Of a DNA stretch of 64,000 nucleotides, positions 1 to 64,000 are shown in pieces. This DNA comes from Halobacterium rubrum (lineage in GTDB: Archaea > Halobacteriota > Halobacteria > Halobacteriales > Halobacteriaceae): assembly GCF_021729015.1 (NCBI RefSeq), contig NZ_JAJQQZ010000003.1, positions 62,001 to 126,000 on the forward strand. The letters run 5' to 3'. The stretch's first letter is position 1; each line of letters starts with the position of its first letter. Both the position numbers and the translations under genes were made by a program. The notes under the pieces were generated by a model. That model was given only the letters and a program-made list of their open reading frames with translations, did not search any database and was not told where the DNA came from.

Positions 1-228
1 GACGAACATGAACAACACCAGCAGCGCCGCCTTGACTGTCGGCAGGTCTGCGCCGAACGTCACCGCCACGGCGGCCAGCGCCAGCCCAGCCCCGAGCGTG
101 TCGCTTTTCGACGCGCTGTGGGTGCGCGTGTAGACGTCCGGCAGCCGCAGCAGGCCGACCCCGGCGACGAACGTGAAGAACACGCCGCCGGCGATTAGCA
201 CAGCGACCGCGATTTCGGTCGGCGTCAC
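1..228 (-). CDS. mnhG: Mrp/Mnh Na+/H+ antiporter subunit G (partial)
   Basis: This is the N-terminal part of the small MnhG/MrpG membrane subunit of a multisubunit Na+/H+ antiporter; the C-terminus lies beyond the left edge. The visible 76 residues begin VTPTEIAVAVLIAGGVFF. They contain the family's LLRLPDVYTRTHSASKSDTLG segment between two hydrophobic helices. The start is a GTG at 228 whose bases overlap the mnhF stop (GTGA), which indicates translational coupling in an mnhE-F-G order. The complex exports Na+ at the cost of the proton gradient in the cytoplasmic membrane, a core need of a halophile. Confidence 0.88.
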   Translation of the reverse strand, partial: MTPTEIAVAVLIAGGVFFTFVAGVGLLRLPDVYTRTHSASKSDTLGAGLALAAVAVTFGADLPTVKAALLVLFMFV

Positions 229-500
229 AGCACACCACCCCGCTCGACCGTGAACTTCGAGATGGCGATGCTCATCAGGAAGTTCAACAGCGCGTACACG
301 ATGGCGATGTCCAGCGCCGCCGGCGTGTCCGTCGCCGCCCCGACCAGTGCGAGGATGACCACGATGTTCGTCCCGATGGCGTTCACCGCGATGACGCGAT
401 CCTGCATCGTCGGCCCGTCGAGCACCCGGTAGAGCACGACCAGCGAGATCAGGATGAACGCGCTCGCGCCAGCCAGCAGGATGTCCGGGACGAGGCTCAC
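225..500 (-). CDS. mnhF: Mrp/Mnh Na+/H+ antiporter subunit F
   Basis: A 91-residue protein with three hydrophobic helices, the normal size for MnhF/MrpF. The family segment YRVLDGPTMQDRVIAVNAIG lies at about residues 24-43, between helices one and two. It overlaps mnhE upstream (ATGA, 497-500) and mnhG downstream (GTGA), so the three genes form one translationally coupled operon on the minus strand. MrpF is an integral subunit of the Na+/H+ antiporter complex. Its separate contribution to transport is not known from the sequence. Confidence 0.92.
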   Translation of the reverse strand: MSLVPDILLAGASAFILISLVVLYRVLDGPTMQDRVIAVNAIGTNIVVILALVGAATDTPAALDIAIVYALLNFLMSIAISKFTVERGGVL

Positions 501-1615
501 TCGTCACCACCCCCGGAGTCGGCGTCGACCTCGACGCGCTCGACGGCCGACCGGACTTCCTCCGGCTCGTCGGTGCCAGCGCCGTCCACGCTGCCATCCG
601 GTGTCTCACCGCGCTCCGCGGGCGTCGGCAGCCGCATCGCCGTCCGCCCGTAGAACACGAACCGGACCGCCCGCTCCAGACTGCCCGCGAGCAGGTCACT
701 GCGAGCCCCCTTCGTCAGGCTGTGTACGGTGAAGTGGCGCTGGGTCACGTCGACGGTCAGCGTCCCCGGCGTCAGCGTGATGCTGTTCGCGAGCGTCGTC
801 GCCGGCAGCTCCGACCAGACCGCCGCGTCGAACTCAACGACGGCCGGGTCGATAGGGAGCCGCGGATGCAACACGACCTTCGCGATGTCGACGTTCGCCT
901 TCACGATCTCCCAGAGCAAGTACGGGACGTACACGACCATCCGGGCGACTCGCCCGGCGAGCTGGCCGAGCTCGACCGACCCCTGCGTGGAGATGCGGCG
1001 CAGCACCGCCGCCACGATAGTGGCTGTGACGGCACCGGTCGCGAGGTTGAACGGCGTCAGAGTGCCGGCGATGAGCAAGTAGAAACCGAACGTCGACCCG
1101 AACAGCAGCGCGAACTGGTCGAGGCCCGCCGGCCGGGTCAGCGGCCCGCGGCGGGTCGCACGGTCGACGGGCGCCAGCTCCACTGCCAGCCCCGCGCCCT
1201 CGAGCTCTCGCTCCAGCGGCGGGAGCAGTGGCGCCATCCCGAGCGGATTGAACTCGGGGTCGAGCACGACGGTGTCGACGTCGTTCCGGCGCGCGTACGC
1301 CACCAGCACGTCGGCGTAGTCGCCCGGGTTGAACAGGTAGACGTCTGCGCCGACGACGGCCGTCTCGACCGTCACCCGGGTGGGTTCCTCGCCGAGGTCC
1401 TCGTCTGCCCAGACCGCGACCCGGTCAAGGAGCTCCTCGGCTTCGCCCGCGACCGCACTGTCCTCGCCGCCCAGTGGCCGCTCCGAGACGGGACAGACGA
1501 AGTGCAGCGTCACCGCGCCGTCCGCGTCCCGCGCCCGACCGACGGCGTGCGCGACCGTCTGCCTGAGCGTCACGGAGTCCTCGACCGGGACGAGCAGACT
1601 ACTACCCCCCGACAT
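497..1615 (-). CDS. mnhE: Mrp/Mnh antiporter subunit E with N-terminal Usp-like domain
   Basis: 372 residues, more than twice the length of a bacterial MrpE. Residues 1 to about 135 look like a universal-stress-protein (adenine-nucleotide alpha-hydrolase) fold, with LLVPVEDSVTLRQTVAHAVG at the start and DTVVLDPEF later. The MnhE part follows: two membrane helices from about residue 165, then the conserved soluble tail with NSITLTPGTLTVDV. An SD-like GGAGGTGA precedes the ATG at 1615 by a few bases, so translation is probably not leaderless. It appears to be the first visible gene of the mnhE-F-G run. The Usp part may sense nucleotide or energy state; that is inference. Confidence 0.88.
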   Translation of the reverse strand: MSGGSSLLVPVEDSVTLRQTVAHAVGRARDADGAVTLHFVCPVSERPLGGEDSAVAGEAEELLDRVAVWADEDLGEEPTRVTVETAVVGADVYLFNPGDYADVLVAYARRNDVDTVVLDPEFNPLGMAPLLPPLERELEGAGLAVELAPVDRATRRGPLTRPAGLDQFALLFGSTFGFYLLIAGTLTPFNLATGAVTATIVAAVLRRISTQGSVELGQLAGRVARMVVYVPYLLWEIVKANVDIAKVVLHPRLPIDPAVVEFDAAVWSELPATTLANSITLTPGTLTVDVTQRHFTVHSLTKGARSDLLAGSLERAVRFVFYGRTAMRLPTPAERGETPDGSVDGAGTDEPEEVRSAVERVEVDADSGGGDE

Positions 1616-1845
1616 CTCTCACCTCCGGTGGTTCGGGCCGCAGACCGCACGGCGGCCGCGTGGCTGTCGTCATTGTCGTGTTCGGCAGGTGGGGGTGCCC
1701 GATGTTGATACCTTCGGTTTCCCGGATGGAGGCGGTACCGACGGCGGTCTCACTGCTGGACAGCTGGTCAGGCACCCGAAGCTCTCACTGCGGTACCTCG
1801 GTCACGCATCGGACGCCGGTGGGTCGAGGGCTCCGTAGTCGGGGC

Positions 1846-2997
1846 TTAGAGCCGGTCGGCGAGCTCGTCGGCGACCCGGCCGCCGAGTTCGCGCTTGTCG
1901 CCGACGTACTCCGTGGCGTCGTCGCCGGTGACGAACAGGGCGCGCGTCTGCTCGTCGCCCATCACACCGGCGTCGTTCGCCACGACGAACGAGAGCCCGC
2001 TGCGGTCGAGGATGCCACGGGCGGCCTCGACCATCGCGTCGTCGTCACCGCTGGTCTCGGCCTTGAAGCCGACGATGGGGAGGGCGGGGTGGTCGTCCCG
2101 GACGGCATCGAGGAGCTTCGGCGTCGGCTCGAGGTCCAGCGTCAGCTCCCGACCCGACCGGATCTTCTCCTCGCTTGGCTCGACGGTGTAATCGCTGATG
2201 GCGGCCGCCGACACGAGCGCGTCCGCGTCCTCGCAGGCGTCGAGGGTGGCTGCCGTCATCTCTTCGGCCGTCTCGACGTCCCGAACCTCGGCGTACGGGA
2301 CGCCGCCGTCGCCGTGGACGAGCGTCACGTCGGCCCCACGGACGTAGCAGGCGGCCGCGACCGCTCGTCCCGTCTTCCCCGACGAGCGGTTCGTGAGCAC
2401 GCGCACGGGGTCGATTCGCTCGCTCGTCGCTCCGGAGGTGACGACGACGTGTTCACCGTCGAGCGGCCGGTCGCCGGCGGCTCGCGCAGTCGCGAGCACG
2501 ATGGCCTCCTCGCTGGCGATCTTCGCCTTCCCTTCCTCCACGCGCGGGTCGACGAAGTCGACGCCCCAGGACTCTACGCGCTCGATGGCGTCGAGCACGC
2601 CCGGGTGGTCGTACATCGGCTCGTGCATCGCCGGCGCCACCACGACCGGGACACCTGCGCCGAGCGCCGTCGTCGCCGTCGTCGTCACCGGCGAGTCGTC
2701 GATGGCGGCCGCCACCTTTCCGACGGTGTTGGCGGTCGCCGGCGCGACGAGGAACACGTCCGCCCAGCCGTCGCGGCCGCAGAGCTCGACGTGCTCGACG
2801 GCGCCCGTGATCTCCGTGACGACGGGGGCGTCGGTCGCGAACTCGACGGCCCACGGGTGGACGATTCCCTGCGCGCTCTCGGTCGTGACTGCGCGGACGT
2901 TCGCGCCGTGGCGGCGCAGCTCGTGGGCGAGCTCGACGACTTTCACCGCCGCGATGCTGCCCGTCACGCCGAGGGCGACGTTCACTCCGGAGAGCAT
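1846..2997 (-). CDS. coaBC: Bifunctional phosphopantothenoylcysteine decarboxylase / phosphopantothenate-cysteine ligase
   Basis: 383 residues, the usual size of CoaBC, which makes 4'-phosphopantetheine for coenzyme A. The N-terminal flavoprotein domain (about 1-180) shows GSIAAVK, the catalytic-type His in AVEHVEL near residue 69, VAPATANTVGK at 85-94 and PAMHEPMY at 122-129. The last is the archaeal variant of the PAMNxxMW substrate motif. The ligase domain follows with TSGATSERIDPVRVLTNRSS and a DYTVEPSEEKI segment. It is monocistronic, with a TATA-like ATTTAAG about 27 bp before the ATG, so the mRNA should be leaderless. Confidence 0.95.
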   Translation of the reverse strand: MLSGVNVALGVTGSIAAVKVVELAHELRRHGANVRAVTTESAQGIVHPWAVEFATDAPVVTEITGAVEHVELCGRDGWADVFLVAPATANTVGKVAAAIDDSPVTTTATTALGAGVPVVVAPAMHEPMYDHPGVLDAIERVESWGVDFVDPRVEEGKAKIASEEAIVLATARAAGDRPLDGEHVVVTSGATSERIDPVRVLTNRSSGKTGRAVAAACYVRGADVTLVHGDGGVPYAEVRDVETAEEMTAATLDACEDADALVSAAAISDYTVEPSEEKIRSGRELTLDLEPTPKLLDAVRDDHPALPIVGFKAETSGDDDAMVEAARGILDRSGLSFVVANDAGVMGDEQTRALFVTGDDATEYVGDKRELGGRVADELADRL

Positions 2998-3020
2998 TCG
3001 CGTGTGAGTCAGTGGGGTGA

Positions 3021-3030
3021 GAACTTAAAT
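3021..3030 (-). promoter_or_regulatory. TATA element of coaBC
   Basis: Read on the minus strand this is ATTTAAGTTC in GC-rich surroundings. It lies 24-33 bp before the coaBC ATG (2997), the spacing expected for a leaderless haloarchaeal promoter. Confidence 0.6.
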
Positions 3031-3285
3031 CGCGGCGGTGGCGGGCGCTGGCGGGAGGGGCTGACAGGCGACCCGGTCCCGGTGCGCTACTGGCCGCTGG
3101 TCAGTGTCGCGCGTTCGGCCGCCCGGCAGTGGGTCGCGCTCCCGCAGGGCTCCCGGGCGTCGACTGTCACGTCACGTCGCAGTCTGGCCCCGGCTTCCGG
3201 GAAGAAGGTTCGCCCCACCGGGCTTCGTCGCTCCGGCAGGCCAGTGTCGCGGTACGCCTAAACCCCCGGCGTCCGAGGTAGAAGC

Positions 3286-3777
3286 GTGGACACGCTCGAA
3301 GTGACTACCGACGTTCGCGTGCCGCCCGGCGAAGCGTACGCGTTCCTCGAGGACTTCCCGGGGTACGCGCGGTACTCGAAGTACCTCGAGTCGGTCCGGC
3401 AGCACGGCGACGGCGGCCCCGGCACGGAGTACGAGCTGACGTTCTCGTGGTGGAAGCTCTCCCAGACGTTCCGGTCGCGAGTGACCGACACCGAGGCGCC
3501 GTCGCGCATCGACTGGGAGGTGCTGGGAACGCTGAACGCCAGCGGCCAGTGGCTGGTCGAGGAGACGGCGGACGGTTGCCGGGTGTCGCTGGTGGTCACG
3601 TACGACTCGGGGAGCGCGCGTGGCGTGCTGGACCTCCCAGTGTTCGCGTCGTTCGACTGGGTCGCACAGCGCGTCGTCGAGAAGATCGCCGAAGAAGGGG
3701 AGCGCGTCGTCGAGCGCGTCGTCGCAGACCTCGAGGGACAGCGCCGGAACGTGGACCTCGACGTCGAGACGCGGTAG
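3286..3777 (+). CDS. SRPBCC (START/polyketide cyclase-like) protein
   Basis: 163 residues starting at GTG 3286 (VDTLEVTTDVRVPPGEAYAF). The pattern is the single-domain SRPBCC fold: an N-terminal beta strand, an FLEDFPGYARYSKYL helix region, central strands (YELTFSWW, SRIDWEVLG) and a long C-terminal amphipathic helix from about residue 125. Proteins of this fold bind hydrophobic ligands or act as polyketide cyclases or CoQ-binding proteins; COQ10-like relatives bind quinones. No catalytic residue can be named. The gene stands alone, and the ligand is unknown. Confidence 0.8.
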   Translation: MDTLEVTTDVRVPPGEAYAFLEDFPGYARYSKYLESVRQHGDGGPGTEYELTFSWWKLSQTFRSRVTDTEAPSRIDWEVLGTLNASGQWLVEETADGCRVSLVVTYDSGSARGVLDLPVFASFDWVAQRVVEKIAEEGERVVERVVADLEGQRRNVDLDVETR

Positions 3778-3795
3778 CGGAACCGAACGGGCTCG

Positions 3796-4359
3796 TTACT
3801 CCTCGATCTCGTAGTCGCCGCCGTACTTCATGAAGAAGTACGCCATGCCGAGCACGGACGTCATCGACCCGACAGCGGCGACGGCCATCGTCTTCGCGGA
3901 GTCCGGGACGATGGTCTGGTAGCCCTCGTTTTTCGGTGGGCTGTCCGTCACGATGATGGTGCCCTCCATGCCGACGGAGGCGTGAGGGTCACAGACGTAC
4001 GTGTACTCGCCCATCGGCCCGTCGAACGTGTACTCGTACTCCATCGGCGGCCCGGTCACTTCGGTGTTGGCGCTCCAGTCGGCGCCGTCGGGGACCTCCG
4101 TCGCGTGGACGTTGTGGGGGCTGGACTCCCAGACGAACCGGACCGTCGTCCCGGGCGTGACGTGGAGTTCGGCCGGCTCGAAGACGTTCTGGCCGTTCGG
4201 GCCGACCTTCACGACCTTCTCGCTACCGCCGCCTCCTCCCTCCTCTTCCTGGGCAGCCGCAGTGCCAGTGGCGGCGGTCGCCGCGGCCGCGGCCGCGCCA
4301 GCGCGGATGACGCTCCGGCGGGAGACCTGCCCGTCGTCGCCGTCGTTCTCGGAGTTCAT
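3796..4359 (-). CDS. Halocyanin-type blue copper protein, membrane anchored
   Basis: 187 residues. A Tat signal (SRRSVIRAGAAAAAATAA) is followed by an acidic and Gly linker and a cupredoxin domain. The type 1 copper ligands are visible: His in HNVHATEV, then Cys, His and Met in YVCDPHASVGM. A C-terminal helix (AVAAVGSMTSVLGMAYFF) should anchor it in the membrane, copper domain outside. Halocyanins carry electrons between the bc complex and terminal oxidases or reductases in place of cytochrome c. It closely resembles the second copy at 12588-13271, which sits inside the bc gene cluster. Confidence 0.9.
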   Translation of the reverse strand: MNSENDGDDGQVSRRSVIRAGAAAAAATAATGTAAAQEEEGGGGGSEKVVKVGPNGQNVFEPAELHVTPGTTVRFVWESSPHNVHATEVPDGADWSANTEVTGPPMEYEYTFDGPMGEYTYVCDPHASVGMEGTIIVTDSPPKNEGYQTIVPDSAKTMAVAAVGSMTSVLGMAYFFMKYGGDYEIEE

Positions 4360-4434
4360 ATCGCCCGCTAGGGAATCACGGGTACTGAATACTTTGGTTT
4401 GGGCCTACCCCAGAGTGGACCGGCTACCGGCCGT

Positions 4435-5487
4435 TCAGAGCGTGAAGTCCTCGGTCCCGTCGATGCTCTCGAGGAACGCCGTGGTGAGGTCGACGACGGC
4501 TTCGACGTCGTCGGTGTGGACCGCCTCGACGGGCGTGTGGAGGTACCGGGTGGGCGTGGAGACGGCGCCGACCGGCGTCGCGCCGTGGTTGCGCTGGAGC
4601 GGGCCGGTGTCGGTGCCGCCCGCACCGAGCACTTCCCGCTGGTGGTCGACGCCCGCCTGCTCGGCGACGTCGACGAGGTGGTCGACGACCTTCGGGTTCG
4701 GGATGACGACGCCGTCCTTGAACTTCACGCCGGCGCCCTCGCCGAGTTCGGTGACGTAGTCCTCCTCGTAGACGAACTGCGGGATGTCGTTGGCGACGGT
4801 GGTGTCGAGGTTGAGGACGAGGTCGGCGTCGAGGTCCACGCCAACCGCCTCTGCGCCCCGGAGGCCCACTTCCTCCTGCGTGGTCGCGACGTAGTGGACG
4901 GTCACGTCCGGCTCGACGCGCTCGGCGACCGCGAGCAGTTCGTAGACGCTCACGCGGTTGTCCAGCGCCTTCCCCGTGACGAGGTCGCCGACCGGCTCGA
5001 AGCGCTGGGAGAGCGTCACGGTATCCCCCACCTGCACCGCGTCCTCGACCTCGTCGGCGGGCAGCCCGAGGTCGATGAAGACGTCCCGGACCTCGTCTTT
5101 GTCCCGAGTGTAGGGGTTCTCGTCCGTGTGCGGGGGCGGCGACCCGATGACGCCCGGGAGGTCGCCGTCGTCGGCGTGGACGGTCGCGCGCTCCGCCCGC
5201 AGAATCCGTGGGTCCCAGCCGCCGAGCGCGTCCACCTGCACGAAGCCGTCGTCGTGGACGTGCTTCACGATGAACCCGATTTCGTCCATGTGCGCGGGCA
5301 CGAGCACCTCGAAGTCGGGGTTATCGCTGCCCTCGACGGTCGCGACGAGGTTCCCCATCGCGTCGGTCCGGACCGCGTCCACGTCGTCCGGCAGGTGGCT
5401 CCGGACGACGTCACGAACCCGGCGCTCGTGGCCGGGCGCGCCGCTGGTCTCCGTCAGTTTTCCCAGAAGGTCGACATCGAGTGCCAT
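4435..5487 (-). CDS. M42 family metallo-aminopeptidase (endoglucanase-like)
   Basis: 350 residues from the ATG at 5487 (MALDVDLLGKLTETSGAPGH). A longer open frame exists upstream, but a TATA-like CTTTATTCG about 25 bp before 5487 supports the shorter start. Metal-ligand motifs of M42 peptidases are in order: PAHMDEIGF, TGKALDNR, TTQEEVGLRGA with the Glu-Glu pair, NLDTT, and a C-terminal YLHTPVEAVH. These enzymes are cytoplasmic tetrahedral dodecamers (TET) that trim peptides made by the proteasome. The exact residue specificity cannot be read from the sequence. Confidence 0.92.
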   Translation of the reverse strand: MALDVDLLGKLTETSGAPGHERRVRDVVRSHLPDDVDAVRTDAMGNLVATVEGSDNPDFEVLVPAHMDEIGFIVKHVHDDGFVQVDALGGWDPRILRAERATVHADDGDLPGVIGSPPPHTDENPYTRDKDEVRDVFIDLGLPADEVEDAVQVGDTVTLSQRFEPVGDLVTGKALDNRVSVYELLAVAERVEPDVTVHYVATTQEEVGLRGAEAVGVDLDADLVLNLDTTVANDIPQFVYEEDYVTELGEGAGVKFKDGVVIPNPKVVDHLVDVAEQAGVDHQREVLGAGGTDTGPLQRNHGATPVGAVSTPTRYLHTPVEAVHTDDVEAVVDLTTAFLESIDGTEDFTL

Positions 5488-5627
5488 ACACAACCACGGG
5501 AACGGACGCGAATAAAGGCAAGCGTCCCGGTAGGCTGGGAGCACAGACTGCCAGCGAGCGGGGAAACTCCCCACAGGAGGTTGGGGGTTCCAGAACCCTT
5601 TTGCCGAACGCCAGAGACGTAACGCTC

Positions 5628-5885
5628 ATGTCCGACACCGAAGCCGAACTCCGCGAGGAACTCACCGAGGCGTTCTCCAACGCAGACTACCCCGTCAAGA
5701 ACCAGATGGGCCTCGTGCCCGCGCTCCCGAACGGCCCGTCGACGTCCTTCGAGGCGGGCGGCGAGTCCTGGACGGCGATGGAGCTCGCGACGAAGCTCTC
5801 CAGCCGCGCCGAGTTCCCCTACGACAACGTCGACGACCTCGTCGACGACGTCATCGAGGGCCTCAAGGACGAAGACGAGCTGTAA
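5628..5885 (+). CDS. MTH865-like small protein
   Basis: 85 residues, starting at ATG 5628 with a T-rich TATA-like element about 25 bp upstream (CCCTTTTGCC). The whole length matches my memory of the MTH865 family (a small helical, EF-hand-like fold): VKNQMGLVPALPNGPST, then AMELATKLSSRAEFPYDNVDDLVDDVI. The function of the family is unknown. It is divergent from the M42 peptidase gene, so the two promoters share the 5488-5627 region. Confidence 0.82.
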   Translation: MSDTEAELREELTEAFSNADYPVKNQMGLVPALPNGPSTSFEAGGESWTAMELATKLSSRAEFPYDNVDDLVDDVIEGLKDEDEL

Positions 5886-5962
5886 GCCCACTCCGAAATC
5901 CGGGAGCCAGCCCCGGTTCCCCGACCACAACTTCTTAGCGCGCGTCCCGCGTCCGGCCAGCC

Positions 5963-7270
5963 ATGGCTCCCGACTGGATTGGCGACACCTTCACGAGCGA
6001 CACCGGCTGGACGCACCTCGAACGACTCGTCGACGTGCGGAACCGGATGGCGGGCAGCGACGGCGAGCGCGAGGCCGCCGAAGCGACCCGGGACGCGCTC
6101 GCCGAGTACGCCGACGACGCGTGGCTCGACGAGTTCTCGATTCAGGGCTGGACGCGCGGCGACAGCGCCGTCGAGACGCCGACTGGCAGCGAGGAGGACG
6201 CCATCGCGCTCCCGCGGAGTCCGAGCGGCGACGCGACCGGCGAGTTCGTCGACCTGGGTCACGGCCTGCCCGAGGACTTCGAGGAGGCGGACCTCGAGGG
6301 CAAGGTCGTGATGGTGGCGTCGGACGTGCCGGACTGGTACGACCGCTACCTCCACCGCCGCGAGAAGTACTACCACGCCGTCGAGGCCGGCGCCGCCGGC
6401 TTCGTCTACCGGAACCACGTCGAGGGCTGCCTGCCGCCGACCGGCAGCGTCGGCACCTCCGAGGACCCCATCGGGGGAATCCCGGCCGTCGGCGTCTCCA
6501 GCGAGGTCGGCGCCAGGCTCGCCCGGCGATTCGACGACGACGAACTCACCGTTTCCGTCGACGCCGACGTGCACGACGCGACCAGTCAGAACGTCCACGC
6601 GACACTCGGCCCCGACACCGACGAGGAACTGCTCGTCACCAGCCACGTCGACGCCCACGACATCGCGGAGGGCGCGATGGACAACGGCGCCGGCACGGCG
6701 ATGGTCGTCGAGGCCGCTCGCGCGCTCGCCGCCCGCGAGGACGAACTCGACACGACGGTCCACTTCGTCTGCTTCGGGTCGGAGGAGGTCGGTCTGGTCG
6801 GTGCCGCTCACGACGCCGAACACCGCGAGCTCGACGACGTCCGGGCCGTCCTCAACTTCGACGGTGTCGTGCGCGGCCGCACGCTGAAGTTCTACGCGCA
6901 CGGCTTCGACGCCCTCGCCGACGCCGCGCGCTCACTCGGCGAGGACTTCGAGCACCCCGTCTCGGTGACGCCGAAGCTCGGCCCGCACTCGGACCACTGG
7001 GAGTACGTCCAGCACGGCGTCCCCGGCTACCACGTCGCCAGCGACACCGACGGCGCCGGCCGCGGCTGGGGTCACACGTTCGCGGACACTCTCGAGAAAC
7101 TCGAACCACGGAACTTCCGCGAGCAGGCCATCCTCCTCACGGAGCTCGCCGTCCGCCTCGCCGACGACGGGTTCGCCGTCGCGCACGCCAGCGAGGCCGA
7201 CATCGCGGCCGCCCTCGAGGACGAGGACCTCGCGGAAGGCATGAAGATCACGGGCGACTGGCCGTACTGA
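5963..7270 (+). CDS. M28 family aminopeptidase with PA domain
   Basis: 435 residues. An N-terminal part (to about residue 95) precedes a protease-associated insert, with DLEGKVVMVASDV then AGAAGFVYRNHVEGCL and GGIPAVGVSSEVGARL. The M28 zinc peptidase domain then shows the metal-ligand signature: TSHVDAHDIAEGAMDNGAG, HFVCFGSEEVGLVGA, LNFDGVVRG and a late SDHWEYVQHGVPGYH. No signal peptide is evident, so it is probably cytoplasmic. It likely removes N-terminal residues from peptides, and it lies close to the M42 peptidase gene. Confidence 0.9.
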   Translation: MAPDWIGDTFTSDTGWTHLERLVDVRNRMAGSDGEREAAEATRDALAEYADDAWLDEFSIQGWTRGDSAVETPTGSEEDAIALPRSPSGDATGEFVDLGHGLPEDFEEADLEGKVVMVASDVPDWYDRYLHRREKYYHAVEAGAAGFVYRNHVEGCLPPTGSVGTSEDPIGGIPAVGVSSEVGARLARRFDDDELTVSVDADVHDATSQNVHATLGPDTDEELLVTSHVDAHDIAEGAMDNGAGTAMVVEAARALAAREDELDTTVHFVCFGSEEVGLVGAAHDAEHRELDDVRAVLNFDGVVRGRTLKFYAHGFDALADAARSLGEDFEHPVSVTPKLGPHSDHWEYVQHGVPGYHVASDTDGAGRGWGHTFADTLEKLEPRNFREQAILLTELAVRLADDGFAVAHASEADIAAALEDEDLAEGMKITGDWPY

Positions 7271-7376
7271 CCCGGCCGCCAGCCACCCGTCACCGGAGAC
7301 ACCGAACCGGACTGCCGGTCCGCTACCGGCCCCGCGCCCGCGGGGTTTTTGTGACTGCCGCGCCCCACTCCGACCG

Positions 7377-7445
7377 ATGACACGGACGCCGACCAGTGGG
7401 ACACAGCCGGCAGCGAGGACGCCACGCGGCGGGTGGTTCCGGTGA
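7377..7445 (+). other. Possible 22-codon leader ORF before the NAD-kinase-like gene
   Basis: ATG at 7377 lies 25-30 bp after a T-rich TATA-like GGGTTTTTG (about 7343-7351), the expected place for a leaderless start. It encodes MTRTPTSGTQPAARTPRGGW plus two residues. Its TGA overlaps the GTG at 7442 that begins the next gene (GTGA). It may be a translationally coupled leader peptide, or simply the transcript start ahead of a frameshifted N-terminus. Confidence 0.35.
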
Positions 7446-8164
7446 CGACGCGCGTCGCCGTCCTCGGGCCCGGCGCGACCGACGCGGCGGACACCGTCCG
7501 GGCCGCCGGCGGCACTGTCGTCGGGGCGCCCGCGGACGCCGACGTTCTCGTCGCACTCGGCGAGGACGCGCTCCTCGACGCCGCCGCGGCGGACGAGCAG
7601 TTCGCGCCGGTCCTCCCGGTCGGCGCCGGCCGCGAGTACGGCGGTGTCGCGCCCAGTGACCGTGAGGCAGCCCTCGACGCAGTAGCAGCGGGCGACTTCG
7701 TGGTCCGCGACCGCCAGACGTTCGCCGTCAGCACGCCGGACCGTGGGGCACGAGCACTCGCCGACGCGACGCTCGTCACGACCGAACCGGCGAAGATCTC
7801 GGAGTACACAGTCACCGCCGGCGACGACCGCGAGGTCGCGTCCGTGCGCGCCGACGGTGTCGTCGCCGCGACGCCGACCGGCAGCCGCGGCTACGCGACC
7901 GACGCAGGCGGCCCCCGCCTCGACCCCGAGGTCGACGCCGCTGCGGTCGTCCCCATCGCGCCGTTCCGCGTGGACCGCACGAACTGGGTCGTCGAGCCCC
8001 CGCTGTCCATCACCGTCGTCCGCGACGAGGCCACGGTCGAACTCCACGTCGACGGCCGCACCCGGGGCGAGATCGACGTCGGTGACGGCGTCACGCTCTC
8101 CCGGGGCGCCCCCCTGTCGGTCGCCGCCGTGCCCGCCAGCCGTCGGCCGCCGCAGGGCGATTGA
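7442..8164 (+). CDS. NAD kinase-like protein with degenerate nucleotide motif
   Basis: 240 residues from GTG 7442; GTG 7433 is an in-frame alternative. The C-terminal half holds the NAD-kinase signature TPTGSRGYATDAGGP (residues 144-158), followed by the IAPFRVDRTNWVVEP region. The N-terminal GGDGT motif that binds the phosphate donor and NAD in true NAD kinases is not present. At the equivalent place the sequence reads LVALGEDALLD (about 36-46). It may be an NAD-kinase paralog with altered or lost activity. A second, canonical NAD kinase would be expected elsewhere in the genome. Confidence 0.78.
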   Translation: MTTRVAVLGPGATDAADTVRAAGGTVVGAPADADVLVALGEDALLDAAAADEQFAPVLPVGAGREYGGVAPSDREAALDAVAAGDFVVRDRQTFAVSTPDRGARALADATLVTTEPAKISEYTVTAGDDREVASVRADGVVAATPTGSRGYATDAGGPRLDPEVDAAAVVPIAPFRVDRTNWVVEPPLSITVVRDEATVELHVDGRTRGEIDVGDGVTLSRGAPLSVAAVPASRRPPQGD

Positions 8165-8208
8165 GCGATTGGAAAAGACATAATACCGCGTCCCACCGAA
8201 AGCCGACT

Positions 8209-8649
8209 ATGGTAGACCCCTCGGTCGCGCTCTTCGGACCTCTCGATACTCTGGTCGCGCCATACATCGAGTTCGTACTGCTGGCGCTCGTCCTCCTGAA
8301 CTTCGTCAGCCGCCGCGTCGCCCACGGACAGCACGTCGAACAGGCCGAAGACGGCCCGGAGGCCATCACCCGACACCCGTTCCACTCGTTCACCTCGTGG
8401 GGGCTCATCCTCGCGAGCTTCTACTTCCTCACGCTCCACCACCACGCCGGCATGGTGCTGTCGACGCTAGTCATCGGTACGTATCTCGCGGACTTCTTCG
8501 AGTTCGAGGCCCGGAAAGTCGAAGCCCGCGAGGGCCACGGCCTCGACCGGCCGAAGGGTGCGCTCGTCGCGGCCTCCTTCACGTTCCTCTACGTCGGCTA
8601 CCTCAGCGTGTTCTTCCTCATCGAACCGCTCTGGTCGGCGGTCATCTGA
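8209..8649 (+). CDS. Small membrane protein (DUF7313-like)
   Basis: 146 residues from ATG 8209, with an AT-rich TATA-like stretch (GACATAATACC) about 25 bp upstream. There are three or four predicted membrane helices: one from about residue 17, one near WGLILASFYFLTL, one near LSTLVIGTYLADFF, and a C-terminal LYVGYLSVFFLIEPLW. A histidine-rich turn (TLHHHAGM) and an acidic FEFEARKVEAREG loop are notable. From memory it matches a haloarchaeal family (DUF7313) that sits beside the bc complex genes. Function is unknown; genomic context suggests a respiratory role. Confidence 0.75.
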   Translation: MVDPSVALFGPLDTLVAPYIEFVLLALVLLNFVSRRVAHGQHVEQAEDGPEAITRHPFHSFTSWGLILASFYFLTLHHHAGMVLSTLVIGTYLADFFEFEARKVEAREGHGLDRPKGALVAASFTFLYVGYLSVFFLIEPLWSAVI

Positions 8650-9040
8650 GGCTCTCTCCCACTCTCCGTAGCTGCTTCGGGCGTCCCTGATTCTCCGGCT
8701 GTCTGCTCTCCCGAGACCTTCTCGCCCCGCCGCGTGCTGTCCACCGACCACTGGAGTGGTGGCACCAGGCCGGCCGACTGGCGCTCTCTGGAGACGCCGA
8801 CTGCGACCCACAACCCGGTAGTTCACTCACGGGACCGCCCGCACGGAGGCTCGGGCTGGGCAGACAAACACCGCTACTGGCAGTGGCGGCACCTGCGAGA
8901 GGACGGCGGGCGGTCGGTGACGGACGGACACCGGCCGGAGTCGTGGCTCCGCATCACTCCGGAGGCTCGCTCGCAGAGCCGCAGCTACGACAGGCAGTGA
9001 ACCGGCTGGAACGCAGAACTCTCGGGAGGAGACTCGCCGA
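8650..9040. other. Gene-free gap between two convergent genes
   Basis: About 390 bp between the DUF7313-like gene and the convergent DUF7314-like gene. An open frame of 88 codons (8734-9000) has no recognisable protein features and was not accepted. A 14-bp inverted repeat ACCACT-GG-AGTGGT lies at 8747-8760 and could form a small hairpin after the plus-strand gene. Nothing else is seen. Confidence 0.5.
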
Positions 9041-9301
9041 TTACTCGCCGTTGTACTTCGCGTACAGCTCGCGGCCCAGCGGGATGCCGACCCAGAACAG
9101 GATGGCGCCGAAGATGGCGAGCCAGAACATCCCCTCGAGGAGAATGACGGCGAGCTGGTCGTACATCGTCAGGTTGTCCGGCACCGCGCTGGTGAGCTGT
9201 CCGCCGGCGAAGCTCGGCGTCTTGTACCAGCCAGCCAGCACCATCCACACGAGGCCCGCACCGCTCAACAGGCCCAGGCCCTTCATGAACTCGTCAGCCA
9301 T
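9041..9301 (-). CDS. Small membrane protein (DUF7314-like)
   Basis: 86 residues with two hydrophobic segments (GLGLLSGAGLVWMVLAGW and LLEGMFWLAIFGAILFWVG) and a charged C-terminus (RELYAKYNGE). Its ATG overlaps the end of the upstream DUF7315-like gene by eight bases, so the two are translationally coupled. From memory it matches DUF7314, a family found only near haloarchaeal cytochrome bc genes. It could be a small stabilising subunit of that complex; this is inferred from context only. Confidence 0.75.
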   Translation of the reverse strand: MADEFMKGLGLLSGAGLVWMVLAGWYKTPSFAGGQLTSAVPDNLTMYDQLAVILLEGMFWLAIFGAILFWVGIPLGRELYAKYNGE

Positions 9302-9587
9302 TGTCCGCTGATTGGTCGTCGCTGTCCTTATCCGTTGCCATTCCGCGAGCCCGGAACCGGGACGCGAACGCGTACACCACGCCGCCCGCCGCGATGAGCG
9401 CGACGCCGAGCAGCGACATCGGCACGCTCACCTCCTCGGGCGCCGCCGACCCGGTGTCGGTCGCCACGTCCAGCGCCACGAACCCACCGACGACCGCGAC
9501 GACGGCGAACAGCGTCGAGAACACCGTCACGGTCTTGTAGAGGCGCTCGGGGACGACGACGTCGCGCTCGCGGGAGTCGTCTGCCAT
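9294..9587 (-). CDS. Small membrane protein (DUF7315-like)
   Basis: 97 residues with two membrane helices (about 20-40 and 58-75) joined by an external acidic loop. The N-terminus (MADDSRERDVVVPERLYKTV) and C-terminus are charged. It has its own promoter: AGTAAAGTAG at 9612-9621 is about 25 bp before the ATG. It therefore starts a second transcript after petD rather than depending on readthrough. It is the first gene of a coupled pair with the DUF7314-like gene. Function unknown; it belongs to the bc neighbourhood. Confidence 0.75.
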   Translation of the reverse strand: MADDSRERDVVVPERLYKTVTVFSTLFAVVAVVGGFVALDVATDTGSAAPEEVSVPMSLLGVALIAAGGVVYAFASRFRARGMATDKDSDDQSADNG

Positions 9588-9776
9588 CGACGACCACTCG
9601 GGCTGCTGGCTACTTTACTGCGGCGGAACCCCCGCCGTACACGCACTCCGCACGACGACACGGACAGGGCCGGCGCCACCACTGCTGGTCGAGTGCAACG
9701 AGCGCGCGACTCGCCACGAAGAACCGCGAGAACGAGAGCCGAATCGACGCCAGCAGCGCGAACGGACTGCGGCCGG

Positions 9777-10541
9777 TTACTTCGGCGGCCGCAGCTTGTA
9801 GTACCGCCGGTTCAGGTCGTACATGTAGCCCTCGCGCATCGTCTTCAGCAACGCGTACGCGATCGCGCCTGCGATCGGCGGCACGAGGAACGTCAGGTCG
9901 AACAGCAGGTGGGGGTCCAGCGGGATGAGGTTCTTCGCGGAGTACGTGCTGATGGTGAACGCGAACACCACGCCCATCACGCCGACGGACGCCCAGAACG
10001 GCTGCTCGACGGGGCGCCGGGCGCTCCCCTTGTTGAGGAACGGCACGATGGCGATGAACCCGACGATCACGACGTTCGCGAGCACGCCGTACGTCCGGTC
10101 GGCGAGCAGTTTCTCGCCGCCGAGGATGGCGAGCTCGGGGTTCAGCGGCCCGAGCTTCAGCAGGCCGAACGACCAGTACAGGTACCAGTCCGGCAGGATG
10201 ATACTCGGCGTCGTCGACGGGTTCGCCGGGTCGCCGAGGTGCGGCGGCAGCGTCGCCGCCAGGAACAGGATCATCCCGACGAAGAAGCTCGTGAGCGCGA
10301 GGTTGCGCACGAGCTCGTGGGGCCACGTCGGGAACGCCAGCACGTCGCGTTCCACGTAGTCGGACTCCTCGCGGAGGTCCTGGTCCTCGCGGCGGGACCG
10401 CTCGAAGTACTCGTACGTCAGCCGGGACAGTCCCGTGGTGCGCTCCTTGCGCTCGCTCCACGTCGGGGTCTCGTCGTCCGGCGGGACGATGCCCGTGCCG
10501 TCGGTGCGAGCCTCCTTCTCGGTGGTTTCGTCGTCAGTCAT
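9777..10541 (-). CDS. petD: Cytochrome b C-terminal subunit (petD/subunit IV type)
   Basis: 254 residues. After a charged, soluble N-terminus of about 75 residues it shows the quinol-oxidation (Qo) motif as PDWYLYWSFGLLKL, the PDWY variant rather than PEWY. At least three further membrane helices follow. The protein corresponds to the C-terminal half of cytochrome b, as in cytochrome b6f complexes where the chain is split. PDWY is typical of complexes that oxidise low-potential quinols such as menaquinol, which haloarchaea use. It lies 7 bp after petB in one operon. Confidence 0.9.
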   Translation of the reverse strand: MTDDETTEKEARTDGTGIVPPDDETPTWSERKERTTGLSRLTYEYFERSRREDQDLREESDYVERDVLAFPTWPHELVRNLALTSFFVGMILFLAATLPPHLGDPANPSTTPSIILPDWYLYWSFGLLKLGPLNPELAILGGEKLLADRTYGVLANVVIVGFIAIVPFLNKGSARRPVEQPFWASVGVMGVVFAFTISTYSAKNLIPLDPHLLFDLTFLVPPIAGAIAYALLKTMREGYMYDLNRRYYKLRPPK

Positions 10542-10548
10542 TGTGTTC

Positions 10549-11361
10549 TTAGTGGGGTTCCGCGATGCCCTGCATCCAGACCAGTCCGAGGTGGATGGCG
10601 ATGACCGTCGTCACCACGAACGGGAGCAGGAACACGTGCAGCAGGTACATTCGCTGGAGCGTCGCCTGACCGAGCGAGAAGCCGCCGAACAGCAACTGGG
10701 CGACCCACTCGCCGATGAACGGAATCGAGAGACTCATCTCGACGCCGATCTGGCCCGCCCAGTACGCCAGCTGGTCCCAGGGCAGGAGGTAGCCAGTGTA
10801 CCCGAAGACCATCGTCAGGCTCAGCAGGACGATGCCGACGAGCCAGTTGACCTCGCGGGGTTCCTTGTACGCGCCCGTGAAGTAGACGCGCAGCATGTGC
10901 AGGAAGACCGCGGCGGTCATCACCTGCGCCGCCCACCGGTGCAGCGACCGGAGGAAGAACCCGAAGTTCAGCTCGGTCATGATGGCTGCGACGGTGCTGT
11001 ACGCGACCGTCGCGCCCTCGATGTCGGCCGCGCCGGCTGCCGCCGACGGCGAGTAGTAGAATCCGAGCAGTGCGCCGGATATCGCCGCGACGACGTACGC
11101 CAGCGTGGAGAAGAACCCCAGCGAGTACAGCGGGTACCAGTACCAGAACTTGTTGTCGAGGTTGTACTGTTCGGTGTGGCTCTTCGGCATCTGGAGGTTG
11201 ACCCGGTAGTACAGCGTCTCCAGCAGTTCCAGGTAGTCGACGATGCGCAGCCGGCGGTCGAGCCAGACCAGCACCGTCAGGAACGTGCTCTCGACGGCCG
11301 TCAGGTCTTTCTCCTGGATCCAGGCTTCGTGGTCGTGTTCGTCCTTGCGTTCGATGCTCAT
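10549..11361 (-). CDS. petB: Cytochrome b N-terminal subunit (petB type, diheme)
   Basis: 270 residues. A charged N-terminal extension of about 75 residues precedes four membrane helices. The two heme b ligand pairs are visible: His141 and His155 (13 residues between) in the second helix, and His242 and His257 (14 between) in the fourth. The 14-residue spacing is the b6f type. TGYLLPWDQ carries the conserved PWD-like turn of the Qo site. It forms the core of the menaquinol:halocyanin oxidoreductase with the Rieske protein and PetD. The Rieske stop lies 4 bp upstream. Confidence 0.93.
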   Translation of the reverse strand: MSIERKDEHDHEAWIQEKDLTAVESTFLTVLVWLDRRLRIVDYLELLETLYYRVNLQMPKSHTEQYNLDNKFWYWYPLYSLGFFSTLAYVVAAISGALLGFYYSPSAAAGAADIEGATVAYSTVAAIMTELNFGFFLRSLHRWAAQVMTAAVFLHMLRVYFTGAYKEPREVNWLVGIVLLSLTMVFGYTGYLLPWDQLAYWAGQIGVEMSLSIPFIGEWVAQLLFGGFSLGQATLQRMYLLHVFLLPFVVTTVIAIHLGLVWMQGIAEPH

Positions 11362-11365
11362 TGTA

Positions 11366-12199
11366 TCAGTTCTCCGGCCGCGCGAACGCGACGAAGCTCC
11401 GTTTCACGATGCTGAACGGGTCGTACAGCGACTGGTGGCACTGGCAGTAGATCTTGTCCTCGCCACCGCCGTAGGACGCCGTCCGGAAGCCACTCGGCGC
11501 ACAGCAGAAGTGCGTGCACTTGTTCAGGATGGCCATGAAGCCGCTGTCCGTGGCGGCCTCCAGCCAGTCGACGACCTCGCCGTCCTCGGACTCGATGGTG
11601 TCCTCGAGGACGGTGCTCCGGATGATCTGGACGGGGATGGTGTTGTCCGTGCCGTCCGACCGCCAGGTCGCCTTCGCCGGCTTCCCGATGCCGGCCTCGC
11701 CGTAGTCGTTCTCCCAGGTGTCGTAGTCCTGGAAGTCGTCGACGTTCACCTTCCCGGAGCCGGGCTGCCAGTCGTACGTCGACGTGCCCGAGTACCGGAG
11801 GTAGTTGTCGCCGTCGTAGTCCGGCCGCAGGCCCTCGTAGCCCTGCACGCCGCAGTACTGGAACCAGTCGGTGCTGTACTCGATGCCGCCGAGTTCCATC
11901 CGTGGCTCCTCGACGATCTCCCCGGTGTCGGTCTCGACCTCCTGGAGGTCGGGGTAGACGCCGCGGAGGTTGCCCTCGTCGTCGATCTCGATGGGGAGCA
12001 TCGGCATCCCGCGCGGCGCGGGGCCCGCGGTGTTCTCGACGGCGTAGTAGTCCGTCGGCCCACCGCCCGCTCCCGTGGGGCTGGTCGTGGTCTCGATGGC
12101 AGCGACGCCCGCCGTCCCGGCGCCCGCTAGCGTCGCGCTTCCCACGACGCCCTTGACGAATCGGCGGCGACCGGAGCTCTCTGGGTACTTGTCAGACAT
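11366..12199 (-). CDS. petA: Rieske 2Fe-2S protein of cytochrome bc complex
   Basis: 277 residues with a Tat signal-anchor (GRRRFVKGVVGSATLAGAGT). The Rieske cluster boxes are near the C-terminus: CTHFCC and, about 20 residues later, CQCHQS. These supply two Cys and two His cluster ligands plus the disulfide pair. The long middle region (about 60-220) is larger than in mitochondrial or bacterial Rieske proteins and is typical of haloarchaeal ones. It transfers electrons from menaquinol at the Qo site to a halocyanin. It lies 2 bp after the DUF7318-like gene in the same operon. Confidence 0.92.
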   Translation of the reverse strand: MSDKYPESSGRRRFVKGVVGSATLAGAGTAGVAAIETTTSPTGAGGGPTDYYAVENTAGPAPRGMPMLPIEIDDEGNLRGVYPDLQEVETDTGEIVEEPRMELGGIEYSTDWFQYCGVQGYEGLRPDYDGDNYLRYSGTSTYDWQPGSGKVNVDDFQDYDTWENDYGEAGIGKPAKATWRSDGTDNTIPVQIIRSTVLEDTIESEDGEVVDWLEAATDSGFMAILNKCTHFCCAPSGFRTASYGGGEDKIYCQCHQSLYDPFSIVKRSFVAFARPEN

Positions 12200-12201
12200 T
12201 G

Positions 12202-12588
12202 TTATTTCTCCTTGTAGGGGTAGACTGCCTTCTTGAACTGCTCGACGGTGTCGCCGAACAGCGACGTGCCGTCAGCCTGTTCCTCCCGGATGTAGAGGTC
12301 CTCCCACTTGCGGCGGCGCTTCTTCACAATCATCACGTCCGGCAGGAACTCTTTCCGGTAGAGCATGAGGACGAACGAGAGGTCGATGAAGATGGCCGCG
12401 AGCAGGAAGCCGAGGTACATGTTGCCGACCGGGTCGGTACCGAGGCCGGTGACGAGTCCCCACGTGAACAGGGCAACGAGCACCACCTCGATGATGGTGA
12501 GCAGGACGATGGCGATCATCGCCGCCGTGCTCTCGCGGGCAGGTTCGTACCGGTGAATGTCGCCGTAGTTGGAGCCTTTCGAGGACAT
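12202..12588 (-). CDS. Small membrane protein of the bc operon (DUF7318-like)
   Basis: 128 residues with two membrane helices (about 23-45 and 54-76) and a basic, soluble C-terminal half (VKKRRRKWEDLYIREEQ). Its ATG shares one base with the stop of the upstream halocyanin gene (TAATG). The Rieske gene begins 2 bp after its stop. It is therefore co-translated with known bc subunits, which argues that it is itself a subunit or assembly factor. From memory it matches DUF7318; no function has been assigned. Confidence 0.8.
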   Translation of the reverse strand: MSSKGSNYGDIHRYEPARESTAAMIAIVLLTIIEVVLVALFTWGLVTGLGTDPVGNMYLGFLLAAIFIDLSFVLMLYRKEFLPDVMIVKKRRRKWEDLYIREEQADGTSLFGDTVEQFKKAVYPYKEK

Positions 12589-13271
12589 TATTCCTTGCTA
12601 GGTGCGCTGGCGTGCTGGGACTCGCCGTACTTCAGCACGAAGAACGTGTACACCAGACTCACGATCATCATGAGAATGGTGGCGATGCCGACGAAGTGCG
12701 CCTGGAACGGCACACCCATCTCGTGGGGCGTCCGTTCGGCTGCGCCGCCTTCGCCCTCCGGTGGTGCGCCGGACTCGTTGACCACGACTGTCCCCTCCAT
12801 GCCGACGGAGGCGTGAGGGTCACAGACGTAGTTGTACTCGCCCGTCGGGCCCTCGAAGGTGTGGGAGTACTCGAACGGCGCCGAGACGACCTCCGTCTGG
12901 GCGCTCCAGGCCGCTTCCTCGGGGACGTCCGTCGCGTGGACGTTGTGGGCGACCGAACCCTGCCACTCCCACTTGACGGTGTCACCGGGAGCGACGTAGA
13001 CGGTCTCGGGGTCGAAGACGTTCTGGTTGTTCGGTCCGACTGCGACGGTCTTCGTCGTGCCGCCGCCACTGTCCCCCTCGCTGCCGGACGTGGTCGTACC
13101 GTTGCCCGCTGTGCCATTGCCCGTCGTCGTGCCGTTCTCCGTGGAGTTGTTACCCTCCTCCTGCTGCAGGACGGCTGACGAGGACGAGGACGACCGCGCA
13201 CCGGCTGCTCCGACGGCCGCCGCGCCGCCGGCCGAACCGGTCGCAATTTTCAGAAAGTCCCGCCTCTTCAT
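12588..13271 (-). CDS. Halocyanin-type blue copper protein of the bc operon
   Basis: 227 residues. A Tat signal (MKRRDFLKIATGSAGGAAAV) is followed by a Ser/Asn/Gly/Thr-rich linker likely to be glycosylated. The cupredoxin domain carries copper ligands in HNVHATDV and YVCDPHASVGM. A C-terminal membrane helix (ILMMIVSLVYTFFVLKYG) anchors it. It is the first gene of the operon halocyanin-DUF7318-Rieske-petB-petD, with a TATA element GTTTATGC at 13297-13304. It is the natural electron acceptor of the Rieske protein, used instead of cytochrome c. Confidence 0.9.
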   Translation of the reverse strand: MKRRDFLKIATGSAGGAAAVGAAGARSSSSSSAVLQQEEGNNSTENGTTTGNGTAGNGTTTSGSEGDSGGGTTKTVAVGPNNQNVFDPETVYVAPGDTVKWEWQGSVAHNVHATDVPEEAAWSAQTEVVSAPFEYSHTFEGPTGEYNYVCDPHASVGMEGTVVVNESGAPPEGEGGAAERTPHEMGVPFQAHFVGIATILMMIVSLVYTFFVLKYGESQHASAPSKE

Positions 13272-13296
13272 ACACTCCAGAATCAGGATGGGAACT

Positions 13297-13304
13297 GCAT
13301 AAAC
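13297..13304 (-). promoter_or_regulatory. TATA element of the halocyanin-bc operon
   Basis: On the minus strand GTTTATGC, 26-33 bp before the halocyanin ATG at 13271. Its position predicts a leaderless or nearly leaderless transcript for the whole bc operon. Confidence 0.6.
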
Positions 13305-13346
13305 CCACCGATGGCTCGGTGCCGCTACGACGCCCGTATCGGCGTC

Positions 13347-14285
13347 TTACGGGGCGTCTTCGTCCGGTTCGGCGTCCCGGTCGTAGCCGTCGGTCTCTGG
13401 CACGAACGGTGGCCGTTCCCCGCCGCCGACGCCCGCCGACCGAAGCCGGTTCCGGAACTCTTCTGCCCGGAAGCGGTCCGACAGCCGAGCGTTCGCCACG
13501 AGCATCAGCATGAACACGCCGAACACGACGAACCCGACGCCGGCGATGGCGGCGATGACCGCCGAGTCGCCCAGCGGGTGGAGGTTCATCGTCACACCTG
13601 CAATCTCACACGCGCGAGCGGACGACCCCTGCACTGGAGGGCAGCCCCGGACGAGCGGGTCGTAGATGAACGGCGACAGGAACAGCAGGACGCCGGCGGC
13701 CAGCTGTACGATGCCGACGTACTGGAGCAGCGACGTGCCCAGCCCGCCGCTGCCCTCGGGAATCTCTGCCGGGTCGGGGAGGCCCGCGCCCTCGGGTGGG
13801 TCGGGCGTGTCGTAGGTGTCCATCGAGCAGAGCGCGACCGTCGGTTTGACGTCCCGCAGCACCGTCCCCGACCCCTGCACGGTGCCGTCCGGGTAGACGA
13901 CGGCGTACCCCTCGTCGGAGTACGCGAGCACGACCGGTTCGCCGTCGATGCTGTCGCGTTCGACGACGGCGAACACGTCACGCGTGGCGACCCGGTGGCG
14001 GAGGTCGTCAGCCACGCGGTCGAGCAGGTCGGCGCCCGTAATCCAGGTGTCGGGGTCGAACGCCGCCTCCCACTCGTCGGCGCTCATCTCCGCCATCTGC
14101 TGTGGCCCGAACTCCTCGAAGTCGTACTCCTCGTCGACCTCGGCGGCGATGTCGCTGGCGGTCACCGACTCGACAGTCCGGTCGGCGCCGTCGCCGTCCT
14201 CGTCGCCGCCGCTGCTACCGTCGCTCACCCGCGCTGCGTGGTCCGCCGGCTCCGTCTCGTCCCCGCCGGCGCTGGAGTCCGTCAT
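13347..14285 (-). CDS. Membrane protein near bc complex (DUF7319-like)
   Basis: 312 residues. The first 40 are acidic and disordered. A soluble region (about 45-165) contains WITGADLLDRVADDLRHRV and VYPDGTVQGSGTVLRDVKP. Two membrane helices follow, around residues 185-205 and 240-262, joined by a loop with two cysteines (RGCPPVQ and ARACEIAG). The C-terminus is cytoplasmic and charged. It lies directly upstream of the halocyanin gene on the same strand and, from memory, matches DUF7319. Function unknown; context links it to the bc complex. Confidence 0.75.
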   Translation of the reverse strand: MTDSSAGGDETEPADHAARVSDGSSGGDEDGDGADRTVESVTASDIAAEVDEEYDFEEFGPQQMAEMSADEWEAAFDPDTWITGADLLDRVADDLRHRVATRDVFAVVERDSIDGEPVVLAYSDEGYAVVYPDGTVQGSGTVLRDVKPTVALCSMDTYDTPDPPEGAGLPDPAEIPEGSGGLGTSLLQYVGIVQLAAGVLLFLSPFIYDPLVRGCPPVQGSSARACEIAGVTMNLHPLGDSAVIAAIAGVGFVVFGVFMLMLVANARLSDRFRAEEFRNRLRSAGVGGGERPPFVPETDGYDRDAEPDEDAP

Positions 14286-14328
14286 CGACTGGAGGTTGCG
14301 GGTCGAACGGGTAAACGCTTCCGACCGA

Positions 14329-14778
14329 CTACACCGCCGTCAGGCTGACACTCGTGTCGTTCTCGGCCACCGTCAGCCGGTAGTACTCGTACCCCCGGAC
14401 CGCTCTGTCGAAGACGACCGCCCCGTCGCGCTCGACGACGACGCGGACATCGTGGCCGCGGTCGTGAACGGGCTGCGTCAGCCAGTGCTTGTCGCCGCCG
14501 AAGAGTTCGAACTGGGACCTGTTGCCGTCCGGCGCCACCGTGGCCGTGACACCGTCGACGTCGCTCGCCACTCGCACGGAGAAGTGGTCTCCTGCATGTG
14601 TTGTCCCACGCGCGGTGTGTAGCTCGGTCGTGTCCGTCGCCGTCGTGGCTGGTGCCGTCGTCGCTCCGGTCGTCGGCGTACTGGCTGTCGGTCCGCCTCC
14701 GCTGTTTGGTGTGCCGACGCCCGCACAGCCGGCCAGCACCACGAGGAGCGCGAGGACCACTGCAGGTCGGGGTGACAT
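14329..14778 (-). CDS. Secreted lipoprotein of unknown function
   Basis: 149 residues with a classic lipobox at the end of a short hydrophobic signal (LALLVVLAGCAG). A Thr/Ala/Ser-rich stretch of about 35 residues follows, likely glycosylated. The remaining small beta-rich domain (about 55-149) has no motif I recognise. It lies between the DUF7319-like and DUF7321-like genes of the respiratory neighbourhood. The signal lacks a twin Arg, so it probably uses the Sec pathway. No function is proposed. Confidence 0.72.
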   Translation of the reverse strand: MSPRPAVVLALLVVLAGCAGVGTPNSGGGPTASTPTTGATTAPATTATDTTELHTARGTTHAGDHFSVRVASDVDGVTATVAPDGNRSQFELFGGDKHWLTQPVHDRGHDVRVVVERDGAVVFDRAVRGYEYYRLTVAENDTSVSLTAV

Positions 14779-14861
14779 GTTCGGACCTTCCGGGAATGCT
14801 GGAATGCGTCTCGTGGGCCGCGAGTCGAACGCGTTTTGTCGCGTCGGTCGAACGACGATAC

Positions 14862-15350
14862 ATGGTCGAGGACGTGGTGGTCGCCAGTGTCGCCGGGCTG
14901 CTGGTCACCCTGAGTTTCCCGTTCTACATCTACGGCGCCTGGATTGTCATCGACGAGGAGACCGTCACGTGGGGCGTGCTCCGCCACCACCTCGCGTACA
15001 TCTTCGTCGGGCTCACGCTCAACACGGTGCCCGTCGCGGTCTGGATGATACCCCGGCTGTTCGAACAGCTCGGCGGGTTCGCCGCGCTGCACGCGTTCTT
15101 CGGCGTGCAGGCGTACGCCTTCCTCGCGTTCGCGCTCACCGGCATCGTCCCGATTCTGCGCGCGAAACGCGAGTACAACCTCTACAACGACCCCGACCCC
15201 ACGCTGGACATCGACGACATCCACGAAGACATGGGGGCGTGGCGGATGCGGCTCCGCGCCGGGGTCGCGGGCTACGTGCTCTGCTGGCTGATCGCGTGGG
15301 TCCTGGGCGTCATCCGGTGGGCGATGCGGTACCCGGAGATACCGGTCTAG
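14862..15350 (+). CDS. Four-helix membrane protein (DUF7321-like)
   Basis: 162 residues with four predicted membrane helices: about 5-28, 40-62, 75-98 and 135-155. Histidines lie at the membrane edge of helix two (LRHHLAYIF) and helix three (ALHAFFGVQAYAFLAF). A soluble acidic loop (YNDPDPTLDIDDIHEDM) joins helices three and four. From memory it matches DUF7321. The layout recalls small heme-b membrane proteins, but heme binding is only a guess. It is divergent from the lipoprotein gene, and its stop overlaps the convergent HTH gene by four bases. Confidence 0.75.
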   Translation: MVEDVVVASVAGLLVTLSFPFYIYGAWIVIDEETVTWGVLRHHLAYIFVGLTLNTVPVAVWMIPRLFEQLGGFAALHAFFGVQAYAFLAFALTGIVPILRAKREYNLYNDPDPTLDIDDIHEDMGAWRMRLRAGVAGYVLCWLIAWVLGVIRWAMRYPEIPV

Positions 15351-16042
15351 CGCTGCCGGTACCAGGCGTACCCGAGGACGACCGCGAGTACCAGCAGGCC
15401 GCCAGCGAAGAACAGTACCCCGGGCGGAATCCCGCCCGCGGCGGCGTCCGCTACCTCCGCCGTGTAGTTGACCGCCCCCGAGTCGCCCGCTTCTCTCGCT
15501 GTCTCCGTCGTCGTCTCGACCGCGTCGTTCGACGCGATGCCGACGGCGTCGTCTCCCCCACCGCCGCCGTCGGTCGCCTCGGTGGCCGTCCCGTCGCCGG
15601 GCTGCCCGCCCAGCAGCCGCTGGACGACCAGACTCGCCGCGCCGAGCACGCCGACGACGCCGAGCAGCCTCGCCAGCCGGCTCTTCAGGGACGGCGAGGA
15701 GGCCTCGTCGGACGCGAACAGGACCAGCGAGTCGCTGGCGGGCGCGTACACCTTCATCTCGCGGCCCTGCTCGGAGTACCACGTGTCGGCGACCTCGACC
15801 AGGTCGGCGTCGACGAGCTTCTCGATGTGGTAGCTGGCGTTCTGCAGGGACGTGTCGACCCGGTCGGCGACGCTGGACGCCGTGTCGGGGTCCTCGTAGA
15901 GCGCCGCCAGTATCTCGCGGGCCGTCCGCGAGGACAGGGCCTCGAACACCTCGTCGGCGGCGTCCTCCCGGATGCTCACGACCTCCGAGCCGTCGCCGGT
16001 CTCGACGGACGAGCCGCCCGGGAGAAGACGGTTCGCTGTCAT
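15347..16042 (-). CDS. Winged-helix protein with membrane C-terminus
   Basis: 231 residues. Residues about 28-105 form an ArsR-like winged helix (SSRTAREILAALYEDPDTAS, then LQNASYHIEKLVDADLVEV). A hydrophobic helix follows near 125-143, then a Gly/Thr/Glu-rich loop, then a C-terminal membrane helix (GVLFFAGGLLVLAVVLGYAW). The N-terminal HTH should be cytoplasmic. This is a common haloarchaeal architecture for membrane-bound regulators, with unknown signals. It lies next to endonuclease III in the same direction but about 110 bp downstream of it. Confidence 0.82.
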   Translation of the reverse strand: MTANRLLPGGSSVETGDGSEVVSIREDAADEVFEALSSRTAREILAALYEDPDTASSVADRVDTSLQNASYHIEKLVDADLVEVADTWYSEQGREMKVYAPASDSLVLFASDEASSPSLKSRLARLLGVVGVLGAASLVVQRLLGGQPGDGTATEATDGGGGGDDAVGIASNDAVETTTETAREAGDSGAVNYTAEVADAAAGGIPPGVLFFAGGLLVLAVVLGYAWYRQR

Positions 16043-16152
16043 TAGCGTGTGTCTTGTCTCTCCCGTAGTAAAACTACTCGCGAAACTAAAACCACGGTTT
16101 CACCCCGGGGGTTCCGGGGACAAACGGCGACTTACCGCGCGTAGTCCCGCGG

Positions 16153-16836
16153 TTACCACTCGCTGCCGTCCGCCAGATCGACGTCGTGGTCCTCTTTCGA
16201 CGACGGACAGACGTCCTCGAGCACGCAGCTCCCGCAGTCGGGGTTCCGGGCCGTGCAGGTGTCGCGGCCGTGGGAGATGAGCCAGTGCGTGTAGTTCTTC
16301 CAGTGCTCGCGGGGAACCAGCGGCATCAGGTCCTCCTCGATGGCCTCCGGGCGCTTCTCGTCGGTGATGCCGAGGCGGCGGGAGAGCCGCTGGACGTGCG
16401 TGTCGACGACGATGCCCTCGGTCAGGTCGTGGCCGTGCTGCAGGACGACGTTCGCCGTCTTCCGCCCGACACCCGAGAGGTCGGTCAGCGCCGACATCGT
16501 GTCCGGCACCTCGCCGTCGTGCTCCGTGAGAATCGACTGTGCGGCGCTCTTGATGTAGCCCGCCTTGCTGTTGTAGTACGTGATGGAGTTCAGGTCCTCC
16601 GCAAGCTCCTCCTCGTCGGCTTCGGCGTAGTCTTCGACCGTCTCGTACTTCTCGAAGAGGTGTTCGGTCTCCGTGTTCACGCGCTCGTCCGTGCACTGCG
16701 CGGACAGAATCACGGCGACCAGCAGCTCCATCCGATTCGAGAAGGTCAGCGAAATCTCGGGGTCGGGGTACTCCGCAGAGAGGCGGTCGATTACCTCCTC
16801 GACCTGTGCCTCGCGCGACTCCAGACGTGTGCCCAT
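16153..16836 (-). CDS. nth: Endonuclease III (DNA glycosylase/AP lyase)
   Basis: 227 residues. All key features of Nth are visible: the helix-hairpin-helix LSGVGRKTANVVL with the catalytic Lys126, the essential Asp145 in VDTHVQRLSRRLG, and a C-terminal 4Fe-4S loop with Cys194, Cys201, Cys204 and Cys210 (C-x6-C-x2-C-x5-C). It removes oxidised pyrimidines from DNA and cleaves the abasic strand in base excision repair. It appears monocistronic. The ATG at 16836 is preceded by an open frame without strong features. Confidence 0.96.
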   Translation of the reverse strand: MGTRLESREAQVEEVIDRLSAEYPDPEISLTFSNRMELLVAVILSAQCTDERVNTETEHLFEKYETVEDYAEADEEELAEDLNSITYYNSKAGYIKSAAQSILTEHDGEVPDTMSALTDLSGVGRKTANVVLQHGHDLTEGIVVDTHVQRLSRRLGITDEKRPEAIEEDLMPLVPREHWKNYTHWLISHGRDTCTARNPDCGSCVLEDVCPSSKEDHDVDLADGSEW

Positions 16837-17087
16837 ACCGTCGACTGGGCGTCGCCGCCCTTCGCTGTACCGGAACCGGGCGAACGTTCAAGTGCGGAGC
16901 CGGGACCACACCCGCCACGGCAGTGACCTGACCACTGCGGCGGGGCGTCCGCGGGAGCGCGGCACGCCGCCCCGCCGACCGCCACGTGCCGCCTGTCAGC
17001 CCCCAATGGAGAGCCACTCCGTTGCCCAGCCGCTACTCCCGGGGCGCTTCCGGGACGTTTATGCGCGCGACCGACCCGGGTCGAGGT

Positions 17088-18071
17088 ATGAAAGCGACCG
17101 CGCGAGCCCACCCCATCCAGGGGCTCGTGAAGTACCACGGGATGCGCGACGAGGAGCTCCGGTTCCCCTACCACGACTCCATCAGCCTCTGCACGGCGCC
17201 CAGTAACACCACCACGACGGCGGCATTCGACCCGGACCGCGACGAGGACCACTACGTCGTCGACGGCGAGGTCGTCGACGGCCACGGCGCCGACCGCATC
17301 CGGAGCGTCGTCGACGAGGTCCGGGAGCGCGCCGGCTTCGACTACCGCGTCCGCCTCGAGAGCGAGAACAGCTTCCCGACGAACATCGGTCTCGGTTCTT
17401 CCTCGTCTGGCTTCGCGGCGGCCGCGCTGGCGTGCGTCGAAGCCGCCGGTCTCGACCTCTCGCTGCCCGAGGTCTCGACCATCGCGCGCCGCGGCTCCTC
17501 CTCGGCGGCTCGCGCGGTCACCGGCGGCTTCTCGGACCTCCACGCCGGCATGAACGACGAGGACTGCCGCAGCGAACGCCTCGACGCGCCCGCAGACTTC
17601 GCCGACGACGTGCGCATCGTGGTCGGGGAGGTGCCGGCGTACAAGGAGACCGAGGCGGCCCACGAGGAGGCCGCGGACAGCCACATGTTCGACGCGCGGC
17701 TCGCGCACGTCCAGGACCAACTCGTCGAGATGCGTGACGCAGTCCGCGAGGGCGACTTCCACCGCGTCTTCGAGACGGCCGAGCACGACTCGCTGTCGCT
17801 GGCCGCCACGACGATGACGGGGCCGGCCGGCTGGGTGTACTGGCAGCCCGACACGCTGGAAATCTTCGAGACGGTCCGGGACCTCCGCGAGGACGACGAC
17901 GTCCCCGTCTACTTCTCGACGGACACCGGCGCGACCGTCTACGTGAACACGACGGCCGAGCACGCCGACGAGGTCGAGGCGGCGGTCGCGGACTGCGGCG
18001 TCGACACCGAGGTCTGGGAGGTCGGCGGTCCTGCGCGCGTGGTCGACGACGAGTCCGACGCGCTGTTCTGA
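17088..18071 (+). CDS. Phosphomevalonate (or diphosphomevalonate) decarboxylase
   Basis: 327 residues of the GHMP kinase superfamily. The N-terminus reads ATARAHPIQGLVKYHG. The ATP loop is SFPTNIGLGSSSSGFAAAAL, and RRGSSSAARAVTGGF is the decarboxylase-type SARS motif, followed by a late VPVYFSTDTGATVYV. It makes an isopentenyl unit for archaeal ether lipids. In Haloferax the homolog was shown, from memory, to act on phosphomevalonate in an altered mevalonate pathway, so that substrate is likely here. A TATA-like GTTTATGC lies about 25 bp before the ATG at 17088. Confidence 0.9.
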   Translation: MKATARAHPIQGLVKYHGMRDEELRFPYHDSISLCTAPSNTTTTAAFDPDRDEDHYVVDGEVVDGHGADRIRSVVDEVRERAGFDYRVRLESENSFPTNIGLGSSSSGFAAAALACVEAAGLDLSLPEVSTIARRGSSSAARAVTGGFSDLHAGMNDEDCRSERLDAPADFADDVRIVVGEVPAYKETEAAHEEAADSHMFDARLAHVQDQLVEMRDAVREGDFHRVFETAEHDSLSLAATTMTGPAGWVYWQPDTLEIFETVRDLREDDDVPVYFSTDTGATVYVNTTAEHADEVEAAVADCGVDTEVWEVGGPARVVDDESDALF

Positions 18072-18126
18072 GGCCGGCCTCGCCGCCGGGCGTACGGTTT
18101 TCCCGCCGCACTCCCTAGCGTGGGGT

Positions 18127-19272
18127 ATGCGTGTCGCTGTGCTCGGCGCTGGCTACGCGGGCGTGGTCGTCGCCAACCGACTGGAAGACCTGCTGCCGGC
18201 GGACGCAGATTTAGTCGTCGTCGACGAACACGACTACCACCTCGTCCAGCACGAGCTCCACCGCGTGATCCGCCGGCCCGAGCTGGCCGAAGACGTGCGC
18301 GTCCCGCTGGCGGACGTCTTCGACCGGGCGCGGGTTCAACAGGGCCGGGTCGACGCCGTCGACCGGGACCGCCGTGTCGTCGAGTTCGCCGACGGCCGCG
18401 AGCTCGAGTACGACGCGGCGGCGGTGTGTCTCGGCGCGGAGACGGCGTACTACGGGCTGCCGGGCGTCGAGGAGCACTCGATCCCACTGAAGCGGCTGGG
18501 TGACGCCGACGCTATCCGGTCGGCGTTCGCGGACGTGCTGGAGACCGGCGGGACGGCCGTGGTCGGTGGCGCGGGGCTGTCTGGCGTGCAGACTGCGGGC
18601 GAGCTGGCGGCGTACGCTCGCGAGGAAGACGCCGAAGGCGACGTCGACGTCGTGCTCCTCGAACAGGAGGCACAGGTGGCGCCGTCCTTCCCGCCGGCGT
18701 TCCAGGACGCCGTCCGGGAGGAACTCGAGCGCGAGGGCGTGGACGTCAGAACTGGCGTGACCGTGACGGAGGCGACAGCAGACGCCGTGGAGACGGAAGC
18801 CGGGACGATTCCCCAGGACGTGTTCGTCTGGACAGGAGGCATCCAGGGTCCGGCTGCGCTCGGCGGCGAGCGAGCGGCCGTCCGAGCGGACCTCACCGTC
18901 GACGACCACACGGCGGTCGTCGGGGACGCCGCCCGGGTGGTCGACGCCGAGGGGAGTGCGGTTCCAGCGAGCGCGCAGACCGCCGTCCGGGAGGCGAGGG
19001 TGGCGGCGGAGAACCTCGCCTCGCTGGTCGTCGAGCGCGGCGACGGCGAGCTCGGACCGCGGCTCTCGCGGTACACGTTCGAGTCGCCGGGCTGGCTCGT
19101 GTCGGTCGGCGACGGCGCCGTCGCGCAGGTCGGACCGAGCGTGTTCCGTGGGACTGCGGCCACAGTCGCGAAGGCGGGTGTGGGCGTCGGGTACCTGGCG
19201 ACCGCCAGCGGGGTCGAGGACGCGGTCGGGCTGCTGCGCGAGGAGTTCGACATGACCAACCCACAGAAGTAG
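18127..19272 (+). CDS. NDH-2-like FAD/NAD(P)-dependent oxidoreductase
   Basis: 381 residues with two dinucleotide folds. FAD binding: VAVLGAGYAGVVVANRL at the start and AVVGDAARVV near residue 265. NAD(P)H binding: VVGGAGLSGVQTAGELA at about 140-156. YDAAAVCLGAETAYYGLPG is the usual linker segment. The overall pattern is type II NADH dehydrogenase, which would reduce menaquinone without pumping protons. The C-terminal amphipathic region (TVAKAGVGVGYLATASG) could associate with the membrane. Related sulfide:quinone reductases are less likely, as no redox cysteine pair is apparent. Confidence 0.85.
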   Translation: MRVAVLGAGYAGVVVANRLEDLLPADADLVVVDEHDYHLVQHELHRVIRRPELAEDVRVPLADVFDRARVQQGRVDAVDRDRRVVEFADGRELEYDAAAVCLGAETAYYGLPGVEEHSIPLKRLGDADAIRSAFADVLETGGTAVVGGAGLSGVQTAGELAAYAREEDAEGDVDVVLLEQEAQVAPSFPPAFQDAVREELEREGVDVRTGVTVTEATADAVETEAGTIPQDVFVWTGGIQGPAALGGERAAVRADLTVDDHTAVVGDAARVVDAEGSAVPASAQTAVREARVAAENLASLVVERGDGELGPRLSRYTFESPGWLVSVGDGAVAQVGPSVFRGTAATVAKAGVGVGYLATASGVEDAVGLLREEFDMTNPQK

Positions 19273-19276
19273 CGGC

Positions 19277-20335
19277 CTACGTCGCTTGCGGGAGGTCGAC
19301 GACGACGGTCGCGCCCGGTGCGTCCGTGTCTTTCGCCCAGGCGTCGCCGCCGTAGTGGTCGACGAGCGTCCCGGCGAGCCGGAGGCCACCGGCGTCGTCG
19401 ACGGCGTCGATGCTGTCGTGGACGGCCGAGTCGTCGAACCCGGGGCCGTTGTCGGTGACTTCGAGGCGGGTGCGGTCGCCGTCCCGCTGCACCGCGACCA
19501 CCACACGGGGGTCGTCGGCGTCGTTGTGCTCTGCGGCGTTCTCGACGAGGTTGTGGACGACGGAGCCGACGCCGTCGTCGGCGACCACGGGCGCCGAGTC
19601 CGGGAGGTCGGTTTCGACGGTGACGTCGTGGGCACCGGCGACCCGATCTGCGCACTCGACGGCGACGTCGGCGAGGTCGACGGCGTGGAGGTCTGCGTCC
19701 TCGGTGAGCGTCGCGACCATCTCGCCCGCGCTCTCGATGCGGTGGAGGGCCTCGTCGGTCTGGTCTTGGATGGCCGTCGCGCGTGACGCTAGCTCGCCGT
19801 TGTCGGTGCGTTCGGCGACCAGCGAGGCGTTCCCGTTGACGACGTTCAGCGTGTTCCGGAGGTCGTGACGGAGGACGTCGTTCACGAACGAGAGCGCGTC
19901 GTTCGCGCGGCGGGCGCGGTCGGCGTCTGCGAGCGCCCGGACGTAGAAGTAGCCGGCGACGAAGCCGGCGGCACCGCCCATGCTCGCCGACAGGAGCAAC
20001 GAGAAACTCGGTTCGGCGAGCGTTCGTCCCTCGTGAGCGCGGATGGCGAGACTCGCGCCGGTGATGGTGGTGAACGTGACGGCGCCGAGGCAGCAGCAGA
20101 CGAGCACGCGCCACTCGTGGTCGCGAGAGTACCCGGCCCGCTGGAGCCAGACGCTCGCGTAGACGAGTCCGCCGGCGGGGAGGGCGTCGAGCGCGAGCGA
20201 GAGCAGTGGTCCTGTCGGTTCGCTCACCGCTGTGAGTTCACTGGCGTGGTGGACGACGGCAGTGGCTGCGAGCATCACCCCCAGCAGAGCGACGAGTCTC
20301 GACGGACCGGCGACGGGCTGTCTCACGGTCGACAC
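19277..20335 (-). CDS. Membrane sensor histidine kinase
   Basis: 352 residues from GTG 20335 (VSTVRQPVAGPSRLVALLG). Four membrane helices fill residues 1 to about 130. The HisKA segment has the phosphoacceptor in VLRHDLRNTLNVVNGNA. The ATPase domain shows NLVENAAEHNDAD (N box), VTDNGPGF (G1) and a late AGTLVDHYGGDAWAKDTD. There is no PAS domain. A TATA-like GAGTTAAGAC lies about 20-25 bp before the GTG. It is divergent from the branched-chain substrate-binding protein gene, so co-regulation of the two is possible. The ligand sensed is unknown. Confidence 0.88.
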   Translation of the reverse strand: MSTVRQPVAGPSRLVALLGVMLAATAVVHHASELTAVSEPTGPLLSLALDALPAGGLVYASVWLQRAGYSRDHEWRVLVCCCLGAVTFTTITGASLAIRAHEGRTLAEPSFSLLLSASMGGAAGFVAGYFYVRALADADRARRANDALSFVNDVLRHDLRNTLNVVNGNASLVAERTDNGELASRATAIQDQTDEALHRIESAGEMVATLTEDADLHAVDLADVAVECADRVAGAHDVTVETDLPDSAPVVADDGVGSVVHNLVENAAEHNDADDPRVVVAVQRDGDRTRLEVTDNGPGFDDSAVHDSIDAVDDAGGLRLAGTLVDHYGGDAWAKDTDAPGATVVVDLPQAT

Positions 20336-20451
20336 TTGATGGCGGGGTCGTCTTAACTCTTTGACACTCGCGGCTGGGTCACACCTGCCCGAGGCACCCC
20401 CGCCGCTCTCGGAAGTGCACGGACGGCGGTGTCGATGGAAACGACGTGGAA

Positions 20452-20469
20452 CTATCCGGTGTCGGATAG
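20452..20469. promoter_or_regulatory. Inverted repeat between histidine kinase and binding-protein genes
   Basis: Perfect 7-bp arms CTATCCG and CGGATAG separated by GTGT. It lies about 92 bp before the TATA box of the binding-protein gene and about 115 bp before the kinase start on the other strand. It could be an operator for a dimeric regulator of either gene. Confidence 0.45.
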
Positions 20470-20560
20470 GTCTCTCGCGTTGCTGGTAGAAACGCCGGCG
20501 TTACCCGCCACTCCGTCCTGCTGGCCCCCTCCTCGTGAGGTCGTGTCACAGGCGGAACGA

Positions 20561-20570
20561 ATTTATATTA
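20561..20570 (+). promoter_or_regulatory. Strong TATA element of the binding-protein gene
   Basis: ATTTATATTA, followed by TACCC, in GC-rich surroundings. It lies 21-30 bp before the ATG at 20591, so the transcript is expected to be leaderless. It is one of the clearest TATA boxes in the window. Confidence 0.75.
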
Positions 20571-20590
20571 TACCCACGCAAGGTCGTGGT

Positions 20591-21919
20591 ATGACACAAC
20601 GAATCAATCGTCGCAACGTCATTCGTGGCATCGGAGCGGCAGGCATCGCAGGCCTCGCTGGCTGTACGGGAGACGGCGGTGGTGGCGACGGCGACGGCGG
20701 CGAGGATACGACGACCGAGTCCGACATGGGCGGCGGCGAGGACACGACGACCGAGTCCGACTCGGGCGGCGACGGCGCCGACATGAGCCGCACCATCATG
20801 CAGGGCGTCCTCCTGCCGACAACCGGCGACCTCGCCGACCTCGGCGGCCCCATTCGGGACGGCGCCGTGCTCCCCCAGATCGTCCTCGAAGGAGAGACGG
20901 ACTTCGAACTCGACTTCCAGGTCGAGGACACTCAGACGGACCCGAACGCCGCACAGTCGGCTGCCCAGTCGCTGCGCGCGGGCGGCTATCCTGCGGTGAC
21001 GGGCGCGGCCTCCTCGGAGGTCACTATCTCCGTCGCGGAGAACGTCTTCATCCCGTCCGGAATGGTGGGGTGTTCGCCAGCGAGCACGTCGCCGGCCATC
21101 ACCGACCTCGAGGACAACGACCTCATCTATCGGACGCCGCCGACGGACGCCCTCCAGGGCGAGGTGCTCGCACAGGTCGCCCAGGAGCGCCTGGACGCCT
21201 CGAACGCGGCGACGATGTACGTGAACAACTCCTACGGCCAGCTGCTCTCGGAGAGCTTCGTCACGGCCTTCGAGGAGATCGGCGGCTCGGTCGGGAGTCA
21301 GGTGTCTTTCCAGAAGGCGCGGTCGTCGTACACGTCCCGGCTGGAGTCCGCGCTCGCGGACGACCCCGGTGTCGTCGTCGTCATCGGGTACCCGGAGAGC
21401 GGCAAGCAGCTGTTCCGGGACTTCTACTCGAACTTCGACGCCAGCACCCCGATTCTCGTCACGGACGGCCTGCGGTCCTCGAGCCTCCCGTCCGACATCG
21501 GGAACCCGATGGACAACGTCACGGGCACCGCGCCGCTGGCAGCCGGGCCCGGCCGTGAATTCTTCGACGAGCAGTACCAGGCCGAGTACGGCGAGGAGCC
21601 GGGCGTGTTCACGTCGCAGGCGTTCGACGCGACCGCGGTCTGCCTGCTAGCGAACGCGGCCGCCGGCGAGAACGACGGCGCCGCCATCGCCGAACAGATG
21701 CGGGCGGTCGCCAACCCCGGCGGCGAGGAGGTCACGCCGAGTACGCTGGCCGACGGTCTCGCGATGGCCGCCGAGGGAACCGAAATCCAGTACAAGGGCG
21801 CGTCCAGCGCCGTCGACTTCGACGAGAACGGCGACCTGACGGCCGCGACCTACGAGTACTTCGGCTTCCAGGAGGGCGGCGGCATCGAGACCATCGACGA
21901 GATCCAGTTCTCGGCCTGA
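20591..21919 (+). CDS. livJ: ABC transporter substrate-binding lipoprotein (branched-chain amino acid type)
   Basis: 442 residues. A Tat signal with lipobox (NRRNVIRGIGAAGIAGLAGC) is followed by an acidic Gly-rich linker containing GEDTTTESD twice. The type I periplasmic-binding fold starts near residue 65 (GVLLPTTGDLADLGGPIRDG) and includes ASSEVTISVAENVFIPSGMV and TMYVNNSYGQLLSESF. It is the extracellular receptor for the permease and ATPases encoded convergently at 22311-26491. The substrate may be a branched-chain amino acid, an amide or urea; the sequence does not decide it. Confidence 0.9.
   Translation: MTQRINRRNVIRGIGAAGIAGLAGCTGDGGGGDGDGGEDTTTESDMGGGEDTTTESDSGGDGADMSRTIMQGVLLPTTGDLADLGGPIRDGAVLPQIVLEGETDFELDFQVEDTQTDPNAAQSAAQSLRAGGYPAVTGAASSEVTISVAENVFIPSGMVGCSPASTSPAITDLEDNDLIYRTPPTDALQGEVLAQVAQERLDASNAATMYVNNSYGQLLSESFVTAFEEIGGSVGSQVSFQKARSSYTSRLESALADDPGVVVVIGYPESGKQLFRDFYSNFDASTPILVTDGLRSSSLPSDIGNPMDNVTGTAPLAAGPGREFFDEQYQAEYGEEPGVFTSQAFDATAVCLLANAAAGENDGAAIAEQMRAVANPGGEEVTPSTLADGLAMAAEGTEIQYKGASSAVDFDENGDLTAATYEYFGFQEGGGIETIDEIQFSA
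20702..20761 (+). repeat. Short tandem repeat encoding the binding-protein linker
   Basis: Two 24-bp copies (20702-20725 and 20738-20761) with one mismatch and a period of 36 bp, or 12 codons. They encode the repeated GEDTTTESD in the linker between the lipid anchor and the ligand-binding domain. A third partial GGDG unit follows. It probably arose by slippage. Confidence 0.7.
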
Positions 21920-22025
21920 GCCCGACCCACCACGTTTCTTTCGCGCTCACCCCCACCAGCGCCGCAGCCCGCCGTCCAGCGGTGAGACGACAGCGACTTT
22001 CCTGCTCGCACTGGAACTGACGTAC

Positions 22026-22283
22026 GTGACAGACACGCCCTCCGACTCGTTCGGCCCGGACGCACTGCTCGTACCCGCGCTGGCGTTCGCAATCGGAACG
22101 CTTGCCGCGGGCTACGCGACGCTGACCGCGTGGACGAACGCGTACCTCAACGCGAACCCCGAGACTGGCACTGTCTCCGGCGGCTCCGGGTCCTTCACGC
22201 TCGGCCTGTTCGTCGTGGGAGCGGTTGTCGCGTTCCTCGCGGTGTTTGTCGCACTGCACAGGACCGTCGACGCGAGCGAGTAA
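22026..22283 (+). CDS. Small two-helix membrane protein, unknown
   Basis: 85 residues from GTG 22026. There are two hydrophobic helices (LLVPALAFAIGTLAAGYATL and LGLFVVGAVVAFLAVFVAL) joined by a short polar loop (NANPETGTVSGGSGS). The ends are acidic. It lies between the binding-protein gene and the convergent livF. No family is recognised, and no motif suggests a catalytic role. Codon use matches its neighbours, so it is probably a real gene. Confidence 0.6.
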   Translation: MTDTPSDSFGPDALLVPALAFAIGTLAAGYATLTAWTNAYLNANPETGTVSGGSGSFTLGLFVVGAVVAFLAVFVALHRTVDASE

Positions 22284-22310
22284 CGGTCTCGGAGAACCGG
22301 CGACGGCCGG

Positions 22311-23063
22311 TCAGCCGCCGAGGAACTCCTGGCGGACCTCCTCGTCGCCGAGGAGCTCGTCGCCGTCGTCCATGTAGCTGTTCTCGCCCTGCACGAGCAC
22401 GTAGCCGCGGTCGCAGCGCCGCAGCGCCTCCTTCGCGTTCTGCTCGACCATCAACACGGAGGTGCCGTCTGCGTTGATGCGGTCGATGCGGTCGAACATG
22501 TCCTCGACGAGGTCGGGCGCGAGGCCCGCAGACGGCTCGTCGAGCATCAGGAGGTCGGGGTCGAGCATCAGCGCCCGCCCCATCGCCAGCATCTGCTGTT
22601 GGCCGCCGGACAGCGACCCGGCGGTCTGCTGCTTGCGCTCCTCGAGAATCGGGAAGCGCTCGTAGACCGCGTCCAGCGCGTCCTGTGGGACCTCGTCGAG
22701 GATGTACGCGCCCATCTCGAGGTTCTCCTGGACGGACAGCCCCGCGAACACGTTCTCGTTCTGGGGGACGTACCCGATGCCCTCGTGGATGATGTCCTCG
22801 GGGTTCGACCCCTGAATCTCGGCGTCGTCGAACGTGACGGTGCCGCCCATGTACGTCGTCAGCCCGAACACGGACTTCATCACGGTCGACTTCCCCGCGC
22901 CGTTCGGGCCGACGATGGTGACGTACTCGCCGTCCTGGACGTCGAGGTCGACCTCGGAAAGCACCTGGAGGTCGCCGTAGCCGGCGTCAAGGTCCCGGAC
23001 GGACAGCAGCCCCGCCTCGTCGTCCGGCAGGCGGGCCTCCCGGGACGCCTGTGCGCCGCTCAT
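22311..23063 (-). CDS. livF: Branched-chain amino acid-type ABC transporter ATPase
   Basis: 250 residues, the normal LivF size. Walker A GPNGAGKST is near residue 53, the Q loop falls in YVPQNENVF, the signature is LSGGQQQMLAMGRAL, and Walker B is LLMLDEPSAGLAP, followed by the switch His region VLMVEQN. Its ATG overlaps the livG stop (ATGA), and it is the last gene of livH-M-G-F. With LivG it forms the cytoplasmic ATPase pair that drives uptake through LivHM. Confidence 0.94.
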   Translation of the reverse strand: MSGAQASREARLPDDEAGLLSVRDLDAGYGDLQVLSEVDLDVQDGEYVTIVGPNGAGKSTVMKSVFGLTTYMGGTVTFDDAEIQGSNPEDIIHEGIGYVPQNENVFAGLSVQENLEMGAYILDEVPQDALDAVYERFPILEERKQQTAGSLSGGQQQMLAMGRALMLDPDLLMLDEPSAGLAPDLVEDMFDRIDRINADGTSVLMVEQNAKEALRRCDRGYVLVQGENSYMDDGDELLGDEEVRQEFLGG

Positions 23064-23959
23064 ACTTCACCCCCGAGGTAGGCCTCGACGACGTCCTCGT
23101 TGGCCTTGATCTCCTCGGGCGTCCCCTCGTCGAGGACGCGCCCCTGGTGCATGACGATGACGTGCTCGCAGTTCTCCATGATGAGGTCCATGTCGTGTTC
23201 GACGAGCAGGAAGGTGAGGTCCTCCTGCTCGCGCAGGTCGTGGATGCGGTCCAGCAGCTTCTCCTCCAGCGTCGGGTTGACGCCGGCGAACGCCTCGTCC
23301 AGCAGCATCATCTCCGGGTCGGTCATGAGCGCGCGAGCGAGTTCTAGCAGCTTCCGCTGCCCGCCGGAGAGGTTGCCGGCGTACTCGCCGGCGAGGTGGT
23401 CGATCTCGAAGAACTCCAGGGTCTCCCAGGCGTCCTCGCGGAGCTCCGACTCCTGGCGGACCACGTCGCCGCGCAGCCCCGGCAGCACGGACCGCGTGAT
23501 GGACTCGCCGCGCTGGTGGCCGGGCGCCAGCATCAGGTTCTCGAGGACCGTCATCTCGTCGAGTTCGCGGGCGATCTGGAAGGTGCGGACGAGCCCGCGG
23601 TTGGCGATGGCGTGGGGGCGTTCGCCGGTGATGTCCTCGCCGCGGAACTGCACGGTGCCGGCGGTCGGCTCGTGGACGCCCGTGATGCAGTTGAACGTCG
23701 TGGACTTCCCGGCGCCGTTCGGCCCGATGAGGCCGGTCAGCGAGGCCTCCTCGACGCTGAACGTGGCGCCGTCGACGGCCGTGATGCCGCCGAACTCCTT
23801 GCGGAGCCCCTCCACCTTCAGGGGGACGCCGCGCGGAACGCGCTTGGCGGCCTCCTCGACGGCCGAGTCGTCGGCCTCCGGTTCGAGGTCCTCGGTGTCG
23901 GGCGCGTCGACGTCGTCGGGGAGGTTCGCGTCGGCCGGCCCGTCGCTGCGTTCACTCAT
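23060..23959 (-). CDS. livG: Branched-chain amino acid-type ABC transporter ATPase
   Basis: 299 residues from ATG 23959. That start is preceded by a strong SD GGAGGTGA with suitable spacing; a GTG at 23968 is the in-frame alternative. An acidic extension of about 45 residues, unusual for bacterial LivG, comes before the ATPase domain. Walker A is GPNGAGKST, the signature LSGGQRKLLELARAL, and Walker B MMLLDEAFAGVNP, followed by FLLVEHDMDLI. It overlaps livM upstream by eight bases and livF downstream by four, so the operon is tightly coupled. Confidence 0.93.
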   Translation of the reverse strand: MSERSDGPADANLPDDVDAPDTEDLEPEADDSAVEEAAKRVPRGVPLKVEGLRKEFGGITAVDGATFSVEEASLTGLIGPNGAGKSTTFNCITGVHEPTAGTVQFRGEDITGERPHAIANRGLVRTFQIARELDEMTVLENLMLAPGHQRGESITRSVLPGLRGDVVRQESELREDAWETLEFFEIDHLAGEYAGNLSGGQRKLLELARALMTDPEMMLLDEAFAGVNPTLEEKLLDRIHDLREQEDLTFLLVEHDMDLIMENCEHVIVMHQGRVLDEGTPEEIKANEDVVEAYLGGEV

Positions 23960-25280
23960 CGCCGTCACCTCCGCCGTCGGCGGCGGCAGTCGGACGTTCC
24001 GGTGCCGTCCCCGGTCGGGTGTCGTCGGCGAGGCTGACGGCGGACGCCGTCTCCTTGCGGGCGCCGAGCAAGCCCTCCGGCCGCCGCTGCACGAGCAGGA
24101 TGAGCAACACGCCCATGCCGATGAACCGGAGCGTGTCGATGTTGTTCAGCAGGAACCCCGCCAGCGGCATCAGATCCCCTTCGACGACCGGGGCGAGCGC
24201 TTCGACGAGGTTCGCGGGGTCGGCGGCGACGTCGAAGCGGTCGCCGATGATGGCCGCGATGCGCGGCGGCGCCTCGAACAGCAGCGAGGCGAACAGCGCG
24301 CCGCCGAGGATGGAGCCGGTGTTCGACCCGGAGCCGCCGATGATGAGGGCGATGAAGATGTAGAACGTGAGCTCCGGCCGGAAGTTGACGGGGACGATCG
24401 AGGCCCGCGGTCCCATTGCGTACCAGAGGATGCCCGCCAGCCCCATCAGCCCGCAGCCGAGGCCGAACGCCCGCACCTTGAAGTTCTGCGTGTCCTTGCC
24501 GAGCGAGCGCGTCGCCACCTCGTCCTCGCGGATGGCTTTCAGTACGCGGCCGAACGGCGACCGACCGATGCGTTCCAGCAGCAGGTAGACGCCGAGCAAC
24601 ACGACGAGCGTGCCGACCGTGTAGACGGTGTTGACGACGGTGAGCCGCTGGATGCCGTACTCGGTGGCCAGCGAGAAGATGGGCTGGCCCAGCGGGGTCG
24701 GGTCGGAGATGATGCTACCGGGTTCGGTCAACAGCAGCGTCCGGACGGGGTTCGTCGGCAGGTTGTCGAAGCCGCTCGCCCCACCAGTCACGTTCGCGAA
24801 CGCGGGGGAGTTGAACGTGATGCGGATGATCTCGGAGATGGCGACGGTGACGATGGCGAGGTAGTCGGCTTTCAGCCGGAGTGCGGGGAGCGCCGCGACG
24901 AGCCCGATGACCGTCGCAGCCAACACGCCGCCCAGCACCCCGAGTGGGAGCGGGAGCCCGAGGCCCGGCGGGCTGCCACCCGGCGACCCGGACAGCATCG
25001 CGGTGCCGTACGCGCCGACGGCCATGAAGCCGGCGACACCGATGTTGAACAGGCCCGCGTACCCCCACTGGATGTTCAGCGCGAGCACCGCGAGCGCGTA
25101 CACCGCCGAGAGGAACGTCACGCGGCGCACGAGTGCGAGAATGAACGGGTCGGTGTACCCGAGCTGGTTGCCGAACCAGTAGAACAGCAGCCAGATGCCC
25201 GCGAACATCGCGAACACCTTGACTGCGTCCGGCGCGAACACGCGCTCGAGGACGCCGCGGGCGTCGTCGACGGCGCTCAT
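23952..25280 (-). CDS. livM: Branched-chain amino acid-type ABC permease
   Basis: 442 residues with about ten membrane helices. Family features include the segment LNIQWGYAGLFNIGVAGFMA near residue 65 and a late GGSGSNTGSILGGALFASLL. A hydrophilic C-terminal tail of about 40 acidic residues is a halophilic addition. It overlaps livH by four bases (ATGA) and livG by eight. It forms the membrane channel with LivH. Confidence 0.93.
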   Translation of the reverse strand: MSAVDDARGVLERVFAPDAVKVFAMFAGIWLLFYWFGNQLGYTDPFILALVRRVTFLSAVYALAVLALNIQWGYAGLFNIGVAGFMAVGAYGTAMLSGSPGGSPPGLGLPLPLGVLGGVLAATVIGLVAALPALRLKADYLAIVTVAISEIIRITFNSPAFANVTGGASGFDNLPTNPVRTLLLTEPGSIISDPTPLGQPIFSLATEYGIQRLTVVNTVYTVGTLVVLLGVYLLLERIGRSPFGRVLKAIREDEVATRSLGKDTQNFKVRAFGLGCGLMGLAGILWYAMGPRASIVPVNFRPELTFYIFIALIIGGSGSNTGSILGGALFASLLFEAPPRIAAIIGDRFDVAADPANLVEALAPVVEGDLMPLAGFLLNNIDTLRFIGMGVLLILLVQRRPEGLLGARKETASAVSLADDTRPGTAPERPTAAADGGGDGDE

Positions 25281-26491
25281 GCGGTGCTCACCCCACCGAA
25301 GATGCCCGACGGCCTGAACAGCAGGATGAGGATCATCAGCGCGAACGCGGCCGGACTAGTGAACGACGAGAAGTCACCCTGCAGCCAGACGAGGGAGACG
25401 CGGCTCGCCAGCCCGATGACGAGGCCGCCGGCGATGGCGCCGTAGATGGACCCGATGCCGCCCATGATGACGGCGGCGAAGATGAGCAGGAGGAGCCGCC
25501 AGCCGGTCGTGAACCCGAGGCCGGCCTGCGAGAGCACGAGCAGGAAGCCGGCGGCGCCCGTGAGGCCGGCGCCGAGCATCCAGGTCGTGCGGATGACGCG
25601 CTCGGTCGGGATGCCGGTGACGCGGGCGAGGTCGCGGTTGTCCGCCATCGCGCGCATCGCCTTCCCGAGCTTGGTGCGCTGGAGGAGGACGTGCATGCCG
25701 AGCATGAGCAGGATGGCGACGACGACCAGCGTCACCTCGTGGGCGTCGATCCGGGTGCCGATCAGGGTGACCTCGGGGAGCTGGTCCGTGGAGGTGACGA
25801 TGCGGCGGCTGTTCCCGAACACGAGCGCGACGAGATACCGGATGCCGAACGCGACACCGATGGAGGCGATGAGCAGCGAGATGCCGTCGGCACCCCGGAT
25901 GGGTTTGTAGACGAAGCGGTCGATGACGAGCGCCATCGCGATGGTGAGCACCACAGCGACGGCGAGTCCAACGACGACCGCGATGGGGGACAGCCAGACG
26001 TTCGCCCCTGCGGTGCCCGGTGGCGTTTCCAGGAGCACGAGACTGACAAGGTCGGTGTTCCGGATTGTGCGCTGGCCGACGCCGGTGACGGCGTGGACGG
26101 CGGACTCGACGATGGGGAGGAGGCCGCCGAGGCCGGCGATGATGTAGGTGGCCGCCCACCCCGAGAACGCGCCGGCAGTGAGGTAGTCGCCGTGCGCGAA
26201 GTTCGCGAAGTTGAGGATGCTGTACGTCAGTGACAGCCCGATGCTCGCCAGGCCGATGACGAGGCCGATGACGAGGCCGTCCCACGTGTAGCTGACGAGG
26301 CGCGTGAACGGCATCTCGCCGCCGAACGGACCGAGGTCGATGCCGGCGACCGTCAGCGGTCCCAGACTGAACCCCACCAGTTTGGCGAGGAGGTCGAGGA
26401 GGAGAATGGCGCTGAAAGCGACGACGGCGGTGGCACCGGGGCTGGTCCGAACGTACCGGACGCCGTGGTCGAGTGCGTTGGTTCGGTTCAT
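25277..26491 (-). CDS. livH: Branched-chain amino acid-type ABC permease
   Basis: 404 residues from ATG 26491 (MNRTNALDHGVRYVRTSPGA). A longer upstream frame exists but would include the promoter. There are eight or more membrane helices, with the LivH segment SLTYSILNFANFAHGDYL and a late IFAAVIMGGIGSIYGAIAGG. It is longer than bacterial LivH (about 300 residues) because of an N-terminal extension and a long external loop near 130-190. It is the first gene of the minus-strand operon, with a TATTTATT-type promoter about 35 bp before the start. Confidence 0.92.
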   Translation of the reverse strand: MNRTNALDHGVRYVRTSPGATAVVAFSAILLLDLLAKLVGFSLGPLTVAGIDLGPFGGEMPFTRLVSYTWDGLVIGLVIGLASIGLSLTYSILNFANFAHGDYLTAGAFSGWAATYIIAGLGGLLPIVESAVHAVTGVGQRTIRNTDLVSLVLLETPPGTAGANVWLSPIAVVVGLAVAVVLTIAMALVIDRFVYKPIRGADGISLLIASIGVAFGIRYLVALVFGNSRRIVTSTDQLPEVTLIGTRIDAHEVTLVVVAILLMLGMHVLLQRTKLGKAMRAMADNRDLARVTGIPTERVIRTTWMLGAGLTGAAGFLLVLSQAGLGFTTGWRLLLLIFAAVIMGGIGSIYGAIAGGLVIGLASRVSLVWLQGDFSSFTSPAAFALMILILLFRPSGIFGGVSTA

Positions 26492-26525
26492 GTGTACGAG
26501 TCTCGTGGGACCGTGGGACACGGAA

Positions 26526-26536
26526 GAATAAATAAA
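26526..26536 (-). promoter_or_regulatory. TATA element of the livHMGF operon
   Basis: On the minus strand the AT-rich GTTTATTTATTC, about 35-45 bp before the livH ATG. This predicts a short 5' leader of roughly 10 bases, unlike the leaderless binding-protein gene. Confidence 0.6.
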
Positions 26537-26594
26537 CCTCGCATACCCCGGCAGGATCTGCCTGAAATCACGGCGTCTCACCGCGAGTGACCGG

Positions 26595-27011
26595 TCAGAA
26601 GAGCGACGGACCGACGCTGTACGCCCACGTCGACGTGCCGATGGCGGCCAGAGCGAGCGCGCCGCCGGCGAGCGCGACGTTCTTGAGGAAGCCGGTCATC
26701 TCGTCCTGGACCTGGTCGTCGGGGACGGCCCAGAAGTCGTGCATGGTGGCCGCCGAGACGAGCAGGAACGTCGCGAGGGCGAACCCGGCCAGCACGGGGA
26801 ACGCGCCGAGGGCGACGGCGAGGCCCGCGAACACGAGGAGGCCGCCGGAGAGCAGCACCGACAGCCGGGGTGCGGGCAGGCCCTTGTGCTCGGCGTATCC
26901 GGCCATGCCGTCGACCTGCTGGAAGTGGTTGAGGCCCATGAACGCGAGGACCCCGCCGAACAGCAGGCGCGCGACGAGGAACAGCAGTCCCTCGGTGCCG
27001 CCGGCGACCAT
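26595..27011 (-). CDS. DoxX family membrane protein
   Basis: 138 residues with four membrane helices. Typical DoxX segments are LLFLVARLLFGGVLAFMGLN near the start and a glycine-rich second helix, LLSGGLLVFAGLAVALGAFP. An SD-like GGGAGGTGG precedes the ATG by about 8 bp. DoxX proteins are linked to quinone-dependent or thiol redox systems, but this branch has no known substrate. It is one of three DoxX-type genes in the window, with 43278 and 60026. Confidence 0.85.
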   Translation of the reverse strand: MVAGGTEGLLFLVARLLFGGVLAFMGLNHFQQVDGMAGYAEHKGLPAPRLSVLLSGGLLVFAGLAVALGAFPVLAGFALATFLLVSAATMHDFWAVPDDQVQDEMTGFLKNVALAGGALALAAIGTSTWAYSVGPSLF

Positions 27012-27270
27012 CAGGCCGCCACCTCCCGGGAACCGGCGAGCAGTCTCGATTCCGTACTGGCTGATGTGTAGTGAGTAGGTTTCACGACGTTACTTGATTC
27101 ACTCGGGCACCTACTTGTAGATTCGGCGACGGCAGCGCCACCGGGTGACACCGACGTCGCCGTCTCAACAGCGGCCTGACCGGTTTCGTCGTCGAGTCTG
27201 CACCGACCGCCAGCCGTGCCCCGTGCTGCCGTACCACACGACTATGGGCAGCGAGTCCGAAGGCCCGTGT

Positions 27271-28002
27271 ATGCAGTCCCTAGAACGCCCGAGTTTCCGG
27301 TCGGAGGCTGCCAAACACGTCTACCAGTACGTCGAACGCCACGGCACTGCCGCCCGCCACCGCGCCCGCAGCGTCCTCGACCTCTCCCCCGAGACGTTCC
27401 GGACCGAACTCGAGTGGCTCCTCCAGAAGGGGTACCTGGAGGACGACGGCGGCACGCTGCGCGTCGGCTTCAACGCCGGCTCCGTCGAAGAGCACGTCGG
27501 CGGCGACATCACGTACACCGTCCGGCCCGCGCGCCAGGAGGACTTCGAGGGGCTGCTGGACACCATCCGGGCCGTCACCGCCGAGGACACGTACGTCGTC
27601 GCCGAGAGCGTCGCGGAACGCCTCCTCTACGAGGACACCGTCGCCCGCCACAACACCGTCGAGTCCCGGGTGTTCTTCGTCGCCACCGACGACGGCGACA
27701 TCGTCGGGTGGACGCACCTCGACGTCCCACAGGTCGAGAAGCTCAAGCGCGCCGCGAAGCTCACGGTCGGCGTCCGCCCGGGCTACCGCGGCGACGGCGT
27801 CGGCAGCCACCTGCTGGAGCGCGCGCTCGACTGGGCGGAAGCAAACGGCTACCAGAAGCTGTACAACTCCGTCCCCTCGACGAACGACGAGGCGCTGTCG
27901 TTCCTGGAGTCTCACGGCTGGCACACCGAGGGCATCCGGCGCGACCACTACGAGATCGACGGCGACCCCGTCGACGAGGTGATGATGGCGTACTCGCTGT
28001 GA
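27271..28002 (+). CDS. GNAT acetyltransferase with N-terminal winged helix
   Basis: 243 residues from ATG 27271; ATG 27244 is in frame and equally possible. Residues 1 to about 70 resemble a winged helix (FRSEAAKHVYQYVERHGTA, then LEWLLQKGYLEDDGGTLRV). The GNAT domain follows from about residue 84 (TYTVRPARQEDFEGLLDTI), with the acetyl-CoA loop VRPGYRGDGVGSHLLERAL and a C-terminal SFLESHGWHTEGIRRDHY. It transfers an acetyl group to an amine, but the acceptor is unknown. The HTH could dock it to DNA or simply be a dimer element. Confidence 0.85.
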   Translation: MQSLERPSFRSEAAKHVYQYVERHGTAARHRARSVLDLSPETFRTELEWLLQKGYLEDDGGTLRVGFNAGSVEEHVGGDITYTVRPARQEDFEGLLDTIRAVTAEDTYVVAESVAERLLYEDTVARHNTVESRVFFVATDDGDIVGWTHLDVPQVEKLKRAAKLTVGVRPGYRGDGVGSHLLERALDWAEANGYQKLYNSVPSTNDEALSFLESHGWHTEGIRRDHYEIDGDPVDEVMMAYSL

Positions 28003-28018
28003 GTGTCGGTCGCTCCCG

Positions 28019-28633
28019 TCAGACGCCGGCGCCGGTGTCGGCGTCCGGCAGGTCGGCGGGCTCGGCGTCGATGCCGAGCTCCTCGAGGGCCTGCTCCATG
28101 TGGCGGTCCTCGGCGTAGTCGGCGCCGTCCGCCTCGCGGATGCGCTGGGCGGTCGCCAGCACCTCACCCCGTCGGTCGTCCGGGATGTCGTACTTGTCCG
28201 CCGCCAGTTCGACGATGAGCCCGTTGTTGTCCTGCGTGTACAGCGAGAAGAAGATGCCCCGGTCGAAGACGTTGTAGCCGTGCCCGGCGTCGTCCAGTGC
28301 GTCCATCACGTCCTCGAAGTCCTCGGCGGCGATGGAGAAGGAGAGGTGGTGAACCCCTCCGACCTGCGTGCGGAGGCGGCCGTGGTTCGACGACCGCTCG
28401 TCGCTGACGAAGACGGTGAGGATGCGGCCGTCGCCGGTGTCGAAGAAGAGGTGCGTCTGGGACGGGTCGTCGAGGTTCGGCTGCCGCATCACGAGCGGCA
28501 TCCCGAGCAGGTCGCGGTAGAACGCGATGGTGTCCTCGGCGTTGCTCCCCCAGACCGTGATGTGGTCGGTGCCAGTGGTTCGGAACGGGCTGTCGGGCGC
28601 GTCGGCGCTCACGGGAATCGAGTCGTCTGCCAT
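28019..28633 (-). CDS. VOC superfamily (glyoxalase/dioxygenase-fold) protein
   Basis: 204 residues from ATG 28633. The first 130 residues form paired beta-alpha-beta modules: GTDHITVWGSNAEDTIAFYR with a metal-ligand type His, VGGVHHLSFSIAAEDFEDVM with a second, and SLYTQDNNGLIVELAADKY with the conserved Glu. A helical C-terminus of about 55 residues (RRGEVLATAQRIREADGADY) extends past the fold. It may be a metal-dependent dioxygenase or lyase. The substrate is unknown, and no operon partner points to one. Confidence 0.82.
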   Translation of the reverse strand: MADDSIPVSADAPDSPFRTTGTDHITVWGSNAEDTIAFYRDLLGMPLVMRQPNLDDPSQTHLFFDTGDGRILTVFVSDERSSNHGRLRTQVGGVHHLSFSIAAEDFEDVMDALDDAGHGYNVFDRGIFFSLYTQDNNGLIVELAADKYDIPDDRRGEVLATAQRIREADGADYAEDRHMEQALEELGIDAEPADLPDADTGAGV

Positions 28634-28793
28634 ACCGCTAGTAGGCGCCGCCCGGGGAAAAGGACTCGCGGGCGTCCGCGCCACCCGGTGACGGCCGTGT
28701 CACCCCGGTCGCGACCGCGTCTGCCACCGGTCCGAGCGACGCGGTTCGCGGCGGAGCGCCACCGCTTTATTCCGGACCTGCCTACCGGGAGGC

Positions 28794-29552
28794 GTGCAAG
28801 TCGTCGGGTACGAGACCATGCCGGGCGAGGGGGCTGCCGCGCTCCGCGTCGCCGACGCCGGGACCGTCGACCGCGTCCCGCTCGAAGCCGGGTCGGAACT
28901 CGCCTACGCGCTCGGCCCCCGTCACTGCGCGGGTGTCGACCGTGGCGAAGAGGGCCACCAGTCCTGCCAGCAGCCCGACGCGCCGTACTGCGACAGCCAC
29001 ACGTCGACGTGGCCGTGCGCGCGCTGCACGGGGAACTGCACGAAGCCCCTGGAGTCCTGCGACGAGGAGCACGCCGTTTACCTCGCGGCGTTCGCGCCCG
29101 ACACGTTCAAAGTCGGCGTGACGCGCTCGTGGCGCCTCGACACCCGGCTCCGCGAGCAGGGCGCCGACCGCGCGGCGCACATTCGGACCGTCGAGGACGG
29201 CAGGCGCGCCCGCCGCGTCGAGGCCGGCATCGCCGACCGCGTCCCAGACCGGGTGCGCGTCCCCACCAAACTCCGGGGGTTCGACGACGACGTCGACGAG
29301 TCGGCGTGGCGCGCGCTCGTCGCCGACTTCGACCCCATCGAGGAGTTCGCCTTCGACTACGGCGTCGACGTCGACAGCCGGCCCGTCGCGGAGACGATGC
29401 TCACGGGGACGGTCCGCGGGACGAAGGGTCGCGTGCTCGTGCTGGACCGCCGCGGGACGACCTACGGCGTCGACATGCGGGACCTCGTCGGCCACGACCT
29501 CACCGAGGGTGCCGACGACCGCGAGGTCCAGTCGAGTCTCGGCGCGTTCTGA
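28794..29552 (+). CDS. DUF2797 protein with cysteine cluster
   Basis: 252 residues from GTG 28794, about 25 bp after a TATA-like CTTTATTCC. The first 85 residues hold seven cysteines in metal-binding arrangements (HCAGVD, SCQQPDAPYCDSH, PCARCTGNCTKPLESC). The next part (AVYLAAFAPDTFKVGVTRS) recalls a GIY-YIG-like strand pattern, followed by RLREQGADRAAHIRTVEDG and RRVEAGIADRV. It matches DUF2797 from memory. Function is unknown; a nucleic-acid role is plausible from the zinc-like cluster and GIY-YIG resemblance. Confidence 0.82.
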   Translation: MQVVGYETMPGEGAAALRVADAGTVDRVPLEAGSELAYALGPRHCAGVDRGEEGHQSCQQPDAPYCDSHTSTWPCARCTGNCTKPLESCDEEHAVYLAAFAPDTFKVGVTRSWRLDTRLREQGADRAAHIRTVEDGRRARRVEAGIADRVPDRVRVPTKLRGFDDDVDESAWRALVADFDPIEEFAFDYGVDVDSRPVAETMLTGTVRGTKGRVLVLDRRGTTYGVDMRDLVGHDLTEGADDREVQSSLGAF

Positions 29553-29616
29553 CGGCGGGCGGCGGCGGTCGACCGGGAAGCCGGCTTTTTTCAGTGCGGG
29601 CGGCGAATCTGTGGGC

Positions 29617-30048
29617 ATGGCAGACGAAGACCCAGAGACAGGTGACGCTGCCGAGAACGGTGACGACGACGGCGACGGGGAGGAGAAGTCCTTCCGGGAG
29701 CGCGTCGAGGAGATCCGCCAGGAGCGCGCCGAAGGGCGCGACGAGGGCGAGGGCGAGGACCCCCGCGAGCGCATGGCCGACGCGATGGGCGGCGGCGGTG
29801 GCGGCCCGCCGGGCATGGGCGGCGGCGGCGGCGGTGGCGGCGGCGGCGGCAACCCGTTCGCGCAGATGATGGGCGGCATGATGGGCGGCGGTGGCGGCCC
29901 GCCGGGCATGGGCGGCGGCCCGGGCGGCGACGAGTCCGCGGGCGGCGGCACCAGCGAGAAGGCCGAGCGCGAACTCGAGATGCTGCGGAAGGAACTGGAG
30001 CGCACGAACAACAAGCTCGACCGCATCGCGAACGCGCTCGAGGACTAA
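29617..30048 (+). CDS. Gly/Met-rich low-complexity protein with coiled coil
   Basis: 143 residues from ATG 29617. There are three zones: a charged N-terminus (about 1-52) with an amphipathic RERVEEIRQERAEGRD helix; a central zone (about 53-108) of almost pure Gly with repeated MGGGGGGPPGMGGG and NPFAQMMGGMMGG; and a C-terminal coiled coil (AERELEMLRKELERTNNKL). A T-rich TATA-like element is about 25 bp upstream. No enzyme motif is present. The layout suggests an oligomerising scaffold or chaperone-like protein, but no function is proposed. Confidence 0.75.
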   Translation: MADEDPETGDAAENGDDDGDGEEKSFRERVEEIRQERAEGRDEGEGEDPRERMADAMGGGGGGPPGMGGGGGGGGGGGNPFAQMMGGMMGGGGGPPGMGGGPGGDESAGGGTSEKAERELEMLRKELERTNNKLDRIANALED

Positions 30049-31154
30049 CCCAGCAGGTCGCGGTAGCGGGCGGCGAGGCGGTCGATGGCGCGCGCCACGC
30101 CGACGTCTTCTCTGCGCGCCAGACAGTTCTCGGAGAGGCGCTCGTGGTCGTCGAGCGTCCGCCGTATCGCGCGCCGGAACCCCGGGATGTTCCCGGGCTC
30201 GTAGTGGTAGCCGGTCTCGCCGTCGACGACCGTCTCGGAGAGCGCGCCGGCGTCGACGCCCGCCACCGGCGTCCCGCAGGCGTTGGCCTCCAGCGCGACC
30301 AGTCCCTCCGTCTCGACGGGGCTGGGGAACGCGAACGCGTCCAGCGCCGAGTAGAACGCCGGCAGCTCCGCGCGGTCGAGGAACCCCAGGAAGTACGCGT
30401 CGACGCCGCGCTCCTCGGCCTGGGTTTCGAGGTCGTCGCGGGCGGGGCCGTCCCCGCCGAACACGACCGGGACGTCGAGGCGTTCGGCGGCGGCGACGAG
30501 GTCCGAGAGGCGCTTCTCGTAGCCGTGGCGGCCGGTGTAGCCGACCAGCGGCTCGTCCTCGGGGAGGTCGTGGGCGTCGAGGAACCCCGCGGGGTCGGTC
30601 GGCTGGAAGTGCTCGGTGTCGACGCCGTTCGGCATCGCCTCCACGGGCGTGCCCACGCCGAGGTCCCGGACCTCGTCGCGGGTGCGCTCGCTCGGCGTCA
30701 ACACGAGGTCCGCGCGCCCGAGGAACCACCGCTCGTAGCGCTCGCTCGCCCGACGCACGGTCTGCGTGACGGCGTCCGGCCCGACGTACTCGGCGTACTC
30801 GGCGGTCGGCGTGTGGTAGGTCGCGACCAGTGGCACGTCGTTGCTGCGGGCGAACCGGAACGCCGCGAGCCCGAGCCCGAACGGCGTGTGGGCGTGCACG
30901 AGGTCGGCGTCCCTCACGGCGTCGGGCGCGCTCGGCAGCGCCATCCGGTAGCCGTCGTAGAAGGGGAACGGCAGGCTCGCGACAGGGTGCTCGCCGTCCC
31001 GGGGGTCGTGACTCGACCGGGGGTAGACGACCGGCATCCGGCCCCCGCGGGCCTCGTACTCGTCGTGCCACGTCGAGACGGTGTACGTCACGCCGTTGAC
31101 CGTCGGCAGGTAGGAGTCGGTGAACGCCGCGACGGTCGGCAGGTCCCCGGACAC
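30045..31154 (-). CDS. Glycosyltransferase family 4 (GT-B)
   Basis: 369 residues from GTG 31154, which begins 2 bp after the stop of the next glycosyltransferase. The N-terminal domain has FTDSYLPTVNGVTYTVSTW and ADLVHAHTPFGLGLAAFRF. The donor-binding domain has LVGYTGRHGYEKRLSDLV and the E-x7-E motif region SPVETEGLVALEANACGTPV. It transfers a sugar from a nucleotide or lipid donor, probably in glycolipid or surface glycan synthesis. Relatives make diacylglycerol glycolipids. It forms a two-gene operon with the neighbour upstream. Confidence 0.9.
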   Translation of the reverse strand: MSGDLPTVAAFTDSYLPTVNGVTYTVSTWHDEYEARGGRMPVVYPRSSHDPRDGEHPVASLPFPFYDGYRMALPSAPDAVRDADLVHAHTPFGLGLAAFRFARSNDVPLVATYHTPTAEYAEYVGPDAVTQTVRRASERYERWFLGRADLVLTPSERTRDEVRDLGVGTPVEAMPNGVDTEHFQPTDPAGFLDAHDLPEDEPLVGYTGRHGYEKRLSDLVAAAERLDVPVVFGGDGPARDDLETQAEERGVDAYFLGFLDRAELPAFYSALDAFAFPSPVETEGLVALEANACGTPVAGVDAGALSETVVDGETGYHYEPGNIPGFRRAIRRTLDDHERLSENCLARREDVGVARAIDRLAARYRDLLG

Positions 31155-31155
31155 G

Positions 31156-32256
31156 CTACCCCTCCGAGGTCGTCGTCGTCGTGCTGGCACCGGCGGCCGT
31201 CGCGACGTCGCCGTCGAGCAGGGCCTCGTAGACGCCGGCGAGCTCGTCGCCGATGCGGTCGAGGCTGTGGGACTCGGCGGTTTCGCGGGCGTTCTCGCCG
31301 AGGCGCTCCCGCAGCTCCGGGTCGTCGGCGAGGCGTTCGAGTGCCTCCCGGAACTCCGCGAACGTCGAGCACATCAGACAGTCTTCGCCGTCCGTGAAGA
31401 ACTCCCGAAACACGTCGATGTCCCGGAGGACGACCGGCTTCCCGCAGGCCATCGCCTCCAGCACAGCGATGCCCTGGTTCTCCACTTTCGCCGGGAACAG
31501 GTAGACGTCGCCCGCGCCGAACGCCGCGCGCTTGTCCTCCATGTAGCCCGTGAACGTCACGTTCTCGGGCGGACTGTTCACCCACTTCCGGGTCGCCCTG
31601 CCGGCCTGCGGGCCCTCGTCGTAGGGCCCGAACCACGCGAAGTCGTAGTCCGTCGCCTTCGCCAGCTCGCAGAACATCGTCAGGCCCTTGCGCTCGAACA
31701 CCTCGCCGACTGCGTACACCACCATCCCGTCGAGGTCGAAGCGCTCCCGGGTCTCGTCGCGGAACCCCTCGTAACCCTGCATGCTCTCGACGTCCACGCC
31801 GTTCGAGAGCTGGCGTATCGGCGCGTTCACGGGGTAGTCCTGGAGCACGCCCTTCGTGTACTCGCTGGGGCACAGCACGAGGTCGGCCTGCGAGTAGAAC
31901 CACCGCAGGTACGGTTCGAGGGCGGGCGCCAGCGTCGACGACCCACGGAAGGACTCCGCGAAGTCCTCGCGGGTCAGGTGCGCGTGCAGCACCAGCGGGA
32001 TGTCTTCGCGTTTCGCGTGCCGGGCGACGGCGACGCTGCCGGGCCCGACGAGGTTGCAGTGCGCGACGTCGAATTCCGTGAAGTACCCCTCGCCGGCGAA
32101 CAGTGTCCCCAGCGACTGCACGGGGTTGCCGGCGCGCCACGGCGTCTCGACTACCTCGACGTCGGTCGTCCCGAGGGCCGTCCGCTGCTGGCGGGCCGCA
32201 GTCAGCATCCCCCCGCGGACGGTCTCCTCCAGTTCGAGGTAGTTCAGCGCTCGCAT
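31156..32256 (-). CDS. Glycosyltransferase family 4 (GT-B)
   Basis: 366 residues from ATG 32256 (MRALNYLELEETVRGGMLTA); an adjacent ATG at 32259 is possible. Features are DVAHCNLVGPGSVAVARHAK, SQADLVLCPSEYTKGVL, LSNGVDVESM, and a donor site with VYAVGEVFERKGLTMF and ENQGIAVLEAMACGKPVVLR. It is followed at 2 bp by a second GT4 enzyme, so both likely act in sequence on one glycan or glycolipid. The start is about 25 bp after a TATA-like GTTATCGG, facing the divergent rnp4 gene. Confidence 0.9.
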   Translation of the reverse strand: MRALNYLELEETVRGGMLTAARQQRTALGTTDVEVVETPWRAGNPVQSLGTLFAGEGYFTEFDVAHCNLVGPGSVAVARHAKREDIPLVLHAHLTREDFAESFRGSSTLAPALEPYLRWFYSQADLVLCPSEYTKGVLQDYPVNAPIRQLSNGVDVESMQGYEGFRDETRERFDLDGMVVYAVGEVFERKGLTMFCELAKATDYDFAWFGPYDEGPQAGRATRKWVNSPPENVTFTGYMEDKRAAFGAGDVYLFPAKVENQGIAVLEAMACGKPVVLRDIDVFREFFTDGEDCLMCSTFAEFREALERLADDPELRERLGENARETAESHSLDRIGDELAGVYEALLDGDVATAAGASTTTTTSEG

Positions 32257-32328
32257 CATCGGGTGGACGAACGCCGCCGCCGATAACCCTACCGGAACTG
32301 TCTTGGGTCGGACACGCCCACTCCCGGT

Positions 32329-32607
32329 ATGTCCATCGCGGCCGAGCGAATCGACCGCCTGCACGCGCTCGCCCGGGAGGCGGCGCGCGCCGGCGACGAC
32401 GACCGCGCCCGCGAGTACGTCCGACTCGCGCGGCGGCTCGCGGAACGCAACCGCCTCCGGCTCCCCCGCGAGTTCCGGCGGTTCACGTGCGACGCCTGCG
32501 ACGCCTTTCTCGTCCCCGGCCGGAACGCCCGCGTCCGCACCCGCAGCGGCCACGTCGTCGTCACCTGCGACTGCGGCCAGCAGGCCCGCTACCCCTACGA
32601 GGACTGA
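32329..32607 (+). CDS. rnp4: Ribonuclease P protein component 4 (Rpp21/Rpr2)
   Basis: 92 residues, the usual size of archaeal Rnp4. The N-terminal helices (IAAERIDRLHALAREAARAG) and the arginine-rich YVRLARRLAERNRL segment are typical. The zinc ribbon uses CDAC (near residue 60) and CDCG (near 83). It is a protein subunit of RNase P, which trims the 5' leader of pre-tRNAs. It lies upstream of yhbY and mscS on the same strand. Confidence 0.93.
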   Translation: MSIAAERIDRLHALAREAARAGDDDRAREYVRLARRLAERNRLRLPREFRRFTCDACDAFLVPGRNARVRTRSGHVVVTCDCGQQARYPYED

Positions 32608-32694
32608 CCGCTGCCGCTATCCTGTCGCGTCCCGGCAGCCGACCGGTCGCCATGCAACAAGCTTCAAACAGCCCGGGCCGCAAACAGAACGAGT

Positions 32695-32937
32695 ATGTCC
32701 GACGATCTGGCGACGAAAGCCCACGAGGCGGACGTCACCGTCTGGGTGGGGAAGGCAGGAATCGAGTCCGTCGTCGACGAGCTGCACGACCAGCTCGACG
32801 ACCGCGACGTGGTGAAGGTGAAGTTCCTCCGGTCGGCCCGGGGTGGCGACGAGACGGCGGACCTCGCAGCTGACCTCGCCGAGCGCGTCGGCGCGGAGGT
32901 ACTGGACGTCCGCGGTAACACGGCGGTGTATCGCTGA
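32695..32937 (+). CDS. yhbY: YhbY-type CRM-domain RNA-binding protein
   Basis: 80 residues forming a single CRM/YhbY domain. The GKxG-type loop is VWVGKAGIESVVDEL, followed by KVKFLRSARGG and a C-terminal RGNTAVYR. YhbY proteins bind pre-ribosomal RNA in bacteria, and the fold is also used by plant splicing factors. Location next to rnp4 suggests a role in tRNA or rRNA maturation. Its TGA overlaps the ATG of mscS by one base (TGATG). Confidence 0.9.
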   Translation: MSDDLATKAHEADVTVWVGKAGIESVVDELHDQLDDRDVVKVKFLRSARGGDETADLAADLAERVGAEVLDVRGNTAVYR

Positions 32938-33815
32938 TGGCGGTCGACCCGCTCCCGTTCGTCGAGGACGTGGCGGGCGGGTACGCCGTCGGCATCACGC
33001 AGGCGGTGTACTTCGTCGTCGCGTTCCTCGCGGTCTACTTCGCGGGCCGGCTGGTCGTCCAGCCGCTGTTCACGCGCGTGCTCCGGCGCCGGAACCTCGA
33101 CGAGCACGCCCGCAAGCCGCTGAAGAAGGTCCTGAGCGGCGGCATCGTCTTCATCGCGGTGTCGGTGGCGTTCGGGTTCGCGCAGTTCGGGGACTTCCTG
33201 ACAGCGCTTGCGACCATCGCGGCAGCCGCGACGCTCGCCGTCGGGTTCGCGCTGCAGGACGTCATCGCGAACTTCGTCGCGGGCGTGTTCATCTACACCG
33301 ACGAGCCGTTCCGCATCGGCGACTGGATCGAGTGGGACGGCAACTCGGGCGTCGTCGAGGACATCAGCCTGCGCGTGACCCGCGTCCGGACGTTCGACAA
33401 CGAACTGTTGACCGTGCCGAACTCCTCGCTGACCGACGGCGTGGTCAAGAACCCGGTGGCGAAAGACCGGCTCCGGCTCCAGTTCCTGTTCGGCATCGGG
33501 TACGACGACGACATCGACAGGGCGACGGAGGTCATCGTCGAAGAGGCCGAGGCGCACGACGGCATCCTCGACGACCCGGGCGTGACGGTTCGGCTGACGG
33601 AGCTCGGCGACTCCCACGTGGGCCTCAAGTCCCGGTTCTGGATTGCGGACCCGTCGCGGGCGGACTTCGTGAAGGTTCACGGCGAGTACGTGCAGGCCGT
33701 CAAGGAGCGCTTCGACGAGGAAGGCATCGACATCCCGTACCCGGTCCAGACACTCGACGGCGACGTCGAGGTGGCTGTGACCGGGGACGCGGTGACCGAC
33801 CACCTCGACGCGTAG
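32937..33815 (+). CDS. mscS: Small-conductance mechanosensitive channel (MscS family)
   Basis: 292 residues. Three membrane helices lie at about 18-38, 63-83 and 95-118. The last is the pore helix (LATIAAAATLAVGFALQDVI) with the Ala/Gly packing pattern. The beta domain then has IGDWIEWDGNSGVVEDISL, VRTFDNELLTVPNS and the C-terminal cage. It releases solutes on hypo-osmotic shock. Start and yhbY stop overlap by one base, so it is translated with an RNA-binding protein, an unexpected pairing of functions. Confidence 0.92.
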   Translation: MAVDPLPFVEDVAGGYAVGITQAVYFVVAFLAVYFAGRLVVQPLFTRVLRRRNLDEHARKPLKKVLSGGIVFIAVSVAFGFAQFGDFLTALATIAAAATLAVGFALQDVIANFVAGVFIYTDEPFRIGDWIEWDGNSGVVEDISLRVTRVRTFDNELLTVPNSSLTDGVVKNPVAKDRLRLQFLFGIGYDDDIDRATEVIVEEAEAHDGILDDPGVTVRLTELGDSHVGLKSRFWIADPSRADFVKVHGEYVQAVKERFDEEGIDIPYPVQTLDGDVEVAVTGDAVTDHLDA

Positions 33816-34060
33816 CGTCGGACGCACACTCTCTGTTTCGTTCTCCGCGACGCCGACGAGGCAGCCGTTCCGGCGGCGACCGCGTCGGCCGGCACCGAGT
33901 GGCCGGCCGGGCAGTAATCCGGCTGAAGTTGGGTCGAGTCGTCCGTGGTCTCCTGCTGGGTCGTCTCGACCCGGTGTTGATGTTACTTCTGGTAATATAC
34001 TGGCTGCAGTCGCGTCACGACTCCGTTCGTGCAGAAGAGAAACGCCGGGTTCCGGTGGAC

Positions 34061-34510
34061 TCAGGGCTCGACGTCCGTCTTCACGACCGTCAGCGGCCGG
34101 TGGGTGAGCCGGAGCACGCGGTCGGTGACGCTGCCGAGCAGCGACCGGTACTCGTCCGGGCGGCGTTTCGTTCCGAGCACGAGCAGGTCGGCGTCCTCGT
34201 CGTCGGCGTACTGCACGACCGCCTCGGCCGGCCCGCCGTACAGCATCTCGTCGACGACTTCGACGCCGGCGTCCGCGGCGAGCTCGCGGACGCTGTCGAG
34301 GACGTCCCGGCCGTGCTCTTCGAGGCCGTGCTCCGGGCCCTCGGCGCCGTCGACGTACTCGTCGCCGCTGTACGCCGTGGTTACCGCCTCGTCGACGACG
34401 TACACGACGTGAAGCGTCGCCCCGACCGACGCGGCGAGGTCGACGGCGTGCGCTTCTGCGTCCTCGGAGGCGACACCGCCGTTCGTCGCGAGCAGGATTG
34501 TCTCGTACAT
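34061..34510 (-). CDS. Universal stress protein (UspA family)
   Basis: 149 residues from ATG 34510 (MYETILLATNGGVASEDAEA), a single Usp domain. The ATP-binding motif G-2x-G-9x-G(S/T) appears in modified form as LGTKRRPDEYRSLLGSVTDR. It ends LTHRPLTVVK, the usual terminal strand. A TATA-like TTTATTG lies about 25 bp before the start. No partner gene is nearby; it probably binds ATP and modulates other proteins under stress. Confidence 0.9.
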   Translation of the reverse strand: MYETILLATNGGVASEDAEAHAVDLAASVGATLHVVYVVDEAVTTAYSGDEYVDGAEGPEHGLEEHGRDVLDSVRELAADAGVEVVDEMLYGGPAEAVVQYADDEDADLLVLGTKRRPDEYRSLLGSVTDRVLRLTHRPLTVVKTDVEP

Positions 34511-34659
34511 ACTCTCAAGTGGCACGCGACGAACAATAAATTCGACCCGCGGTTCTCGCCGACCGAGACGAACCAACGGGCGTCCGCGAGCGCCACGAGA
34601 CGGAGCGACCCACAGCCCCCGAAGCACGACGACCGGCTCGGACTGTCGCGGAGCCGTCG

Positions 34660-34735
34660 CTGCTGTTGTCGTTGTTGTTGCTGTCGCCGTAGCTGCGGCT
34701 GTCGCCGTTGCCGTAGCTGTCGCGGTCTTTTAGCG
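34660..34735 (-). repeat. GAC/GGC/AAC-rich imperfect repeat
   Basis: On the plus strand GCTGTCGCCGT occurs twice within 18 bp (around 34680 and 34698), followed by a third partial copy GCTGTCGCGGTC near 34718. A (GTT)n-like run precedes them (TTGTCGTTGTTGTTGCTGTC). It lies between the Usp promoter and the 3' end of the SRP RNA gene. No protein in a credible frame explains it. Confidence 0.5.
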
Positions 34736-34739
34736 TAGA

Positions 34740-34776
34740 TTTTACGAGCCCGAGCCCGCGGCTCGGGCTCGTAAAA
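34740..34776. terminator. Perfect 16-bp inverted repeat downstream of SRP RNA
   Basis: Arms TTTTACGAGCCCGAGC (34740-34755) and GCTCGGGCTCGTAAAA (34761-34776) surround CCGCG. On the minus strand it follows the SRP RNA 3' end by about 14 bp, and a TTTT lies at each outer edge. It may be a terminator or processing hairpin for the 7S RNA transcript, or a protein-binding site. Confidence 0.55.
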
Positions 34777-34789
34777 GGTACGTATGAAT

Positions 34790-35097
34790 GGTCGGACAGC
34801 CGGGGTGGCCCGGCGTTCCCGGCCGGGTAGTCCCGGTCGCCTCCTCCACCCCGCGACCCTCCGAGCGACGGGCGTTCGGTGGTCCGCTGCTCACTTCCGT
34901 GCCTGGCGGGCTGCCACCGTCGAACCACGACGGAACGCCCCTGCGGGCGCACGCCGTGGACCGCCGTCCCCGAAGGACGAGGCTTCCACGTTGGCTTCCG
35001 GGGCCCGACCGCGTCGGTCGGACGCGCCCGGTGTTCGGCCCCCGCTAATGACTGTCTCACGGGTGGAGGGCGGAGCCAAACCGCCCGGCCTAGTCCA
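34790..35097 (-). ncRNA. ffs: Signal recognition particle 7S RNA
   Basis: Reading the minus strand, the 5' end TGGACTAGGCCGGGCGGTTT and the following GGCTCCGCCC match the archaeal 7S RNA start (helices 2-4 with the loop contact). The SRP54-binding helix 8 is clear at about 34877-34918: GCCAGGCACGGAAG, then TGAGCAGCGG, closed by GGTGG and CCACC. The 3' end GTCCG pairs with the 5' TGGAC to close helix 1. Length is about 305 nt, as in other haloarchaea. A TATA-like CTTAAG lies about 25 bp before the proposed 5' end. It targets nascent membrane and secreted proteins with SRP19 and SRP54. Confidence 0.93.
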
Positions 35098-35116
35098 CTT
35101 CCCCCTACCCGGGTCG

Positions 35117-35126
35117 TTCTTAAGGG
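35117..35126 (-). promoter_or_regulatory. TATA element of the SRP RNA gene
   Basis: On the minus strand CCCTTAAGAA, preceded by a purine-rich CGAAAGG that could serve as BRE. It lies 20-30 bp before the inferred 5' end near 35097. Confidence 0.55.
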
Positions 35127-35204
35127 CCTTTCGGGTTCGAGCGTTCGCAGTACGGTACCGTGTCTCGAATTAGCACTATTTGCGGGGCGGTGGAAGCAAG
35201 GAGT

Positions 35205-36251
35205 ATGTCCGCGCTGCCAGCGCACTACGAGGCCCTCCGCGACGCGTTCGGGTACGACCAGCCAGCCGTCGACGTCGGTGACCTGGACCGTGGGGTCGTC
35301 GAACGGGCGTTCGCCGCGACGACCAACGAGAGCGCGCTCAGTGCTGCGGCCGGTGGTGACGGCGACGGCCGGGAGACGCTGTTCGTCGCGAGCGCCGGGC
35401 TGTCCGGGACGCCACACGTTGGAACCGTCGCGCAGATGTTCGCCGTGAAGCGCCTCGAGGAGGCGGGCTTCGACACCGAGTTCCTGCTCGCGGACTACGA
35501 GAAGGTGGCGGCCAGCGGCCGCGACCTCGAGGCCGTGCGGCGCCTCGCCGACGACTACCGGGCGTTCCTCGACGGCATCGGGTACGAGGGCAGCGTCCGG
35601 ACGCAGTGGGGCGCGACCGACGTGATGCAGACGGCGCTCCGGCTGGCGCCCCACGTCGACCTCGCGGACACGCCGGAGTTCGACGTGGAGCCGACCGAGT
35701 GGGTCGACGCGCTGCAGGCGGCGTACAGCGAGCACAGAGACGGGCCCGAGGACGAAGCTGACACGACCGACCTCGGCGGCGACCTCGCCAGTCTGCTGTG
35801 TCTCGCGGACTTCGTCCACCCGACGCTCGCCGACGGCTACGACCAGACGGTGTTCGTGCTCGGCGTCGACGAACACGCGCTCGTGCTCGCGAACGACCAC
35901 TACCTCACCGACGCGCCGTTCGACGCGGCCTTCGAGGGGCTGTTCACGCGCATGGTGCCCGGGCTCGACGGCCACCCGAAGATGGCCAAGACCATCCCCG
36001 GGTCGGGCATCACGATGGACCAGGACCCGAGCGACGTGCGGCGGCTCGTCCACGAGGCCCACGCGGCCGACGGCGACGTCCCACCGGCGGAGTCGACCGT
36101 CTTCCAGATGCTGTGTCTCGTCTCCGACTACGGCGCCGACCGGCTCGCCGACGTCGAGGCGGCCTGCCGGCGCGGCGGCGACGACTGGGAGGCCGCCGTC
36201 GACGCGTACGCCGACGACCTCGCGGCCCTCTCGCGGGCGTGGCCGGCGTAG
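35205..36251 (+). CDS. Divergent class I aminoacyl-tRNA synthetase (Trp/Tyr-like)
   Basis: 348 residues from ATG 35205. The Rossmann catalytic core is recognisable. The HIGH-type motif reads SGTPHVG at 67-73, followed by MFAVKRLEEAGFDTEFLLAD; FVLGVDEHALVLAND is the central strand. In place of KMSKS the sequence reads KMAKTIPGSG starting at 259. Spacing and surroundings resemble the TrpRS/TyrRS subclass, but the protein is distant from the standard archaeal enzymes. It could be a second synthetase, a paralog with another amino-acid-activating role, or a regulator. The start lies about 30 bp after AT-rich AATTAGCACTATT. Confidence 0.72.
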   Translation: MSALPAHYEALRDAFGYDQPAVDVGDLDRGVVERAFAATTNESALSAAAGGDGDGRETLFVASAGLSGTPHVGTVAQMFAVKRLEEAGFDTEFLLADYEKVAASGRDLEAVRRLADDYRAFLDGIGYEGSVRTQWGATDVMQTALRLAPHVDLADTPEFDVEPTEWVDALQAAYSEHRDGPEDEADTTDLGGDLASLLCLADFVHPTLADGYDQTVFVLGVDEHALVLANDHYLTDAPFDAAFEGLFTRMVPGLDGHPKMAKTIPGSGITMDQDPSDVRRLVHEAHAADGDVPPAESTVFQMLCLVSDYGADRLADVEAACRRGGDDWEAAVDAYADDLAALSRAWPA

Positions 36252-36288
36252 GGAAACGGTCAACCCACAGGGACTGCTAGGCGGTAGT

Positions 36289-36567
36289 ATGGGATTCGGT
36301 TCGACCGCGAAGAAGCTCCAGAAGGTCACGGAGATGGCGGACAAGCTCTACGAGCGCTTCGAGAAGCTCCGCGAGCAGGTCAGCGACCTCACCGGCACCG
36401 TCGAGGAGACTAACGACCGGGTCGCGGACCTGGAGGCCGAGCTCGCCGAACAGCGCGCCATCGTCGAAGCGCTCGCCGAGCGACGCGGCGTCGACGTCGA
36501 TACAGTCGTCGAGGACGCCACTGCCGGCGAGGAGGCGGCCGCAGACGGCGGAACCGGGGGCGAGTAG
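36289..36567 (+). CDS. Small coiled-coil protein (DUF5798-like)
   Basis: 92 residues. An N-terminal basic patch (GFGSTAKKLQKVTEMADKLY) leads into a continuous heptad-rich helix (about 15-65), ending with LAERRGVDVDTVVEDA and an acidic tail. From memory it matches DUF5798, a small haloarchaeal family without known function. It follows the synthetase-like gene by 38 bp and may be co-transcribed. The coiled coil suggests oligomerisation. Confidence 0.75.
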   Translation: MGFGSTAKKLQKVTEMADKLYERFEKLREQVSDLTGTVEETNDRVADLEAELAEQRAIVEALAERRGVDVDTVVEDATAGEEAAADGGTGGE

Positions 36568-36639
36568 CGCGTCCGAGACGCCGGCAGCCGCGGCCCGGAT
36601 GGCAACGACTAAAGAACGCAGGCAAAAATTTCCGACTCG

Positions 36640-37620
36640 ATGACCACCCACCGGAAGCCGCTGGAGTCCGTGCTCGACACCGTCGGTGAGACGCCGCTGG
36701 TCCGCGTACAGGCCGCACCGGAGTCGGTGCCGGTGTACGCGAAACTGGAGTCGTTCAACCCCGGCGCCAGCATCAAGGACCGCATCGGCCTGTACATGGT
36801 CGAACAGATGCTCAAGTCCGGCGAGCTTTCCGAGGGCGGCACAGTCGTGGAGCCGACCGCCGGCAACACCGGCATCGGGTTCGCAGTCGCCGCCGGCCAG
36901 CTCGACGTCGACGCCGTCTTCGTCGTGCCAGAGCGGTTCAGCGTCGAGAAACAGCAACTGATGCGCGCACTCGGCGCCGACGTCATCAACACCCCCACCG
37001 AGGACGGCATGGGTGGCGCCATCCAGCGCGCCCACGAACTCGCCGAGGAGCTCGACGACGCCGTCGTCCCCCAGCAGTTCTCCAACCCCCTGAACGCCGA
37101 GGCGCACTACGAGACGACGGGCCCGGAGATCGACGAGGCGCTCGACGGCGAGGTCGGCGCGCTCGTCGCCGGCTGTGGCACCGCTGGCACCCTGATGGGG
37201 ACCGGCCGGTACCTCCGCGAGCAGGTGCCGGGCCTCCACGTCACGGCCGTCGAACCACAGGGGTCGCTGTACGGCTCCACGAAGGGCCAGGACCTCGAGG
37301 AAGCCGAGTACAAGACCGAGGGCATCGGCACCCACGACCCGTCGACGAACGAGCTGTTCGACCCCGAGTTCGTCGACGACGTCGTCCAGATTCCCGACGA
37401 GGACACCCACGCCGAGATGCAGCGACTCGCCGCCGAGGAGGGCCAGCTCGTCGCGTCCAGCGCCGCCGCCAACAGCCTCGCCGCGCTCGACGTCGCCGAG
37501 CGCGCCGCGGCCGGCGACATCGACCTCCCCCACGACTGCGTGGTCACCGTCTTCGCCGACTCCAGCGAACGCTACCTCTCGAAGGGCGTCTACGGCAGCT
37601 ACGAGGAGTGGGAGGGCTGA
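36640..37620 (+). CDS. Cysteine synthase-like PLP enzyme
   Basis: 326 residues of fold-type II. The opening VLDTVGETPLVRV is followed by NPGASIKDRIGLYMVEQ with the PLP lysine, then TAGNTGIGFAVAAGQ (substrate loop), CGTAGTLMGTGRYL (phosphate loop) and a late VFADSSERYLSKGVY. It is the catalytic core of cysteine synthase or cystathionine beta-synthase, without a CBS domain. The likely reaction is O-acetylserine (or homocysteine plus serine) to the sulfur amino acid. A TATA-like CTAAAGAAC lies about 30 bp upstream. Confidence 0.9.
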   Translation: MTTHRKPLESVLDTVGETPLVRVQAAPESVPVYAKLESFNPGASIKDRIGLYMVEQMLKSGELSEGGTVVEPTAGNTGIGFAVAAGQLDVDAVFVVPERFSVEKQQLMRALGADVINTPTEDGMGGAIQRAHELAEELDDAVVPQQFSNPLNAEAHYETTGPEIDEALDGEVGALVAGCGTAGTLMGTGRYLREQVPGLHVTAVEPQGSLYGSTKGQDLEEAEYKTEGIGTHDPSTNELFDPEFVDDVVQIPDEDTHAEMQRLAAEEGQLVASSAAANSLAALDVAERAAAGDIDLPHDCVVTVFADSSERYLSKGVYGSYEEWEG

Positions 37621-37652
37621 CGCCCGGCCACAGCCGGACGGGCTTCCGCCGG

Positions 37653-38063
37653 TCAGTGCTTCAGCCGGCCGTGCTCGACTTTCATGCACTTGTCCTGGAC
37701 GACGCGCAGCCCCGCGTCCTCCGCGCGCGCCGCCGCCTCGTCGTCCGTGATGTCTAACTGCAGCCAGACGGCCTCGACGTCGCTGCGCTCGATGGCTTCG
37801 TCGACGATGCCGGCGACCTCCTCGCTCGGCCGGAACACGTCCACGACGTCGACATCCTCTTCGACGTCGGCCAGCGAATCGTAGGCCGCCCGGCCGAATA
37901 TCTCGTCGGCGAACGGGTTCACGGGAACCACGTCGTAGCCGTGCTCGCGGAGGTACGCCGGCACGTCGTGGGCGGCCTTCCCGGGCGAGGTCGAGCACCC
38001 GACGACTGCGACGGTCTCCAGGTCCAGAATCTCGGCGAGCTCGCTGTCGGATTCGACGGGCAT
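37653..38063 (-). CDS. CoA-binding domain protein
   Basis: 136 residues from ATG 38063 (MPVESDSELAEILDLETVAV). A single Rossmann domain of the succinyl-CoA synthetase alpha type shows VAVVGCSTSPGKAAHDVPAY, YDVVPVNPFADEIFG, VDVVDVFRPSEEVAGIVDEA and a C-terminal AGLRVVQDKCMKVEH. Stand-alone members bind CoA or acyl-CoA, but their role is unknown. A minus-strand TATA-like ACTTATCC lies about 25 bp before the start. Confidence 0.88.
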   Translation of the reverse strand: MPVESDSELAEILDLETVAVVGCSTSPGKAAHDVPAYLREHGYDVVPVNPFADEIFGRAAYDSLADVEEDVDVVDVFRPSEEVAGIVDEAIERSDVEAVWLQLDITDDEAAARAEDAGLRVVQDKCMKVEHGRLKH

Positions 38064-38094
38064 GCCGGCGACTACGCCGGCCCCGAGGATAAGT

Positions 38095-38739
38095 CTACAG
38101 TTCGCGCCAGGCGTCGTCGTCGCCCACACCCAGCAGGCGCGTGCGGAACCCCTCGTCGTGCTCCTCGACGGAGATGACGCCGTCGAACAGCTGCTTCAGC
38201 GTGCTCACCGTCTGCTCGTCGTGGGCGGTCGAGTCGACGACGAACACGCCCAGCGCGTCCGCTGACTGTACGCGCCCCGTGAACACGTGCATGAAGCGGA
38301 AGACGGTCTGGAGGTCGGAGTACATCAACAGCGTCGACAGCGAGTGCAGCAGAATCCGGTTGCGCGTGACGTTGCGCTGCTCGTACAGCGCCCGCAGCAA
38401 CTCGGAGAGCTCGATACCGATGCCGGTCAGGTCGTTCGGCGAGGACGCGTACCGCACGAGGTCCGACTCGCGGCGGTCGCCCATCCCCTGCTGTTTCGTG
38501 ACGCAGTCCACGACGCCGACCGTCGCGTCCGCTACCCCCGCCGCGTCGGCGAAATCCGTGACGACGCGGTCGGCGCCGTCCTTCGTCGTCACGACGATGG
38601 CGCCCTCGCCGTTCTGTACGCCGTCGGCGAGAATCTGGAACCCGAGGTCGCGCTTGCCGCTCATCGGCGGTCCCTCCACGAGGAGATTCGTCCCCTCCTC
38701 GACCTCGATGCCCGAGAACGCCGCCCCTAGTTCGTACAT
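38095..38739 (-). CDS. RecA/RAD55-like P-loop protein (HTR-like)
   Basis: 214 residues from ATG 38739, preceded at 8 bp by a perfect SD GGAGGTGA (38748-38755). A GTG at 38751 inside the SD is less likely. The P-loop reads GPPMSGKR at 23-30, so the final Ser/Thr of Walker A is Arg. DALGVFVVDSTAHDE is the Walker B-like strand. From memory it belongs to the haloarchaeal HTR-like group linked to signalling. With Walker A altered it may bind but not hydrolyse nucleotide. A possible promoter (GGAATATAAC) lies near 38830. Confidence 0.8.
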   Translation of the reverse strand: MYELGAAFSGIEVEEGTNLLVEGPPMSGKRDLGFQILADGVQNGEGAIVVTTKDGADRVVTDFADAAGVADATVGVVDCVTKQQGMGDRRESDLVRYASSPNDLTGIGIELSELLRALYEQRNVTRNRILLHSLSTLLMYSDLQTVFRFMHVFTGRVQSADALGVFVVDSTAHDEQTVSTLKQLFDGVISVEEHDEGFRTRLLGVGDDDAWREL

Positions 38740-38854
38740 GTCAATCGTCACCTCCCGACTGTGGCCGGGGGCGGTCCAGTCGGTCCTGTGACTCCCCCGT
38801 ACTCATCTGCCCTGATTGTGTTCAGTTTCAGTTATATTCCTTTTGATTGGGCCG

Positions 38855-39697
38855 TCACGTCGGCGCCAGCCGACCGACGACGAACGCCGCCGCCGCGAGC
38901 AACTGCCCGACCTTCAGGAGCCGCTGGCCGGCCGCAGCGTCCCCGAAGCTCCGGGACGCCGCTGCCAGCATCACGACGTCGGCCGGCACGACCACGACGA
39001 GGTACCACCAGCCGAACGTCCCAGCGAGGTACGGTACGGGGCTGGCGGCCACCGCGACCGCGAGCAACGCCGCCCCCAGCAGGAGCGCGCGCCGCTCGCC
39101 GACGGCGACCGGGAGCGTGCGCAGTCCCTCCTCTCGGTCGCCCGCCACGTCCTCGACGTCTTTCACCACCTCTCGCGTGAACGTCGACAGCGCCGCGAGC
39201 ACCGCCAGCACCGCGCCCGCCAGCGGGTCGCCGACCGCCGCAGCCCCGAACAGGAACGTGCTCCCGCCGAGGTACGCCACCAGCGCGTTCCCCGCGCCCG
39301 GCAGCCCCTTGAAGTACTGCGTGTAGGTCACTAGGCCGAGGAGGTTCACCGCCGCGATGGTGAGCGCCAGCACCGGCAGCGTCACAGCCAGCGCCGTCGC
39401 GCCGACGAACAGCACGAGGCTGTACGCCAGCGCGCCACGCGCCGACACCGCCCCCCGAGGTATCGCGCGCTCCGGGTCGTTGATGCGGTCGACCTCGCGG
39501 TCGAAGTAGTCGTTGATGGCGTTCCCGCCCGCCGTCGCCAGCCACGTCGCACCCACGGCAGCAGCCGTCGCCGTCGGGTGGGCGAACGCCCCGCCCGCCA
39601 CGAACGCTCCGATGAACGTCAGCAGCCCGGCCGCCAGCGTGTTCACTGGCCGCGCAAGCTCTACCAGCCCACGAACCGTCTCCCCGGCCGTCGTCAT
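38855..39697 (-). CDS. UbiA prenyltransferase, digeranylgeranylglyceryl phosphate synthase
   Basis: 280 residues from ATG 39697, with eight or nine membrane helices. The first aspartate motif is GNAINDYFDREVDRINDPER and the second KDVEDVAGDREEGLRTLP. Both bind Mg-prenyl diphosphate. The archaeal members transfer a second geranylgeranyl group to make the core diether lipid, which is the most likely role here. It lies upstream of the RecA-like gene in the same direction. A T-rich element about 25 bp upstream is the probable promoter. Confidence 0.9.
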   Translation of the reverse strand: MTTAGETVRGLVELARPVNTLAAGLLTFIGAFVAGGAFAHPTATAAAVGATWLATAGGNAINDYFDREVDRINDPERAIPRGAVSARGALAYSLVLFVGATALAVTLPVLALTIAAVNLLGLVTYTQYFKGLPGAGNALVAYLGGSTFLFGAAAVGDPLAGAVLAVLAALSTFTREVVKDVEDVAGDREEGLRTLPVAVGERRALLLGAALLAVAVAASPVPYLAGTFGWWYLVVVVPADVVMLAAASRSFGDAAAGQRLLKVGQLLAAAAFVVGRLAPT

Positions 39698-39816
39698 TGC
39701 TCGAACCCGCGAGTGCCCGCCACAAAAAGCGAGCGAAACCGCCGTCGGCTCCACCCGCTCCGCCCCGGCACACTCCCGGCCCGCTGGCCGCCCACCGGCA
39801 CTTCCGAACCACGGGG

Positions 39817-39824
39817 TTTAAATT
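39817..39824 (+). promoter_or_regulatory. TATA element of tRNA-Arg
   Basis: TTTAAATT, ending 25 bp before the first base of the mature tRNA (39850). The promoter of this RNA gene is intact. Confidence 0.65.
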
Positions 39825-39849
39825 CGACCTCCGAGTATCCGGGAGTGCA

Positions 39850-39924
39850 GGGCGCTTAGCTCAGCTTGGACAGAGCACTTGGCTTCGGACCAAGATGCCG
39901 CGGGTTCAAATCCTGCAGCGCCCA
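39850..39924 (+). tRNA. tRNA-Arg (anticodon UCG)
   Basis: 75 nt cloverleaf without encoded CCA. The acceptor GGGCGCT pairs with AGCGCCC, then discriminator A. The D stem is GCTC/GAGC. The anticodon stem CTTGG/CCAAG encloses CTTCGGA, which places TCG at 34-36 (reads CGA and related Arg codons). The T arm is GCGGG-TTCAAAT-CCTGC. No intron is present. The region after its 3' end is accessory-looking. Confidence 0.96.
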
Positions 39925-40195
39925 TTCCTTTGCGGTGCGACGATCGTCCGACACCAGCTGGAAACTCCCAGTCGAACGCCGTTTCGTCGCTATCGTTTGG
40001 TAGCGTCTGAAACAGGTCTCTCAGGGCTCGCGCACGGCCAGTACCGCTGGAATCAGATTCGTTCGGTGTGGACAGCTGGTGCAGCCAGTACGGGACAATT
40101 GTCCGCGGACGACTCCCGGCGCAGTGTCGCTGGCTCCGTTCGCGTTCCTTGGGGCTGCAATAGGTTCGAGGGACTGGAAACCCAACAGTCACTAG
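39925..40195. other. Gene-poor stretch after tRNA-Arg with dyads
   Basis: No credible gene. A hairpin candidate at 39981-40013 pairs GTTTC with GAAAC and CGCTA with TAGCG across an 8-nt loop. A perfect 12-bp palindrome GGACAATTGTCC lies at 40093-40104. An open frame on the minus strand (39818-40192) runs through the tRNA and was rejected. Base use is less GC-rich than in neighbouring genes, as in decayed integration sites. Confidence 0.5.
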
Positions 40196-40729
40196 ATGCG
40201 GTCCGTCATCCAGAATCTCCAGCCCGATGTTCCGTACCGCGTGAGACAGTTGCTCGGGCCGGGATTCACTCGACTCGGGCGGACTCTCGGACAGCCCGAG
40301 TACCGCCTCCGGGATACCGAGTACGTCGGTACCGTCCAGCAGCCACTAGACGAGTTCACGGAGACACTCCGGGACAACGGGTTCGAGTGGGACCCGCTGG
40401 CGTGGTACCACCAGCCGTCAGTCGGGTCGGACCCGAACGGTAGCTGGACGTATCGACGGACCACGCTGGCCGACAGACAGCTCCACGTCATCCTCATCGC
40501 TCACTCGCCGGAGTACATCGACGTCTTCGCCCACGATGAGTACAACTGGGTGCGACATCCGATCAGACATCTCCGGCAGGTCGGCATCGAGCGGGAGGCC
40601 GGTCGGAGTGAAATGCGACGCTGGGTCAGGAGTCACGGCATTGAACTCGACGTCAATTCGCGTCACCGTCGACAGGTCACCGACGCGGTGAGAGACCTCC
40701 GGAAGTACGTTGGGTCTATCGTCCGGTAG
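40196..40729 (+). CDS. Hypothetical protein next to tRNA-Arg
   Basis: 177 residues, basic and aromatic for this genome: LGPGFTRLGRTLGQPEYRL, WDPLAWYHQPSVGSDPNGSW and EYNWVRHPIRHLRQVGIERE. These are unlike the acidic neighbours. No membrane segments and no recognised motif are present. The protein has the mixed alpha-beta pattern of a complete domain, so it is probably real. Its location after a tRNA and its weaker halophilic composition suggest recent acquisition. Function unknown. Confidence 0.6.
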   Translation: MRSVIQNLQPDVPYRVRQLLGPGFTRLGRTLGQPEYRLRDTEYVGTVQQPLDEFTETLRDNGFEWDPLAWYHQPSVGSDPNGSWTYRRTTLADRQLHVILIAHSPEYIDVFAHDEYNWVRHPIRHLRQVGIEREAGRSEMRRWVRSHGIELDVNSRHRRQVTDAVRDLRKYVGSIVR

Positions 40730-40894
40730 CGTGGATTCGACCCATGCCTCCGTCTCCGTAGTTGCCGGTCTGGCGAGGAGCGACGTGCGCCACGATTCAG
40801 CAGGCACCCGGGGACGGTTCCCCGCCTGAGTGGTTCAACTGGGGCCCATAGCGCGCATTCTGCTGCGACGGAACAGAGCGGAATCGCGGCGCGG

Positions 40895-41614
40895 TCAGAC
40901 GAACTCGGTGTTCCGGGGGCCGTTCGTGATGTGGACTTCGAACGGCTGAGTGCTGGGGTCGTTCCGTTCGACGAGGTGCCAGTACGTCTCGGCCAGCTCG
41001 TCGGGGTCGAGGAAGGTGTCGTCGTCGCGGTCGGGGAACTGCTCGCGGACGCCCGGCGTGTCGATCTGGCCGTCCACGACGACGTGGGCGACGTGGATTC
41101 CGTCGGGACCGAACTCCTGTGCCATGTCCATCGCCATGCCGCGGGCGGCGAACTTCGCGGCCGTGAACCCGATTGCGCCGCCGAGGCTCCGCACCGCCGA
41201 GGTCGCGCCGGTGAAGATGACCGTCCCGCCGTCGGTCTCGAGCATGTCGCCGACGGCTTCCTGCGAACAGGCGAACGCCCCGCGGCCGTTGACCGCCCAC
41301 GCCGCCTCGAACTCCTCGACGCTGATTTCCATGAGCCCGCTCCAGGAGGCGGCGCTGGCGTGGTTCACGAGGACGTCGACGGGACCGAACGCCTCGCGGA
41401 CCGCCTCGAACCCCTCCCGGATCTGGTCGACGTCCGTGAGGTCGGTCCGTACGGCGAGTCCCTCTCCGGGGTCGGGCAGGTCGTCGGCGAGGCCTTCGAT
41501 GTAGTCCGCCGACCGGGCGAAGAGTGCGACTTGGCAGCCCTGAGCTGCGAATTTTCGGGCGAGCGACTCACCGAGCCCGGGACCGACACCCGCGATGACT
41601 GCTGTGCGAGTCAT
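40895..41614 (-). CDS. SDR family protein lacking the catalytic tyrosine
   Basis: 239 residues. The NAD(P) fold is standard: GVGPGLGESLARKFAAQG at the N-terminus, then DVLVNHASAASWSG. The usual active-site YxxxK is replaced by FTAAK (Phe150, Lys154); the preceding strand TVIFTGATSAV keeps a Ser at 139. A group of bacterial SDRs also lacks this Tyr, from memory. With HVVVDGQIDTPGVREQFPDR it resembles that group. It may act on a different substrate class or be a non-catalytic binder. Confidence 0.85.
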   Translation of the reverse strand: MTRTAVIAGVGPGLGESLARKFAAQGCQVALFARSADYIEGLADDLPDPGEGLAVRTDLTDVDQIREGFEAVREAFGPVDVLVNHASAASWSGLMEISVEEFEAAWAVNGRGAFACSQEAVGDMLETDGGTVIFTGATSAVRSLGGAIGFTAAKFAARGMAMDMAQEFGPDGIHVAHVVVDGQIDTPGVREQFPDRDDDTFLDPDELAETYWHLVERNDPSTQPFEVHITNGPRNTEFV

Positions 41615-41714
41615 ACGCTAGCCTACAGTTCGAACCGGCAAAGTCGTGCTGACCGAACCGTCTGGTTCGTGACCGACGGTCGCAACGACATCCCCGCCGC
41701 CGCCGGCGGCTCCG

Positions 41715-43139
41715 CTAGTGGGAGTGGCTGCCTCGAGTGAACTGGCCGGAGAACGCGCGCTGGACGACCTCCGGCAGCGCGGGATGGATGTGGATGGACT
41801 CCCGGATGTCCTGTACCGTCCCGGACCCGACGGTCATCGCGGTGACGACCTCCTGAATCAGGGTGGACGCGTCGGGGCCGACGATGTGGCAGCCGAGAAT
41901 CTCGCCGTCGAGGTCGATGATTGCTTTGACGAAGCCGTCGGCGTGCATCGCGTCGCCGCGAGCGGTGTCTGCGAACGCGTAGGTGTTCGTCGCGTACTCC
42001 CTGTCTGCCTGTTGGAGGGCCGACTCGGTTGCGCCCACGCCGGCCACCTCGGGCGACGCGAACACCGCGTACGGCATCGCCGAGTAGTCCACCGGCGTCA
42101 GCTCGTCGCCGAAGACGTTCCGGGCGACCGCCCGCGCCTCGTGGTTGGCGTTGTGTTTGAGGAGGTACTCGCCGACGATGTCGCCGAGCGCCCAGACGCC
42201 GTCGGCGTCGGTCCGCAGGTACTCGTCCGTCTCCACGAACCCCTGGTCGTCCGTCTCGATGCTCGTGTTCTCGAGGGCGAGGGTGTCCGTGTTCGGGCGC
42301 CGGCCGGCCGCGACGAGCAGCTCGTCGCCCGTCACGCGAACCGGCTCTGCGTCCGCCACAATCCCGCCGTCCTCGCCGTACTCGTACTCGCGAGCCTCGA
42401 CAGTAATCGCTCCCTCGGACTCCGAGACGCTGGTCACCTCGTGGCCGGTGTGGACCTCGAAGCGGTCGGCGTAGCGCTCGGTGAACGCTTCGGCGACCTC
42501 CTCGTCGGCGTCCGGGAGGAGAGCCGGGCGCCGCCCGACGATGGTCACGTCGGTGCCGAACGTCCCGAAGAAGTGCCCGAGCTCCGCCGCGATGTAGCCG
42601 CCGCCGACGACGACGAGGCTGTCTGGCCGCTCGGTCAGCGTGAGCGCGTCGGTGCTCGTGAGGTAGTCGACGTCCTCGATGCCGTCGATGGGCGGAATCG
42701 CGGGCCGCGTCCCCGCCGCGACGAGAATCACGTCCGCACGCAGTCGGGCGCCGTCGTCGTCGCCGCCGTGGACCTCGACGGTGTGGTCGTCGACGAACCG
42801 CGCCTCGCCGTCGAACAACTCGTGGCGCTCCGAGGACTCCAGCCCGCGCCGAATCGACTCGGCGTCCCCGTGGACGTCCTCGGTGACCTCCTCGACGATG
42901 TCCGCGAACGCCACGTCGTCGACGGACGCCTCGATGCCGAACTCGCCGGCGCGCTCGATGGTCTCCAGCACGTCGGCGTGGTACAGCAACTGCTTCGACG
43001 GAATACACCCCCGGTTCAGGCACGTCCCGCCGACCCGCCCCTTCTCCACGATGGCGACCGACTGTCCCTGATTCGCCGCGACGTTCGCCACGTCCAGCCC
43101 CGACCCAGTGCCGATAACGAGGAAGTCGAACTCCTGCAT
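41715..43139 (-). CDS. Dihydrolipoamide dehydrogenase-like flavoprotein disulfide reductase
   Basis: 474 residues. The redox disulfide is GGTCLNRGCIPSK with Cys40 and Cys45. FAD is bound by LVIGTGSGLDVANVA and by VWALGDIVGEYLLKHNANHE. NAD is bound by LVVVGGGYIAAELGHFFG. The C-terminal dimer domain has the His-Glu base pair in HIHPALPEVVQ. It is either a true dihydrolipoyl dehydrogenase or a member of the mercuric-reductase or bacillithiol/mycothione-like branch. It is not beside 2-oxoacid dehydrogenase genes, so the second is open. A TATA-like TCTTTGATG lies about 25 bp upstream. Confidence 0.88.
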   Translation of the reverse strand: MQEFDFLVIGTGSGLDVANVAANQGQSVAIVEKGRVGGTCLNRGCIPSKQLLYHADVLETIERAGEFGIEASVDDVAFADIVEEVTEDVHGDAESIRRGLESSERHELFDGEARFVDDHTVEVHGGDDDGARLRADVILVAAGTRPAIPPIDGIEDVDYLTSTDALTLTERPDSLVVVGGGYIAAELGHFFGTFGTDVTIVGRRPALLPDADEEVAEAFTERYADRFEVHTGHEVTSVSESEGAITVEAREYEYGEDGGIVADAEPVRVTGDELLVAAGRRPNTDTLALENTSIETDDQGFVETDEYLRTDADGVWALGDIVGEYLLKHNANHEARAVARNVFGDELTPVDYSAMPYAVFASPEVAGVGATESALQQADREYATNTYAFADTARGDAMHADGFVKAIIDLDGEILGCHIVGPDASTLIQEVVTAMTVGSGTVQDIRESIHIHPALPEVVQRAFSGQFTRGSHSH

Positions 43140-43277
43140 ACCTCCGGGTACGCTCGCTCGCCCCATCAAAGACGGGTGGCTCCGGGGACACGCTGCAGTC
43201 CAGCGTCGCTCGGCGCGCTGGCGGCGGCCGCGGGGAGAGCGAAACTGATTCACCGCTCTGCGACACAGCTTCCGACG

Positions 43278-43694
43278 ATGAACGAGGCTCTGCGCCGGCT
43301 CAAGCGGCCGCTGCTGTACCTGATGGCGCCGGCGTACGTGGTCGCTGGCGTCCTGCACTTCGTGGTGCCCGAGGTCTACGTCCAGATCGTCCCGCCGCAG
43401 CTCCCCGCTGCGCTCGCGCTCGTCTACCTGTCGGGCGTCGCCGAGATAGCCGTCGGTGTGGGGTTGCTCGTGCCGCGGACGCGACGGTATGCGGCGTGGG
43501 GAACTGTCGCGTTGCTCGTCGCGGTGTTCCCAGCGAACGTCTACATGGCGACCAGTGGCGTGGTCGTCGAGGGAGTGCCGGGCGGGGGCGACCCGTCTGC
43601 GCTCGTCCGCTGGGGGCGGCTGCCCCTGCAGGGCGTGCTGATGCTGCTCGCACTCTGGTACACGCAACCGCCGGCGGACGCGAACCGCGACTGA
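43278..43694 (+). CDS. DoxX-like membrane protein
   Basis: 138 residues from ATG 43278, four membrane helices. The opening LRRLKRPLLYLMAPAYVVAG and HFVVPEVYVQIVPPQLPAAL are typical of DoxX/DoxD-related small membrane proteins. VYLSGVAEIAVGVGLLVP forms helix two. It is divergent from the disulfide-reductase gene (138 bp between starts), which fits a redox role, but this is inference. It is the second of three DoxX-type genes in the window. Confidence 0.8.
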   Translation: MNEALRRLKRPLLYLMAPAYVVAGVLHFVVPEVYVQIVPPQLPAALALVYLSGVAEIAVGVGLLVPRTRRYAAWGTVALLVAVFPANVYMATSGVVVEGVPGGGDPSALVRWGRLPLQGVLMLLALWYTQPPADANRD

Positions 43695-43893
43695 ACTGGT
43701 AAGCCGCAGTTCGACGTGGAATCTCGGCGGCCAGCGGCGCCGCTGGCTGCGGGGCTGTGCGACCTCGGCGGCATCGGTCGTTCCACAGCACGTGTCGTAG
43801 CCAGAGCCCACCCGGACGGACCGGATGCTCGCTCGGAGAACGACCACCGCGTTCAAGACGGCAGCCGCGGAACAGGTCGTATCCGCACCGACG

Positions 43894-45675
43894 ATGGTCT
43901 CCCTCCAGGCGCTCGTGGCGGTCTCGGTGAAGGCGGCTGCAGTCGCGTTGCTCGCGTCGGTCACGCTGACGGCCGTCCGTGCGCGAGCGCGACCGAGCGC
44001 GGCGCCGTTCGCGACGTTCTCCGGGTCGCTGACCGTTTGGGCTGGCGCCACCTATCTGGGGCAGCTTCCGGAGGTGGTGCTCGTCGGACCGACCGGGGCG
44101 CTGCTGGGGCTGGCGTCGCTCGGTGGCGCACTCGCCGTCCCGGCGACGCTGGCGTTCTACGCGCTCAGCTACACCGGTCGGGGCGTCGGGCTGACGTGGC
44201 GGCGGGGCGTGGTGCTCGTGCTCCTCGCTGTCCCCGTCTTCGTCGCCACCGTCGTCGTCGGCGCGCTCGGGCCCGACTCGGGGGTGGTGCCGGAGCTCCT
44301 GCGGGCGCTGCTCGTGTCGGAGGTCTCGCTGCTGGTGGTGTTGTTCGTGTACGCCGTCTACCTCCTCGTGGGGCACGCGCGGAGCCGGACTCGCGTGTCG
44401 ATGCTGCAGGTGGGGATGGTGCTTGCCGCCGCGACGGCGCCCCTGTTCGGCAGTGACTCGGCGTCGGCGGTGACGGTGCTCGACGGCGAAGCGTGGGTAG
44501 TCCTCGCGTCCGGCGTTCTGCTGACCGTCGCAGTCCGGATGTACCCCGTCCTGACCGGGTTCCCGAAGGCGAACCACGTCGCTCGGTCGCGGCTCGTCGA
44601 GGACCTCCAGGAGGCCGTACTCGTGCTGGACTGGGACGACCACGTGCTGGACGTGAACGAGTCGGCGGGCCGGCTGTTCGGGTTCCGGCGGGCGGACGTG
44701 GTCGGTGAGCCGCTCGGCGACCACGTCGCGGGGCTCGCGGGACGGTCTCTGCCCGCCGGCGACGCGGGGACCGTGGGGCTACAGACCACTGCAGGACGCC
44801 GGGAGTTCCGGTACAGCGTCTCGGCCGTCGGCGCCAGCGACGCCGGTGACAGCCGTGAGGCGGCCCGCCGGAGGGGGCCGAGTGCCGCAATCGACTCCGC
44901 CCGTGACCCGGTCTCCAGAGTGCTGCTCCTCCGGGACGTGACCGACCGAGAGACCCGTGGACAGCGGCTCACCGTCCTGAACCGGGTGCTGCGGCACAAC
45001 CTCCGGAACGGCCTCGACGTCGTCCTCGCGCACGCCGACCACGTCGAAGACGCCGACACCCGGGCGAGCATCCGGTCGACGACCAGCGACCTGCTCGCCG
45101 TCGCGGACAAGGCGCGTGCCGCCGAGGAGTGCATGGCGGCGACGACCGACCCGCCCGAGTCCGTCGACCTCGCGGCGGTCGCGGCCTCGGTCGCCGAGCA
45201 GCACCGCGAGCGCGCCGGCGACCTCACCGTCGACGCCCCCGACAGCCTCGTCGTCGAGTCCCACCGGCCCGTGCTGGAGCGCGTGGTGTCGGAGCTGGTG
45301 GACAACGCAGTCACGCACACCGACGACCCCGACCCGACCGTCGAAATCACCGCTCGCACTGTCGACGGGCCACAGACGAGGGGTCGTGGCATCGGTGGCG
45401 GTGGGGGCCGCAGCACCGGTGAGGGGGCTACCGGCCAGAGCGGTGAGACGGTCGAAATCGCCGTCTCGGACGACGGCCCGGGCATCCCCCAGCACGAGCG
45501 GGACGTCATCGACGCCGGCACGGAAGCCCAGCTCCAGCACGGCAGCGGAATCGGCCTCTGGTTCGTCGACTGGGCGGTCACCCAGCTCGGCGGCGACCTG
45601 TCGTTCGGCGAGTCGACGACGGGCGGGAGCCGCGTGTCGGTTCGGCTCTATCGTGCCGTCGACCACGACGAGTGA
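43894..45675 (+). CDS. Histidine kinase with N-terminal 7TM and PAS-like domain
   Basis: 593 residues from ATG 43894 (MVSLQALVAVSVKAAAVALL); an in-frame ATG at 43825 gives 616. Seven membrane helices cover about 1-210, the usual haloarchaeal 7TM sensor. A PAS-like module follows (LVEDLQEAVLVLDWDDHVLD, then NESAGRLFGFRRADVVGE). The kinase core has the phosphoacceptor in VLRHNLRNGLDVVLAHA, N box SELVDNAVTHTDD and G box SDDGPGIPQHE. A Gly/Arg-rich insert (GRGIGGGGGRSTGEG) splits the ATPase domain. The ligand sensed is unknown, and no receiver gene is adjacent. Confidence 0.87.
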   Translation: MVSLQALVAVSVKAAAVALLASVTLTAVRARARPSAAPFATFSGSLTVWAGATYLGQLPEVVLVGPTGALLGLASLGGALAVPATLAFYALSYTGRGVGLTWRRGVVLVLLAVPVFVATVVVGALGPDSGVVPELLRALLVSEVSLLVVLFVYAVYLLVGHARSRTRVSMLQVGMVLAAATAPLFGSDSASAVTVLDGEAWVVLASGVLLTVAVRMYPVLTGFPKANHVARSRLVEDLQEAVLVLDWDDHVLDVNESAGRLFGFRRADVVGEPLGDHVAGLAGRSLPAGDAGTVGLQTTAGRREFRYSVSAVGASDAGDSREAARRRGPSAAIDSARDPVSRVLLLRDVTDRETRGQRLTVLNRVLRHNLRNGLDVVLAHADHVEDADTRASIRSTTSDLLAVADKARAAEECMAATTDPPESVDLAAVAASVAEQHRERAGDLTVDAPDSLVVESHRPVLERVVSELVDNAVTHTDDPDPTVEITARTVDGPQTRGRGIGGGGGRSTGEGATGQSGETVEIAVSDDGPGIPQHERDVIDAGTEAQLQHGSGIGLWFVDWAVTQLGGDLSFGESTTGGSRVSVRLYRAVDHDE

Positions 45676-45712
45676 CCGGCGGGGCGCTCGCGACAGACCC
45701 CGCAGTCGGTGG

Positions 45713-47347
45713 TCACGCGAACCGGTCGGTAAACCGCCTGATTCCGTCGTTGGTGCCGGCGACGACCAGTTCGTCGCCGACCCTGATACGGACCTCCGGC
45801 CCGACCTCGGTGAGCGTGTCGCCGTCGCGCTCGACTGCGACGATCGTACATCCGGTCTGGGTGCGGACGAGCGCGTCGCCGACGCGCTGGCCGACCAGCC
45901 CCGGTGCGGGAGTGCGCACCACCTCGATCTGGCTGTCGAGCGCCAGCACGTCCTCGTCCGCGAGGATTGTCGAGGCGATCATGCGGCCGCTGACCGTCGC
46001 CAGCGAGAGCACGTAGTCGGCGCCCGCGCGGTACATCTTCTGGATGCTCCCGGGTTCTTCGACGCGAGCGATGACCTCCGTCTCCGGGCTGACGTCCCGC
46101 ACGACGAGCGTCGCGAACTCCGTGGTGGTGTCGTCTGGGAGCGCGAGGATGACCGAGCGTGCGTCCTCGATGCCTGCCTCGTGTAGCGTCTCCGGCTCCA
46201 CGGCGTCTCCGACCACGTCGACGCCGTCGACGTCGCGCTGGTCGACGACGGTGTGCTGGATGCCGGCGTCTGCGAGCTCCCTGGCGATCGCCCGTCCGAC
46301 CTGCCCGTACCCCACGACGATTGTCTCGCCGCGCTCGAACCGCCGGAACTCCGACTGCGTGAGCTCGACGAGCTGCTCGAGCTGGTCCTCGCGCCCCGTC
46401 ACGAGCAACACCGTCCCGGTCGTGAGCCGCGTCTCGGGGTCCGGCGGCGTCTCGAACTCGCCACCGAACCACGCCCCGACGACGTTCACGCCGGAGCGCT
46501 CCCGGATTTCGCTGTCCGCGAGCGTCGAGCCGAGCAGTTCGCTGCCGCGGTGAATCGGGAGCTCGGCCATCTCGAAGCCGTCACCGATCTCGACGGCGTC
46601 GGCCGCGTCCGTAGACACCGACATCGTCACCTTCGACGCGAGACTCCGGCCGAGCAGCGGCCGCGGCGACAGCACGTCGTCGGCGCCCGCGAGCCGGTGG
46701 TATGCCGCTCGGTCGGGGTCCTCGACGACGCTGACGACGGGGACGTCCTCTGCGACCTCCTGTGCGGCGAGGACGATGCTGGCGTCGACGCGGTCGGAGA
46801 CGTCGGCGACGAGCGCGCGGGCCGACCCCAGATTGGCGGCCTCCAGGCCCTCGACAGACTCGGGGTCGGCGTGCACTACGTCGAAGTCGTCCTCGTAGAG
46901 CTCGGTGGCCTGCTCGCGGTCGGGCTCGACGACGACGTAGTCCGCGTCCCGCGATTCGAGGTCGTCGACCAGGGCCTCCGCTCGCGACGTGTACGTGCAG
47001 ATGACGACGTGACTCTCGAGGTCACCGTCGACGGTTCGGGGGACGGTCGTCGAGAACGCTTCCTCCATCAGCGGGAACACCAGCACGGGCAGCGCGAGAA
47101 AGATGAGCGCCACCCCGGTGAGGTCCATGATGGCGACGAAGGCGTTCATCTGGGGGGTCTCCCAGGGCGCGTCGGACCCGTAGCCGGTCGTCGTGAACGT
47201 CTCCACGACGACCCGCAGCGAGTGCAGGAACGTCTTCGGTTCGCCCTCGAACACCCGCATTCCGTGGTGGTAGGCGACGGCGAACGCCAGCATCAGGGCA
47301 CCGAGTGCCAGCGAGTAGTAGGCGGTGCGGCGCTGCCACTTGTCCAT
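45713..47347 (-). CDS. Potassium channel with two TrkA/RCK domain pairs
   Basis: 544 residues. Two membrane helices flank a pore loop whose selectivity filter is TTGYG (53-57), within FTTTGYGSDAPW. The cytoplasmic part has a first TrkA-N fold (HVVICTYTSRAEALVDDLES) and a second (IVVGYGQVGRAIARELADAG, with GxGxxG), each followed by TrkA-C modules such as VVRTPAPGLVGQRVGDALV. It is a K+ channel gated by nucleotide or cation binding to the RCK ring, like MthK but with the RCK duplicated in one chain. K+ accumulation is central to this lifestyle. Confidence 0.9.
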   Translation of the reverse strand: MDKWQRRTAYYSLALGALMLAFAVAYHHGMRVFEGEPKTFLHSLRVVVETFTTTGYGSDAPWETPQMNAFVAIMDLTGVALIFLALPVLVFPLMEEAFSTTVPRTVDGDLESHVVICTYTSRAEALVDDLESRDADYVVVEPDREQATELYEDDFDVVHADPESVEGLEAANLGSARALVADVSDRVDASIVLAAQEVAEDVPVVSVVEDPDRAAYHRLAGADDVLSPRPLLGRSLASKVTMSVSTDAADAVEIGDGFEMAELPIHRGSELLGSTLADSEIRERSGVNVVGAWFGGEFETPPDPETRLTTGTVLLVTGREDQLEQLVELTQSEFRRFERGETIVVGYGQVGRAIARELADAGIQHTVVDQRDVDGVDVVGDAVEPETLHEAGIEDARSVILALPDDTTTEFATLVVRDVSPETEVIARVEEPGSIQKMYRAGADYVLSLATVSGRMIASTILADEDVLALDSQIEVVRTPAPGLVGQRVGDALVRTQTGCTIVAVERDGDTLTEVGPEVRIRVGDELVVAGTNDGIRRFTDRFA

Positions 47348-47467
47348 GGGTTTCCTCTCGCACGCAGCACATTAAACGGCCCCGGGAGCGTTCGGCGACC
47401 AACTGTCCCGGAAGCGTCCGATGACCGACCCGCGGCGTTTTTCCGCGAGCGCGGCGGCTATCTGTGT

Positions 47468-47800
47468 ATGGCTACGCTCGGCGCGAAACTCGTGGGGATG
47501 GACGCGGTGCCCGCGACGCTGCACTACGAGGACGGCGGACTTGACGGCCCACTGGAACTCCGGCACGTACAGGTCGAGGAGGGATCGGACGGCGGCACAG
47601 ACACCGTGCAGGCGGTGGTACACGTGCAGGCCGGCGGCACGCAGTCGCTGGCTCGCATCGTCGGGTCCGTCGAGGCCGAGGAGCTCGAACTCCAGATTCC
47701 GACCGAGCCCCGGGAGTTCGACTCCGTGGAGGCGTTCCTGGCGGCCGACGACATCTTCGAGACGGCCAGGACCGTCGTCGACGTGACGACCGACCTGTAG
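47468..47800 (+). CDS. Conserved hypothetical protein
   Basis: 110 residues from ATG 47468, with a T-rich TATA-like element (GCGTTTTTCC) about 30 bp upstream. It is beta-rich at first (ATLGAKLVGMDAVPATLHYE, then LRHVQVEEGSDGG) and helical near the end (FDSVEAFLAADDIFETARTV). There are no cysteines, no membrane segments and no recognised catalytic motif. Strong third-position GC and acidic composition support a real gene. It precedes the phosphoesterase gene by 48 bp and may share its transcript. Confidence 0.68.
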   Translation: MATLGAKLVGMDAVPATLHYEDGGLDGPLELRHVQVEEGSDGGTDTVQAVVHVQAGGTQSLARIVGSVEAEELELQIPTEPREFDSVEAFLAADDIFETARTVVDVTTDL

Positions 47801-47848
47801 GTCACCCGCCAACAGCCCCTTAGGACGGGGGCGCGTCACACGCACTCG

Positions 47849-49285
47849 ATGCCGGACGACGAGCGACCCGGGGACGGGTCGACGGCTGTCGAAGGCGACG
47901 GCGAGGCCGACGACGCGACTGCGCCCGACGGCGCCGACGACCGCGTCTACTACGTCGTCAGCGACCTCCACGTCGGCGGTGACGAGCAACTCGGCGAGGT
48001 GGAGTTCCTCGACGAACTCCTGGGGTTCCTCGCGGACCTCGAGACGACCGACGAGAACGCCGAACTGGTCGTCAACGGCGACGCCTTCGGGCTCTGGGAG
48101 CTGACCACAGCCGAGGGTGTCGAGAAGTTCGACGTGCTCGTGGAGTCGTACCCCGAACTGTTCGAGCAGCTCCGGGAGACGGGGGCGAACGTCCAGATCA
48201 CGCTGCTGCCCGGGAACCACGACCACGAACTCGCCGCCTACGACGAGTACGTCGAGCGGTTCGCCGAGTACAACGTCGACCTCGTGCCAGAGCAGTCGAT
48301 GCAGCGCCGGGTCGGCGACAGCGTCGTGCACTTCGAGCACGGGAACCAGCAGGACCCGAACAACCGCATCGAGGACTGGGGGAACGAGCACGCGACGCCG
48401 CTGGGGTACTACTACAACACGCTCGTGACGAGTCGCGCCGGGCAGCTGTCGGACCGCGGCCGGTACAACTGGCTGAAGGACGTACAGGCGGTGACGCCCA
48501 CCGAGCGGATGCCGGTGTGGCTGCTGTCGAAGTACTTCTACCGCGAGATGAACCCCGTGCTTCGGTACGCGCTGGTGCCGTTCCTGCTGCTGTTCAACGT
48601 CAGCGCGGTGCTCGCGGTGCTGGCGGGGCTGGACCTCGTCGGCGTCTGGTCGACGCCCGTGGAGTGGGCGACAGCGATGCTCGGCCAGTTCGGCACCGCC
48701 GGCACCGCAGTCTGGTTCCTGCTGGCTATCAACGTCACCGTCACGGGCGTGGTCCTGCTGGTCGGGGTGCCGCTGTACTTCCTGCGGCGGGACGTCCGGA
48801 AGACCATCGACCGCTTCGGCGTCTTCGAGACGGACCTCACCGTCGACCACGAGGCGCCCTACGAGCGCGCCGCCCTCGAGACGTTCGACGAGAACGGCGA
48901 CGTCCGAGTGTTCTGCCACGGCCACACGCACCGACCGTCCGTCCAGTCCGTCGACGGCGGCGTGGTGGTGAACAGCGGCACGTGGCTGAAGCGGCTGCAC
49001 CGCCGCGACGGCGTCATCGGGATTCTGCCGCCGGTGTTCTACCCCTCGTACCAGCTCTGTGCCGTCCGTATCGAGACCACGGGCGGTGACGGGCAAGTCG
49101 GGAACCCGGAGCGCGGCGGCGGCGTCGCCGTCGAGCACGTCCCGGTGAAGAAGCCGAGTCCGAGCCCGGAGGAACTGACGCTCACCGAGCGACTGCTCAC
49201 GCTCGGGCGGAAACCCGACCCGGGGCTCCCGGGTGGCGTCGTCGTCGAGCCCGACGGGTCGGTGCGGACTCGCGGCGGCGATTGA
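47849..49285 (+). CDS. Calcineurin-like metallophosphoesterase with membrane insert
   Basis: 478 residues. Metal-binding motifs in order: SDLHVGG (near 37), NGDAFGLWE (near 74), LLPGNHDHELA (near 122), EHGNQQDPNNR and CHGHTHRPS (near 355). Between the last two the chain has two membrane helices (about 235-262 and 272-310). The catalytic site is therefore assembled from segments on both sides of a membrane hairpin, presumably cytoplasmic. The fold recalls UDP-diacylglucosamine pyrophosphatase (LpxH), but archaea lack lipid A. The substrate may be a phospholipid headgroup or nucleotide-lipid. Confidence 0.85.
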   Translation: MPDDERPGDGSTAVEGDGEADDATAPDGADDRVYYVVSDLHVGGDEQLGEVEFLDELLGFLADLETTDENAELVVNGDAFGLWELTTAEGVEKFDVLVESYPELFEQLRETGANVQITLLPGNHDHELAAYDEYVERFAEYNVDLVPEQSMQRRVGDSVVHFEHGNQQDPNNRIEDWGNEHATPLGYYYNTLVTSRAGQLSDRGRYNWLKDVQAVTPTERMPVWLLSKYFYREMNPVLRYALVPFLLLFNVSAVLAVLAGLDLVGVWSTPVEWATAMLGQFGTAGTAVWFLLAINVTVTGVVLLVGVPLYFLRRDVRKTIDRFGVFETDLTVDHEAPYERAALETFDENGDVRVFCHGHTHRPSVQSVDGGVVVNSGTWLKRLHRRDGVIGILPPVFYPSYQLCAVRIETTGGDGQVGNPERGGGVAVEHVPVKKPSPSPEELTLTERLLTLGRKPDPGLPGGVVVEPDGSVRTRGGD

Positions 49286-49296
49286 CCGAGCGGACA

Positions 49297-49336
49297 CGAA
49301 CCTGTTCGCCACCGACGTGGTTCGGGCGAACATGTT
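49297..49336. promoter_or_regulatory. Paired CGAAC/GTTCG palindromes upstream of norB
   Basis: CGAAC-CT-GTTCG (49297-49308) and CGAAC-AT-GTTAC (49327-49338) have centres exactly 30 bp apart. A third, inverted arrangement GTTCG-GG-CGAAC spans 49320-49331. They lie 70-105 bp before the norB ATG, and the TATA region in between is weak. Haloarchaeal NarO, from memory, recognises CGAAC-N4-GTTCG at denitrification promoters. The arm sequence matches but the spacer differs, so a NarO-type site is plausible. Confidence 0.5.
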
Positions 49337-49401
49337 ACCGTCGAGTGTCGTTCGGCAGGATTCGGCTCTCCATTCATTGCGCTGCAGGCGAACGCTGAAA
49401 C

Positions 49402-51696
49402 ATGCAGCTCGAACGCTCAACTATTGCGAAGGTCATCGCCGTCGCGTTCGTGTTCAACCTCGTCGTCATGGGTGGCGGTGCGTGGTTCGCCTACCAGGAG
49501 GCGCCGCCCATCCCCGAGCAGGTCGTCGGCCCCGACGGCGAGACGGTCGTCACCGACGAACAGATACGTGACGGCAAGCGCGCGTTCCAGCAGAACGGCC
49601 TGATGAACCACGGCTCGATTCTCGGCAACGGCGCGTACTACGGCGAGGACTACACCGCCGACGCGCTACAGCTGAAGACCCAGCACATGCGGTCGTACTA
49701 CGCCGAAGAGCGCTACGGCACCGAGTACGACGCGCTCGACGCCGAACGGCAGGCAGCCGTCAACGAGGCCGTCAAGCAGGACCTCGACGGCGCCTACGGC
49801 GGCGGCAGCATCGAGTACTCCGCCGCCGAACTGTACGCCCACAAGCAGGTCCGCGAGACGTACGTCGACCGCTACCACGACGGCAGCCACGAGCGCGGCG
49901 TCGCCGAGGAGATGATCGACTCCGAAGTCGACGCCCGCGAGTTCGCCGACTTCGCCATGTGGACGGCGTGGTTCTCTCACACCGACCGCCCCGGCGGCGA
50001 CCACTCCTACACCAACGACTGGCCGTACGCGCCCGGCGCCGGCAACGACGCCACCGGCGCTGCGATGACGTGGAGCGTCATCGCGATGGTATTGCTCGTC
50101 GGCGCCGCCGGCGCCGGCATCTGGCTCTATCAGGCCGTCGAGCTGCCCGAGCCGTCGACCGACGGCATCTCCGTCCCCGAACCCGGCGACGTCAGCGTCT
50201 TCCCCAGCCAGCGCGCCGCGCTCCGCTTCGTCCCCGTGGCGGCGGGGCTGTTCCTCGCGCAGGTTCTGCTCGGCGGGCTGCTCGCGCACTTCTACATCGA
50301 GCGCGCCGGCTTCTTCGGCATCGAGGAGGTCTTCGGCGTCCACATCCTCCAGCTGGTGCCGTTCGCCATGGCGAAGACCTGGCACATCGACCTCGGCATC
50401 CTCTGGATCGCCGCCACCTGGCTCGGCGCCGGCCTCTTCCTCCCGCCGCTGTTGACCGGCCACGAACCGGACAACCAGGCCACCTACGTCAACGGCCTGC
50501 TCGGCGCCATCGTCGTCGTCACGGTCGGCGGCATGGCGGGCATCTGGCTGGGCTCCAACGGCTACCTCCCGGGCGACCTCTGGTGGCTCCTCGGCAACGA
50601 GGGCCTCGAGTACCTCGAAGTCGGCAAGGTCTGGCAGGCCGGCCTGCTGGCCGGCTTCCTGCTGTGGGCCGTCCTCGCGGTCCGCGGGCTCAAGCCGCTG
50701 CTCGACCGCGAGCCCGTCTACGGCCTCGCGCACATGATTCTGTACGCCGGCGGCTCCATCGCGTTGCTGTTCACCGCCGGGTTCCTGTTCACGCCGTCGA
50801 CGAACATCGCCGTCACCGAGTTCTGGCGGTGGTGGGTCGTCCACATGTGGGTCGAGGGCGCCTTCGAGTTCTTCATCGTCGCCATCGTCGGCCTCACCCT
50901 CGTCTCCATGAACCTGCTGTCCCGCCGCAGCGCCGAGAAGGCCGTCATGCTGCAGGCGCTGCTCGTCATGGGAACTGGCGTCATCGGCGTCAGCCACCAC
51001 TACTGGTGGGTGGGGATGCCGGACATGTGGATCCCCATCGGGAGCGTGTTCTCCACGCTCGAACTGCTGCCGCTGGTGTTCATCCTCTACGAGGCGCTGG
51101 GCCAGTACGCCGCGATGACCGAGAGCGGCGACTTCCCCTACAAGCTGCCGTTCATGTTCATCGTCGCCAGCGGCGTCTGGAACTTCGTCGGCGCCGGCGT
51201 CCTCGGGTTCTTCATCAACCTCCCGCTGGTGAACTACTACGAGCACGGCACCTACCTCACCGTCGGCCACGCCCACGCCGCAATGTTCGGCGCGTTCGGC
51301 CTTCTGGCGCTCGGCATGGTGACGTACATGCTCCAGCTCTCCATCGACGCCGACCGCTGGGACGGCTCGTGGCTGCGCGCGGCGTTCTGGTGCTGGAACG
51401 TCGGGCTGGCGCTGATGGTGTTCGTCTCCGTGTTGCCCGTCGGTTTCATCCAGCTGGAGGCCGCGTTCACGGAGAGCTACGCCGTTGCCCGCGGCGTCGA
51501 GTTCTACGCGCGCCCCCTCGTCCAGGACCTGTTCTGGGCGCGGCTGCCTGGTGACACGCTCATCATCATCGGCACCGTCATCTACGCCGCCGACCTCGTG
51601 CGGAAGCGCTTCGTCCTCCGTGGCACCGAGGACGAGCCCGGCGTCGACGACATGGCGGTCGCCGAGGGCGTACTCAGCGACGACGACGACGACTGA
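49402..51696 (+). CDS. norB: Quinol-dependent nitric oxide reductase (qNor)
   Basis: 764 residues, the length of single-subunit qNor. The N-terminal external domain (about 30-210) resembles a cytochrome c fold but has no CxxCH, as expected for qNor. It is followed by about thirteen membrane helices. Heme-copper-type ligand motifs are present: KTWHIDLGILW; VVHMWVEGAFEFF with the FeB His and Glu; IGVSHHYWWVG with the FeB His pair; and TVGHAHAAMFGAFG for the hemes. It reduces NO to N2O with menaquinol, detoxifying NO or completing partial denitrification. Other denitrification genes are not in the window. Confidence 0.92.
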   Translation: MQLERSTIAKVIAVAFVFNLVVMGGGAWFAYQEAPPIPEQVVGPDGETVVTDEQIRDGKRAFQQNGLMNHGSILGNGAYYGEDYTADALQLKTQHMRSYYAEERYGTEYDALDAERQAAVNEAVKQDLDGAYGGGSIEYSAAELYAHKQVRETYVDRYHDGSHERGVAEEMIDSEVDAREFADFAMWTAWFSHTDRPGGDHSYTNDWPYAPGAGNDATGAAMTWSVIAMVLLVGAAGAGIWLYQAVELPEPSTDGISVPEPGDVSVFPSQRAALRFVPVAAGLFLAQVLLGGLLAHFYIERAGFFGIEEVFGVHILQLVPFAMAKTWHIDLGILWIAATWLGAGLFLPPLLTGHEPDNQATYVNGLLGAIVVVTVGGMAGIWLGSNGYLPGDLWWLLGNEGLEYLEVGKVWQAGLLAGFLLWAVLAVRGLKPLLDREPVYGLAHMILYAGGSIALLFTAGFLFTPSTNIAVTEFWRWWVVHMWVEGAFEFFIVAIVGLTLVSMNLLSRRSAEKAVMLQALLVMGTGVIGVSHHYWWVGMPDMWIPIGSVFSTLELLPLVFILYEALGQYAAMTESGDFPYKLPFMFIVASGVWNFVGAGVLGFFINLPLVNYYEHGTYLTVGHAHAAMFGAFGLLALGMVTYMLQLSIDADRWDGSWLRAAFWCWNVGLALMVFVSVLPVGFIQLEAAFTESYAVARGVEFYARPLVQDLFWARLPGDTLIIIGTVIYAADLVRKRFVLRGTEDEPGVDDMAVAEGVLSDDDDD

Positions 51697-51789
51697 GGAG
51701 TCCCGGCGTCCGTACCCTTGTTTTGCCCGCCGTCCTCCGGCACTGGTACAGCGTCGCTAGCCGGAACGGGGCGGCGTGGCCCCGTCCGT

Positions 51790-53475
51790 TCAGAACAGGC
51801 CGTCGACGGAGCCGTCCTCGTCGTCGACGGTGATGTCGGCGGCAGCGGGTTCGCTCGGCAGCCCCGGCATCGTGAGCACGTCGCCGGTGAGCGCGACGAC
51901 GAACCCGGCACCGGCGGAGGGGTAGAGCTCCCGGACCGTCAGCTCCCAGTCCTCGGGGACGCCGCGCTTGCCGGGGTCGTCCGAGAGCGAGCTCGGCGTC
52001 TTCGAGATGCAGACCGGTACGTCGTCCAGTCCGAGGTCCCGGATGTCCTCGAGGTCGGTGCGGGCGCCGGACGTGAACTCGACGCCGTCGGCGCCGTACA
52101 CCTCGGTGGCGACCGCTCGAATCTTCGACTTGACGTCCTCGCTCGGGTCGTAGACCGGCTGCAGACGGCCGGTCTCCGCCTCGACTGCCGCGACGACCTT
52201 CTCGGCGAGGTCGACGCCGCCCTCGCCACCGTCGCGGTGCAGCGTCGACACCGCCACCTCCACGCCCCGCGCCTCGCAGTGGTCGACGATGGCCTGCACC
52301 TCCTCGTCGGTGTCGTCAGGGAAGCGGTTGACTGCCACCACCGGCGGCAATCCCCACGACCGGACGTTGTCGACGTGGTGGTCGAGGTTCGGGAAGCCGG
52401 CCTCCAGCGCCGAGAGCGAGTCCTCGTCGGCGTCGACGGCGGGCGCACCGTGGTGTTTCAGGGCGTCGGTCGTCGCGACGACCACGGCGGCTTCGGGCGG
52501 CACGCCCTCGCGGGCGACGATGTCCACGAACTTCTCGGCGCCGAGGTCGGCGCCGAACCCGGCCTCGGTGACGAGGTAGTCCGCGAGACGCAGCCCGACG
52601 TGGTCCGCGAGCACCGAGTTCGTACCCGTGGCGATGTTCGCGAACGGGCCGCCGTGGACGAACGCCGGCGTCCCCTCGATGGTCTGCACGAGGTTCGGGC
52701 GCAGCGCGTCCTTCAGCAGCGCCACCACCGACCCCGTCGCCTCGATGTCGTCGACGGTCACGGGCTCGCCGTCGGTGTCGTACGCGACGACGATGCGAGC
52801 CACACGCTCCCGGAGGTCCTCGATGTCCGTCGCGAGCGTCAGCACGGCCATCAGCTCCGAGGACGCCGTGATGGAGAAGCCGTCCTCGCGGGGCGGGCCG
52901 TTCGCCGACCCGCCGAGGCCGACGACCGTCTCCCGCAACGCCCGGTCGTTCACGTCCAGCACCCGCCCCCACGTCACGCGGTCCGGGTCCACGTCGAGGC
53001 CGTTGCCGTGGTGGCGGTGGGCGTCCAGCATCGCCGACACGAGGTTGTGCGCCGCCGTCACGGCGTGGATGTCGCCCGTGAAGTGGAGGTTGATCTCCTC
53101 CATCGGGAGCACCTGACTGTACCCGCCGCCCGCCGCGCCGCCCTTGATGCCGAACACCGGCCCGAGCGACGGCTCGCGGATGGCGACCGCGCTGTCCTCG
53201 CCGAGGCGGGCGAACGCCTGCCCGAGTCCGACGGTCGTGACTGTCTTCCCGGCGCCCCGGCGGGTCGGGGTCATCGCCGTCACGAGCACGAGGCTGCCGT
53301 CGGCCGGCCGGCCGAGCGCGCGCTGGACGGCCGGCCACGTCAGTTTCGCCACTTCGTCACCTCGAATCTCGAGGTCGTCGGCAGTCAGTCCGAGGTCGCC
53401 GGCGACGTCCTCGATGGGGCGTCGGTCCACCTGTTCGGCGATGGCCGCGTCGGTCGGGAAGTCGTCGTCGTCCAT
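51790..53475 (-). CDS. fhs: Formate-tetrahydrofolate ligase
   Basis: 561 residues, the family size. The ATP loop reads TPTRRGAGKTVTTVGLGQAF (69-88), where most bacteria have TPAGEGKTTT; the GKT core is kept. EPSLGPVFGIKGGAAGGGYS, MEEINLHFTGDIHA and an ATGTNSVLADHVGLR stretch are all typical. It makes 10-formyl-THF from formate and ATP in one-carbon metabolism. No folD or purine gene is adjacent. Some haloarchaea carry this enzyme, probably from bacterial transfer; the normal halophilic acidity here shows full adaptation. Confidence 0.94.
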   Translation of the reverse strand: MDDDDFPTDAAIAEQVDRRPIEDVAGDLGLTADDLEIRGDEVAKLTWPAVQRALGRPADGSLVLVTAMTPTRRGAGKTVTTVGLGQAFARLGEDSAVAIREPSLGPVFGIKGGAAGGGYSQVLPMEEINLHFTGDIHAVTAAHNLVSAMLDAHRHHGNGLDVDPDRVTWGRVLDVNDRALRETVVGLGGSANGPPREDGFSITASSELMAVLTLATDIEDLRERVARIVVAYDTDGEPVTVDDIEATGSVVALLKDALRPNLVQTIEGTPAFVHGGPFANIATGTNSVLADHVGLRLADYLVTEAGFGADLGAEKFVDIVAREGVPPEAAVVVATTDALKHHGAPAVDADEDSLSALEAGFPNLDHHVDNVRSWGLPPVVAVNRFPDDTDEEVQAIVDHCEARGVEVAVSTLHRDGGEGGVDLAEKVVAAVEAETGRLQPVYDPSEDVKSKIRAVATEVYGADGVEFTSGARTDLEDIRDLGLDDVPVCISKTPSSLSDDPGKRGVPEDWELTVRELYPSAGAGFVVALTGDVLTMPGLPSEPAAADITVDDEDGSVDGLF

Positions 53476-53638
53476 ACCTCGACGTTACCACGCCAGCCCG
53501 TAAACGCGTACTCCGGTTCCCGGCGGCTGGCAACGGCCCGAGCACGCGACGAACGACGGACGGCGCTGGTGAGGACGGAACGCGGTCGAAGAAAATCGGC
53601 TGCAAGTATCGGGTGGTTGCTGCTCTGTGGCGCGCTGC

Positions 53639-54619
53639 CTACCGGCGCGGCGCCGGACCGGGCCCCGAGTTCGGGCCGCTGGGCTCGGGCATCGGCGTCC
53701 GCTCGCCGGTCACCAGGTAGTCCACGAGGTTCCCGAGGAGGACCTCGTTGTCGGCGACGTACGCCCAGTCCGGGTCGAGGACCGAGCTGTCACCGAGCAC
53801 CGCGAGGTTCCCGGAGCGTGCGAGCACGCCGTACGCCTCGGCGTCCCGAGTCGTGGAGAGTTCGGCGGACGAGTCCGTCCGCAGCAGGACGTTCTCGCCG
53901 GACACGGGCGTCGCCTCGTGCACGACGACTTCCTCGACGCCAGCCGTGAGGTTCCCCTCACCGGCCGGCGACACGCGGAGGTTCGCGTGGTTGTTCACGT
54001 TGTCCGTCGTGTCGTAGAGGTAGCCGCTCCCGACGGTCAGCCCGTGCGGGGACAGCGCGGGCGCGAACTCGGCGCTGGACGCACCGCCGCCTCCGCTGAA
54101 CGCGATGCCGAAGACGCCGCCGCCGAGGCTGCTACCTTCCGGCTCGCCCGCCGCGAGCACACGGCCGCCGGCGTCGAGGAACGCCTCGATGGACTTGGAT
54201 TCACTCGTGGAGAAGCGGTTGTCCGGAGCGACCGACACGAACGCGTCGGCGCCTCGGAGCGTCTCGTTCAGCGTCTGCCCGCTCGGCCCGCGGTCCGGCC
54301 GATAGAACCGCACCTCGTGGCCGTTCTCGGTGAGCGCGTTCACGAGTGGGCGCAGCTGAATCTCGTCGACGTCGTTGCCGTGGGCGTCGTCGATGACGAC
54401 GACCTTCCCGCTCGTCGACGCGGAGACGCCTATCGTCCCCTCTTCGGTGGGCGGGCTGGCGATGTCGACCGACTGGTGGGCGTCGACTGTGAGTTCGTCG
54501 GCGGAGTACCCGCCGCCGCTCCCGCCGGCGACCATGCCGCTGCCGACGATGGCGCCGGCGACGAGGATTGCAACCAGCACGAACGCGCCGACGCGAGAAG
54601 CGAGGTCAGCAGGACGCAT
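53639..54619 (-). CDS. DUF4350 domain protein, membrane anchored
   Basis: 326 residues. An N-terminal membrane helix (VGAFVLVAILVAGAIVGSGM) anchors an outside domain. KVVVIDDAHGNDVDEIQLRP, LVNALTENGHEVRFYRP and LRGADAFVSVAP match the DUF4350 (GATase1-like) pattern. A Pro/Gly-rich tail ends the chain (MPEPSGPNSGPGPAPRR). Its start overlaps the end of the SppA-like protease gene by 14 bp, so the two are translated together. A role in envelope protein quality control is plausible, but unproved. Confidence 0.8.
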   Translation of the reverse strand: MRPADLASRVGAFVLVAILVAGAIVGSGMVAGGSGGGYSADELTVDAHQSVDIASPPTEEGTIGVSASTSGKVVVIDDAHGNDVDEIQLRPLVNALTENGHEVRFYRPDRGPSGQTLNETLRGADAFVSVAPDNRFSTSESKSIEAFLDAGGRVLAAGEPEGSSLGGGVFGIAFSGGGGASSAEFAPALSPHGLTVGSGYLYDTTDNVNNHANLRVSPAGEGNLTAGVEEVVVHEATPVSGENVLLRTDSSAELSTTRDAEAYGVLARSGNLAVLGDSSVLDPDWAYVADNEVLLGNLVDYLVTGERTPMPEPSGPNSGPGPAPRR

Positions 54620-55517
54620 TCATGATCACCTCCAGGTCGGGGCCGGCCTGCGGAGCGTAGGCGAGGTACTGCTGGCCGCAGAGGCTCGGTGCTGCGAACG
54701 CGTCCTCGCTCTCGACGTCTTCGCCGTCACCGCTCCCGACGAGCAGCCCGAGCAGGCCGCCCGCCGCGGGGTTGCGGTACGTGACGTCGTAGTTCGAGAG
54801 GTCGGCGCGGTCGGCGGCGTCCTGGATGGCCGCCTCGGTGCCGCCGATCTCGTCGGCGAACCCGAGCTCGACCGCGCGGTTGCCGGCGTACAGCTTCGCC
54901 TCGCCGACCGTCTCGCGGTCCACCTCGAGTTCGTCACCGCGTTCGTTCATCACGACGTTGAGGAAGGACTTCCGGAAGGTCGCTGCGCGGGCCCGCGACA
55001 CGTCGGCCGGCCCGGCCGTCCCCTTGTCGGGGGCGGACTTCCACCGCGACGGGACCTTCTCGTTCTCCGTCACCGAACTGATCACGCCGACGCTCCCGAC
55101 GAGCGAGCCGGGCGAGGCGTAGATCTTGTCGGCGGGGATGGCGGTGTAGTAGCCGCCGGAGGCCGCGTAGTCGCGGACGCTCGCGACGACCGGTTTCTCC
55201 TGCGCGAGTCGCTTGACCGCGCGGTACTGTACTTCACTCCCGGTGATGGAGCCGCCGGGGCTGGCGACCCGGAGGACGACCGCGTCGATGGAGTCGTTCG
55301 TGCGGACCTCCCGCAGCTCCCTCGCGGTCGTGTCGGCACTGCTGCCGGTAATGGACATCGAGTCGAGCGTGACGACCGCGACCGAGCTGTCGGACCCACC
55401 GTCCGAGCCCGACTGGAGGGCCACACCGCCGACGCCGCCGACGATGGCGGCGAGGACGATGACGACCGTCCAGCTGGTCGCGAGCGTCTTCGCGTGTTTG
55501 TCTATTGGGTTCGTCAT
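54606..55517 (-). CDS. sppA: Signal peptide peptidase SppA-like S49 protease
   Basis: 303 residues. An N-terminal membrane helix (SWTVVIVLAAIVGGVGGVAL) is followed by the ClpP-like S49 domain: VVLRVASPGGSITGSEVQY, the nucleophile Ser in RDYAASGGYYTAIPADKIYA, then GSLVGSVGVISS. The catalytic Lys is expected in the C-terminal part (VGEAKLYAGNRAVELGFADE). It degrades leftover signal peptides in the membrane. It is half the length of E. coli SppA, as usual for archaea. A coupled DUF4350 gene lies downstream. Confidence 0.9.
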   Translation of the reverse strand: MTNPIDKHAKTLATSWTVVIVLAAIVGGVGGVALQSGSDGGSDSSVAVVTLDSMSITGSSADTTARELREVRTNDSIDAVVLRVASPGGSITGSEVQYRAVKRLAQEKPVVASVRDYAASGGYYTAIPADKIYASPGSLVGSVGVISSVTENEKVPSRWKSAPDKGTAGPADVSRARAATFRKSFLNVVMNERGDELEVDRETVGEAKLYAGNRAVELGFADEIGGTEAAIQDAADRADLSNYDVTYRNPAAGGLLGLLVGSGDGEDVESEDAFAAPSLCGQQYLAYAPQAGPDLEVIMNASC

Positions 55518-55651
55518 GTCTGTCTGCGGACCGTCTGTCGGAGGACAGGACGGCGTCCACGCTGGCCCACTCGGCGCGCTAACTTAAAGGCGGAACCGCG
55601 CTCGCAGCCCCTGCGAACCTCACCGCAGTCCGACAATTTAATCAGCCAGGG

Positions 55652-56224
55652 TCAGTCGCCGCGGGCCATCGCGTAGAACTCGTCGTTCGGTCGCATGTCG
55701 GCGACCGTCGCCAGCCGGTTCGAGAGGTTGAAAAAGGAGACCACCGCCGTCACGTCCCAGACCTCCTCGCGAGAGAAGCCGGCGTCGCGCAGCGCCGCCA
55801 CGTCCTCGTCGGTGACCCGCCCGGGGGACTCCGTGAGCTTCACGGCGAAGTCCAGCATCTCGCGGTGTGCCTCGGAGAGGTCCGCCTGCCGGTGGTTGGT
55901 CGCGAGCTGGTCGGCGAGCTTCGGCGCCTCGGCGTACACCCGGCAGAGGGCCCCGTGTGCGACCACGCAGTAGAGGCAGTCGTTCACCCCCGAGGTCGTC
56001 ACGATGAGCATCTCCACCTCCTCGCGGGCGAGGCTAGTGTCGTCGACGAGCGCGTCGTGGTAGTCGAAGAAGGCCCGGAAGTGGCTCGGCTTGTACGCCA
56101 GCGCCGAGAACACGTTCGGCGTGAAGCCGGCGCGCTCGGTCTCCTCGTCGATGCGCTCCCGGAGGTCCTCGGGGAGGTCGTCGTACTCGGGCACGGGGAA
56201 TCGCCCCATCGCGTCGTCGTTCAT
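55652..56224 (-). CDS. Peroxidase-related AhpD-like (carboxymuconolactone decarboxylase fold) protein
   Basis: 190 residues from ATG 56224 (MNDDAMGRFPVPEYDDLPED). All-helical AhpD fold. The redox motif is NDCLYCVVAHGAL, a CxxC with the following His, as in AhpD and related alkylhydroperoxidases. GRVTDEDVAALRDAGFSREE is the conserved C-terminal helix pair. It probably removes peroxides with reduced thiols or lipoamide, but the reductant is unknown. The disulfide reductase at 41715 is a candidate partner only by function, not position. Confidence 0.88.
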   Translation of the reverse strand: MNDDAMGRFPVPEYDDLPEDLRERIDEETERAGFTPNVFSALAYKPSHFRAFFDYHDALVDDTSLAREEVEMLIVTTSGVNDCLYCVVAHGALCRVYAEAPKLADQLATNHRQADLSEAHREMLDFAVKLTESPGRVTDEDVAALRDAGFSREEVWDVTAVVSFFNLSNRLATVADMRPNDEFYAMARGD

Positions 56225-56317
56225 ACGTCGACCGCCGGGTGCCGCGACCAAAGCCGTTGTGCCGGGCCGGCGAGTCGTGTCCCTCCACGCCGGGCGCTGC
56301 GTCAGACGCCAGGTCTG

Positions 56318-57337
56318 CTACCGGAGGCGGTCTGCGGCGGCGAGCCCGCTCTCGACGGCGGCGTGGACGCGCGCCTGCCCCGCCACCCAGTCGCCGGCGA
56401 CGTGCAGGCCGGCCTCGCGGGCGGCTTCGACCGGCGAGGCCGGGACGGCTTCGTCCGGGAGCGCGTACCGCCACCCCTGCGTGTCGGTCCAGTCCGGGTC
56501 GCGCAGGCGGTCGTCGTCGAGCAGGTCGGCCGCCCGATTCGTGGCCACGGCAGTCTGCTCGCTCGCTGGGGTGTCGTATTGTTCCTGCGACCAGTCGGGT
56601 GCCATCTGGACGACGAGCAGTTCCTCGCCGTCCGGGACGTGGCCGTCCTTGCAGGCCTCCCGGGAGAGCCAGCCGACGTCGTGGTCGTCGTCGACGTTCA
56701 CGAGCCCGTACCACTCCCGGTCCAGTTCGAACGGGTAGTGCAGGACGGCGGTGACGATGCTCCGGTACGGCACGCCAGCGACGGCCGACTGGAGCGCCTC
56801 ACGGCGCTCGTCGGCCCAGTCGGTGGCGGCCAGCAACTCGGCCGTCTGCGGCGCCGGCGGCGTCAGCAGCACGTCGTCGAACTCGCCGAAGCGCCTCGCG
56901 TCCGTGTCGGTCAGCGTCCAGCCGTCCGGGGTCCGGGCTAGCGAGTCGACTCTCGTCTCCTTCCGGACGGTCGCGTCCGTCCGGGCGAACAGCCGCTTCG
57001 CGAGCTGCGTGAGCCCCGTCTCCCACGTCCACTTCGCCCCCTCGTTCTCCCGGCCGGGCGCAATCTCGCCGGCGCCGTCGAACGTCCAGACGGGCTCGTC
57101 GATCTCGACGAGGCCGTCCTCGCCCAGCTCCCGGACGAGGTCCGCGACGGGGCCGTCCCCGGGCTTCACGTAGTTCGCGCCGTAGTCGTAGTGACAGCCG
57201 CCCCTGCGGCGGGTCGCGGCCCGCCCGCAGACGCCCCGCGACTTCTCGAACACCGTCACGTCGCGGTCGGCGCCGCGGAGCCCGTACGCGGCCGCGGCCC
57301 CCGCGGCGCCGGCACCGACTATCGCCAGTGAATCCAT
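56318..57337 (-). CDS. FAD-dependent oxidoreductase (renalase/amine-oxidase-like)
   Basis: 339 residues. The FAD motif starts the chain (LAIVGAGAAGAAAAYGLRGA), followed by VFEKSRGVCGRAATRRRGG with the typical arginine-rich segment and DYGANYVKPGD. The substrate domain includes VAGVPYRSIVTAVLHYPFEL. The chain ends with LHVAGDWVAGQARVHAAVES, which binds the FAD tail. The pattern matches renalase or NAD(P)-binding protein-like enzymes that oxidise small substrates. The actual substrate is unknown, and no operon partner is seen. Confidence 0.85.
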   Translation of the reverse strand: MDSLAIVGAGAAGAAAAYGLRGADRDVTVFEKSRGVCGRAATRRRGGCHYDYGANYVKPGDGPVADLVRELGEDGLVEIDEPVWTFDGAGEIAPGRENEGAKWTWETGLTQLAKRLFARTDATVRKETRVDSLARTPDGWTLTDTDARRFGEFDDVLLTPPAPQTAELLAATDWADERREALQSAVAGVPYRSIVTAVLHYPFELDREWYGLVNVDDDHDVGWLSREACKDGHVPDGEELLVVQMAPDWSQEQYDTPASEQTAVATNRAADLLDDDRLRDPDWTDTQGWRYALPDEAVPASPVEAAREAGLHVAGDWVAGQARVHAAVESGLAAADRLR

Positions 57338-57400
57338 ACGCCTGCTAGGGGATGCGACCGGAAAAAGCCCGACGCGGACGACTGTGGTCTCTCGGCCGGG

Positions 57401-57907
57401 TCAGTTCGTGTCGTCGTCGTCGTCGGGACCGACGACCATCACGGGGACGTCGGCCTCGCGCTGGACGCGCGGCGCGAGCGTGTCGGGGTTGACCAGCCGA
57501 CCGAGGCCGGTCGGCCGCTCGGAGCTGACGACGATGAGGTCGACGCCGTGGGCGTCGGCGTAGTCCAGCACCTGGTCGTGGCCGTGGCCGTACCGGAAGC
57601 GCTTGCGGACGTCGACGCCCGCCGCGGCGCCGCGCTCGGCGACCGTTTCGACGGCGCTCTCGCCGACGGACTCCTCGCGCTCGACCACGACGTCCCAGTG
57701 GGTGGCGGTGTCGACGACGTAGAGGGCGTCGACCGCGGCGTCGAATCGGGCCGCCACCTGCACGGCGGTCTCCGCGGCGGCGTCCCCGTGTGGGCCGTCG
57801 TCTGTGACGACGAGCACGCGGTCGAACAGGGCGTCCGTCGCGGCGGCCGCTGCGGCGTGGTCGGTCGCGGGCGAGGCGGTCTGGGTGTGCGTTGAGTCAG
57901 TCGACAT
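57401..57907 (-). CDS. Universal stress protein (UspA family)
   Basis: 168 residues. A polar N-terminal tail of about 28 residues (STDSTHTQTASPATDHAAA) precedes one Usp domain. The opening strand is FDRVLVVTDDGPHGDAAAET, the middle VDLIVVSSERPTGLGRLV, and the end VPVMVVGPDDDDD. The ATP-binding GxxG-type loop is not well conserved here (SSERPTGLGRL), so nucleotide binding is uncertain. Upstream the gap has AT-rich elements (GTATACG near 57965, TTATAATAG near 57990). Confidence 0.86.
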   Translation of the reverse strand: MSTDSTHTQTASPATDHAAAAAATDALFDRVLVVTDDGPHGDAAAETAVQVAARFDAAVDALYVVDTATHWDVVVEREESVGESAVETVAERGAAAGVDVRKRFRYGHGHDQVLDYADAHGVDLIVVSSERPTGLGRLVNPDTLAPRVQREADVPVMVVGPDDDDDTN

Positions 57908-58189
57908 CTGTCTCGTGCGCCGGCGGTCGGCGCGTGTTCGGATTCGGGTAGTTGCGCCGTACGTATACAGTTTTTCGCGGCTAACGACTATTATAATGAA
58001 CTATTACCCCTTCGACTGAGTGCTTCCGGCACCTGATTTCGGGAAAAACGAAACGAATGTCACGTACTGGTGCGCGAGTCGGTGTGCACGTCCGCAGAAC
58101 ACCGTCGAACTGGCCGCTCTGTCGGGTTTCGAGCCAGAAACGCTCCGTTCGTGTGGTCTGGGCGGGGGACGACCAGAAGAGAAAACGGT
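57908..58189. other. AT-rich divergent promoter region
   Basis: 282 bp between the divergent stress protein and carboxylase genes. AT-rich motifs GTATACAGTTTTT (57963-57975) and ACTATTATAATGAACTATTA (57987-58006) are the strongest TATA candidates, and GGGAAAAACGAAACGAATG follows at 58039-58057. The carboxylase ATG (58190) has no clear TATA at 25 bp, so a leader of more than 100 bases is likely. Confidence 0.45.
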
Positions 58190-60013
58190 ATGAGCGAGTC
58201 CCCGTCATCGAAGACCATGAAAGTGCGAATCGGTGGCGGCGCGACCGACTCCGAGGCCGAGGCGGTCGCGGCCGCGCTCGCCGAGCACGTCCGCGACGAC
58301 GTCGAGGTGTACCTCGGCGACGCAGACGAACCGGCGGCAGTCCACGAGGCGCCCGAGGACGCCGGCGAGGGCGCGCCGGCCGGCGGCGACGGGACCGACG
58401 GCGACGACCTCGGGCCGACCGAGCGCGAGGAACTGCTCCGCGAGGAGATCGCGGACATCCTCGAGGGCGGCCCCGAGAAGTACAAAGAGCGCCTGCCCGA
58501 CCAGGACAAGCTGTTCGTCCGCGACCGCCTCGACCTCTGGTTCGGTGACGAGGAGGACGGTGACGGCGACGGCGACCTCCTGTTCGAGGACGGGAAGTTC
58601 GCGCACTTCGACGGCTGGCACCCGAACAGCCCGGACGTCGACGAGGCCGACGACGGCACCCGCCTGCCCGCCGACGGCCTCATCACGGGTGCGGCGGACT
58701 TCGACGGCCGCGACGTCCACTTCATGGCCAACGACTTCACCGTGAAGGCCGGCTCGATGGCCGAGCGCGGCGTCGAGAAGTTCCTCCGGATGCAGCAGCG
58801 CGCGCTCAAGACCGGCAAGCCCGTGCTGTACCTGATGGACTCCTCCGGGGGCCGCATCGACCAGCAGTCCGGCTTCTTCGCGAACCGGGAGGGCATCGGG
58901 AAGTACTACTTCAACCACTCCCGGCTCTCCGGCCGCGTCCCCCAGGTCTGCGTACTGTACGGGCCCTGCATCGCCGGCGCTGCGTACACGCCCGTGTTCG
59001 CCGACTTCACCATCATGGTCGAGGGGATGTCCGCGATGGCCATCGCCAGTCCCCGGATGGTGGAGATGGTGACGGGAGAGAACATCGAGATGCAGGACCT
59101 CGGCGGCCCGAAGGTGCACGCCGAGCAGTCCGGCAGCGCCGACCTCGTCGCCCGCGACGAGGAACACGCCCGCGAACTCGTCGCGAACCTCGTCCAGTAC
59201 CTCCCCGACAACAGCGACGAGCAGCCGCCGAGCCAGCCGGCGAAGCCGCCGGCGAAGCCGACGTCGGGCATCGACGGTCTGATTCCCGAGGCGCCGAACC
59301 GCGCCTACGACATGCACGACCTCATCGACCGCGTGGTCGACGAGGACTCCTTCTTCGAGCTCCGGCCGGAGTACGGCAAGGAGATTCTCACGGGGTACGC
59401 GCGCATCGACGGCCGCACCGTCGGCATCGTGGCGAACCAGCCCGCGCAGCGCGCCGGCGCCATCTTCCCGGACGCCGCCGAGAAGGCCGCGGAGTTCGTC
59501 TGGAAGTCCGACGCCTACAACATCCCGCTGCTGTACCTCTGTGACACGCCCGGCTTCATGGCCGGCTCGTCGGTCGAGAAGGACGCCATCCTCGAGAAGG
59601 GCAAGAAGATGATCTACGCCACCAGCGAGGCGACCGTCCCGAAGCAGTCGGTGGTCGTCCGGAAGGCGTACGGCGCCGGCATCTACGCGATGTCCGGGCC
59701 CGCCTACGACCCCGAGTCCACCATCGCGCTCCCCTCCGGCGAAATCGGTATCATGGGGCCCGAGGCAGCTATCAACGCCGTCTACGCGAACAAGCTCGAC
59801 GCCATCGACGACCCCGAGGAGCGCAAACAGCGCGAGCAGGAGCTCCGCGAGGAGTACCGCGAGGACATCGACGTCCACCGGATGGCCAGCGAGACCGTCA
59901 TCGACGAGATCGTGCCGCCCTCGGAGCTCCGGACGGAGCTCTCGAACCGCTTCGACTTCTACGAGGACGTCGAGAAAGACCGGCCGTCGAAGAAGCACGG
60001 CACCATCCTCTGA
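58190..60013 (+). CDS. Acyl-CoA (propionyl-CoA) carboxylase beta subunit with epsilon-like N-terminus
   Basis: 607 residues from ATG 58190. Residues about 10-45 (MKVRIGGGATDSEAEAVAAA, then ALAEHVRDDVEVYLG) resemble the small epsilon/PccX subunit, followed by an acidic linker to about 80. Carboxyltransferase domains follow: the first half has LYLMDSSGGRIDQQSGFF and GPCIAGAAYTPVFADF; the second has LCDTPGFMAGSSVEKDAILE, KQSVVVRKAYGAGIYAMSG and ALPSGEIGIMGPEAAINAVY. It moves CO2 from biotin to an acyl-CoA, probably propionyl-CoA. No biotin carboxylase gene is in view. Neighbouring genes fit propionyl-CoA metabolism. Confidence 0.86.
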   Translation: MSESPSSKTMKVRIGGGATDSEAEAVAAALAEHVRDDVEVYLGDADEPAAVHEAPEDAGEGAPAGGDGTDGDDLGPTEREELLREEIADILEGGPEKYKERLPDQDKLFVRDRLDLWFGDEEDGDGDGDLLFEDGKFAHFDGWHPNSPDVDEADDGTRLPADGLITGAADFDGRDVHFMANDFTVKAGSMAERGVEKFLRMQQRALKTGKPVLYLMDSSGGRIDQQSGFFANREGIGKYYFNHSRLSGRVPQVCVLYGPCIAGAAYTPVFADFTIMVEGMSAMAIASPRMVEMVTGENIEMQDLGGPKVHAEQSGSADLVARDEEHARELVANLVQYLPDNSDEQPPSQPAKPPAKPTSGIDGLIPEAPNRAYDMHDLIDRVVDEDSFFELRPEYGKEILTGYARIDGRTVGIVANQPAQRAGAIFPDAAEKAAEFVWKSDAYNIPLLYLCDTPGFMAGSSVEKDAILEKGKKMIYATSEATVPKQSVVVRKAYGAGIYAMSGPAYDPESTIALPSGEIGIMGPEAAINAVYANKLDAIDDPEERKQREQELREEYREDIDVHRMASETVIDEIVPPSELRTELSNRFDFYEDVEKDRPSKKHGTIL

Positions 60014-60025
60014 CGGGCCGGTGCC

Positions 60026-60457
60026 CTACTCGTTGCGGAGCGCGTCGACGAGCACGGCCAGCGCCAGCCCCGTGAGGCCGACGTCGCGGGCGACGACGTC
60101 ACCGAACGCGCCGGTGTCGAGCCAGACGACCGCGAGGTAGGCAGTCGTCGCGGCCAGCGAGACGGCCGCTACGAGCGCTGCGAACGCCGTATAGCGGTCC
60201 GCGAGCAGGAGCGCGGCGAACCCGAGTTCGAGGTAGCCGTTCGCGAGCATGAACGTCGTCGGGGAGACGACGAGCAGCGGCGCCAGCCAGTCCGTAACGT
60301 AGACGGTCCAGCCCGCGGGGTCGAGGAGTTTGTGCGCGCCGGCCGCGACGAGCATCAGCCCCAGCCCCCAGCGGGCGAGCGCCGACGGAGCCGGTGCGCT
60401 CGCGGCGAGGCCGCTCACCCGGTCGCCGAGCGCGTCGACTCGGTCGCCTGCGGTCAC
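60026..60457 (-). CDS. DoxX family membrane protein
   Basis: 143 residues from GTG 60457 (VTAGDRVDALGDRVSGLAAS). Four membrane helices are preceded by an amphipathic N-terminus. LARWGLGLMLVAAGAHKLLD and NGYLELGFAALLLADRYTAF are DoxX-like. It starts only 6 bp after the MaoC gene stop, so they are one operon. Why a DoxX protein is coupled to an acyl-CoA hydratase is unclear. It is the third of its type in the window. Confidence 0.8.
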   Translation of the reverse strand: MTAGDRVDALGDRVSGLAASAPAPSALARWGLGLMLVAAGAHKLLDPAGWTVYVTDWLAPLLVVSPTTFMLANGYLELGFAALLLADRYTAFAALVAAVSLAATTAYLAVVWLDTGAFGDVVARDVGLTGLALAVLVDALRNE

Positions 60458-60463
60458 GGCTAC

Positions 60464-60937
60464 TCAGTCTCCGGTCTCGGCGTGCTCGCGCTTCAGTGAG
60501 AGCACGGTCCGGTCGAACTCGCAGATCAGCGGCTCGTCCTCGCGGTTCACGGCGAACGCCTCGACGTGGAAGGTGACGACGCCGCGCTCGCCGTCGCTGG
60601 TCTCGCGCTTGTCGGTGACGGTCGACTGCACCCGGATGGTGTCGCCGTGGAAGACGGGTGCGGGGTGCTCGACGTCGTCGTAGGACAGGTTCGCGACGAT
60701 GGTACCGTCGGTCGTCTCCGGGATGGTGATGCCGACAGCGAGGCTCATCGTGTAGAGGCCGTTGACGATGCGCTCGCCGAACTGCGTGTCTCCGGCGAAG
60801 TCGGCGTCCAGGTGCAGCGGCTGCTGGTTCATCGTCATGTCGCAGAACTCCTGATTGTCCGACTCCGAGACGGTACGTCGGGTGGCGTGTTCGATGGTCT
60901 CGCCGACCTCGAAGCCCTCGTAGTAGCGGCCGGTCAT
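60464..60937 (-). CDS. MaoC-type enoyl-CoA hydratase (mesaconyl-CoA hydratase-like)
   Basis: 157 residues from ATG 60937 (MTGRYYEGFEVGETIEHATR). The hot-dog fold hydratase motif is NQQPLHLDADFAGDTQFGER followed by IVNGLYTMSLAVG. It lies divergent from a CitE-like lyase gene. Together they can hydrate mesaconyl-CoA to beta-methylmalyl-CoA and cleave it, as in the methylaspartate cycle. Other MaoC activities (R-specific enoyl-CoA hydratase) are possible. A minus-strand ACTTTGAC about 25 bp before the start is the likely TATA. Confidence 0.88.
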   Translation of the reverse strand: MTGRYYEGFEVGETIEHATRRTVSESDNQEFCDMTMNQQPLHLDADFAGDTQFGERIVNGLYTMSLAVGITIPETTDGTIVANLSYDDVEHPAPVFHGDTIRVQSTVTDKRETSDGERGVVTFHVEAFAVNREDEPLICEFDRTVLSLKREHAETGD

Positions 60938-61010
60938 GTCTGGGAGGTGGACGGCGGCGGTCAAAGTCGCTCCGGAAACGTACAAGGCGGGGGCCGTCGT
61001 CGTCCCGTAC

Positions 61011-61862
61011 ATGGTTCGACGCAGCGTGCTGTTCTCGCCCGGTGACCAGCCCGACCTGATGCGGAAGGCCCCGAGGGCCGGGGCGGACGTCGTCGTCTTC
61101 GACCTCGAAGACGCCGTCGCGCCCGGGCAGAAAGACGACGCCCGGCAGGCGGTCAGCGACGTCCTGAACGACCCCGAGTTCGCGCCGGACTGCGAGGTCT
61201 GTGTGCGCGTGAATCCCGCCGGCGCCGGCGCCGGAGCGGACGTCGACGCGGTACTGGCGGACGCCGGCGCGAGCGTCGACTCGGTGATGCTCCCGAAGGC
61301 CGCCGACCGAGAGGACGTCGAGACACTCGGCCGACTGCTCGGTGAAGTCGACGCCGAGGCGCCGGTGCTCGCGCTCGTGGAGTCCGCGGCGGGCGTGCTG
61401 AACGCCCACGAGATCGCCCGGGCCGGGCCGACGGACGCGCTCGTGTTCGGCGCCGAAGACCTCTCGGCGGACATCGGCGCCACCCGCACAGACGAGGGCA
61501 CGGAGGTCCTCCACGCCCGCGAGCACGTCGTGCTCGCGGCGAGCGCGGCCGGTGTCGACGCCATCGACACCGTCTACACGGACATCGAGGACACAGAGGG
61601 GCTGGCCGAGGAGACCAGGTTCGCGGCCGGCCTCGGCTTCGACGGGAAGATGGCGATTCACCCGGCGCAGGTCGACCCGATCAACGACGCCTACACGCCC
61701 GCCGACGATGAGGTCGAGTGGGCCGAGCGCGTACTGGCAGCGAAAGCGGAAGCTGAGGAGGCGGGACGGGGCGTGTTCCGGGTGGACGGCGAGATGATAG
61801 ACGCTCCACTGGTTGCGCAGGCCGAGCGCGTCGTCGAGCGCGCCCGGGCCGCCGACAATTAA
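61011..61862 (+). CDS. CitE-like CoA ester lyase (beta-methylmalyl-CoA lyase-like)
   Basis: 283 residues from ATG 61011 ([20 protein letters not shown]). The HpcH/HpaI-CitE barrel motifs are [18 protein letters not shown] (Mg ligand Asp/Glu region), [32 protein letters not shown] and [17 protein letters not shown]. It cleaves beta-methylmalyl-CoA to glyoxylate and propionyl-CoA, or malyl-CoA to acetyl-CoA and glyoxylate. A TATA-like ACGTACAAGG sits about 25 bp before the start, so MaoC and lyase share a compact divergent promoter. Confidence 0.88.
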
Positions 61863-61933
61863 TATACCTTAAATCACGTATTATCATACACAATCCGCCA
61901 TCCTTATTCGTCGGGTCGAAATCGGTCCTAGTA
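61863..61933 (+). promoter_or_regulatory. AT-rich promoter region of glutamate dehydrogenase
   Basis: Unusually AT-rich for this genome: TATACCTTAAATCACG at 61864-61879, then TATTATCATA near 61880-61889, then CCTTATTCG at 61902-61910. The last lies about 25 bp before the gdhA ATG (61934) and is the best TATA for a leaderless transcript. The earlier AT block may hold a second promoter or a regulator site. Confidence 0.5.
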
Positions 61934-63187
61934 ATGCCGGAAGCTAACCCATTCGAGAGTCTGCAGGAACAGATTGGGGACGCCGGCGAGTTCCTCGACG
62001 TCGGCGACGACGTCCTCGAACGTCTCAAACACCCGGAGCGCGTCCTCGAGACGACGCTCTCCGTCGAGATGGACGACGGCACCATCGAGACGTTCAAGGC
62101 GTTCCGCTCGCAGTTCAACGGCGATCGCGGCCCCTACAAGGGCGGCATCCGCTACCACCCGGGCGTCACCCGCGACGAAGTGAAGGCGCTCTCGGGCTGG
62201 ATGGTGTACAAGACGTCGGTCGTCGACATCCCGTACGGCGGCGGGAAGGGCGGCATCGTCATCGACCCCAGCGAGTACTCCGAGGGCGAGCTCGAACGCA
62301 TCACGCGAGCGTTCGCCGCGGAACTCCGGCCGTTCATCGGGGAGGACAAGGACGTCCCCGCGCCGGACGTCAACACCGGCCAGCGGGAGATGAACTGGAT
62401 CAAAGACACCTACGAGACCCTCGAGAACACCACCGCGCCCGGCGTCATCACGGGGAAGGCCCTCGAGAACGGCGGGAGTGAGGGTCGCGTGGAGGCGACC
62501 GGCCGCTCGACCATGTTCGCCGCTCGCGAGATCTTCGACTACCTCGACCGCGACCTCGAGGGCGCCACCGTCGCCGTCCAGGGCTACGGGAACGCCGGCA
62601 GCGTGGCCGCGAAGCTCATCGACGACCAGGGCGCCGACGTCGTCGCCGTCTCAGACTCCTCGGGCGCCATCCACAACCCCGACGGCTTCGACACGCGCGC
62701 GGTCAAGGACTTCAAGAACGAGACCGGCAGCGTCACCGGCTACGACGAAGCCACCGAGGAGTTCTCGAACGGCGACCTCCTCACGATGGACGTCGACCTC
62801 CTCGTCCCCGCGGCCCTCGAGAACGCCGTCGACGAGGACCTCGCTCGCGACGTCGAGGCCGACGTCGTCGTCGAGGCCGCCAACGGCCCGCTCACGCCGG
62901 ACGCCGACGACGTGCTCACCGAGCGCGGCGTCACCGTCGTCCCGGACATCCTCGCGAACGCCGGCGGCGTCACCGTCTCGTACTTCGAGTGGGTGCAGAA
63001 CCGCCAGCGCTTCCAGTGGACCGAGGAACGCGTCAACGAGGAACTGGAGGCCGTCATCACCGACGCCTTCGACGCGATGACCGACGCCCACGAGGACGCC
63101 GGCACGCCGAACCTCCGCACCGCCGCCTACGTCGTCGCCGTCCAGCGCGTCGTCGACGCCTACGACGGCAGCGGTAGCTGGCCGTAG
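61934..63187 (+). CDS. gdhA: Glutamate dehydrogenase
   Basis: 417 residues, the size of hexameric GDH. The substrate domain has [40 protein letters not shown] and [20 protein letters not shown]. The coenzyme domain has [17 protein letters not shown]. It interconverts glutamate and 2-oxoglutarate with ammonia. Location next to a MaoC hydratase and CoA lyase is suggestive: in the methylaspartate cycle, glutamate is the entry compound for the mutase step. The coenzyme preference (NAD or NADP) is not decided from the sequence. Confidence 0.95.
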
Positions 63188-63313
63188 CGACTCGGCGACG
63201 ACCCCCAGCGCCGGACCACCGACGTTTTTACTGATACTCACCGGTCTCCAGCGGCCGCTCCGCTCACTGGCGCCAAAACACCACTGCAGAACAGGCGGGG
63301 CCGAGCGAGCCAG

Positions 63314-64000
63314 CTACAGGTAGCCGGCGTCGACGAGCCGCTCGACGGCTTCTTCGAGCCGCTCGGTGCTGGCGGCGTAGGAGAGCCGCGCGTAGCCGGG
63401 GGCGCCGAACGCCGACCCGGGGACGGTAGCGACGTGGGCGTCTTTCAGCGCCTCCTGGCACCACTCCTGGTCGTCGTCGGCGACCGGGAGCATCAGGTAG
63501 AACGCGCCGTCGGGGGTCGAGACGTCCTTGCCGTGCTCGGCGAACAGGTCGACGAGCAGGTCGCGTCGCGACTCGAAGGCGTCGACCATCTCGTCGATTG
63601 CGTCGTCAGTGTGCTGGATCGCTTCGACGCCCGCGCGCTGCACGAAGTTCGCCGCCGACGAGACCGAGTGCGACTGCACTTTCCCGGCCTGACTCACGAT
63701 CTCCTCGGGCGCGGCGAGGTAGCCGAGCCGCCAGCCCGTCATCGAGTACGCCTTCGAGAACCCGTTGACGGTGACCGTGCGCTCGAACATGCCGTCGAGG
63801 CCGGCGAGGCTGACGTGCTCGGGGCCGTAGTTGATGTGCTGGTAGATCTCGTCGGAGATGACCGTGACGTCGTGGTCGACGGCGAGGTCGCGGACGCCCT
63901 CCATCGCGGCCCGCGAGTACACCGCACCCGTGGGGTTGCTCGGGGAGTTCACGACCAGCAGCTCGGTGTCGTCCGAGACGGCCTCGGCGAGGTCGTCGAG
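63314..64000 (-). CDS. PLP-dependent class I aminotransferase (partial)
   Basis: The last 228 residues of a class I/II aminotransferase; the N-terminal part lies beyond the right edge. Visible motifs are NSPSNPTGAVYSRAAMEGVR, TVISDEIYQHINYG, and the PLP lysine in TVNGFSKAYSMTGWRLGYLA. The end shows ARLSYAASTERLEEAVERL, with the Arg that binds the substrate carboxylate. It is most like aspartate or alanine aminotransferases of archaea. Its position beside gdhA fits amino-group exchange with glutamate. Confidence 0.92.
   Translation of the reverse strand, partial: LDDLAEAVSDDTELLVVNSPSNPTGAVYSRAAMEGVRDLAVDHDVTVISDEIYQHINYGPEHVSLAGLDGMFERTVTVNGFSKAYSMTGWRLGYLAAPEEIVSQAGKVQSHSVSSAANFVQRAGVEAIQHTDDAIDEMVDAFESRRDLLVDLFAEHGKDVSTPDGAFYLMLPVADDDQEWCQEALKDAHVATVPGSAFGAPGYARLSYAASTERLEEAVERLVDAGYL

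Follow-up and report, generated by a model that had tools for sequence, protein, structure and literature searches.

The window, a stretch of 64,000 nucleotides from Halobacterium rubrum, in our judgement quite probably carries the complete gene cassette for haloarchaeal complex III, the menaquinol:halocyanin oxidoreductase, in which DUF7318 would be a structural subunit and the other five DUF proteins of the locus (DUF7313, DUF7314, DUF7315, DUF7319 and DUF7321) accessory subunits or dedicated assembly factors. Judged from sequence comparisons, haloarchaea probably build complex III with parts so far uncounted. The preliminary description of this DNA had proposed several accessory subunits or assembly factors. 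We retain this proposal for DUF7318, a likely subunit by its homology to QcrA, and for the other five DUFs, which are tied to the complex, and withdraw it for a lipoprotein.

The core of the cassette is a minus-strand operon that reads halocyanin (12588–13271), DUF7318 (12202–12588), Rieske (petA; 11366–12199), petB (10549–11361) and petD (9777–10541), and it is as tight as first described. The halocyanin and DUF7318 genes overlap by one base (TA-ATG), and the gaps that follow measure 2 bp (DUF7318–Rieske), 4 bp (Rieske–petB) and 7 bp (petB–petD). The halocyanin has a TAT-type signal, a cupredoxin domain (PF00127, 1.4e-15) and a conserved C-terminal membrane anchor. DUF7318 (PF24002, 1.6e-69) is a hairpin of 128 aa with two TM segments. 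The haloarchaeal-type Rieske protein of the window gave no Pfam match but has an unusual motif, CTHFCC...CQCHQSxYDPF. Cytochrome b is split into a cytochrome b6-like N-terminal half, PetB (PF00033, 3.4e-45; PF13631 also matched), and a C-terminal half with the PDWY Qo motif, PetD (PF00032, 3.5e-9). With separate petB, petD and Rieske genes, the locus has the make-up of a split cytochrome b (b6f-like) quinol oxidoreductase.

The flanking genes also lie where the preliminary description had placed them. Upstream of halocyanin, on the minus strand, DUF7319 (13347–14285; PF24003, 2.5e-92) has a soluble N-terminal domain and two long C-terminal helices. Downstream of petD, on the same strand, are two small membrane proteins, DUF7315 (9294–9587, 97 aa; PF23997, 3e-29) and DUF7314 (9041–9301, 86 aa; PF23996, 5e-36), whose ORFs overlap by 8 bases. 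The two ends of the cassette are occupied by outward-facing plus-strand genes for multi-pass membrane proteins, DUF7313 (8209–8649, 146 aa; PF23995, 3e-59) and the helical DUF7321 (14862–15350; PF24007, 3.6e-74). We observed the same gene order, with local variations that concern mainly the outer genes, in 45 further haloarchaeal genomes examined, and therefore the arrangement is not a matter of chance. The consensus is M28, NADK, DUF7313, DUF7314, DUF7315, petD, petB, (Rieske), DUF7318, halocyanin, DUF7319, DUF7321, nth, with DUF7314 adjoining DUF7315 wherever both were located.

Next, the same 155 complete haloarchaeal genomes were searched for every family. DUF7318, DUF7313, DUF7314 and DUF7315 were each found in 110 of them, and so was the special PetA Rieske (alignment A6); DUF7319 and DUF7321 were each found in 109, and the neighbouring gene nth in all 155. 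A split petB was found in the DUF7318-positive genomes, beside DUF7318. Among the genomes listed, the positives were the same in each table, with G021 as the sole exception. This genome keeps the split petB, Rieske, DUF7318, DUF7313, DUF7314 and DUF7315 and is without DUF7319 and DUF7321, so these two must be dispensable at least there. We take the carrier sets to be identical from the listed rows, which comprise all but about 25 negative genomes per table, and from the equal totals. The sole cytochrome b of four cassette-negative genomes (G001, G002, G010 and G038) is a longer, fused one of the kind found in nar operons. As carriers and non-carriers are both present within the families f1, f2, f3 and f10, at least four changes of state have occurred, if these families are monophyletic. 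About one third of haloarchaea have been reported to lack complex III (PMC8305020), in line with the 45 of 155 observed here. Among the genomes listed, the six DUFs occur only in species with complex III, which supports an obligate association. The preliminary description had put forward seven proteins whose presence might follow petB/petD across archaea, and six of them do so. The seventh, the lipoprotein (14329–14778), has no confident family assignment and turned up in no genus but that of the window; hence it fails as a complex-associated protein and should leave the candidate set. An HTH gene behind DUF7321 (15347–16042) was likewise found only in this genus and was rejected as a cassette part.

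Among the DUF proteins, DUF7318 is as conserved as PetD and behaves like a core subunit. Mean pairwise identities at the same loci were 79% for petB, 73% for petD, 73% for DUF7318, 71% for nth and 60% for DUF7321, followed by Rieske (55%), DUF7319 (52%), DUF7314 (51%), DUF7315 (49%), halocyanin (46%) and DUF7313 (45%). The Rieske gene is unlinked from the operon in the 58 carriers of family f4 and in G021, and so the link to petBD is kept more strictly by DUF7318 than by Rieske. A complete loss of Rieske from f4 was considered and rejected, the gene being present at another place.

DUF7318 is also remotely homologous to a part of complex III whose structure is known, and this makes DUF7318 likely to be a new subunit, the best supported in the cassette. 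NF050121, the model for actinobacterial QcrA, was matched by all 18 aligned DUF7318 members (best E 1.8e-6), the window's protein aligning with positions 24–98, the N-terminal part of the model. The second most frequent Pfam family for the members was PF19297 (QcrA_N; 11 of 18, best E 0.0021). All these matches lie far below the curated cut-offs (for the window's protein 19.7 bits against 275 with NF050121) and are remote and confined to a short two-helix region; we therefore file DUF7318 as a homolog of the hairpin and not as QcrA. In profile–profile comparisons, DUF7318 aligned with the protein encoded first in haloarchaeal nar operons, presumably the one named Orf1, at E 8e-8, with a Thermus membrane protein at 1e-5 to 6e-5, and with the QcrA hairpin at 4e-4. 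The last value became 7e-6 when the sequence from G360, a genome outside the class, was added and 2e-6 when DUF7318 was merged with the nar proteins. The QcrA query was a sequence identical to a stretch of PDB chain 7e1v_M, and hhalign gave 85–89% for the pair. Controls, consisting of the other membrane families of the locus and of reversed profiles, gave E ≥ 0.0024, except for profiles compared with their own reversal. The alignment spans the hairpin and the polar segment that follows helix 2, EFLPDVMIVKKR in DUF7318 and RFIPEEISIQER in QcrA, in which both have F[IL]P-x-[ED]. It thus seems that the hairpin which in QcrA is fused to Rieske has a gene of its own in DUF7318.

From these data we propose the following working model. 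The catalytic core would consist of the split cytochrome b (PetB and PetD), the Rieske protein, which has an extra cysteine, and the halocyanin anchored in the membrane. DUF7318 is predicted to cross the membrane twice as a hairpin with both ends probably in the cytosol, where the positive-inside rule would place its basic tail, RKEFLPDVMIVKKRRRKWEDLY. The hairpin may pack against PetB/PetD beside the anchor helix of Rieske, as the corresponding part of QcrA does in the mature actinobacterial complex, while the tail would run along the cytosolic face. In this position DUF7318 could stabilise the dimer and the attachment of Rieske and halocyanin during quinol oxidation by the Q cycle. In the supercomplex of C. 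glutamicum, QcrA is a non-mobile subunit with wide contacts (PMC8795186). For DUF7313, DUF7314, DUF7315, DUF7319 and DUF7321, the distribution data support a place as cassette-restricted accessory subunits or assembly factors. Gene order, co-occurrence, conservation and remote homology were observed directly, and we infer from them the physical association, topology and roles given here.

Convergence of generic two-helix membrane segments could explain why DUF7318 resembles QcrA, the Thermus protein and nar Orf1, DUF7318 then being a haloarchaeal invention. The alignments are indeed short and hydrophobic, single pairwise E-values are as weak as 0.01, and no PDB sequence was matched by the profile of DUF7318 or of nar Orf1. 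However, the controls stayed at E ≥ 0.0024 apart from the self-reversals, QcrA ranks first or second in two independent curated libraries, the aligned region takes in the polar F[IL]P.. stretch after helix 2, and in each lineage examined the genes adjoin Rieske genes; we therefore consider convergence improbable. Still less credence is due to the view that the genes are simply inherited and lost as one block, with the outer DUFs functionally unrelated to the enzyme. The block is bounded by the conserved M28 peptidase, NADK and nth, and bc-less genomes lack it as a whole. In six of ten such genomes examined (from f1, f3 and f10), 96–471 bp separate NADK from nth, and the two face each other at the place that the cassette takes in bc-positive genomes; because they close up in this way, DUF7313 and DUF7321 mark the edges of the cassette. 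Co-absence is thus not independent gene by gene, since loss of the block would remove bystanders too. For the same reason, relocation is the better evidence on single genes. A comparison of coordinates showed that about 16 bc-positive genomes have DUF7313 at a place far away from the operon; DUF7314/DUF7315 are relocated in two (G074 and G123), yet all were retained. Among the genomes listed from the 155, we saw neither a bc-positive genome without DUF7313, DUF7314 and DUF7315 nor a bc-negative genome with them. Genes that have left the block therefore still co-occur with the bc genes, and nth is kept in every genome whereas the DUFs are not; both observations make mere synteny very improbable.

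A more serious competitor is that the DUF proteins, and with them DUF7318, serve as dedicated factors for assembly of, or cofactor insertion into, cytochrome b, Rieske or halocyanin and are absent from the mature enzyme. Such factors, too, co-occur with the proteins they serve and share operons with them; DUF7313 and DUF7321 have a divergent orientation, and G021 lacks both DUF7319 and DUF7321. In addition, we recognised no redox motif in DUF7319 or DUF7321. Their AF2 models (pLDDT 83.5 for DUF7319 and 91 for DUF7321) gave no significant match in a fold search of the PDB. A heme-binding role for DUF7321 through its invariant His43 and His77 was considered and dropped; the two residues are probably on opposite sides of the membrane, as in the model each stands at the beginning of one of two consecutive helices. 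Against a purely assembly-related role, DUF7318 is as conserved as PetD and is homologous to an integral segment of a subunit of the mature bacterial complex, and we regard this explanation as unlikely, albeit the strongest of the rivals. Somewhat less likely again is the most far-reaching version of our own model, a ten-subunit complex III. In this version all six DUFs would be stoichiometric subunits, a fixed halocyanin would replace cytochrome c, and Rieske would be immobilised as in the actinobacterial supercomplexes, the hairpin being encoded by a separate gene. Our preferred reading remains the one given at the outset, with DUF7318 as a structural subunit and the other five DUFs as accessory subunits or assembly factors.

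In the main texts of the literature searched, we found no paper that names DUF7313, DUF7314, DUF7315, DUF7318, DUF7319 or DUF7321 and none that ties the six to complex III; the search also returned no proteomic or structural data on haloarchaeal complex III. Earlier purifications have yielded bc-type preparations that conflict with one another, and the assignment of genes does not go beyond PetABD (PMC8305020, PMC4429474). In Haloferax volcanii, PetABD is HVO_2620/0842/0841, with petB as HVO_0842 and petD as HVO_0841 (PMC8305020). This assignment shares its core genes with the cassette of the window, but it comprises three proteins, and the six DUF families are not mentioned in its main text. 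RNA-seq of H. volcanii has defined a transcript of eight ORFs starting from HVO_0845, which encodes mainly conserved hypothetical proteins and was ascribed to a common unknown process (PMC6490895). As judged from gene order, this transcript fits DUF7319-hcy-DUF7318-petB-petD-DUF7315-DUF7314-DUF7313, also eight genes, and very probably contains most of the six DUFs. The word "uncharacterised" in the preliminary description is thus too strong in that each of the six carries a Pfam DUF name and most very probably lie in a published transcript; it is apt in that no paper was found linking them to complex III. The present analysis defines a complex III cassette and puts forward a structural hypothesis specific to DUF7318. 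The cassette also suggests which process stands behind the "conserved hypothetical proteins" transcript of H. volcanii (PMC6490895).

Finally, we compared the cassette with related systems in other lineages. The N-terminal region of actinobacterial QcrA (PF19297; NF050121; structures 6HWH, 7E1V and 7Q21) has two hydrophobic helices and a polar segment like DUF7318, and its gene is likewise encoded with cytochrome b. In QcrA, however, one polypeptide holds the hairpin, the Rieske anchor and the Rieske domain, whereas DUF7318 is a separate protein of 128 aa, from whose gene Rieske is even unlinked in f4 and G021. The haloarchaeal nar operons carry the Orf1 gene directly upstream of NarB (Rieske), followed by NarC, a fused cytochrome b. 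The two C-terminal helices of Orf1 are homologous to DUF7318 (E 8e-8), but Orf1 is longer (about 195 aa) by extra N-terminal helices and works with a cytochrome b of the fused type that is linked to nitrate reductase.

In Thermus (L053) the order is cytochrome c, a membrane protein with four TM segments, Rieske and cytochrome b. This membrane protein of 160 aa, which we take to be FbcD of the fbcCDFB operon and, on the same assumption, a subunit, occupies the slot between the gene of an electron carrier and Rieske, as DUF7318 does between halocyanin and Rieske. Its last two helices match DUF7318; it has four helices against the two hydrophobic segments of DUF7318, and its extra N-terminal pair resembles nar Orf1. 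Among 295 genomes of the phylum that were searched, one outside the class, G360, matched DUF7318; its gene order is cytochrome c, DUF7318, Rieske (CPHACC...CICHDS), petB, petD–ferredoxin fusion. Halocyanin thus fills an operon slot that in G360 holds a cytochrome c. The anchor of the G360 cytochrome c was considered as the origin of the C-terminal anchor of halocyanin; it was the best-scoring ORF outside haloarchaeal bc loci among 15,389, at an E of about 10, which is not significant. A 93-aa protein after petD in G360 was not supported as a relative of DUF7314/DUF7315 by profile–profile comparison. Taken together, QcrA, the Thermus membrane protein, nar Orf1 and DUF7318 form one candidate family of Rieske-associated hairpins that would extend over bacteria and archaea.

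From the alignment of haloarchaeal PetA, the Rieske protein of the bc complex (A6; window gene at 11366-12199, minus strand), we observed that the first cluster-binding box reads CTHFCC, as against the usual CTHxGC, in 13/13 sequences. The extra cysteine, invariant in this set, adjoins the disulfide cysteine, and the second box conforms to CxCH[QN]S in all 13 proteins. The CC pair is also present (CPHACC) in the Rieske protein of G360, an archaeal genome outside the haloarchaeal class. The petD gene of the same genome (locus L220, 8096-9067) carries a C-terminal 4Fe-4S dicluster ferredoxin domain, and this fusion suggests that electrons may enter or leave a bc complex on the cytosolic side.

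The PetA gene has moved out of the bc operon in all 58 genomes of one haloarchaeal family (f4) that carry the cassette, and lies in unrelated neighbourhoods (for example, loci L222, L224 and L225); one such neighbour is a large PEP carboxylase-like gene. In several genomes, among them G146, G122, G105 and G016, the PetA-type Rieske gene also occurs in one or two additional copies that are unlinked.

At the cassette edge, the window's genus alone was found to have genes for a lipoprotein (14329-14778) and an HTH regulator (15347-16042) inserted on either side of that for the multi-pass membrane protein DUF7321 (14862-15350, plus strand).

In haloarchaea, the nar operon begins with a gene whose product, absent from the nitrate-reduction literature examined, is encoded next to NarB and NarC (loci L033-L038 and L040) and is a membrane protein of the same type as DUF7318, the two-helix protein encoded between halocyanin and Rieske, and the related four-helix protein beside the Thermus Rieske protein.
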